This document shows, in pieces, positions 1 to 36,088 of a stretch of DNA of 36,088 bases (within the stretch, counting starts at the first letter, position 1; each line of letters begins with the position of its first letter). The position numbers and the translations under genes are program-made. The stretch spans positions 1 to 36,088 of the forward strand of contig MHXM01000159.1 in assembly GCA_001825565.1 (NCBI GenBank), in the 5' to 3' direction. The notes beneath the pieces were generated by a model, which was given only the letters and a program-made list of their open reading frames with translations, was not told the DNA's origin and ran no database searches. The stretch comes from Desulfuromonadaceae bacterium GWC2_58_13 (GTDB lineage: Bacteria > Desulfobacterota > Desulfuromonadia > Desulfuromonadales > Trichloromonadaceae).

Positions 1-1843
1 TGTCGGGGGAAATCAGGGTGATCGGGTCCGGTATGGCATTGAGCAGGGTCTCGAACTGCTGGAACAGCTTGCGATAGCGGGTTTCGCTCTCCTTCAGGCA
101 CCTCTCGGCCTGCTTTCGCTCGCTCAGGTCGACGAAAATTCCCATGAGCCCATAGGGCTTTCCCCGGTCGTCGCAGAGACGGGTTCCGTACCTGCTCAGC
201 TCGATGGTCGAGCCGTCCTTTTTCATGCGCACGACTTCGATCCCGCGTAGCTTTTCGCCGGCAAGCTCCCGTTGCCGCAGGGCTTGTTCGTTGGCCTGAT
301 CGCTTTCGGGAGTCAGGGGACAGGGGTGGCCGATCACCTCGTCCCGGCTCCATCCGAAGGTATCTTCGGCGGCCTGGTTCCACTGGGTCAGACGTCCTCC
401 GGTATCGACGGCGACGATCGGCATGGGGTTGGCGTCGAATAGGGTTTCGAGGGCGAGATTGGCGGTTTTCAGGGCATTGGCGACTTTAATGCGTTCGCTG
501 ATGTCACGCCCTTCGGCGATGAGCAGGGTGACCCGGCCGGCTTCGTCCATGATCGGTTTCAGCGAAAAGTCGATCGTCAGCTGGCCGCCGTTCCTGGCGG
601 GGTGCCGCACTTCCATGCGCACCACTTCTCCTTGGGCGGCTTGCTGGATGGCCTTGCGCAGTTGTACCTGTTGGTGAAGATCGTTAGCCCACCAGGGGGT
701 TTCCCATATCGGGCGGCCCTGCAGGGCGGACAGGTCGCTATCGATCAGCCGCAGGGCGGTCTGGTTGGCGTCGAGCAGGGTGCCGTCGGGGTCGATCAGA
801 CCGATCAGCTGAAAGGATTGATTGTACAGCGCCTCGAATTTCCGGCAGCTCTGTCGCAACAGGTCTTCGGTTTCCTTCTGCTTGCCGATGTCCCGGGCCA
901 GAGCCAGCAGTTGCGGGTCGGCGGTGGACGATTCAATGACGCTGATGCGGATATCGACCGGAAAGCCGGTCCCGTCCTTTCTTCGGTGCCTCCCCGCAAG
1001 GGTCGAAGGGACGCCGGGAGCGAGACGGTTGGGGCGTTGCGGCAGAATGATATCGGTGAGACCCTCGACGATGTCGTGCAGGTTGAGTTGAAGCAATTCG
1101 GTCTTGGTATAGCCCAGGCTCTGGCAGGCGTGCCGGTTGGCGTCAAGAATCCGGCCGTCGAGGTTGAGCAGAAACATGCCGTCGGTGGCCTGCTCCACCA
1201 GGGTGCGAAAACGTTTTTCATTGACGGCCAGAGTGGTCAGGATCCGTTCGAAGTAGACCAGCAACATGCCGATGGCCACGACCAGGGCGAGCAGGGCCGC
1301 CAACAGAAAACGCCAGGGGAGGAACCCTTCCAGCGGAACCAGAAAGGGATAATTGGCACGGTGCAGACCCCAGAGGATGAAGCCCCATCCGGCCAGATAT
1401 TTGCCGGCTCCGTTCACGTTTTCCACCGTGAAAAACAGTTGCCCGGTGCGAATGGAAACGGCGGCATAAAACAAAAAGGTGGGAAGATTCTGCGCCAGGA
1501 ACGGCAAGTCGGCGAAATGCCCCAGCAGAATCCAGCCGCCGCTCAAGCATCCGCCGATCCAGAAGACGCGAGACATCCTGCACTGCGCCATCTCTTCGGC
1601 GCCGCGCAGGATCAGCAGTCCGCTGGCCAGTACGCAGATCTGGATGAAATGGGTCGACTCGGGAGCCAGCCAGTGGGCGACCAGTCCCAGGTCAAAAACG
1701 TAGCGCAGGGCATGGAAGCCCCACCCCAGTGCCCAGAACCCCAGGTACCGCTCCCGGTACTGGTAGTACAGGAAACAGAAGACCAGGGTCAGGATGACCG
1801 ATCCGCATAAAGAGGCGACAATACTCGGGAAAAGCCAGGACAT
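1..1843 (-). CDS. Multi-PAS domain sensor protein with N-terminal membrane region (partial, runs off the window start)
   Basis: Reverse-strand reading from ATG at 1843 (MSWLFPSIVASLCGSVILTLVF...) stays open to position 1. Hydrophobic N-terminus followed by repeated PAS-like segments (e.g. FRTLVEQATDGMFLLNLDGRILDANRHACQSLGYT..., DANPMPIVAVDTGGRLTQWNQAAEDTFGW...). Not in the ORF track because it is open at the edge. Confidence 0.8.
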   Translation of the reverse strand, partial: MSWLFPSIVASLCGSVILTLVFCFLYYQYRERYLGFWALGWGFHALRYVFDLGLVAHWLAPESTHFIQICVLASGLLILRGAEEMAQCRMSRVFWIGGCLSGGWILLGHFADLPFLAQNLPTFLFYAAVSIRTGQLFFTVENVNGAGKYLAGWGFILWGLHRANYPFLVPLEGFLPWRFLLAALLALVVAIGMLLVYFERILTTLAVNEKRFRTLVEQATDGMFLLNLDGRILDANRHACQSLGYTKTELLQLNLHDIVEGLTDIILPQRPNRLAPGVPSTLAGRHRRKDGTGFPVDIRISVIESSTADPQLLALARDIGKQKETEDLLRQSCRKFEALYNQSFQLIGLIDPDGTLLDANQTALRLIDSDLSALQGRPIWETPWWANDLHQQVQLRKAIQQAAQGEVVRMEVRHPARNGGQLTIDFSLKPIMDEAGRVTLLIAEGRDISERIKVANALKTANLALETLFDANPMPIVAVDTGGRLTQWNQAAEDTFGWSRDEVIGHPCPLTPESDQANEQALRQRELAGEKLRGIEVVRMKKDGSTIELSRYGTRLCDDRGKPYGLMGIFVDLSERKQAERCLKESETRYRKLFQQFETLLNAIPDPITLISPD

Positions 1844-1959
1844 AAGAAACGACCGTGGTGATTGCGTGACGTTTGAGGTCTCGGCCCGCTGGTCAGGGCA
1901 AATCGGTTTTTACCAGGATCTATGTCGCAGCAATATGTGTGCCCAAAACCTCCTATGGT

Positions 1960-2964
1960 TTAGTTCCAGTCGCTCAGGATGAAGCCGATGCCGATCCGGT
2001 TGGCGTGCTGGTTGTAGTCGAGCAGGTTTTCGCCGTAACCGTTGAAATATTGGACGTACAGGCCGACCTTTTCCATGACCGGGAAGCTCCAATCGACCTG
2101 GAAGGTGCTGCGATTGTCGCCGCGTTGAAAGTTGTTGCGCAGCATCAGTCCGAAGCGGTGGTCATGCCAGCGGTAATAGCTCTGGATCTCGCCCGGGCCG
2201 AGGTAGTCGTCGATGTCGCGGTTGTCGTCTTCGTCCCGGCTCTCGGGAACGCGGTACCAGCTTTTAAGCTCCACCGTGAAGGCCCCCTTTTCAAGGCCGA
2301 GATTGGCGACCAGGCGGTTCCAGCTACGGGATAGCGGCTCCGGGCGGCCGTTGGACTGGTGATTGAATCCGAGGTTGAGGGTGCGCACGTCGATGCCGAA
2401 CAGCTTCAGCCTGGGATGGAAACTGAGCAGCAGTTCCGGCTCGTAGTTGGTTTCACGAAAGGGAGCCGACTCGTCGATGTTGTACAGTTGCCAGTACGAC
2501 TGCTGGGTGTAGGCGAACCAGAGATCCATCCTTTGCCCCAGCACATCCTGCCAGAGCTTGGTTTTCAGGCTGATCTGATATTTGACTTCGTGATCGTCGA
2601 CATCCTTGATCGTATAGTCGGCGCCCTTGGCGGGCTGGTCCTGGCCCCCGTTGTAGGTCAGTGGCATGAGGTAGTTGTCGCGGTGGGGAATCAGGGTGTA
2701 ACGGCCGCGAACCCCCGATTCGTCAAGATCCCAGCGTTTGGTCAGATAGGAGACCTCGCTCTCGGGTTCCCGCGGGTAGGCGGCCGCCGATTCATCCGGT
2801 GCCGTTGACAAGTCGGGCCGGCGGGCCAGGGCATCGTAGCAGACCAGTCGGTCGCTGTCGTTTTCGATTTGGGCGCAGTCGCGCAGTCCGCCGGCGACAT
2901 CCGCCAATACCAGGGGCGGAAAGGCGAGCAGGAGGGCCGCTATGAGAGAAAAAAGTCGCTTCAA
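1960..2964 (-). CDS. pldA: Outer membrane phospholipase A (OMPLA/PldA family)
   Basis: 334 aa with signal peptide; OMPLA-like NHQSNGR active-site region and beta-barrel-like C-terminus. Confidence 0.85.
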   Translation of the reverse strand: MKRLFSLIAALLLAFPPLVLADVAGGLRDCAQIENDSDRLVCYDALARRPDLSTAPDESAAAYPREPESEVSYLTKRWDLDESGVRGRYTLIPHRDNYLMPLTYNGGQDQPAKGADYTIKDVDDHEVKYQISLKTKLWQDVLGQRMDLWFAYTQQSYWQLYNIDESAPFRETNYEPELLLSFHPRLKLFGIDVRTLNLGFNHQSNGRPEPLSRSWNRLVANLGLEKGAFTVELKSWYRVPESRDEDDNRDIDDYLGPGEIQSYYRWHDHRFGLMLRNNFQRGDNRSTFQVDWSFPVMEKVGLYVQYFNGYGENLLDYNQHANRIGIGFILSDWN

Positions 2965-3193
2965 GATGTTTCCTTTTCATTGGAGAATGTCGATGTCAGC
3001 CGAAGTTCCGGAGTAGTTTATCATTGAACTCCGAAGAGGACAGTCGTTAAAACGCAAGTCCGGCTGTGTTCGCCGAAAATACCTGGATCCGCCAAGGGTG
3101 CCGATTGACTTTTGGCCAGGATGAGACTGTAATATCGAAGTGTCGGCGAAGCCACGGGCCCCGGCATTTTCTTTTTGCGGGAACGGCGAAACA

Positions 3194-4579
3194 ATGATGA
3201 AACAAGTGAAGTTGACGAAAACACCGCTGCCGGGGGGATTGCGGGAGATGCTGGCCATCGCCCTGCCCATGGTGGTTTCCCACGCCTGCGAAACGGCGAT
3301 GATTTTCATTGATCGGCTGTTCCTGTCGCGTCTGGGGACGGTGCCGATGAGCGCCGCCATGGCCGGCGGCCTGACCAGTTTCATGATGATGACTTTTTTC
3401 ATCGGCCTGATCGGCTACGCCACCGCCCTGGTCGCCCAGTATCTCGGTGCCGGCCGCAAGCAGAACTGCGCCCGGGTGGCGACCCAGGCCCTGCTGGTTG
3501 CCCTGCTGGCCTATCCGTTGATTCTTTCCGGACGGCCCTTGGCCCACTGGCTGTTCACCGTCACCGGGATCGCGCCCGAACAGCTGGTTCAGCAGCAAGT
3601 CTACTTCGACATTCTGCTGTACGGCGCCGTGCTGGTGCTGCTGCGCACCGGCCTCTCCAGTTTTTTTTCCGGCATCGGCCGTACCCGGGTGATCCTGATT
3701 TCGGCCCTGATCGCGATGCTGGTCAACATCGGCGCCGACTACGTGCTGATTTTCGGCCACTTTGGCCTTCCCCCCCTGGGCATCCGCGGCGCCGCCATCG
3801 GTACCCTGCTCGGCAGTTTCTGCGCCCTGCTGGTGCTGCTCGCCGCCTATCTGGGGCGGGGCAACCGGCGGGAATTCGGGGTGGGGGCAGCGCTGCGCTT
3901 CGACGGCGAGGTGATGAAAAAGCTGCTGCGCTTCGGTTCCCCGGCCGGGGTCGAGATGTTTCTGAACCTGCTCGCGTTTACCCTGATGATCCTGCTTTTT
4001 CATTCCCACGGGCTGGCCACCGCCACGGCGGTCACCATCGTTTTCAACTGGGACATGGTGTCCTTCGTGCCGCTGATCGGGATCCAGATCGGGGTGGTCA
4101 GCCTGGTCGGCCGCTATCTGGGCGCCGGCCGCCCCGAGGTGGCCGAACGGGTGGCCCGGTCGGGACTGCAGATGGGTTGGACCTATTCCTCGGTGATCCT
4201 GGTCCTTTTCGTCGCCTTGCCCGGGCCGCTGGTGGCCATCTTTGCCCCGGCCGTCCCCGACCCGGTTTTTTCCCAGGCGGCTCCCCTGGCCACCAGCATG
4301 CTGCGTCTGGCCGCCTTCTACGTAATGGCCGATGCGCTGATGTTGGTTTGCAGCGGCGTGCTGCGCGGCGCCGGCGATACGTTTTGGGCCATGTGTATTT
4401 CGGTCGGCATGCACTGGCTGCTGCTGCCGGTTCTGTATGTGGCGCTGAAGGTCCTGCACCTGGCGCCCCAGACCGCCTGGCTGGCCCTGATCTTTCTTTT
4501 TCTGGCGTTCAGCGGCATTTTCTACCTGCGCTATCGCGGCGGCAGGTGGAAAATGCTGCGGGTGGTCGGGGAGGGGTGA
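3194..4579 (+). CDS. MATE family efflux transporter
   Basis: Multi-TM protein MMKQVKLTKTPLPGGLREMLAIALPMVVSHACETAMIFIDRLFLSRLG...; typical MATE N-half. Start moved from ORF-track 3140 to 3194. Confidence 0.85.
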   Translation: MMKQVKLTKTPLPGGLREMLAIALPMVVSHACETAMIFIDRLFLSRLGTVPMSAAMAGGLTSFMMMTFFIGLIGYATALVAQYLGAGRKQNCARVATQALLVALLAYPLILSGRPLAHWLFTVTGIAPEQLVQQQVYFDILLYGAVLVLLRTGLSSFFSGIGRTRVILISALIAMLVNIGADYVLIFGHFGLPPLGIRGAAIGTLLGSFCALLVLLAAYLGRGNRREFGVGAALRFDGEVMKKLLRFGSPAGVEMFLNLLAFTLMILLFHSHGLATATAVTIVFNWDMVSFVPLIGIQIGVVSLVGRYLGAGRPEVAERVARSGLQMGWTYSSVILVLFVALPGPLVAIFAPAVPDPVFSQAAPLATSMLRLAAFYVMADALMLVCSGVLRGAGDTFWAMCISVGMHWLLLPVLYVALKVLHLAPQTAWLALIFLFLAFSGIFYLRYRGGRWKMLRVVGEG

Positions 4580-4715
4580 GATCAAAGGCAATCCTCACGC
4601 CCCGGAAGCAAGACCGCCGAACTCTGGTAAACTTGGCCGATGAGGCGCTTCATGCCGGAGGTCTTCGATTCTTTCAATGGCGCGGCCGGCATGGTCGCCG
4701 CCAGGGAGGTATGAG

Positions 4716-5252
4716 ATGAAAATCATGCGATTATTCTGGGTGATGTTGTTGTTGCTGAACCTGTTGGGCTGTGCCCCGAAACTGGCGGTGGAGAGATCGT
4801 TTGACTGGAAGGCCGATTTTCAGAGCTACCATTCCTGGTTCTGGGTCGACGGCAAACCGGCGTTGATGGATGTCCTGCTCGGCGATGACATGACCGATCA
4901 GCTTGTCCGCCGAGCGGTGACCGAGGAACTCCGCGCCAAGGGTTTGGAGGCCAAAGCCGATGAGCCTGATCTGCTGGTGAGGTACTCCACCCGGTTTCAG
5001 GAAGCCGTGGCGGCTACTCCGGGAGACCTGGGTTACAGCTATCAATGGCGCTGGACCAAGGAGCCTCTGGGGGTCGGACAGGGTCGGACCTACAGCCGGG
5101 GGACGCTGATCGTCGACCTGATCGACCGCAAAACCGGACTCCTCGTCTGGCAGGGCAAGGCCAGCGATATCGTCACCGACGAGCGGGACGCCCAGGGCAA
5201 AATCCGTGAAGCGGTCCAAAAGATTTTCGCTTCATATCCTCCCGCCCCTTGA
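4716..5252 (+). CDS. DUF4136-like lipoprotein
   Basis: MKIMRLFWVMLLLLNLLGCAPK lipobox; DUF4136-like body (DWKADFQSYHSWFWVDGKP...). RBS ggaggt just upstream of ATG 4716. Confidence 0.7.
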   Translation: MKIMRLFWVMLLLLNLLGCAPKLAVERSFDWKADFQSYHSWFWVDGKPALMDVLLGDDMTDQLVRRAVTEELRAKGLEAKADEPDLLVRYSTRFQEAVAATPGDLGYSYQWRWTKEPLGVGQGRTYSRGTLIVDLIDRKTGLLVWQGKASDIVTDERDAQGKIREAVQKIFASYPPAP

Positions 5253-5285
5253 TTCGACACTTGGCCAATAAATTAATTTGAACCG

Positions 5286-5325
5286 AACAACCGTCCCGGA
5301 TCTCGATAATCCGGGGCGGTTGTTT
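5286..5325 (+). terminator. Rho-independent terminator downstream of the DUF4136 gene
   Basis: Stem AACAACCGTCCCGGAT / ATCCGGGGCGGTTGTT (one G-U) with loop ctcgata, followed by a T-rich stretch. Confidence 0.7.
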
Positions 5326-5463
5326 GCTTGACGCCAGTCCCGCCCTCTTGGGCTATCAGCCGGGGTTTTTGCGAGCTGATTTTATATTAGCGCATCAGAC
5401 AATGATTGGAAGATTATCACCGATGGTGTATCCTGAGAAACATTTTCGTTAAAGGGAACGCCA

Positions 5464-6192
5464 ATGCTTCACCGCCTGACCAACTCCAGGAGAGTGGTAG
5501 CCGAACAGCGCCGCCGCGACATCCAGACCTGTCCCTACTTCTTTTTTTACGGCTCCCTGATGGAGCGCTACGAAAATTTCAAGCGCTACATCAAAAAACG
5601 GGTTCTGCTCATCGAAGTCGCCTACTGCCGCGGAATCCTTTACCATCTGCCCGTCGGATTTCCCGGCCTCATTGTTCCGGAACAGGGAGGGGACGAGCTG
5701 GTGGTCGGCGAAGTGATGGCCGTGAGCGAGCCGGAAAAAGTTATGCAAGTCCTGGATCGTCTGGAGGATTACTATCCGGCCCATCCGCGCCGCTCGGTCT
5801 ATATCCGCCGGCTGTTGCCCATCTTGGTCGAAACGCCGGGCGATCCGCCGAGCTTCAGGGAGAGCCAGGCTTGGGTCTATACCTATCCCGCCGACCACTT
5901 GACTCTTCGGCACGAACGTCAGGTTCGTATCGAATGCGGCCAATGGAAAGCCTTTGCCAAACCGCCCCGCGGCGCGCAAGAGGTCGACCTGATGGCCCTG
6001 GTCAAGCAACAACGCTATTCAACCGAGGGCGGTAGGATAGCCATTGAACCCTCCCTGCTGCGCGAACCCCGGGTGCTGGACAAGCTGGGCTCGCTGCCCT
6101 GTTTTCAGTTCTGCCGCAATCAGCACCGCTGCGGTTACCAGATCAATTCTGGTGCCGAAGCTGAACCTGATACCCTTCCAGAATCGACCTGA
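5464..6192 (+). CDS. Gamma-glutamylcyclotransferase / AIG2-like family protein
   Basis: YFFFYGSLMERYENFKRYI...GILYHLPVGFPGLI...VVGEVMAV...LDRLEDYYP...AWVYTY is the characteristic GGCT-like YGSL...G...LD..E.Y...W.Y pattern. Confidence 0.75.
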   Translation: MLHRLTNSRRVVAEQRRRDIQTCPYFFFYGSLMERYENFKRYIKKRVLLIEVAYCRGILYHLPVGFPGLIVPEQGGDELVVGEVMAVSEPEKVMQVLDRLEDYYPAHPRRSVYIRRLLPILVETPGDPPSFRESQAWVYTYPADHLTLRHERQVRIECGQWKAFAKPPRGAQEVDLMALVKQQRYSTEGGRIAIEPSLLREPRVLDKLGSLPCFQFCRNQHRCGYQINSGAEAEPDTLPEST

Positions 6193-7594
6193 CCTCTTCC
6201 ATCTGCGCCGAAATCAACGAACGGGCATGAGCACCCTCCCGGATCAATCCCGATTCCACCTGCTGTAGAAAGCGGCTTATCGCGGCATCGGGCAGCGGCT
6301 GTGGCCGGTGCGCCCAGAGCAGCATGTCTCCCGCCGGCTCGCGGCAATAACTGCGGATATCGTACGCCCACTGAAATCCTTTGATGGCCATGATCACCGG
6401 CAGATATCCGTAGTTGCGCTCCCCCTTGCGCCACAGGCGCAAAAATGAAAATTCGGTCACCAGATGTTCATGGTTGTCGTACGGAGACAGGTGTTTCCGT
6501 TGCTGAACGATTCCGCGCAATTCATTGTTGGCGAAACGATGTTCGCGCAATACCCCGTCGTCGGAGAGGCGCAGGTCGCCGCCGAGCAGCAGAAGGCAGA
6601 GGTAGTCTTCGAGGGTCGGACGCTCGTTTCCGGCGCGGGGGTCTTCCAGATTCAGATGCAGGCTGTGGGGGTCGATGTCCCGGCTGAAGGCGATTACTTC
6701 CTCCAGGTAGCGGGCCAGAAAGCCGGGATCTGTGCTCAGCGGCATGGAAAATTTACGCAGATAGTCGAGCCTGACCAGGCTGTATTCCAGATATCCGCCC
6801 ACCCACGGGGCCGAGCGGTGGCGGCGCAAACGGATTTGATGGTCGAGGTACCCTCCCAGCCGCCAGGACACATCCGCAAGAAAAAATTTATGGTAATGGA
6901 TGAAATTGTGAAACCGCGGGTCCCGCTGGTGCCGGCCGAAGGAGCGTTCATAACCGGCATCCTTGCCCAGATTGCTGAATTCCAGTTCGGCGCCGAGCGG
7001 CGTCGTCCCGCCGAGCCGGCAGGTTTTGACCTGGTCGATGGATTCCAGCATTTCCGGTGTGCCGAACAAAGCGGCGGCGGTCCGATAGGCGAGTAGACAG
7101 TTGAGGTAGAGATGATTCAGGTTCCGCTCGAAACAGAAATCGATCAATCGGTCGATCTCTGTTTCGAGAAGAGCAAAACGGCGATTGTACCAGATCAGGG
7201 CGGCCAGTATGGCCGGGGCTTCGGGATAGCAGGATGGGCAGTTGGCCGGCAGGGCGTCCCGGCAGTGCTTGCGGGTCATCTGCACCACGAACCCGAGCAG
7301 GTAATGACGGAAAATAAGCCGCAGATAAGAACGGGTCAGTTCCGGTTGCGCCCACAGTCGATCATTGATGCGGAACCGTTTATCCTGGCGACCGGCGGCA
7401 ATATTCAGATTTCGACGGAAAGAGGAAGGGAAACTCGCCAGGGGCGCAAAGAACTGAAAACGCCGCACATAGGTCACCCCGATAAATTCGCGCAGCACCA
7501 TCAACCGCTCGACCGGCGAGAGGCTGAGATAATACTGCTCCAAATCGCTTCCTTTGGCGTGATCGGGGAAAAAGAACAGCATGCGGCCCCCCAT
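6143..7594 (-). CDS. Conserved hypothetical protein, possible glutamine-synthetase-fold amidoligase
   Basis: 483 aa. Contains LGAELEFSNLG, later SLHLNLE and LVTEFSFLRLW, resembling the GxExE, HxH/N and xEFR motif order of amidoligase-like proteins. The 3' end overlaps the convergent GGCT gene by about 50 bp. Confidence 0.45.
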   Translation of the reverse strand: MGGRMLFFFPDHAKGSDLEQYYLSLSPVERLMVLREFIGVTYVRRFQFFAPLASFPSSFRRNLNIAAGRQDKRFRINDRLWAQPELTRSYLRLIFRHYLLGFVVQMTRKHCRDALPANCPSCYPEAPAILAALIWYNRRFALLETEIDRLIDFCFERNLNHLYLNCLLAYRTAAALFGTPEMLESIDQVKTCRLGGTTPLGAELEFSNLGKDAGYERSFGRHQRDPRFHNFIHYHKFFLADVSWRLGGYLDHQIRLRRHRSAPWVGGYLEYSLVRLDYLRKFSMPLSTDPGFLARYLEEVIAFSRDIDPHSLHLNLEDPRAGNERPTLEDYLCLLLLGGDLRLSDDGVLREHRFANNELRGIVQQRKHLSPYDNHEHLVTEFSFLRLWRKGERNYGYLPVIMAIKGFQWAYDIRSYCREPAGDMLLWAHRPQPLPDAAISRFLQQVESGLIREGAHARSLISAQMEEVRSILEGYQVQLRHQN

Positions 7595-7937
7595 GTTGGC
7601 AGCGGAGCATTTGTCAGGATGAGCTCAAAATGCGCAGCTTTTGAGGTTTACCTTTCTGGGTGCCATTCCAAAAAAGATTTCAGAGGGTTAAGCAAAAATT
7701 TCGCCATGCAGCGCTTAGTGGTTTTTCCGGGGTTCGGATATGCCGGTTAAATGATTCTTATGAACTTTATTGGTCTTTTGCTCCCCAGTCAAGCGGTCGG
7801 GAATTTATTAGCGGAATTACCCGGGATCGGCATGTTTACAGGCGGATCATCTGCTGATTTTAATACTTGGACGATTTTGCCGCCGGCCATGGATCGGCGC
7901 CGGTCTCCCGGGGTAGGTGGAAAGAGTGCGGAAGCGA

Positions 7938-8114
7938 TCACTCCGAGGGGGTTTTTTCCTTTTCCTGTGCGTTCAGGCGTTCAAAAAGGGCGATCTGCTC
8001 GAATATGCTGAGTTTTTTCTTGCAACCGGTGCCGCTGCGCAGGCACATCCGACAACGGTCGTCCGAGCACCACTGGCACATCCGGCAGTCGGGGCAAGGG
8101 TGTTTTTTGTCCAT
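7938..8114 (-). CDS. 58-aa Cys-rich mini-protein
   Basis: Hand translation from ATG 8114: MDKKHPCPDCRMCQWCSDDRCRMCLRSGTGCKKKLSIFEQIALFERLNAQEKEKTPSE*. RBS-like ggagtgcgcc just upstream. Below the ORF-track length cutoff. Confidence 0.75.
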   Translation of the reverse strand: MDKKHPCPDCRMCQWCSDDRCRMCLRSGTGCKKKLSIFEQIALFERLNAQEKEKTPSE

Positions 8115-8154
8115 GGCGCACTCCTTTTATTACATTGTACGCCGGGGGCGACGG

Positions 8155-9429
8155 TCAGGCAACGGCGGCCGGGACGAGCCGCAGGCGATTGCGGCGATGG
8201 TGCAGGTACCAGGCTTCGCAGAGCTCGGCGGCCATGAGCAGGAAGACGGCCACGGCGACCCCGGGAACGGGCAGGGGAAAAAGGCGCAGAATGGCCCAGC
8301 AGGCGCCGAGAAAAAGAATTTTGTAGATGACCGAGCGGCCAAGTTCGGAAGTGCGGTCTTCACCGGTGAACCAGCCGCGCAGGAGGCTGACCGCGCCATA
8401 CAGGTAGCAGTAGAGGGCGCAGCCGGCCAGGGGCAGGGCGATATAGGCGCGGGTTGCGGCATCCAGTCCCATGAGGCTGCCGAGGACGGGCCCCTGCAGT
8501 GGAAAGGCGATGATCAGGGTGAGGATGGCGAGGGCGCTGCCGACCCAGCGGAAGAAGCGAACCAGCACCCGGTAGTCGGCATCGGTTTTGACCAGGGTCT
8601 GATAGGCTTGCAGCAGGTTGCGCATGGGGCCGCCGAGGAGAAAGATGAAGCCCCGAATGATGCCGAAGGAGGCGAGCGCCAGAGGGCCGTCGGGGAGGCG
8701 GCTGATGATGGCGTTGATGAACAGCGGCACGCTCTGTTGCAGGCACGAGGCGTAGGCCAGCGGGAAGGCGAAACGCAGGATGTCCAGGGCGCCCCGTTCG
8801 TCGGCGTCCCCCGGGTGACGGATGCGACAGCGCCAGGCGAATCCTCCCATCAACGCTGTTTCGACGGCGATGCAGGCGAGCAAGGCGAAGGCGCCGAGTT
8901 CGGCCCCGCCGAACCATCGCCGGCCCAGAACCAGAAAGCCGAGCAGGGCGACGACCCGCACGATGGTCGCCAGGGAAACCAGCCCGGTGTGCCGGGCCTG
9001 CATGACCAGCCCTTGAAAAAAGCCTCGAAAGCCGGTGAGAAAAGGGAGAAAAACCAGGATCCCCAGCACCGCCTTGGCGTGCAGGGCGATATCGCCGGTG
9101 ACGCCGAGCAACCGGCCGAGAACGAAATCGCCCAGCGGGGTGAAGGCGACCAGGGACAGCATCAGCGAAACGTAGGCGGCCACCAGCAGCACGAACAGGA
9201 TCGTGCCGCGCAGGGAACGCTGGCCACGGACCATGGCGATGGTGATGGTGTGGTTCTGATAGGAGGGGGACGCGATCAGCAGGTGCAGCACCATGGCCAC
9301 CGAGAAGGCGGCCAGGGCGACCACGAAATCGTCCTGCCGGGCCAGCCCGGCGTTGATGATGGAGTGGGAGACGCTCATCATCTGGACGTTGAGCAGCAGC
9401 GGGAAGAAGAAGAGCGAGATTTCCCGCAT
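8155..9429 (-). CDS. Multi-TM flippase/transporter, MATE/ANK (progressive ankylosis)-like
   Basis: MREISLFFFPLLLNVQMMSVSHSIINAGLARQDD...; many hydrophobic segments. Start could alternatively be TTG at 9450, which overlaps the HAD gene stop. Confidence 0.6.
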   Translation of the reverse strand: MREISLFFFPLLLNVQMMSVSHSIINAGLARQDDFVVALAAFSVAMVLHLLIASPSYQNHTITIAMVRGQRSLRGTILFVLLVAAYVSLMLSLVAFTPLGDFVLGRLLGVTGDIALHAKAVLGILVFLPFLTGFRGFFQGLVMQARHTGLVSLATIVRVVALLGFLVLGRRWFGGAELGAFALLACIAVETALMGGFAWRCRIRHPGDADERGALDILRFAFPLAYASCLQQSVPLFINAIISRLPDGPLALASFGIIRGFIFLLGGPMRNLLQAYQTLVKTDADYRVLVRFFRWVGSALAILTLIIAFPLQGPVLGSLMGLDAATRAYIALPLAGCALYCYLYGAVSLLRGWFTGEDRTSELGRSVIYKILFLGACWAILRLFPLPVPGVAVAVFLLMAAELCEAWYLHHRRNRLRLVPAAVA

Positions 9430-9446
9430 TTTCAGGGGCCGGGCGG

Positions 9447-10085
9447 TCAAGGCGCGGCTCCCGGGTAAAGACGCAGCAGATCCGGAGGCGTTGCGGCGAA
9501 GTCGTCGTAGGGGGCGTCGCCGTGCTGGCCGATCCCCCAGGCGCAGAAGCAGGTGCGCACCCCGGCGGCGGCTCCGGAGATCAGGTCGGTGTGGTGGTCG
9601 CCGATCAGTACCGCCGCATGGGGCGAGCTGCCCAGTTGTTGCAGGGCGTAGCGGACCGGAGCCGGGTGGGGTTTCTTTTCGCGGCAACTGTCGCCGCCGA
9701 CCACGACCGCGAAATAGGGGGTCAGCCCGAGTCCGTCGAGCAGGGGCAGGGTGTAGCCGTGGGGTTTGTTGGTGACGACCCCCATCCGGTGGTGGCGGTG
9801 GCCGTCGAGAAAATCGAAAATGCCCGGATAGACCCTGGTCTGGTCCAGCAGATGTTCGCCGTAGCGGGTGAGAAAGCGCCGCAGCAGGGTTTCGTTGAAG
9901 GGCACCTCGGGGATGGCTCGTTTGACCAGTTGGGTGGCGCCGTCGCCGACGCAGGCGCGCACCTGCTCGACCGGCTGGGGCGGCAGGCCGAGTTCGCCGC
10001 GCAGCAGGTTGACGCCGGTGGCCAGATCGAGCACCGAGTCGACCAGGGTGCCGTCGAGATCGAACAGAAAGGTGTCGATGGTCAT
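9447..10085 (-). CDS. gph: HAD-family phosphatase, phosphoglycolate phosphatase-like
   Basis: DxDGT motif (FLFDLDGTLVDS), VVTNKP, and GD(H)HTDL motif. Confidence 0.8.
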   Translation of the reverse strand: MTIDTFLFDLDGTLVDSVLDLATGVNLLRGELGLPPQPVEQVRACVGDGATQLVKRAIPEVPFNETLLRRFLTRYGEHLLDQTRVYPGIFDFLDGHRHHRMGVVTNKPHGYTLPLLDGLGLTPYFAVVVGGDSCREKKPHPAPVRYALQQLGSSPHAAVLIGDHHTDLISGAAAGVRTCFCAWGIGQHGDAPYDDFAATPPDLLRLYPGAAP

Positions 10086-11467
10086 GGCAGCAGTGTCGGA
10101 AACCAGTCGAACAACCCGGTTTCCTTGGCCTTGAAGTAGAGGACGACGGCCACCGCCAGCGGCGAGACGTAGCGGATAAGAAAGTGCCAGGTCGGGTAGA
10201 CCCAGCCGGCGCCCCCGGCGATCAGCTCCTGTTTTTCCTCGCTGCCGTTCCAGAACCAGCCGACATAGATGGATATCAGCAGGCCGCTGATCGGCAGCAG
10301 GTAGTTGGAGGCCAGCATGTCGGCCGAGTCGAAGAAGACCCGGTCGCCGATCACCTTCCACTCGGACAGGGAATTGTAGGACAGGGCGGTGGGGATGCCG
10401 ACCACGAAGGCCAGCCCGGCCAGAAAGGTGGTGGCCCGCCGCCGGCTCCAGCCCCGCTCGTCGATCAGGAAGGCGACCTGGGCTTCGAGCAGGGAGATGT
10501 TGCTGGTCAGCGCGGCGAACGCCAGCAGCAGAAAAAAGAAGATGGCCAGCATGGTGCCGCCGGGTATCTGGGAGAAGACCACCGGGATGGTTTTGAAAAC
10601 CAGGCCGGGACCGGCGGCCGGTTCCATGCCGACCGAGAAAACCACCGAGAAGATCGCCAGCCCGGCCATCAGGGCGATCACCGTGTCGAGGACGACCACC
10701 CGCAGACTGGCCGCCAGCAGGTCCTCCTGCTTGCTCAGGTAGGAACCGTAGGTGATCATCGCCGCCATCCCCAGGGAGAGGGTGAAGAACGAGTGCCCCA
10801 GCGCCTCAAGAACCGAACCGGCGGTCAGTTTGGAAAAATCGGGTTGGAACATGAAGCAGATCCCATCCCAGGCTCCCTTGCTGAGCATGCCATTCATGAA
10901 CAGCAGGGCCAGCAAAACGAACAGCACCGGCATCAGGATCTTGTTCCAGCGCTCGATCCCTTTCTGCACCCCACCGATGACGATCCCCAGGCACAGACAC
11001 ATGAAGACGAAATGCCAGAGGAGCTGACGGGGGCCGTCGGCGATCAGGCCGCCGAACAGGCTCTCGATGGCTGCGGCCGGCTGTCCGGCAAAACTGCCGA
11101 TGACCGAGCGGTAGACGTAATCGAGGGTCCAGCCGGCGACCACCGAATAGTAGGAGCAGATGATAAAGGCGGCGCCGACGCTGATCCAGCCCGGGGTCAG
11201 CCAGAACGAACGTTTTCCTTCGAGGTAAATAAAAGCGCCGACGGCGTCGCGGCGGGTGTGGCGGCCGATCATCAGTTCGGCCATCATGATCGGCAGGCCG
11301 ACGACGGAAATACAGATCAGATAGACCAGGACGAAGGCGCCGCCGCCGTTCTGACCGGTGATGTAGGGAAACTTCCAGACGTTGCCGAGGCCGACGGCGC
11401 TGCCGGAAGCGGCCAGGATGAAACCGAGGCGGGTGGCCCAGAGGGCGCGCGGACTGGCGTAGCTCAT
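10082..11467 (-). CDS. Sodium-dependent transporter (neurotransmitter:sodium symporter/SNF family)
   Basis: RLGFILAASGSAVGLGNVWKFPYITGQNGGGAFVLVYL is the hallmark N-terminal NSS signature. Confidence 0.92.
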   Translation of the reverse strand: MSYASPRALWATRLGFILAASGSAVGLGNVWKFPYITGQNGGGAFVLVYLICISVVGLPIMMAELMIGRHTRRDAVGAFIYLEGKRSFWLTPGWISVGAAFIICSYYSVVAGWTLDYVYRSVIGSFAGQPAAAIESLFGGLIADGPRQLLWHFVFMCLCLGIVIGGVQKGIERWNKILMPVLFVLLALLFMNGMLSKGAWDGICFMFQPDFSKLTAGSVLEALGHSFFTLSLGMAAMITYGSYLSKQEDLLAASLRVVVLDTVIALMAGLAIFSVVFSVGMEPAAGPGLVFKTIPVVFSQIPGGTMLAIFFFLLLAFAALTSNISLLEAQVAFLIDERGWSRRRATTFLAGLAFVVGIPTALSYNSLSEWKVIGDRVFFDSADMLASNYLLPISGLLISIYVGWFWNGSEEKQELIAGGAGWVYPTWHFLIRYVSPLAVAVVLYFKAKETGLFDWFPTLLP

Positions 11468-11500
11468 GGATCAGGTCTCACGGGGGAGGAAGTTGATTAC

Positions 11501-11528
11501 GCAGGGGCAATTCATGAATTGCTCCTAC
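11501..11528. repeat. REP-like palindrome, copy A (GTAGGAGCAATTCATGAATTGCCCCTGC on the minus strand)
   Basis: Imperfect 28-bp palindrome; its TAG is the yggS stop codon. Confidence 0.6.
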
Positions 11529-12211
11529 CCGCGTTCGCCGAAAATGGCGGTTCCGACCCGCACCAGGGTGGCGCCTTCTTCCACGGCGACTTCAAAATCG
11601 TGACTCATGCCCATCGACAGCTCGCGCATGTCAACGCCGGGGATTTGCCGCCGGTTAATTTCTTCGGAAAGTTCCCTCAGCCGGCGGAAATAGGGACGGA
11701 CTTCTTCGGGATCGTCCAGCCAGGGGGGGAGGGCCATCAGGCCGCGAACCCGCAGGTGGGGCAACCCGGCGACCCGGCTGGCCAGTTGGAACAGGGCGGC
11801 TTCGTCGGTCCCGGCCTTGGAATCCTCTTCGCCGAGGTTGACCTCCAGCAACACGTCAAGCTTTTGGTCCAGTATGCCCCACTGGCGATTGATTTCCTCG
11901 GCCAGTGAAAACCGGTCGAGAGAATGGATCATCGCTACCTTGCCGCGCAGATACTTGACCTTGTTGCTTTGCAGGCTGCCGATGAAGTGCCATTCGATGG
12001 GATCGGTCACCCGGTCGGCCTTGTCCACGAACTCCTGCACGTAATTTTCGCCGAAAATCCGCTGGCCGGCGGCGGCCGCTTCATGGATCATCGCGGCCGG
12101 CTTGGTCTTGGAGACCGCGACCAGGCGGACTTCGGCGGGATCGCGGCCGCTCCGGACGCAGGCCGCGGCGATGCGGGAGAGGATCTGTTCGATGTTGGTT
12201 TGGATGGACAT
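11525..12211 (-). CDS. yggS: YggS/PROSC family PLP homeostasis protein
   Basis: MSIQTNIEQILSRIAAACVRSGRDPAEVRLVAVSKTKP...GENYVQEF...WHFIGSLQSNKVKYL; family signatures. Confidence 0.9.
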   Translation of the reverse strand: MSIQTNIEQILSRIAAACVRSGRDPAEVRLVAVSKTKPAAMIHEAAAAGQRIFGENYVQEFVDKADRVTDPIEWHFIGSLQSNKVKYLRGKVAMIHSLDRFSLAEEINRQWGILDQKLDVLLEVNLGEEDSKAGTDEAALFQLASRVAGLPHLRVRGLMALPPWLDDPEEVRPYFRRLRELSEEINRRQIPGVDMRELSMGMSHDFEVAVEEGATLVRVGTAIFGERG

Positions 12212-12225
12212 AGGAATGTGTCTCT

Positions 12226-12298
12226 GTAGGGGCGGTCCTCGTGATTGCCCAATCCGATCATTTGAGGCGAACAGGGCGAATACAAGATTCGCCCCTAC
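12226..12298. repeat. REP-like element, copy B, two hairpins bounded by GTAGGGGCG/CGCCCCTAC
   Basis: Perfect 9-bp terminal inverted repeats; inner hairpin GGGCGAAT-acaag-ATTCGCCC; its TAG is the maf stop codon. Confidence 0.7.
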
Positions 12299-12900
12299 GG
12301 GGCCGGTGCAAACAATCGAACCGCGCCGAGGCGTTCGAGGACCTCGATCACTTCGCACAGGGGGAGTCCGACCACGTTGGTGTAACTCCCCTCGATGGCG
12401 AGAACCATGAACACGCCGATTCCCTGGATGGCGTAGGCCCCGGCCTTGTCCATCGGTTCGCCGGTGGCAATGTACCCCGCGATCTCCGTCGCTGTCAACT
12501 CCTTGAACCGGACCCTGGTCGAGACGACGTCGGCGACCGTGGCGCCGGTTTGCCGGTCATGCACGGCATAGCCGGACAGAACCCGGTGGGTACGGCCTGA
12601 GAGGGACCGCAGCATGGCCGCGGCGTCGGCGGGGTCGGCCGGTTTGCCCAGAATGCAGTCGTCCCGCAAGACGATGGTGTCGCTGCCGATGAACCAGCGG
12701 CCGGCGACGTCGCGGCGTCCGGCGACATCCAACGCTTTGTTGCGGGCGAGGCGCAAAACATGTTCTTCGGGCGATTCACCGGGGATTTCGTCTTCGGAAG
12801 TGTCGCTGGGGACGACGGTAAAGCGGATGCCGATGCGTTCAAGGAGTTCGCGGCGGCGCGGGGAGGCCGAGGCCAGGACAATATTTACAGGCGAAGTCAT
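12295..12900 (-). CDS. maf: Maf family nucleoside triphosphate pyrophosphatase
   Basis: NIVLASASPRRRELLERIG...SDTIV...GKP...LSGRTHRVLSGYAV...GEPMDKAGAYAIQGIG. Confidence 0.92.
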   Translation of the reverse strand: MTSPVNIVLASASPRRRELLERIGIRFTVVPSDTSEDEIPGESPEEHVLRLARNKALDVAGRRDVAGRWFIGSDTIVLRDDCILGKPADPADAAAMLRSLSGRTHRVLSGYAVHDRQTGATVADVVSTRVRFKELTATEIAGYIATGEPMDKAGAYAIQGIGVFMVLAIEGSYTNVVGLPLCEVIEVLERLGAVRLFAPAP

Positions 12901-12963
12901 GGGGAGCTTTCGTGATTGATTTTATTTCGGGTTAACGGGGGGATGCGGAAGCCGGCGACCGGT

Positions 12964-14997
12964 TCAGCCGGTTTTTTTGCTGCGCTGCTGAAAAATCGGT
13001 TCAAAGGTGGCCAAGCGGTTGCGGCCCTTGCTTTTGGCCTGGTAAAGGGCCAGGTCGGCGGCGTTGACCAGGGTTTCGAATTTTTCGCCGTCGCTGGGGA
13101 ACGAGGCGATGCCGATGCTGGTGGTGAGCTTGCCCTGCGGCATGCTGGTTTCCCCGGGAAAAGGTTCGTTTTCGATGGCCCTGCGGATACGTTCGGCCAC
13201 GAAGAGCGCTTCTTCCTTGGTGGTGCTCGGCAGCATCAGACAGAATTCCTCGCCGCCGTAGCGGGTGATGAAATCCATTTCGCGGGCCGACTTTTTCAGC
13301 AGGGCGGCCACCTTGCGCAGGGCGTTGTCGCCGGCGATGTGGCCGCAATGGTCGTTGTAGGTTTTGAAAAAGTCGAGATCGACCATGATGATGGCGAAAG
13401 ACTGCTTCAGCCGTGAGCAGCGGTTGAGTTCTTCGTGAAACCGCGTTTCGAGCAGGCGGCGATTGTATAGCCCGGTGAGCGGATCCCTGACCGCCAGCTC
13501 CTCCAGTTTCTGGGCATTTTCGAGTGCGGCCGTGCGGTCGATCATCTGAGCCGCGTGGCCGGCCAGGATGTGCAGGTGCTTGAGATCGACGTCGGTGAAG
13601 ATGCCGCCGGTTTCCTTATCGGCCAGGTTGAGTACGCCGATGATCCGGTCTTTCGCCTTCATTGGGAAGCAGATGAAGGATTTGGTTTTAAAGCGCGGGC
13701 GGTTGGGGATGCCGACCCGGCAGTCTTTTTCGATGTCGGAAACCAGCAGGTGCAGGCCGCTTCTGGCGACCCGTCCGGAAATTCCTTCTCCCATGCGAAT
13801 CGGCGCGCTGCGGGCCACTTCCAGGTTGATGCCCCTGGCGGCCGCGATTTGCAGCGATTCACCGGTTTTGTCAATGAGCATCAGTGATCCGCGCGAGGCT
13901 CCAAGCAATTCGCAACACATTTCAACCAGGTTACGATAGAGCGCTTCGCAATTAGTGAACAGCGACAGTTCGCTGATCATGGTAATCAGGCGGTGAGCCG
14001 TGGCATGGCTTTGGCTGTGTTCGTCCTCATGCTTTAACCGCAACAGTTTGGCCGAAAACCGGCCGGTCAGCTGTTCGATCAGGAGCAGATCCCGGTGGTG
14101 CAGATCAACGTCAAACAGGGTGACCATGCCGAGCGATTTTTCCTCGACTTCAAGAGGGAGGCAGATGACCCGTTCGGCTTCGACCTGGGGGAAGAAGTTA
14201 TCGATTTCCTGATGCAGAATAATGGGTTTTCCATCGGTGTGGCAAGACAGAAGCTCGGATATTTTTTGACTGGAAATTTTAAAGGACGTATTCGCCATTC
14301 CCAGAACGGTTTTGACGCAAAACACGTCGCCCTCGGTCAGAATTACGGCGATTTTGGGAAGATCGAACAGAATAATCAGGGCTTCGCCCAATAGGGTGAT
14401 GGCTTCATCAAACGTATGAGTGCGATCGATTTCGGCAGCGATGGCGGTAATGGCGTTCAGACGCTGGGTCATCTTCTGCAAGGGCTGGGTCAGGGGCTGA
14501 TTATTGGCGAGAGCTGGAATCACCGCCAGGATTTTGGCAATCGCATCGTCCAGTTGCTCCCGGTTGACCCGGGGCCTCTGTTCGAGTTTTTCCAGCAGAG
14601 CCGTGCCGTCGGCGGACGCGGCATTGGAGAGGATTTCCATCTGGGGCCGGTCCTGACCCTGGTCTCTAACGCCGCCGGCAAAAAGACAGCAGGCCTGGTT
14701 TTTGTCGCTGCGGAAAGGCACGGCCACGTTGAACAGGCCGATCGGGCATTGAAAAATGATCGGTTGGTTGTCTTGCGTGGCATCGCGAAAGGCTTTTTCA
14801 AAGGAAGTGCGACAGCAGCTGTTGCAGATGGCGTTTTCTCCCAGGGCGCCGCAAAACAGATCTTTCCGGCCTCCCTCGGGGAGCAGCGGTTCCTGTTCGC
14901 AGCTCAACCCCAGATGAAACGATTCCAGCGCCGGAAAGCGACGCAGAGTCTCAAGCAGATCCAATGGATTGATCATGGTGTGGAGATTGGTAGGCAA
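12964..14997 (-). CDS. Diguanylate cyclase with N-terminal PocR-like sensor and GAF domains
   Basis: C-terminal GGEEF (RYGGEEFCLMLP), GAF-like regions, N-terminal Cys-rich PocR-like segment (FCGALGENAICNSCCRTSF...FQCPIGLFNVAVPF). Start may be 14976. Confidence 0.85.
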   Translation of the reverse strand: MPTNLHTMINPLDLLETLRRFPALESFHLGLSCEQEPLLPEGGRKDLFCGALGENAICNSCCRTSFEKAFRDATQDNQPIIFQCPIGLFNVAVPFRSDKNQACCLFAGGVRDQGQDRPQMEILSNAASADGTALLEKLEQRPRVNREQLDDAIAKILAVIPALANNQPLTQPLQKMTQRLNAITAIAAEIDRTHTFDEAITLLGEALIILFDLPKIAVILTEGDVFCVKTVLGMANTSFKISSQKISELLSCHTDGKPIILHQEIDNFFPQVEAERVICLPLEVEEKSLGMVTLFDVDLHHRDLLLIEQLTGRFSAKLLRLKHEDEHSQSHATAHRLITMISELSLFTNCEALYRNLVEMCCELLGASRGSLMLIDKTGESLQIAAARGINLEVARSAPIRMGEGISGRVARSGLHLLVSDIEKDCRVGIPNRPRFKTKSFICFPMKAKDRIIGVLNLADKETGGIFTDVDLKHLHILAGHAAQMIDRTAALENAQKLEELAVRDPLTGLYNRRLLETRFHEELNRCSRLKQSFAIIMVDLDFFKTYNDHCGHIAGDNALRKVAALLKKSAREMDFITRYGGEEFCLMLPSTTKEEALFVAERIRRAIENEPFPGETSMPQGKLTTSIGIASFPSDGEKFETLVNAADLALYQAKSKGRNRLATFEPIFQQRSKKTG

Positions 14998-15483
14998 AGC
15001 AAGCCCCGTTATTGCAATAAATTCTGTTCGCTACGACCCAACCGCCCCCCTGGCTGTTTGGCATCGTCCCGCACTTTCGACATTTTGAGCGTCGAAGATG
15101 AAGGAGACTGATTCATAAACATTTCAGTTCAGTCGGTTGTGACAGAACACAACAACGTGACTCCCCTTGGTCCGGTATCGGAACGCGGAATTTCTGGAAC
15201 CTGAGCGTATCGGATGCCGGAATGGGTTGCAGCAAGTAGATGCTGGAGGTACGCGCGTTCCGTGCTACCCCGTTGCAGGGAAGGCTCCCCGGCGCGGTGG
15301 GCCGGAGTCAGGCCGAGGGGTTAATTAGAAGGTTGCTATGGACTATGAAAGTCTAGCAAGGATGAAAACATAATGCAATACCCTAAGTGCTTGCAGGCTA
15401 TATCTTTTTTGGTGTATTGGCAAACTCTTTGGGATGATTGATGTTGTCGATAATTTGAATATTAGAATTAGTGTTTGCGGCGC

Positions 15484-16803
15484 TTAGGCAGGTTGTCGGG
15501 AGGAGATCGAATCCCACCAGGTCGATAGGCTTTGCAGTGCGCGTTCGGCCATGGCCAGCCTGCGGTCGGCTCGCTTCATCTTGCGACCTTCCAGCGGAGG
15601 GAACAACCCGTAGTTGACATTCATCGGTTGAAATTCCTCGGGGTTGGAATCGGCCAGGTGGGCGAGCAGGGCGCCGAGGGCGGTTTCGCCCGGAGGAAGA
15701 GGAATCGGCTCGCCGCGCACCCAGCGGGGGGCGAACAGCCCGGCCAGAAATCCCATGGCGGCCGATTCGACATAGCCCTCGACACCGCTGATCTGGCCGG
15801 CAAAGAAAATCCTCGGAGCGGTTTTCAGCTGCAGGGTGCGCTCAAGGCAGGTCGGGGCGTTGATGAAGGTGTTGCGGTGGACGCTGCCGAGGCGGGCGAA
15901 GCGGGCCTGTTCCAGACCGCCGATAGTGCGGAAGATGCGCCGCTGCTCGGGGTAGGTGAGCTTGGTCTGGAAACCGACCATGTTGTACAGGGTGGCGTGC
16001 CGGTCGTCCTGCCGCAGCTGCACGACGGCAAACGGTTCCCGACCGGTGCGCGGGTCGGGCAATCCGACCGGCTTCATCGGGCCGAATGCCAGGGTCAGGT
16101 CCCCCCGCTGGGCCATCTCCTCGATCGGCATGCAGCCCTCGAAGTGGATCATCTTTTCGAAGTCGCGGGCGGGAACCTTGTCGGCCTGTTTGAGGGCTTC
16201 GACGAAGGCGAAATACTCCTCTTTGCTCAATGGGCAGTTGATGTAGTCGTCCCCTCCCTTGCCGTAGCGGGAGGCCCGCCAGGCCCGTGACAAATCGATG
16301 GAGTCGGCCTCGATAATGGGGGCGATGGCGTCGTAGAAATACAGATGCTCGGCGCCGGTCAGCCGGGCGATATCCCTGGAGAGGGCTTCGGAGGTCAGCG
16401 GACCCGAGGCGACGATCACCGTCCCTTCCTCGGGGATGCGGACGATCTCTTCGCGGCGCAGCTCGATGTTCGGATGAGTCGCGATCTTCTCGGTGAGGTA
16501 GGCGGAGAAGGCTTCGCGGTCGACGGCCAGGGCGCCGCCAGCGGGAACGGCGGTGGCGTCGGCGGCCTCCATGAAGAGGGTGCGACAGCGTCGCAGTTCC
16601 TCTTTGAGGCAGCCGACGGCGTTGTTCATCCCCGCCCCGCGCAGGCTGTTGGAGCAGACCAGCTCGGCGAGCCGATCCGACTGGAGGGCGGGGGAGAAAC
16701 GTAGCGGTTTCATCTCGTAAAGAACCACCTGGGCGCCATCGTTGGCGGCCTGCCAGGCCGCTTCGCAGCCGGCCAGGCCGCCGCCGATAATCTGAATGAG
16801 CAT
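15484..16803 (-). CDS. trmFO: Methylenetetrahydrofolate--tRNA-(uracil-5-)-methyltransferase
   Basis: [39 protein letters not shown]...[10 protein letters not shown]; diagnostic TrmFO sequence. Confidence 0.95.
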
Positions 16804-16826
16804 GAGCTTTTCCCCTGTGTGGGTTC

Positions 16827-16856
16827 AATAAAAGAGCCGGACCTTGCGGCCCGGCT
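16827..16856 (-). terminator. Intrinsic terminator downstream of topA
   Basis: Minus strand: AGCCGGgccgcaaggtCCGGCT followed by CTTTTATT. Confidence 0.55.
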
Positions 16857-16876
16857 GCGGATGTTGCAGGGGGTGC

Positions 16877-19249
16877 TTATTCCGGCTTTTTCTTGGCCGG
16901 GGCCTTCTTGGCGGCCGGTTTTTTTGCCGTCGGCTTCTTCGTGGGGGCTTTACCGGAGGTGGGCGGTTTCTCGCTGCTTTTTTTCTCCGGCTCGACCAGC
17001 ACCAGCTTGTAATCGCAGTTCTCGGTCGGGCACTTGCGGTAGGTGCCGAAGCGTTTGGTGACCTTTTCGACGATCACCGGGTAGCCGCACTTGGGGCAGG
17101 GCTCGTTGATCGGCTGATCCCAGAGCGCGTACTTGCACTGGGGATAGCGGTTGCAGGAGTAGAAGATCTTGCCGTAGCGGCTTTTTTTCTCCATCAGCTC
17201 CCCTTCCTTGCAGTCGGGGCAGGTGATGTCGAGGGCCTTGGGCTTGACCAGGGGCTGGATGTTCTTGCAGCCGGGGTAGGCGCTGCAGGCGAGAAATTTG
17301 CCGAAACGCCCCATTTTGATCAGCATCGGCGCGCCGCACTTGTCGCACTTCTCTTCGGAGAGTTCCGGTTCCGGCTGATCCTCGCCGGACAACGGCTCGG
17401 TGTAGCGGCAGTCCGGAAAACCGCTGCAGGCGAGAAAACGACCGGAGCGGCCGAGCTTGATGACCAGCTCCTTGCCGCATTCGGGGCAGGTCCGGTCGGT
17501 TTTTTCGGTGGTAACTTCTTCTTTGGTGACCTCTTTTTCCTTCTGTCGGATCAGTCCGATGAAAGGGTCCCAGAAGCCTTTGATGACCGGACGCCACTTT
17601 TTTTCACCCCGGGAAATCTCGTCGAGATCTTCTTCGAGCTTGGCGGTGAAATCGTAGTCGACGTAGCGTGCAAAGTGGTTGACCAGCAGGTCGTTGACCA
17701 CCATGCCGACGTCCTCGGCGTAGAAGGCCCGCTTCTCCAGGCGCACGTACTTGCGCACCACCAGGGTGTTCATGATCGAAGCATAGGTCGAGGGACGGCC
17801 GATGCCGTATTCTTCCAGGATCTTGACCAGGCTGGCTTCGGTGTAGCGGGGCGGAGCCTGGGTGAAGTGCTGCTCCGGCAGCAGCTCTTTGCGCTGCACG
17901 GTTTCGCCCTCTTCGAGCGCCGGCAGGGTTCCCTCCTGCTCCTCGTCGGGGCTGTCGGTTCCCTCGATGTAGAGTTTCATGAAGCCGGGGAAGCGGATCA
18001 CCTGGCCGGTGGCGCGCAGCAGGAAGCGTTCGCCCGCCGCCAGGTCGACGGTGGTCGCTTCGAGCAGGGCCGGAGCCATCTGCGAGGCGACGGTCCGGGT
18101 CCAGATCAGCTGGTAGAGGCGGAACTGGTCGGAGGAGAGGAACGGTTTGACCTTCTCGGGGGTGTTGGCGATGGCGGTCGGCCGAATGGCCTCGTGGGCC
18201 TCCTGGGCGTTCTTCGCCTTGCTTTTGTAAACCCGGGCCTGGGCCAGGGCGTAGTCCGGGCCGAACAGCCGGGTGATGACCTCGCGGGCCTCGTCGGTCG
18301 CCACCGTCGAGAGGGTTACCGAGTCGGTTCGCATGTAGGTGATCAGGCCGACCGCGCCGTCGCCGACGTCCATCCCCTCGTACAGCTTCTGGGCGGTGGA
18401 CATGGTCTTGCGGGCGGAGAAGCCGAGTTTGCGGCTGGCTTCCTGCTGCAGGGTACTGGTGGTGAAGGGGGCCGCCGGATTGCGTTTCTTTTCCTTGCGG
18501 ATCAGCGAGGCGACCCGGGTCGGCGCTCCGGCCATGGCATCGACCAGCTGCTTGGCGGCGGCCTCGTCGGCGATGGCCAATTTATCGAGTTTCTTGCCGT
18601 CGACGGAGAAAAGCCGGGCCTTGAATTCCTGGCCGGAGGCGGCTTGCAGGAGAGCGTCGATGGTCCAGTATTCCTGCGGAAGGAACGCCGCGATTTCCTT
18701 TTCCCGGGTGCAGATCAGGCGCAGGGCCACCGACTGAACGCGACCGGCGGAAAGACCGTAGCGGATTTTCTTCCACAGGAAAGGGGAGAGGTTGAAACCG
18801 ACCAGGTAGTCAAGAATGGAGCGGGCCTGTTGGGCATCGACCAGGTCCCGGGCGATGTGGCGTGGTTCGGCCATGGCCTTTAGAATGGCGCCCTTGGTGA
18901 TTTCATGGAAAGTGACCCGCTTGACCACCGGCTTGGCCCCCTGCTCGTCGATGCCAAGGGCTTCGAGCAGGTGCCAGGCAATAGCCTCTCCCTCGCGGTC
19001 AAGGTCGGTTGCCAGGATCAGTTCGTCGCTGTTCGCGACTTCTTTTTTCAGCAGGTCGAGCTGCTTTTTGCTTTCCGGTAGCACGTGATACTTCGGTTCG
19101 AAGTCGTTGGCCACATCGACCGATCCCTGTTTACTGGGGAGCGCCCGGACATGTCCGTAGGAAGCCAGAACCTTGAACCCCTTGCCGAGAAATTTTTCGA
19201 TGGTTTTCGCCTTGGCCGGAGACTCGACGATTACCAGTGATTTTGCCAT
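16877..19249 (-). CDS. topA: DNA topoisomerase I
   Basis: MAKSLVIVESPAKAKTIEKFLG... TOPRIM start; four C-terminal zinc-ribbon-like repeats and a K/A/P-rich tail. Confidence 0.97.
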   Translation of the reverse strand: MAKSLVIVESPAKAKTIEKFLGKGFKVLASYGHVRALPSKQGSVDVANDFEPKYHVLPESKKQLDLLKKEVANSDELILATDLDREGEAIAWHLLEALGIDEQGAKPVVKRVTFHEITKGAILKAMAEPRHIARDLVDAQQARSILDYLVGFNLSPFLWKKIRYGLSAGRVQSVALRLICTREKEIAAFLPQEYWTIDALLQAASGQEFKARLFSVDGKKLDKLAIADEAAAKQLVDAMAGAPTRVASLIRKEKKRNPAAPFTTSTLQQEASRKLGFSARKTMSTAQKLYEGMDVGDGAVGLITYMRTDSVTLSTVATDEAREVITRLFGPDYALAQARVYKSKAKNAQEAHEAIRPTAIANTPEKVKPFLSSDQFRLYQLIWTRTVASQMAPALLEATTVDLAAGERFLLRATGQVIRFPGFMKLYIEGTDSPDEEQEGTLPALEEGETVQRKELLPEQHFTQAPPRYTEASLVKILEEYGIGRPSTYASIMNTLVVRKYVRLEKRAFYAEDVGMVVNDLLVNHFARYVDYDFTAKLEEDLDEISRGEKKWRPVIKGFWDPFIGLIRQKEKEVTKEEVTTEKTDRTCPECGKELVIKLGRSGRFLACSGFPDCRYTEPLSGEDQPEPELSEEKCDKCGAPMLIKMGRFGKFLACSAYPGCKNIQPLVKPKALDITCPDCKEGELMEKKSRYGKIFYSCNRYPQCKYALWDQPINEPCPKCGYPVIVEKVTKRFGTYRKCPTENCDYKLVLVEPEKKSSEKPPTSGKAPTKKPTAKKPAAKKAPAKKKPE

Positions 19250-19297
19250 GGATGCCTCTAATCTGACGTATGTGAAGGGATGGCGCGGCGCCGCAAA

Positions 19298-19326
19298 TCA
19301 AAAAGGCTGCAGGATTTCCCGCAGCC
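19298..19326 (-). terminator. Intrinsic terminator downstream of smg
   Basis: Minus strand: GGCTGCgggaaatcctGCAGCC followed by TTTTTGATTT. Confidence 0.65.
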
Positions 19327-19336
19327 TGGTTCCTTG

Positions 19337-19804
19337 TCAGTGAAACATTCTTGCCCAGTCGTCGTCCATGAAGCAGTCGACTTCTCGTCGCCAGTCCTGC
19401 GTGTTGCGGGCGAAAAGAACCAGCGCGGTCAGCACCTTGACCTCCTTGAGGGAGACTTCGTCTTCGGCGACCTGCAGAGAGCGTTCGATGATTTCTTCCT
19501 CGGCCTCATCGTCAAGGATCCCCAGGGTTCGCAGGCGCATCAGAAAACCGCGGGCTTCCGCGGACATTCCCCATACTTCTTCAAGGGTGAATACCCGGTG
19601 AGTGGGGATCAGCAGGGGTTTTCCATCTTGTTCGCGAGGATGCAGGGAGAGGCCTTCCATCCAGCGGAAAGCGGCGTCGATTTCTTCGGCGTCGAAGCCT
19701 TCGGCCATCAGCTCTTCAACGATCTCGCTCTCGGTCAACTGTTCGCGGTCGGTCATAACGTACTGGGCGATGATGGTGACGATAGCCAGAACCCGCTCTC
19801 TCAA
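19337..19804 (-). CDS. smg: Smg family protein (DUF494)
   Basis: MRERVLAIVTIIAQYVM...L...EGFDAEEIDAAFRWMEGL; position between dprA and topA matches a commonly seen gene order. Confidence 0.8.
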   Translation of the reverse strand: MRERVLAIVTIIAQYVMTDREQLTESEIVEELMAEGFDAEEIDAAFRWMEGLSLHPREQDGKPLLIPTHRVFTLEEVWGMSAEARGFLMRLRTLGILDDEAEEEIIERSLQVAEDEVSLKEVKVLTALVLFARNTQDWRREVDCFMDDDWARMFH

Positions 19805-19837
19805 GATGACTCCTGCGGTGAATTGATCAATGTGTTT

Positions 19838-20938
19838 TCATGCTCTCCGACAACGAACGTAACGCATGCCTGGAATTTGTTCAACCCCCCCCTGGAGTTC
19901 CAAGTGCAGTAAAATAGCGGAAACCTCCATGGGTGTCAAGCCACTTTTCCGCGCCAGTTCATCGATGTGCAGCGGTTCGACGGAGAGGCAACGGTAAAGT
20001 GCGAGGGCGTCTCCGGCAAGTTCGGCCATGAGCGAATCCTCTTTTTCCTGCTGCCGTTTCGACGGAATGCCGGGACAGAGAACATCCAGGATGTCGGTCG
20101 CATCGGTAACCAGGTGGGCACCCTCCTTGAGCAACCGGTTGACGCCGCCGCTGGTTTCCCCATAAACCGGCCCCGGTACGGCGAAGACCTCGCGGCCTTG
20201 TTCGAGGGCAAAATCGGCGGTAATCAGCGAACCGCTGCCCTCGGCTGCCTCGACGATCAGAACCCCCTGGCTGAGGCCGCTGATGATCCGGTTGCGGCCG
20301 GGGAAATGGCCGGCCAGCGGCGGTGTGCCGGGTGGGTACTCGGAGAGAATCGCCCCCTGTTCGATGATCCGGTGAAACAGACCGGTGTTCTCCTGCGGAT
20401 AGACCCGGTCGATGCCGCAACCGAGGACGGCGATGGTCCGCCCCTGGCCGTTCAGCGCCCCTTCGTGGGCGGCGGTGTCGATGCCGCGAGCCAGCCCACT
20501 GACGATGGTCATGCCCCGCGAGGCGATTTCACGACAGAGTTCTCCGGTCAGCCGACGCCCGGTCGGCGAGGCGCGGCGGGCTCCGACCACGGCCAGCGCC
20601 GGTTGATCGGTGAGCACGCCGCGCAGGTAGAGGATCGCCGGGGGATCGTGCAGGGTGCGCAGCAAAGGCGGGTAGCTGTCGTTGTCCCACAGGGTGAGAA
20701 GGCGGACGGCGGAGCGGTTCAACTCCTCCTCGAATTTCAGCAGGGCGGAATCGTTGCCGGCAGGAAGGCCTTGGGCTACGGCAGGGCGGATGCCGGCCCG
20801 GCGAACCCAATCAACCGGTGCGGCGTCGAGGATGGCGCCCGGCGAGCCGAAAGTAGCCATCAACCGGACCAGGCCGGTGCGGCCGAGGCCGCGGGTGAGA
20901 TGCAGGCGCAGCCAGGCGCGCTCCGTGTCCGTCAACAT
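19838..20938 (-). CDS. dprA: DNA processing protein DprA
   Basis: YPPLLRTLHDPPAILYLRG...VVGARRASPTGRR...SGLARGIDTAAHEGAL...TIAVLGCGIDRVYPQEN; Rossmann-like DprA core. Confidence 0.93.
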   Translation of the reverse strand: MLTDTERAWLRLHLTRGLGRTGLVRLMATFGSPGAILDAAPVDWVRRAGIRPAVAQGLPAGNDSALLKFEEELNRSAVRLLTLWDNDSYPPLLRTLHDPPAILYLRGVLTDQPALAVVGARRASPTGRRLTGELCREIASRGMTIVSGLARGIDTAAHEGALNGQGRTIAVLGCGIDRVYPQENTGLFHRIIEQGAILSEYPPGTPPLAGHFPGRNRIISGLSQGVLIVEAAEGSGSLITADFALEQGREVFAVPGPVYGETSGGVNRLLKEGAHLVTDATDILDVLCPGIPSKRQQEKEDSLMAELAGDALALYRCLSVEPLHIDELARKSGLTPMEVSAILLHLELQGGVEQIPGMRYVRCRRA

Positions 20939-20984
20939 GCTTCCCTCCATTGGAATGAAAATGGAAATTCCGGCTATATACTAA

Positions 20985-21046
20985 AGGCTGAAGGAAATCG
21001 AGAATTCCGCCGGCGGGACCGGTTTTTTCGAATTTCCCTTCAGCCT
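20985..21046. repeat. Hairpin/MITE-like inverted repeat upstream of dprA
   Basis: Arms AGGCTGAAGGAAAT and ATTTCCCTTCAGCCT around an internal loop; additional TTCAGGCYGAAGG-type copies adjacent. Confidence 0.5.
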
Positions 21047-21084
21047 GAAGTCCTTCGGCCTGAATACCCTGGTCATTACAACAG

Positions 21085-21115
21085 AAAAAGGATTGAAGCC
21101 CATTCAATCCTTTTT
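21085..21115 (-). terminator. Intrinsic terminator, bidirectional-type, downstream of the LysM gene
   Basis: Perfect 13-bp stem AAAAAGGATTGAA / TTCAATCCTTTTT. Confidence 0.75.
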
Positions 21116-21155
21116 CATCGTCATTCAAAAGTCTGCTGGCAACCGCGGTTGCCGG

Positions 21156-22169
21156 TTAATCCATAACCGTGGTCACTCGATCGCCCCGGTACAACGGTTC
21201 GGAGACCTTCAAGACCAGGGCCGCGGCGGTTCTGGCGTGGGTTTCAATGACCAGCGCCGAGCCGAGGAGGACATCCGGCAGCTTCAGATTTTTGTTTTCC
21301 AAAATCAGGGAGGAGGCGTCGCGAGCGCGTGAAATATTGAGCAGATTGCCGACCTGCAGGCCATTGTCGGTGCCGAGATCGACATAAATCACGTCATACT
21401 GGCTGAGGGTGATTTTGCTGTCCTGAGCGTCGATCAGGGTGCCGCTCAGGTCCTGCTCGGCCCGCTTCAATTCAATCACCGCCTGGGCCGGCTGGAAGGG
21501 GCGCAGTTTGGCTCCCCGCAGGATTTCCTTGAACGCCTTGGTGATCTCTCCGGTGGCCACCTGGTCGTTGAGTTCGGTGACCCGCAGGGTGCCCAGTTCA
21601 TCGATATGATACCCGACCTTCTGTCGGGTCACCGGATGCAGAACCGGATCCTTGACTTCGAACAGGGCGTAAATGTCGCCCGGCGCGATGGACCCCAGGT
21701 TCTCCATTTCCAGAAAAACCGTTTCGCCGGTGCCGATCAACAGGCGGTTGTCGGTGGTGTCGACCAAGGTGCCGGCCGCGTCAAATTCTTCCTGGCTGAT
21801 GAAGCCAAGAGCTCCTTGGTGAACTTTTATGGTGATCGATTCCTGAGGAATGGGCATCTCGGGGGTCGATTTCGTCAGGTCGCCTCCGGCGGGGTTTTCT
21901 TCGCCGACCGGAACCAGTTCGAGCCGGCCGTCGTAAATGGCGATTTTCTGACCGGGATAGATCAGGTGGGGATTGGTGACGAACGGGTTGTTGGACCACA
22001 GGCTGGGCCAGTAGTGGGGGTCTTTGAGAAACTTCTGGGAAATGCCCCAGAGCGTGTCTCCTTTTTTGATCACGTAGGTCCGCATTTCGCTTTGGGCCAG
22101 GGCCGAAAAAGGCAGAAGCAGCAGGCAGGTCAGCATGATGACTTTTTTAAATGGCATGGAGTCCCCCAT
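21156..22169 (-). CDS. LysM domain-containing protein
   Basis: Signal peptide, then RTYVIKKGDTLWGISQKFLKDPHYWPSLWSNNPFVTNPHLIYPGQKIAIYDG. Confidence 0.85.
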   Translation of the reverse strand: MGDSMPFKKVIMLTCLLLLPFSALAQSEMRTYVIKKGDTLWGISQKFLKDPHYWPSLWSNNPFVTNPHLIYPGQKIAIYDGRLELVPVGEENPAGGDLTKSTPEMPIPQESITIKVHQGALGFISQEEFDAAGTLVDTTDNRLLIGTGETVFLEMENLGSIAPGDIYALFEVKDPVLHPVTRQKVGYHIDELGTLRVTELNDQVATGEITKAFKEILRGAKLRPFQPAQAVIELKRAEQDLSGTLIDAQDSKITLSQYDVIYVDLGTDNGLQVGNLLNISRARDASSLILENKNLKLPDVLLGSALVIETHARTAAALVLKVSEPLYRGDRVTTVMD

Positions 22170-22187
22170 GTGGAGTGAGTTGCGCTG

Positions 22188-22883
22188 TCAGTTCGAACCC
22201 AGGGGTTTGCGGGCCGCCGGACTGTCCGGGTAGCGGCTGCGCAGGATCTGGAGGGCCTCGTCGGCACGGTCGGCCTGGCCGAGCTGGGTCAGGGCCGAGG
22301 CCATCTTCAGCAGGGCGTCGGGTGTTTTGCTCCCCTGGGGGTAGCGTTCGACGGTTCGCTGAAACTCTTCGACCGCCCGGGCATATTGCTGCTGGGAGTA
22401 AAAGCATTCTCCGAGCCAATATTGAGCGTTACCCGCATAATCGCTGCCGGCATGCAGTTGAAGGAAGGTCTCAAATCCCTTGATGGCCTGTTCGAAGCGG
22501 CCGGCTGCGTAGTCGGAGAAGGCCTGCAAGTAGATATCGGTGGGCGAGGCATTTTGGCTGTCGACTATGGTCGGCACGATCGATGGGGCGATGACCGGAC
22601 GGGTGGAAGTCGCTATTTCCCGGGAAGGAGTGACCTTTTTGGTTGCCAGTTCGCTGCGCAAGTCGCCGATCAGGGACTGCTGGTCGCGAACTTTGGCTTC
22701 AAGCAGCAGCAGATTGTTGCGGTTCTGTTCCACCTGCTGGGCCAATTGCTGCTGATCCTTGCGAAGTTGGGCCAGATCAGGGTCGGCAGCGGAGATGTCC
22801 GCGGGCGGGCGGGCGGGAACGCAGGCGGTCAGGCTGGCGGAAAAAAATCCGAGGGTCAGGATGATGAGCACAGGGTATTTCAT
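22188..22883 (-). CDS. cpoB: CpoB/YbgF-like Tol-Pal system protein with lipobox
   Basis: Lipoprotein-like SLTAC, coiled-coil segment, then TPR-like FSDYAAGRFEQAIKGFETFLQLHAGSDYAGNAQYWLGECFYSQQQYARAVEEFQ. Confidence 0.8.
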   Translation of the reverse strand: MKYPVLIILTLGFFSASLTACVPARPPADISAADPDLAQLRKDQQQLAQQVEQNRNNLLLLEAKVRDQQSLIGDLRSELATKKVTPSREIATSTRPVIAPSIVPTIVDSQNASPTDIYLQAFSDYAAGRFEQAIKGFETFLQLHAGSDYAGNAQYWLGECFYSQQQYARAVEEFQRTVERYPQGSKTPDALLKMASALTQLGQADRADEALQILRSRYPDSPAARKPLGSN

Positions 22884-23068
22884 GGCGAAGGCTCCCTTGA
22901 CGACCGTCTTGCGGGCTGTCCGGTCAATTCATAAAAATTATAGACTTTTTAACCCCTTGTCAAGCGGGAATGGGCTTTGGGCGGGGGCTGGCGGGAGTAA
23001 AGAGGCGACTCTTTCCCGGCATTTGTGCTATTCTCACCGGCAACCCGCACTGGAGGAATTAGAACGGA

Positions 23069-24286
23069 ATGCATCAGCCTGAACTCCTGGCCCCGGCCGG
23101 GGATCTGGAAAAACTGCGAATCGCCTTCGATTACGGCGCCGATGCCGCTTATCTCGGTGGCGAACAATTCGGCCTGCGCGCCCTGGCCGGCAATTTCGAC
23201 CTGGACGCCCTGGCCCGCGCCCGCGAACTGGCCATGGATCGCGGCAAGCGCCTTTACCTGACCCTCAACGCTTATCTGCGGCCGGCGGATATGCCGGTCC
23301 TGGCCGAATATCTCGAACGGCTCAAGCCTCTTGAACTCGACGCCTACATCGTTTCCGACCCCGGGGTACTGGGTTTGCTGCGGCGGGTCGATCCGGGACG
23401 GGAAATTCATTTGTCGACCCAGGCCAATACCACCAACGCCGAGGCGGTCCGCTTCTGGCAGGCGGCCGGGGTGCGCCGGGTCAACCTGGCCCGGGAGCTG
23501 AATCTCGATGAAATCCGCGTCATCCACGGGGAAACCGAGGTCGAACTTGAGGTGTTCGCTCATGGCGCCCTCTGTGTCGCCTACTCGGGTCGTTGTCTGC
23601 TGTCGGCGGCGATGACCGGTCGCAGCGCCAACCAGGGGACCTGCGCCCATCCCTGCCGCTGGCGCTACGCTCTGGTCGAGGAAACCCGGCCCGGCGAGTA
23701 TTTTCCCATCGAAGAAGACGGCCGCGGCAGCTACCTGATGAACAGCCGCGACCTCTGCCTGATCGAACATCTGCCACGGTTGATCGAGGCCGGCGTCCAC
23801 AGTCTGAAGATCGAGGGCCGGATGAAGACGATGTACTACCTGGCGGCGGTGATCCGGGTGTACCGGGCGGCCCTCGACCGCTATCTGGCCAATCCGGCCG
23901 AGTATTGTTTTGATCCGGCCTGGCGTGACGAGCTGGACAAGGTCAGCCATCGTCCCTACGATACCGGGTTTCTGCTGGGTGCTCGGGATGCCCTGGTGCA
24001 TACCGCCGATTCCAAGTATCGGCGCACCCACGATTTCGTCGCCGTGGTCAGGGCGTTGACCGCTGACGGTCGGGCGCTGGTTGAAGGGCGCAACCGGTTT
24101 TTCCCCGGCGACCGCCTTGAGTTGATTGGCCCGGGGATGCGTCAGGCGGAATTCTCTGCCGGCGAGTTGCGTTCCGAGTCGGGTGAACCGTTGGTTGCCG
24201 GTCAGCCCAATGCGCGGATTGTCATGGACCTTCCCGCCGGGGCCCGGGTCGACGACCTGTTGCGACGGGAACGGCAGGATCGGTAA
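23069..24286 (+). CDS. Peptidase U32 family protein (TrhP/YegQ-like)
   Basis: PELLAPAGDLEKLRIAFDYGADAAYLGG; AYSGRCLLSAAMTGRSANQGTCAHPCRW signature. Confidence 0.9.
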   Translation: MHQPELLAPAGDLEKLRIAFDYGADAAYLGGEQFGLRALAGNFDLDALARARELAMDRGKRLYLTLNAYLRPADMPVLAEYLERLKPLELDAYIVSDPGVLGLLRRVDPGREIHLSTQANTTNAEAVRFWQAAGVRRVNLARELNLDEIRVIHGETEVELEVFAHGALCVAYSGRCLLSAAMTGRSANQGTCAHPCRWRYALVEETRPGEYFPIEEDGRGSYLMNSRDLCLIEHLPRLIEAGVHSLKIEGRMKTMYYLAAVIRVYRAALDRYLANPAEYCFDPAWRDELDKVSHRPYDTGFLLGARDALVHTADSKYRRTHDFVAVVRALTADGRALVEGRNRFFPGDRLELIGPGMRQAEFSAGELRSESGEPLVAGQPNARIVMDLPAGARVDDLLRRERQDR

Positions 24287-24293
24287 CCGGCTT

Positions 24294-24923
24294 TCAGGAG
24301 GAGTGCCAGCAGCGTCGCGACCGCACCTCGCAGCAGGTCAGCACTCGTCCGAAACCGGCGCCGGTATCGAGGCCGATCCGGTTTTCGGTCAACAAAGGGG
24401 AGGCGAGCGGGGTATGGCCGAAGACGACGGTTTTGCCCCAATCGTAATCCGAATCGAGAAATTCGCTGCGAATCCACAACAGGTCCCCTTCCTGTTGCTG
24501 GGCGAGGGGAAGTCCGGGCCGCAACCCGGCATGGACGAAAATGAAGTCGTCGGTTTCGTGGAACAGTTTCAGCTCTCGAAGGAAATCGAGATGTTCCGGC
24601 GGAATCCGAACCTCGCCCCCTTGCTGGTAACTGTTCAGGGTGGCGGCGCCGCCGTTGAGGAGAAAAGGAAAAGGGTCGGTGCCGTCCAGATATTCGCGGA
24701 ACATCGCCTCGTGGTTGCCCTTGAGAAAGATACTGCGGGGATGCCGTTGGCGAAGATCCAGCAGTTCGTCGATGACGCCCCGGGCGTCGGGGCCGCGGTC
24801 GATATAGTCGCCGAGAAAAATCAATTGATCTTCGGAGTGGGGATGGACTTCGGCCAGCAGTTCGATCAGCCGGCCGCGACAGCCGTGGATGTCCCCTATG
24901 GCCAGCAGACGGCCGGCGGTCAT
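24294..24923 (-). CDS. Metallophosphoesterase, serine/threonine protein phosphatase-like
   Basis: GDIHG...GDYIDRGP...KGNHE motifs. Confidence 0.88.
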   Translation of the reverse strand: MTAGRLLAIGDIHGCRGRLIELLAEVHPHSEDQLIFLGDYIDRGPDARGVIDELLDLRQRHPRSIFLKGNHEAMFREYLDGTDPFPFLLNGGAATLNSYQQGGEVRIPPEHLDFLRELKLFHETDDFIFVHAGLRPGLPLAQQQEGDLLWIRSEFLDSDYDWGKTVVFGHTPLASPLLTENRIGLDTGAGFGRVLTCCEVRSRRCWHSS

Positions 24924-25510
24924 AGCGGTTCCCCTGGCCGGACATTGACCCGCACTACCCGGCAGCAGGCGTTGCGGCCGGCCCGCTCTCGATAGAGCCG
25001 GATCAGAAAACGGATGGTGACGATTTTGTGGATGGCCGCCTGGGTCAGGCGGTAGAACCACTTGCGAACCACGCTGGGGGCGCGGCTGCCGAGCAGTAGC
25101 GGGCAGTAGTCGGACAGGCGCAGGCCGATGCGTACCAGGTCGTCTTTCGGTTCGCAGCTGAAAACCAGCTCCCCTTGCCGGCAGAAGGCCGGCTGAACCA
25201 GCAGTCCGCCGCGGATACGCAGAGAGAGGGCGGTAGCGTCGGCTTCGCCGACATCGAATTGCAAAAGGCTCAGGCGACTGCGCCAGAGGCGAAATTCCAC
25301 CACCTTGCCGAGCTGCACCGGGCTCACCAAGGTCCCGGTAAAACGGCGGATATGTTCCAGATATCGTTGCAGCAGCCGTTCCGGCGTCAGCCCAACGGCC
25401 AGGTGGGCCGGCAGGTCCATCCATTGGATGGAGAAAACCGAGGCGTCCTGTTGCAGAACCTGCTGGCAGGCGATCGCCACGGAAGCGGAGTTGAGTGACG
25501 GGTCGGTCAT
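24920..25510 (-). CDS. Hypothetical protein, coupled to the phosphatase gene
   Basis: Open frame MTDPSLNSASVAIACQQVLQQ...; 4-bp ATGA overlap with the phosphatase start. Confidence 0.6.
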   Translation of the reverse strand: MTDPSLNSASVAIACQQVLQQDASVFSIQWMDLPAHLAVGLTPERLLQRYLEHIRRFTGTLVSPVQLGKVVEFRLWRSRLSLLQFDVGEADATALSLRIRGGLLVQPAFCRQGELVFSCEPKDDLVRIGLRLSDYCPLLLGSRAPSVVRKWFYRLTQAAIHKIVTIRFLIRLYRERAGRNACCRVVRVNVRPGEPL

Positions 25511-25605
25511 GAGGGCCCCTTTCGCGAGTCGAATTGAAAGACCATAACATGTCGGAAGCGGTTTGTCCCGGGAGGGTGCAACCAGCCGCCGGCGAGGTTC
25601 AGAAG

Positions 25606-26883
25606 ATGGATACTTTTCTCTATTCCCATGCGGGCCGATTAACCAAGAGCCTGATCCTGGCATTTCTCATCGCCCTGTTGTGCCTGTTCAGCAAAGGGCC
25701 CGATCTGTTGCAGGATGCTATCCCGTTTGCCTTGCTGGCGGGATATCTCCTGATCACCGACCGGCAGTTCACCATCGAGCAGATTCAATCATCCGGGCTG
25801 ATGCTGGCCCATGTCGGTGTCTATCTGCTGCTATGCACCCTGGTGATATGGGCGACCACCGGGGAAGAAGAGAGCGTTTACTGGATCGTTTATTTTCTGC
25901 CGATCGCGGTGGCGGCTTCCAACCTCAATCTGCGCCTGACTTTGCTGACCTGTGCGGCGGCGGTGTTGCTCTTTTTCAGCCAGATTCCCAGCCAGCTTTT
26001 TCTCGATCCGGAATTGCGTGGCGACGAGTTGCCCGAGTTTCTGGTGTTCGGCGTGACCTTTTTTATTGTCGGTCTGCTGGTGCAGAGTTTTTCGGAAATC
26101 CACCGGCGCCAGTTGCAGTCTCAGAGAGAACTCAACGAGCAGTTGTTAACCAACCAGGCGGCGCTGCAAGAATCCCTGGTCCGGCTCGGGGAGGCCGAAG
26201 AAAACCTGCGGCGCAAGGAGCGGCTGGCTTATCTCGGTGAAATGTCGGCGGGGATCGCCCACGAGATCCGCAATCCGTTGGGGATCATCTCGTCATCGGC
26301 CCAGTTGATCGAAAAAAAACTGGCCGATGCGCCGGCTGGCGTCGCGCCGTTGCTCGACATCATCCTGGAGGAATCGACCCGCATCAACGGCCTGGTGACC
26401 GACTTCCTTTCTTTTGGCCGACCCGGGGAGCCAGTGCTGAGACCTTGTGACCCGCAGGCGCTGCTGCGGCGGGCGGCGGAACACATTGGCGCTCTGGCTC
26501 GGCAACAGGAGATCAGGGTCGAGGTCGAGCCCGCCGCCGTATCGCTGGAGGCTTGGGTCGACGCCGACATGATGCAGCAGGTCCTGCTCAATCTGTTGCT
26601 CAATGCCCTGGAGGCGGGCGAACCGGGTGGGCAAATCCGGTTGCGAGCCTATCGGAAGGAACGCCGGGTCTGTCTTGATGTGGAAGACAATGGCTGCGGT
26701 ATTCCGCCAGATCACCAGAAAAAAATATTCGATCCGTTTTTTACCACCCGCGACAAGGGTACCGGGCTGGGCCTGGCCAACGCTCTCCGGATGGTCGAGG
26801 CCCACGGCGGCGATATCCGGTTGCGCAGCGAACCGGGACAGGGTTCGGTCTTCACCGTCTGCCTGCCGGCGGAGGAATGCTAG
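25606..26883 (+). CDS. Membrane sensor histidine kinase (NtrB/PilS-like)
   Basis: N-terminal TM segments; H-box AGIAHEIRNPLG; N-box NLLLNALEAG; DNGCGI; GTGLGLANALRMVEAHGG. Start uncertain (25534, 25549 or 25606). Confidence 0.9.
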   Translation: MDTFLYSHAGRLTKSLILAFLIALLCLFSKGPDLLQDAIPFALLAGYLLITDRQFTIEQIQSSGLMLAHVGVYLLLCTLVIWATTGEEESVYWIVYFLPIAVAASNLNLRLTLLTCAAAVLLFFSQIPSQLFLDPELRGDELPEFLVFGVTFFIVGLLVQSFSEIHRRQLQSQRELNEQLLTNQAALQESLVRLGEAEENLRRKERLAYLGEMSAGIAHEIRNPLGIISSSAQLIEKKLADAPAGVAPLLDIILEESTRINGLVTDFLSFGRPGEPVLRPCDPQALLRRAAEHIGALARQQEIRVEVEPAAVSLEAWVDADMMQQVLLNLLLNALEAGEPGGQIRLRAYRKERRVCLDVEDNGCGIPPDHQKKIFDPFFTTRDKGTGLGLANALRMVEAHGGDIRLRSEPGQGSVFTVCLPAEEC

Positions 26884-28242
26884 ATGGCGCATATTCTGGT
26901 TGTTGACGACGAAAAAAATTACCGGGTGGTGCTGGCCCAACTGCTCGAAGCGGAAGGACACCGGGTTTCAACCGCCGAAAATCCTTTTGCCGCTCTCGAC
27001 CTGCTGTCTCGCGAAAGCGTGACGCTGATTCTCTCCGATCTGAAAATGCCGCGCATGGACGGGCTGGCTTTTCTGCAGCGGGTGCGGCAGGACATCGGCG
27101 AGATCCCGTTTATTGTGCTGACCGCCTTTGCCACCGTCGAGACGGCGCTTTCGGCGATGAAGGCCGGGGCTTTCGATTACCTGATGAAGCCTTTTAAAAA
27201 CGACGAGATTCTGCTGATCGTCGACAAGGCTCTCGGGTATGCCCGTTTGCAGTCAGAAAATACCGCTTTGCGCCGGCAGCTGCACCAGAGCCAGGACCGT
27301 GCGCTGCTCGGCGAAAGTCCGGCCATGAAAAAACTGCTGGCCGATATCGATCAGGTGGCGCCGGCGCGGGCCTCGGTACTGATTACCGGCGAAAGCGGCA
27401 CCGGCAAGGAACTGGTGGCCCGGACCCTGCACCTGGCCAGTCCCCGCCGGCAAGGACCGATGGTTTCCATCAACTGCGCGACCCTGACCGGAAGTCTGCT
27501 GGAGAGCGAGTTGTTCGGCCATGAACGGGGGGCGTTCACCGGGGCCGTGGAACGCAAGCGCGGGCTGCTTGAGGTAGCCGACGGCGGGACGCTGTTTCTC
27601 GACGAGATCGGCGAATTTCCCCTGGCGCTGCAGCCCAGGTTACTGCGAGTGCTGCAGGAACGGCGGTTCCGCCGGGTTGGCGGGACGGCGGAAATTGAAA
27701 CGGATGTTCGTATCGTCGCCGCCACCAATCGCGATCTTTCGCGGATGATCGCGGAAGGGAGCTTTCGCGAGGATCTTTTCTACCGGCTCAACGTCGTGAC
27801 TCTCGAAACGCCGTCCCTGCGCGAGCGCCCCGAGGACATCCCCTTGCTGGCGCTCAGTTTTTTACAACGATTCAGTCTCGAACTGGGACGACGGGTCTCA
27901 TCCGTGGCCCCGGCGGCGATCAACCTCATGCAGGCCTATTCATGGCCGGGCAACGTCAGAGAATTGCAGAACATTCTGGAGCGGGGCGTGCTGTTCTGCC
28001 AAGGCGATACCCTGCGGCCGGAACACCTTCCCGAGTCGTTTCATCGCCAGGGCCATCCCGCCGTGGTCGCGACCGGCCTCGAAATCGACCGCCCACTGCC
28101 GGAACTGCTCGACCGCATCGAGGCCGACCTGATCCATCGGGCACTGGTTCAGGCTCGCGGGGTGCAGGCTCAGGCCGCCGAAATACTTGGCATCAGTCGA
28201 AGCAATCTGCAATACAAGCTCAAGAAGTACCATCTGGGCTGA
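26884..28242 (+). CDS. Sigma-54-dependent response regulator (NtrC family)
   Basis: Receiver domain; GESGTGKE, GAFTGA (HERGAFTGAV), DEIGEF; C-terminal Fis-like HTH (AAEILGISRSNLQYKLKKYHL). Confidence 0.95.
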   Translation: MAHILVVDDEKNYRVVLAQLLEAEGHRVSTAENPFAALDLLSRESVTLILSDLKMPRMDGLAFLQRVRQDIGEIPFIVLTAFATVETALSAMKAGAFDYLMKPFKNDEILLIVDKALGYARLQSENTALRRQLHQSQDRALLGESPAMKKLLADIDQVAPARASVLITGESGTGKELVARTLHLASPRRQGPMVSINCATLTGSLLESELFGHERGAFTGAVERKRGLLEVADGGTLFLDEIGEFPLALQPRLLRVLQERRFRRVGGTAEIETDVRIVAATNRDLSRMIAEGSFREDLFYRLNVVTLETPSLRERPEDIPLLALSFLQRFSLELGRRVSSVAPAAINLMQAYSWPGNVRELQNILERGVLFCQGDTLRPEHLPESFHRQGHPAVVATGLEIDRPLPELLDRIEADLIHRALVQARGVQAQAAEILGISRSNLQYKLKKYHLG

Positions 28243-28254
28243 AATTATTAAGTC

Positions 28255-28321
28255 GGGCGTACAAATTTTGGGCACCTTTTCTTCTTTCTCAGCCACCAGG
28301 TACAAGAATTTGTACGTGCCC
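28255..28321. promoter_or_regulatory. Inverted repeat, candidate upstream activating sequence for the sigma-54 regulator
   Basis: gggcGTACAAATT (28255-28267) pairs with AATTTGTACgtgccc (28307-28321). Confidence 0.55.
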
Positions 28322-28369
28322 GCCGTTTCCTTGGGTGCGATTGCATCTGAAAACAGTCACTTGTGTTTC

Positions 28370-28385
28370 TGGCAAGGTCGTTGCA
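28370..28385 (+). promoter_or_regulatory. Candidate sigma-54 (-24/-12) promoter
   Basis: TGGCAAGGTCGTTGCA matches TGGCACG-N4-TTGCW except one position; GG-N10-GC spacing exact (GG 28371-28372, GC 28383-28384). Confidence 0.65.
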
Positions 28386-28394
28386 AGAAATAGT

Positions 28395-28465
28395 AAGCCG
28401 TAAGAGCCGACAACGCTCTCACATTTGCCTCTGGGGCCTTTTCCGTTAAAGGCCCCAATTTTTTT
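28395..28465 (+). ncRNA. Candidate sigma-54-dependent small RNA or attenuated leader
   Basis: Predicted +1 about 28395; hairpin AGAGC-cgacaac-GCTCT; ends with stem GGGGCCTTT/AAAGGCCCC and T7. Confidence 0.45.
28433..28465 (+). terminator. Strong Rho-independent terminator
   Basis: GGGGCCTTT-tccgtt-AAAGGCCCC-aa-TTTTTTT. Confidence 0.85.
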
Positions 28466-28558
28466 GCCGGGCAATCCGGGGGGATTAACGCCCTTTATTA
28501 AAAATGTGGATCCGTCTTGACTTGGCGGCGGATTTTTGAACTCTGGAAAGGTGCGTGG

Positions 28559-30649
28559 ATGAAAATCATGTTGCATGGAATCCGCCAGTTTTTTCCGCCC
28601 GAAGCCCGTTTTGTGGCCGGCGTCTATGTTTTGCTGCTGGGAGTTTTTTCGGCCCTGCGACTGCTGCTGTTGGTCCGCAACGTCAATTTCGCCCACCAGG
28701 TGGATACCGGGGTCCTGCTGCGGAGTTTTCTGGTCGGTCTGCGTTTTGACCTGGCGGTCAGCTCGTATCTGCTGATTCCTTTGTTGCTGTTGCTGTTGCT
28801 GCCGCCGCGTTTCCGTTCCGCCGTGCTCGGCGGATTCGTCCTGCTGGCCGGCGGCCTGTTTTTTCTCGGGGTGGCCGAAGCCGAGTTTTATGGCGAGTTT
28901 GAGAGCCGGTTCAATTCCCTTGTCTACGAATACGTGGGGCACCCGAAAATCGTGGCCGGAATGATCTGGGACGGATATCCCGTGGTCCGCTACGCCCTGA
29001 TCTGGTTGGTGCTGGCCCTGGTGTTTCTGGCCGGGTTGCGCTGGTTGTACCGGCGCTGCCTTGCCGACGTTCAGGTTGTCACGACCACCCGGGGATCGCT
29101 GCTCAGGGTAATGGGGACGACCGTCGCCCTGGCCCTGATGATATTCGCTTCCCGCGGCGGAGTCGGGCATGAACCGCTACGCTGGGGGGACGCCTTTTTT
29201 TCCGAGTCGACCTTTGCCAACCACCTGGCGCTGAACGGCCTCTACACCCTCGGCCGCAGCGGTTGGGACAAAATCTACAGCAAGCAGGACTTCTGGACCA
29301 AATCGATGACGCCCGAGGCGGCCCTGGCCGCCAGTCGCGACATGTTGACACTGGTCGGTGAAACCGCTCAGGATGATCCCCGATATCCGCTCCTGCGCAG
29401 GGAAAGTTCGATGTCGCCGCTGCTTAAGCGGCAACCCGACCGACCGGCGAACGTGGTGGTTATCCTCATGGAGAGCTTTTCCGCCCGTTTTGTCGGCGCC
29501 CTTGGCGCTCCTGCGGAGCTGACTCCCGAGTTCGACCGACTGGCGGAGCGGGGAATCCTGTTCGAACGGGCCTTTTCCAACGGGACTCACACCCATCAGG
29601 GGGTGTACGCGACCCTGACGTCCTTTCCCAATTTGCCCGGTTACGAATACCTGATGAAGATGATGGAGGCCAACCAGGAATTTTCCGGGTTGCCGACCCT
29701 GCTGCGCCGGCATGATTACCAGTCGCTGTTTTTGTACAACGGATTGTTTTCCTGGGACAATAAGGAAGGATTTTTCCGCCGGCACGGCATGGACCGCTTT
29801 ATCGGCACCAACGATTATGTCGATCCCACTTTTGTCGACCCGGTTTGGGGGGTCTCCGACGTCGATGTTTTCTCCCGGGCCAACCAGGAATTTCGCGAGA
29901 TGGCCAAGAGCGGTCCGTTTTTCTCCAGTATTCTAACCCTCTCCAATCATGCTCCGTTCAACCTTCCCGAACCGCTGCCCTTCGAGCGGATTCGCACCGG
30001 CGATGTCTCCGAGGGCCGCTTTAACGGCATTCGCTACGCCGACTGGGCGTTGGGAGAATTCTTCCGTCTGGCACGGCAGGAAGACTATTTCAGAAACACC
30101 CTGTTCGTTATTACCGGCGATCATGGTTTCGGCACGCCGCCGATGATTACTCCGATGATGCTCTCCCGTTTTCATGTGCCGCTGCTCTTTTACGCGCCGG
30201 GTCTGCTGGGCGACCACGCCGAGCGGCGGCGGACGGTGGCCAGCCAGGTCGATATCGGGCCGAGCGTTCTCGGCCTGCTCGGCATGGACGACCCCCACCA
30301 GGGATGGGGGCGCAACCTCTTTTCGGCAACCTTGAAGGATGAAGGTTTTGCCGTGATCAAGCCATCCGGCGGCGAGGAACAGGTGGCCCTGATCGAGGGG
30401 GATCGGTTGCTGATGATCGCGCCCAAGGAAAAGCCCCAATTGTACCGCTACGATCTGGGGTTTCCCCCGGCCTGTTCCGAAAATCTTGCCCGAAAAGAAA
30501 AAGAGCTTGTCGGGCAGATGGAAAATCGTTTGCTGGCCTACGTCGAGACGGGTATCCTTGCTCTGCGGGGCCGTCGTCTTGGAATCCCCGAAGCCGATGC
30601 GGCGCAGGTCGGGCAGCCGGGCGGCAATGCCCTGGTTGATAATCAATAA
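28559..30649 (+). CDS. LTA synthase-like sulfatase-fold membrane transferase
   Basis: Several N-terminal TM segments, then NVVVILMESFSARFVGALG...FSNGTHTHQGVYATLTSFPNLPG...VITGDHGFG typical of LtaS/MdoB/sulfatase family. Confidence 0.85.
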   Translation: MKIMLHGIRQFFPPEARFVAGVYVLLLGVFSALRLLLLVRNVNFAHQVDTGVLLRSFLVGLRFDLAVSSYLLIPLLLLLLLPPRFRSAVLGGFVLLAGGLFFLGVAEAEFYGEFESRFNSLVYEYVGHPKIVAGMIWDGYPVVRYALIWLVLALVFLAGLRWLYRRCLADVQVVTTTRGSLLRVMGTTVALALMIFASRGGVGHEPLRWGDAFFSESTFANHLALNGLYTLGRSGWDKIYSKQDFWTKSMTPEAALAASRDMLTLVGETAQDDPRYPLLRRESSMSPLLKRQPDRPANVVVILMESFSARFVGALGAPAELTPEFDRLAERGILFERAFSNGTHTHQGVYATLTSFPNLPGYEYLMKMMEANQEFSGLPTLLRRHDYQSLFLYNGLFSWDNKEGFFRRHGMDRFIGTNDYVDPTFVDPVWGVSDVDVFSRANQEFREMAKSGPFFSSILTLSNHAPFNLPEPLPFERIRTGDVSEGRFNGIRYADWALGEFFRLARQEDYFRNTLFVITGDHGFGTPPMITPMMLSRFHVPLLFYAPGLLGDHAERRRTVASQVDIGPSVLGLLGMDDPHQGWGRNLFSATLKDEGFAVIKPSGGEEQVALIEGDRLLMIAPKEKPQLYRYDLGFPPACSENLARKEKELVGQMENRLLAYVETGILALRGRRLGIPEADAAQVGQPGGNALVDNQ

Positions 30650-30661
30650 AAAGGGTACGCC

Positions 30662-31552
30662 ATGGAAGCGGAATACCGTCCTCGTCATATCAAGCTGATT
30701 GCCAACCCGGTTGCCGGCGGCGATGCCACCGCAAAAATTCGCCAGGCCGAATTCTGCCTGGCGAAGCAGGGAGCCCGGGTCGAACTCTTTCTGACCGCCG
30801 CCCGTGGCGATGCCGCCCGGGCGGCGGCTGAAGCGAAATCCGCGGGGTTCGACCTGATCGTCGCCGCCGGTGGCGACGGCACCCTCAACGAGGTCATCAA
30901 CGGACTGGCGCCGTCATCCATTCCCCTGGCCTTTGTCCCCCTGGGGACGACCAACGTTTTTGCCCTTGAGGCGGGCATCCCCTTCGACATCGCCGGGGCC
31001 TGCCGGATTGCCCTGGGCGGCGTGCCGACCCCGATCTGTCTTGGGGCGGCCGGCGATACCCGGTTTCTGCTCATGGCCGGCGCCGGATTCGATGCCGAGG
31101 TGGTGTTCCGGGTCGATCTGCGGCTCAAGCGGCGTCTCGGCAAGCTGGCCTACCTGGTCAGCGCCGTAAAGGTTTTTTTCGAACATTCTCCACGTCCCCT
31201 TGAAGTTCTTCTCGAAGACGGTTCCCGGCGTTCTGGCTACGGTCTGATCGTCGGCAATGGACGGCTTTACGGCGGGCGCTTTTCCCTCACCCCCGGAGCC
31301 GCGCTGCCCGAGGACCAGTTCGAGGTCTGCCTGTTGCAGCGACCCGGGCGTCTGGAACTGCTTCACTGTCTGCTGCGCATGCTGCTGAAACGGCCGCTGA
31401 TTCCGGCCGGGGCGTTGTTGTTCAAGGCCCGGGAGCTGACGGTGCAAGGTGACGGAGTGCCGGTGCAGATCGATGGCGACCCTCACGGCCAGCTGCCGAT
31501 GCGTTTTCGGGCAATGCCCGGCGAGTTGGTGATGGTCATGCCCGCCGCCTGA
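30662..31552 (+). CDS. Diacylglycerol kinase family lipid kinase (DgkB/YegS-like)
   Basis: IKLIANPVAGG...IVAAGGDGTLNEVINGL...PLGTTNVFA. Confidence 0.9.
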   Translation: MEAEYRPRHIKLIANPVAGGDATAKIRQAEFCLAKQGARVELFLTAARGDAARAAAEAKSAGFDLIVAAGGDGTLNEVINGLAPSSIPLAFVPLGTTNVFALEAGIPFDIAGACRIALGGVPTPICLGAAGDTRFLLMAGAGFDAEVVFRVDLRLKRRLGKLAYLVSAVKVFFEHSPRPLEVLLEDGSRRSGYGLIVGNGRLYGGRFSLTPGAALPEDQFEVCLLQRPGRLELLHCLLRMLLKRPLIPAGALLFKARELTVQGDGVPVQIDGDPHGQLPMRFRAMPGELVMVMPAA

Positions 31553-31621
31553 TTGCCAAAGCGGGCGTGAACGGTGGCACTCGTTTTTACAGGATTTTAG
31601 CATTCGGCTCATTTTCCTTGA

Positions 31622-33175
31622 ATGGGCCAGACCGATATTGGTCGAATGGATATCGTGAGACCTGATGTGTTGAAGATTGAAGAGATGGGTCCGGTTACCG
31701 ACAGCAAGGCCCAAAATCACAAGGTTTTGGGCTTGATCGTTGTGGCTTCGGCCCTGTTGCTGTTTTTCTGGGGCATCTGGTCGATCCCTTTACTTTCCCA
31801 TAACGAGGCTCGGCGACTGGTTGTGGTCCGCGAGATGCTGGCCAACCACCAGTGGTTGACCCCGATGAAAAACGGATTGTTATACTTCGAAAAACCCCCC
31901 CTTTTTTACTGGGTCGGGAATTTTTTCAGTCTACTGTCCGGCAGCACCGCCGAGTGGGTATTGCGACTCCCCTCGGCACTGGCGGCGCTTTTCACGACCG
32001 GGTTTCTGTATCAGCGCGTCAGCAGCTATATCGGTCGTCAGCAGGCATTATTCAGCGTCCTGATCCTGATCAGCTCCCATTTTTACGTGATGAACGCCCG
32101 CCGGGCTGAAATCAATGTGTTTTTCGGGATGCTCTGCTTTTCGGCGTTGTTGCTGTATTTCGATTATCTGCAACGGGAGAAGCAGAGATATCTGTTCCTT
32201 TCGTTTACGGTCCTGGGCCTTGCGGCCCTGGCCAAGGGCCCGGTTGCCCTGGTTTTTTTTCTGCCGCCGCTTTTGATCTACGGCATTCTGCAACGGGATT
32301 GGAAGGTGTTCAGGGGGCTGGTCCATCCGCTGGGATGGTCGCTGTTTGCCTTGGTAGGAGGCTCCTGGTTTGTTTATGCTCTGTATGGCGTTCCCGACAG
32401 TCCGCTGCATGCGGTTATTCAAAAAGATATCGTGGTCAATGCGTATGAAGACGCCACGCCGGATCCGTTTTACGCCTACATCGTGTATCTGTTGGGAGCC
32501 TTTGCCCCCTGGATTCTGATCCTTTTTTACCAGCCGAAGCGTTGGCTGAAAAGGCTGTCCTCGGCCAGAGAGCGGTTTATGCTCTGTGCTTTCGGCGTGC
32601 CGTTCATCGTCATGTCCTGTTTTGCCGCCAAGCATGGCAAATACATGCTTCCCGTCTACCCGTTTCTGGCCATCGTTCTGGGCTGTGTGGTCAGCGATGT
32701 TTATGACGATTTCGGGCAACGTTGGGGGAAATCTTTTCATACCTTCTTCATCCGGCTGGCCGGGGGGCTGCTGGCGATCCTGTTCGCGGTTCTGGTTCTG
32801 GCGCCTCCCCATACCCAGAAACACCGGTTTGAAGCGCTTAAGCCTTTTGCCGAAAAAATCCGCTCTTTGCAGGGAACCGACCCGGTTTTTTCCTATCGCC
32901 GTGAACAGATTCAGCTGATTTATTATTTCGGAAGTCCGATACCGGTTCTCGATAACGGCCAGTTCAAGCGAAAACTTGAACTGGGACAATCGTTTCTTCT
33001 GGTTGCCGAGGAAGCTGACCGGTCCGCGGTGGAAGGCAGGGGGTTGTGTCTGCTTGAGGAGTTTGCTCCCTATTTGAAAAAGAAGCGCAAGGGGTTGCTC
33101 TATGGAACCTCGAATTATTGTCAAATCTCGAAAGGAAAAGATCCTGGGATGCGACGGGTCGCAGCCCTGCAATGA
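31622..33175 (+). CDS. Glycosyltransferase family 39 / ArnT-like membrane protein
   Basis: IPLLSHNEARRLVVVREMLANHQWLTPMKNGLLYFEKPPLFYWV is an ArnT/PMT-like N-terminal motif; multi-TM. Start uncertain. Confidence 0.87.
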   Translation: MGQTDIGRMDIVRPDVLKIEEMGPVTDSKAQNHKVLGLIVVASALLLFFWGIWSIPLLSHNEARRLVVVREMLANHQWLTPMKNGLLYFEKPPLFYWVGNFFSLLSGSTAEWVLRLPSALAALFTTGFLYQRVSSYIGRQQALFSVLILISSHFYVMNARRAEINVFFGMLCFSALLLYFDYLQREKQRYLFLSFTVLGLAALAKGPVALVFFLPPLLIYGILQRDWKVFRGLVHPLGWSLFALVGGSWFVYALYGVPDSPLHAVIQKDIVVNAYEDATPDPFYAYIVYLLGAFAPWILILFYQPKRWLKRLSSARERFMLCAFGVPFIVMSCFAAKHGKYMLPVYPFLAIVLGCVVSDVYDDFGQRWGKSFHTFFIRLAGGLLAILFAVLVLAPPHTQKHRFEALKPFAEKIRSLQGTDPVFSYRREQIQLIYYFGSPIPVLDNGQFKRKLELGQSFLLVAEEADRSAVEGRGLCLLEEFAPYLKKKRKGLLYGTSNYCQISKGKDPGMRRVAALQ

Positions 33176-33191
33176 AAAGGCGGGCGAGAAA

Positions 33192-33905
33192 ATGAAACTG
33201 ATATCCGTGATTGTCCCGGTTTACAACGAGGCTGAAAACCTCGGACAACTGGTGGCCGAACTGCAATCCTCGTTGTCGCCGCTGATATGCCCCCATGAGA
33301 TTCTTTTTGTCGATGATGGCAGCACCGACGAAAGTCTTGCCATCATTCGGGCTCTGGCGGCTGAGCATTCCCAAATCCAATGCATCGCTTTCGAGAAGAA
33401 CACCGGGCAATCGGCGGCGCTTTACGCCGGTTTCCAGCAGGCTCGCGGAGATGTCGTCATCACCCTGGATGCCGATCTGCAGAACGATCCGGCCGATATT
33501 CCGGTCATGCTCAGGTATTATGGGGATTACGACATGATCACCGGGTGGCGGAAAAATCGCCGGGATCCCCTGTCGAAGAAAATCGCCAGTAAGGTGGGGA
33601 ACTCGTTTCGTAACTGGATGACCCGGGAAACGATACACGATACCGGCTGTTCCCTTAAAATCATGCGGGCCGATATGCTGAAAAAGATAAAAATGTTTCG
33701 GGGCCTGCATCGGTTTCTGCCCACTTTGATGCGGCTCGAAGGGGCAAGGGTGATTGAGGTTCCGGTGAACCATCGACCGCGTTTGCACGGGGTATCCAAG
33801 TACACCAATTGGCGGCGTGGCATCGAGGGGTTTCAGGATGTTCTGGCGGTCCAATGGATGCAAAAAAGAAACCTGCGGATCAAGATAAGGGAAAGTCATG
33901 AATAA
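33192..33905 (+). CDS. Glycosyltransferase family 2 (polyprenyl-phosphate sugar transferase, ArnC/DPM-like)
   Basis: ISVIVPVYNEAENLGQLVAEL...FVDDGSTDES...DADLQNDPADIP. Confidence 0.92.
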   Translation: MKLISVIVPVYNEAENLGQLVAELQSSLSPLICPHEILFVDDGSTDESLAIIRALAAEHSQIQCIAFEKNTGQSAALYAGFQQARGDVVITLDADLQNDPADIPVMLRYYGDYDMITGWRKNRRDPLSKKIASKVGNSFRNWMTRETIHDTGCSLKIMRADMLKKIKMFRGLHRFLPTLMRLEGARVIEVPVNHRPRLHGVSKYTNWRRGIEGFQDVLAVQWMQKRNLRIKIRESHE

Positions 33906-34182
33906 TACGGAAATTTCTATCCTCGTGCTCGGGTTTGCCGGCCAGGCCCTCTTTTTCATGCGGTTTTTTGTTCAGTGGTTGCAGTCGGAAAAACACCAGA
34001 AAAGCGTGATTCCGGTCTCGTTCTGGTATTTCAGCCTGGCGGGAAGCTCTCTGCTGATGGTTTACGCGATCCTCCGCCATGACATCGTTTTCATTGTCGG
34101 TCAATCCACCGGTTTTTACATCTATCTCCGAAATCTATATTTCATTCACCGGGAAAAAAAAGAGGCGCCTGAGCCGGCCTGA
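33898..34182 (+). CDS. Lipid-A-disaccharide synthase N-terminal domain (LAB_N)-like small membrane protein
   Basis: 94 aa: GFAGQALFFMRFFVQWLQSEKHQKSVIPVSFWYFSLAGSSLLMVYAI...GQSTGFYIYLRNLYFI. Confidence 0.85.
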   Translation: MNNTEISILVLGFAGQALFFMRFFVQWLQSEKHQKSVIPVSFWYFSLAGSSLLMVYAILRHDIVFIVGQSTGFYIYLRNLYFIHREKKEAPEPA

Positions 34183-34266
34183 TGGAGGGCTTTGCCTGCC
34201 CTCCTTTCTCCCGGTGCGACGGTAAAATTCCTTGCCGCTGTGGTTCCCGCCTGTTATTTTCAATCC

Positions 34267-34794
34267 ATGAAAAACTCCGTCGAAATTTTCAACGGCCGCC
34301 TGATCTCCCTGGCCATCGAGGAACATCGGCTCCCCGACGGGCGGCGGGCCGAATTCGAGGTCGTCCATCATCCCGGCGGGGCCGCCGTGCTGCCATTGCT
34401 CGATGATGGCCGGGTGGTGCTGATCCGTCAATTTCGCCCGGCTCTGGGATCAATGGTTCTGGAAATCCCGGCCGGGCGGCTTGAACCCGGGGAAACGCCC
34501 GAAGCCTGCGTGCGGCGGGAGTTGGTCGAGGAGGTCGGCTATCGCGCCGAGACGGTCGTCAAACTCGGTGAAATGCTCCCTGCCGTTGGTTTTTGCGACG
34601 AACGTATCCACTTGTTTGTCGCTACCGGGCTGCAGCCGGCGCCCCAAGCCCTTGAGCCGGACGAGTACATTGAAGTTCTGCCGATGCCACTGGCCGATGC
34701 TCTGGCCATGGTGAGCGCCGGCCAGATTCCCGATGGCAAGACCCAACTGGCCTTGCTGCTCTGGCAGACGCGCCAGGCGGGCCCCCGACCCTGA
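34267..34794 (+). CDS. Nudix hydrolase, ADP-ribose pyrophosphatase-like
   Basis: Nudix box GRLEPGETPEACVRRELVEEVGYRAE. Confidence 0.9.
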   Translation: MKNSVEIFNGRLISLAIEEHRLPDGRRAEFEVVHHPGGAAVLPLLDDGRVVLIRQFRPALGSMVLEIPAGRLEPGETPEACVRRELVEEVGYRAETVVKLGEMLPAVGFCDERIHLFVATGLQPAPQALEPDEYIEVLPMPLADALAMVSAGQIPDGKTQLALLLWQTRQAGPRP

Positions 34795-34805
34795 AAGATA
34801 ATGAC

Positions 34806-35663
34806 ATGTCTCCCTTGCCCGATTATTATCCGTCCACCCTGCACCTGCCCTTTAATCATGAATCGATCAAGCATCTTTTCCAGCCCGAGCTCCCCGAGGC
34901 CGATCCCGGCGGGGAAGGGGTCTGGCTGCTGATTCGCGGCTCCGAATTGTTGGTGCGCGATCTTGACCTGCCGAGCGGATGTCTGCCTGCCGGTTTGAGC
35001 GAGGAAGGGTCGATCTACATCGGGCGCTGGCGAGCACAGCCCTGCCGGGTATTGCGGGTGTCGCGAAACCTCCCGGTGCCCGAGGGGCTGACGGCGGAAA
35101 ACCTGCAATCGGGCGAACCTCTCCTCTCCTTGGACCTGCTGTCGCTGGGGGCGCTGGGCGCCCATGTTTTGCATTGGGAAAACAACAGCCGTTGCTGTAG
35201 CCGCTGTGGCGGTTCGATGGCGCGGTTGGCGGGCGAATCCGGAAAAAAATGCCTTGCCTGCGGAGCTCTGCATTTCCCCCACATCCATCCCTGCGTTATT
35301 GTGCTGGTGCGGCGCGGCAACGAGGTGTTGCTGGTGCGCAAGGCCGAATGGGTGAAGGGGCGCTACGGGCTGGTGGCCGGATTTCTCGATCGGGGAGAAT
35401 GCCTGGAAGAGGCGGTGACCCGCGAAGTGCTGGAAGAAACCGGCATCCGGGTGCGGAACATCCGCTATGTCGGCAGCCAGAGCTGGCCGTTTCCCAGTCA
35501 ATTGATGGCCGGATTTGTCGCCGATTATGACGGCGGCGAAATCCGGGTGGAAGAGAAGGAACTCGAAGATGCCCGCTGGTTCGCCGTCACCGATCTGCCG
35601 GTCTTGCCGCCCAAGCGCAGCATTGCCCGGTATCTGATCGATACGTTTGCCGTGTCCGGGTAG
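34806..35663 (+). CDS. nudC: NADH pyrophosphatase (NudC family)
   Basis: Zinc motif CSRCGGSM...CLACG; Nudix box GFLDRGECLEEAVTREVLEETGI followed by SQSWPFPSQLM, the NudC signature. Confidence 0.93.
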   Translation: MSPLPDYYPSTLHLPFNHESIKHLFQPELPEADPGGEGVWLLIRGSELLVRDLDLPSGCLPAGLSEEGSIYIGRWRAQPCRVLRVSRNLPVPEGLTAENLQSGEPLLSLDLLSLGALGAHVLHWENNSRCCSRCGGSMARLAGESGKKCLACGALHFPHIHPCVIVLVRRGNEVLLVRKAEWVKGRYGLVAGFLDRGECLEEAVTREVLEETGIRVRNIRYVGSQSWPFPSQLMAGFVADYDGGEIRVEEKELEDARWFAVTDLPVLPPKRSIARYLIDTFAVSG

Positions 35664-35707
35664 GGGCGCTGCTTGCCGCGCCCAGGGCGGAGCAAGCGCC
35701 GCCCCTT
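35660..35707. repeat. REP-like hairpin, copy C (GTAGGGGCGCTGCTTGC...GCAAGCGCCGCCCC)
   Basis: Imperfect 14-bp stem; its TAG is the nudC stop codon. Confidence 0.55.
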
Positions 35708-35722
35708 GTTCAAACACCGCGC

Positions 35723-35760
35723 AAAAAAAACCCCGGGCGGGGAACCCGGGGGGCGCAAAA
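35723..35760 (-). terminator. Intrinsic terminator for the minus-strand alanine dehydrogenase gene
   Basis: Minus strand: CCGGGttccccgCCCGG-type GC stem followed by a run of T. Confidence 0.7.
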
Positions 35761-35849
35761 ATATCTCATTTTCGGGGAATCAGCCTACTCTGGAGGAGGT
35801 TTGATGGCTGGAAAAGAGATATTGCGAAAATGTGTGTCTTTCCTGCCGG

Positions 35850-36088
35850 CTACAGGGGGCAAGGCTGCCAGGAAAGATCCTGGGCCATGGACACCGGCTG
35901 GTTGCAGAGCAGGCCGCCGAAAGTGTTGATGCCCTTACGCAGCGATTCGTCTTCTTTGGCCGCCGTCGCCAAGCCCAAAGTGGCGATTTTGCGTATGTAC
36001 GGAAGGGTGGCGTTGGTCAGGGCATAGGTGCTGGTGCGGCTGACCGCCCCCGGCATGTTGGCTACCCCGTAGTGCAGGACGTCGTCTA
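35850..36088 (-). CDS. ald: Alanine dehydrogenase, C-terminal part (runs off window end)
   Basis: DDVLHYGVANMPGAVSRTSTYALTNATLPYIRKIATLGL...GINTFGGLLCNQPV. Confidence 0.92.
   Translation of the reverse strand, partial: DDVLHYGVANMPGAVSRTSTYALTNATLPYIRKIATLGLATAAKEDESLRKGINTFGGLLCNQPVSMAQDLSWQPCPL

Follow-up and report, generated by a model that had tools for sequence, protein, structure and literature searches.

Here we propose that a short interval between a two-component system and an LtaS-like envelope operon in Desulfuromonadaceae bacterium GWC2_58_13 probably encodes a sigma-54-dependent, base-pairing sRNA under the control of the adjacent regulator. The proposal draws on comparison of promoter, enhancer, RNA and terminator elements, as read in one 36,088-nt stretch of DNA (the window) and in related genomes. 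On balance, and with more reserve, we also lean towards a broader reading, in which the RNA represents an unnamed, phylum-wide family of sigma-54 sRNAs that carries an anti-Shine-Dalgarno seed and goes with a single orthologous regulator and its GTACAA-N4-TTGTAC enhancer. Within the lineage of the window, the sRNA would occupy a promoter that elsewhere drives the LtaS-like operon, so that one output of the regulator would have changed between activating that operon directly and acting through an RNA.

Genomic context and predicted elements

The two-component system comprises a sensor histidine kinase (25606 to 26883, forward strand) with a multi-TM N-terminus and Pfam HisKA and HATPase_c domains, followed by an NtrC-family sigma-54-activating response regulator (26884 to 28242, forward strand) with a receiver, AAA+ and Fis-type HTH architecture (Pfam Response_reg, Sigma54_activat and HTH_8); the regulator scores near AtoC/NtrC models, yet under every NCBIfam cut-off shown. 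Kinase orthologues of 50-56% identity adjoin the response regulator in genomes G023 and G042. Past the interval of interest, and after its terminator as the first-pass annotation had placed it, the ATG of an LtaS-like phosphoglycerol-transferase/sulfatase-family membrane protein (28559 to 30649, forward strand; Pfam Sulfatase) at 28559 opens an envelope operon (28559 to 34182) that also holds a YegS-like/DAGK lipid kinase (30662; Pfam DAGK_cat), an ArnT-like glycosyltransferase (31622; Pfam PMT_2), an ArnC-like GT2 (Pfam Glycos_transf_2) and a LAB_N protein (33898; Pfam LAB_N). RpoN is encoded in all eight genomes checked, including the window's genome and two congeners, and Hfq in these same three. 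In G. sulfurreducens, an rpoN deletion proved unobtainable (PMC2725144).

The -24/-12 sigma-54 promoter TGGCAAGGTCGTTGCA (28370 to 28385, forward strand) shows the exact GG-N10-GC spacing first described for it. No second exact TGGCAN6TTGCA occurs in the 36-kb window, for which base composition predicts 0.056 chance matches. Upstream of its -24 element by 70 nt lies the proposed enhancer (UAS), the perfect palindrome GTACAAGAATTTGTAC (28300 to 28315, forward strand; GTACAA-N4-TTGTAC), which has 0 of 12 mismatches, a quality reached by none of 200 shuffles; the window's own assembly contains a single exact copy of GTACAA-N4-TTGTAC, as would suit a single-locus regulon. An enhancer half-site, GTACAAATTTTGGGCA (28259 to 28274, forward strand), is found further upstream, with GTACAAATTTT kept in two congeners and present in G023. 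Both the palindrome and the half-site had been overlooked in the first-pass annotation.

Judging from the spacing to the -12 element, the predicted RNA would start near 28395 and, judging from the T7 tract, end at 28465 (forward strand), for a length of ~70 nt, in line with the ~71 nt proposed initially. It contains no ATG or GTG. Its small 5' hairpin (28400 to 28422, forward strand), part of the original proposal and now located, has an AGAGC/GCUCU core that is retained in both congeners, and among these congeners it shows no compensatory change, i.e., it is without covariation support. Next comes a mostly unpaired 12-nt linker, CACATTTGCCTC (28420 to 28431, forward strand), which we propose as the seed and which is identical at 12 of 12 positions across three congeneric genomes. 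The intrinsic terminator (28432 to 28465, forward strand) consists of a stem-loop at 28432-28457, with 10 pairs (six of them G-C) and a loop of 6 nt, and the T7 tract at 28459-28465; the tract ends where it had been called, while the stem has 10 bp rather than the reported 9, a trivial difference. The terminator is conserved, and in congener G002 one C-G pair is replaced by a compensatory U-A pair. The folding energy predicted for the entire RNA is -25.5 kcal/mol, whereas shuffled sequences give -14.4 +/- 3.0 (z = -3.7). An antisense ORF across the RNA was considered and dropped, its reading frames being short and not conserved.

Conservation within the order

A search of 58 genomes returned matches in two congeners only (G001 and G002), where the RNA again lies between the regulator and LtaS. 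The alignment of these loci resolves into islands, namely GTACAAATTTT, AATTTGTACGTGC, TGGCA-N6-TTGC, TAAGAGCC...ACGCTC, CACATTTGCCTC and the terminator. The enhancer and promoter are thereby retained jointly with the RNA's hairpin, linker and terminator, while the flanks, including the gap before LtaS, have diverged. This is the opposite of the pattern that the first-pass annotation had named as speaking against an sRNA, in which close relatives lose the -24/-12 motif and keep only the terminator. Another alternative is an ordinary terminator for the two-component operon accompanied by a fortuitous -24/-12 match. The terminator does sit after the regulator gene, where it would also halt upstream transcription, but an exact promoter is rarely expected by chance in a window of this size (the 0.056 given above), promoter and enhancer are conserved alongside the terminator, and loci throughout the phylum repeat this arrangement; we regard this explanation as very improbable.

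Beyond the genus, G023 represents a different family of the order and has a regulator 73% identical to the window's; it carries GTACAAATTTTCGGCAC, TGGCAAGGGGATTGC, the linker core TTTTGCTTCCGGGG and a terminator ahead of LtaS-like genes, and its enhancer is of the window's type. The promoter is kept as TGGCAN6TTGCW in the congeners and G023, and the pre-terminator motif drifts from CCTCC in the congeners to CCTCT in the window strain and CTTCC in G023. Model R1, built from the window's genome and its two congeners, yielded no further copies in 136 genomes of the order and only weak matches in outside loci. Other sigma-54-promoter RNAs were seen in the window's order (L249:1507-1600, as well as L250 and L243, both on the reverse strand); in RNAs of this type CCUCC sits in the terminator loop, as in CCCCGGTGTTTCTCCTCCTGAACCCGGGG of L249.

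Elsewhere in the order, the same promoter directly precedes a gene: in G042, L037/G131, L038, L044 and L046, an enhancer of this type and a -24/-12 element are followed by the next gene without a terminator, and in G042 and G131 that gene is LtaS-like. The arrangement in these relatives implies that, in this order, the envelope operon also is, or used to be, a direct target of the regulator. Because the promoter drives LtaS directly in several relatives, read-through into the LtaS-like operon is possible in the window as well, and the interval could be an attenuated leader, in which a protein, the ribosome or a ligand would regulate terminator read-through and thereby set expression of the envelope operon, and the terminated by-product may or may not have a function of its own. 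Such a leader would agree with the direct coupling of enhancer and sigma-54 promoter to LtaS in G042 and other Desulfuromonadales, with the position of LtaS-like genes ~100-120 nt after the terminator in the window's genus and G023, and with the finding of no sigma-70-like promoter in the terminator-LtaS gap. However, the predicted folds show no evident anti-terminator pairing, the gap is unconserved, and in most other taxa such an RNA stands alone or in tandem, with no LtaS downstream; we consider a leader unlikely, if far from negligible.

Recurrence across Desulfobacterota

We fetched 80 regulator loci from named genomes and searched both strands of 79 of them for a strong -24/-12 element with a terminator within ~100 nt, requiring no RNA motif. 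Among the 21 promoter-terminator units obtained, all but one lie on the regulator strand and no more than 850 nt downstream of the regulator gene, and such regulator-downstream units occur at 18 of the 79 loci. C/TTCC directly precedes the terminator in every one of these 20 units, typically as CTTTCCTCC, an anti-Shine-Dalgarno sequence. Tandem units are present in L065 and L094, a relaxed scan adds a second unit in L092, and the RNA-bearing loci are spread over several clades of the regulator tree. In fetched loci with a well-formed terminator, and where the contig reached far enough, the unit lies ~200 nt past a regulator that shares 45-48% identity with that of the window. Together with conservation in the congeners, these recurring units support the initial idea of a sigma-54 sRNA beside a two-component system; furthermore, the outside units often have no target gene after them, and this speaks for an sRNA rather than a leader alone.

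Upstream of these promoters, the enhancer recurs as well. The GTACAA-N4-TTGTAC palindrome was defined on the window and then sought up to 260 nt upstream of RNA promoters. Of the 37 regulator-adjacent RNA promoters (window genus included), 29 have it with two mismatches or fewer in 12 positions, compared with an average of 4.3 mismatches for the best match in shuffled sequence, and its positions are mostly -112 to -116 or -67 to -70. Among RNA copies not adjacent to the regulator, 6 of 16 have the palindrome, and the Desulfovibrio-like copies are without it. Of all the results, this recurrent palindrome most strongly supports control of the RNA by the adjacent regulator, which would presumably bind there.

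A pattern of promoter, gap and TTYCTCC was present in 102 of 396 whole Desulfobacterota genomes, against 11 for the reversed control; since the pattern selects for the motif, these counts are evidence of prevalence and not of conservation. Some RNA copies lie away from the regulator; examples occur next to glyA-like genes and in Desulfovibrio-like genomes, with neighbouring genes identified by ORF inspection only. Desulfovibrio-like genomes (L223/L224, L225/L226 and L227/L228) each have two sigma-54 RNA copies with ACTCTTTCCTCCT, neither next to the regulator nor preceded by a GTACAA enhancer. A tandem pair of RNAs downstream of a glyA-like gene (L229:4707-5031) has a perfect GTACAAAAATTTGTAC enhancer and is distant from the regulator, and second sigma-54 RNA-like copies, besides the regulator-adjacent one, were noted at G152:C23:92049-92107 and G144:C342:10264-10314. 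The occurrence of CATATTTGCCTC in L043, which precedes a second regulator gene and is without a terminator, was taken as chance.

The relation of the window RNA to these outside RNAs was also assessed by model. An alignment of 31 outside RNAs (A5) displays a common promoter, a CTTTYCTCC motif and a terminator, and model R2, built from A5 and hence from outside sequences only, gives the window RNA a modest 24.5 bits, much of it from the promoter and T-tract (E of 0.0037 over 127 kb). In the genome-wide search (E of 0.095) it is the sole G000 match at E <= 0.1, and the RNA locus is the only or best R2 match in G000, G001 and G002. The window RNA shares the family layout, lying downstream of a homologous regulator and having a GTACAA-type enhancer and a pre-terminator motif (weaker, CCTCT). 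Architecture and enhancer argue for its membership in the Desulfobacterota CTTTCCTCC family, the sequence score being weak.

Comparison with known sigma-54-dependent sRNAs

CrcZ is a longer RNA that serves as a sponge for Hfq/Crc, and the Qrr RNAs are sigma-54-dependent base-pairing sRNAs, multi-copy in some genomes, with qrr1 adjoining luxO. The RNA described here resembles Qrr (LuxO, Vibrio) in its predicted sigma-54 dependence and base-pairing, in adjoining the regulator gene and in being multi-copy in some genomes, but Rfam Qrr is unmatched and the window regulator reaches 353 bits against the 800-bit LuxO cut-off. With CrcZ/CrcY (CbrAB, Pseudomonas) it would share activation of a sigma-54 sRNA by an NtrC-type regulator; Rfam CrcZ is likewise unmatched, and CbrB sites are non-palindromic (PMC6296734), whereas the window enhancer is palindromic.

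Sigma-54 sRNAs beside two-component systems are established, as for CrcZ with CbrB (PMC6296734) and GlmY with QseEF (PMC6075780, PMC8745638). GlmY (QseE/QseF, equivalent to GlrK/GlrR, in enterobacteria) similarly adjoins a two-component system and has a link to envelope homeostasis, and the analogy to it drawn in the first-pass annotation holds for the arrangement. It does not extend to membership: Rfam GlmY is unmatched, and the window regulator, at 365 bits, is under the 763-bit NCBIfam equivalog cut-off for GlrR/QseF. GlmY also differs in lying upstream of the kinase gene and acting as a decoy for RapZ, while the window RNA lies downstream of the regulator. No relevant Rfam family came up when the window and 21 related loci were searched, whether the thresholds were gathering or relaxed, and an Rfam E-value search of 28230-28570 did not list GlmY.

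Within the same broad group, Desulfovibrio vulgaris has Dv_sRNA2 downstream of DVU0679 plus three further sigma-54 ncRNAs, and an ncRNA downstream of DVU0653 is described (PMC3333781, PMC4641369). There, a sigma-54-dependent regulator has as its mapped target an RNA, of unknown function, just downstream of its own gene, the arrangement proposed for the window; the likeness of Dv_sRNA2 and the DVU0653 ncRNA is one of arrangement, and, unlike in the window, an LtaS-like operon is not mentioned for them. With a conserved promoter and a proposed upstream enhancer both present, the window RNA would fall into the functional class of sigma-54 sRNAs that adjoin their regulator. The kind is already known (GlmY, CrcZ, Qrr, Dv_sRNA2); the RNA family itself appears new, and no description of a phylum-wide RNA family was found in the open-access literature searched or in Rfam.

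Proposed mechanism and targets

We envisage that the histidine kinase phosphorylates the adjacent NtrC-family response regulator, which would then bind the enhancer at 28300-28315 together with the half-site at 28259 and activate sigma-54 RNA polymerase at 28370-28385, giving a transcript that begins near 28395 and ends at the terminator at 28465. The likely seed is the linker, which is unpaired and has CCUC or CCUCC at its end, immediately ahead of the terminator; it would base-pair with target mRNAs at their Shine-Dalgarno region and thereby block translation, possibly assisted by Hfq in the window's genus. The LtaS operon of this genus would probably be reached by partial read-through or be uncoupled from the promoter. 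Base-pairing translational repression is the most likely action because the most conserved segment is both unpaired and complementary to the Shine-Dalgarno sequence; in some taxa the linker approximates the reverse complement of a ribosome-binding site plus start codon (e.g., AGGAGGAAAGCAAATGAAGAAA in L103).

When five outside genomes and the three congeners were searched for long stretches complementary to the linker, only matches with 2-3 mismatches, near the control level, appeared elsewhere, and perfect or near-perfect linker complements were confined to the loci themselves and the second RNA copy in G152. Short complements (GRGGCAAATG; 10-mer matches) pointed to no convincing start-site target, and pairing of the RNA with the LtaS leader and other start regions of the window was no better than for shuffles. 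Four outside genomes that carry the RNA (G138, G142, G477 and G518), some of whose assemblies may be incomplete, yielded no Hfq-family gene, so dependence on Hfq cannot be assumed for the family.

That no mRNA target emerged from these searches would also suit a real RNA that acts otherwise than by base-pairing at ribosome-binding sites, for instance as a decoy for a protein, in the manner of GlmY or CrcZ, or as an sRNA sponge. There is precedent in the sequestration of Crc by CrcZ (PMC6296734) and in GlmY, an established decoy (PMC7073468). Nonetheless, the most conserved stretch is unpaired, C-rich, anti-Shine-Dalgarno-like and common across the phylum, as is typical of seeds, and repeated protein-binding motifs (GGA, CA-rich repeats) were not seen; we judge a decoy or sponge to be quite unlikely.

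Implications

Few sRNAs have been functionally characterised in sulfate- and metal-reducing Desulfobacterota. An RNA family whose promoter, enhancer, regulator and seed can all be recognised, and of which some genomes carry several copies, would offer a direct handle on post-transcriptional control in this group. The base-pairing sRNA proposed here would furthermore connect a two-component system with envelope genes of the LtaS/lipid A type, and would provide a comparative case in which one promoter yields either an mRNA or an sRNA.
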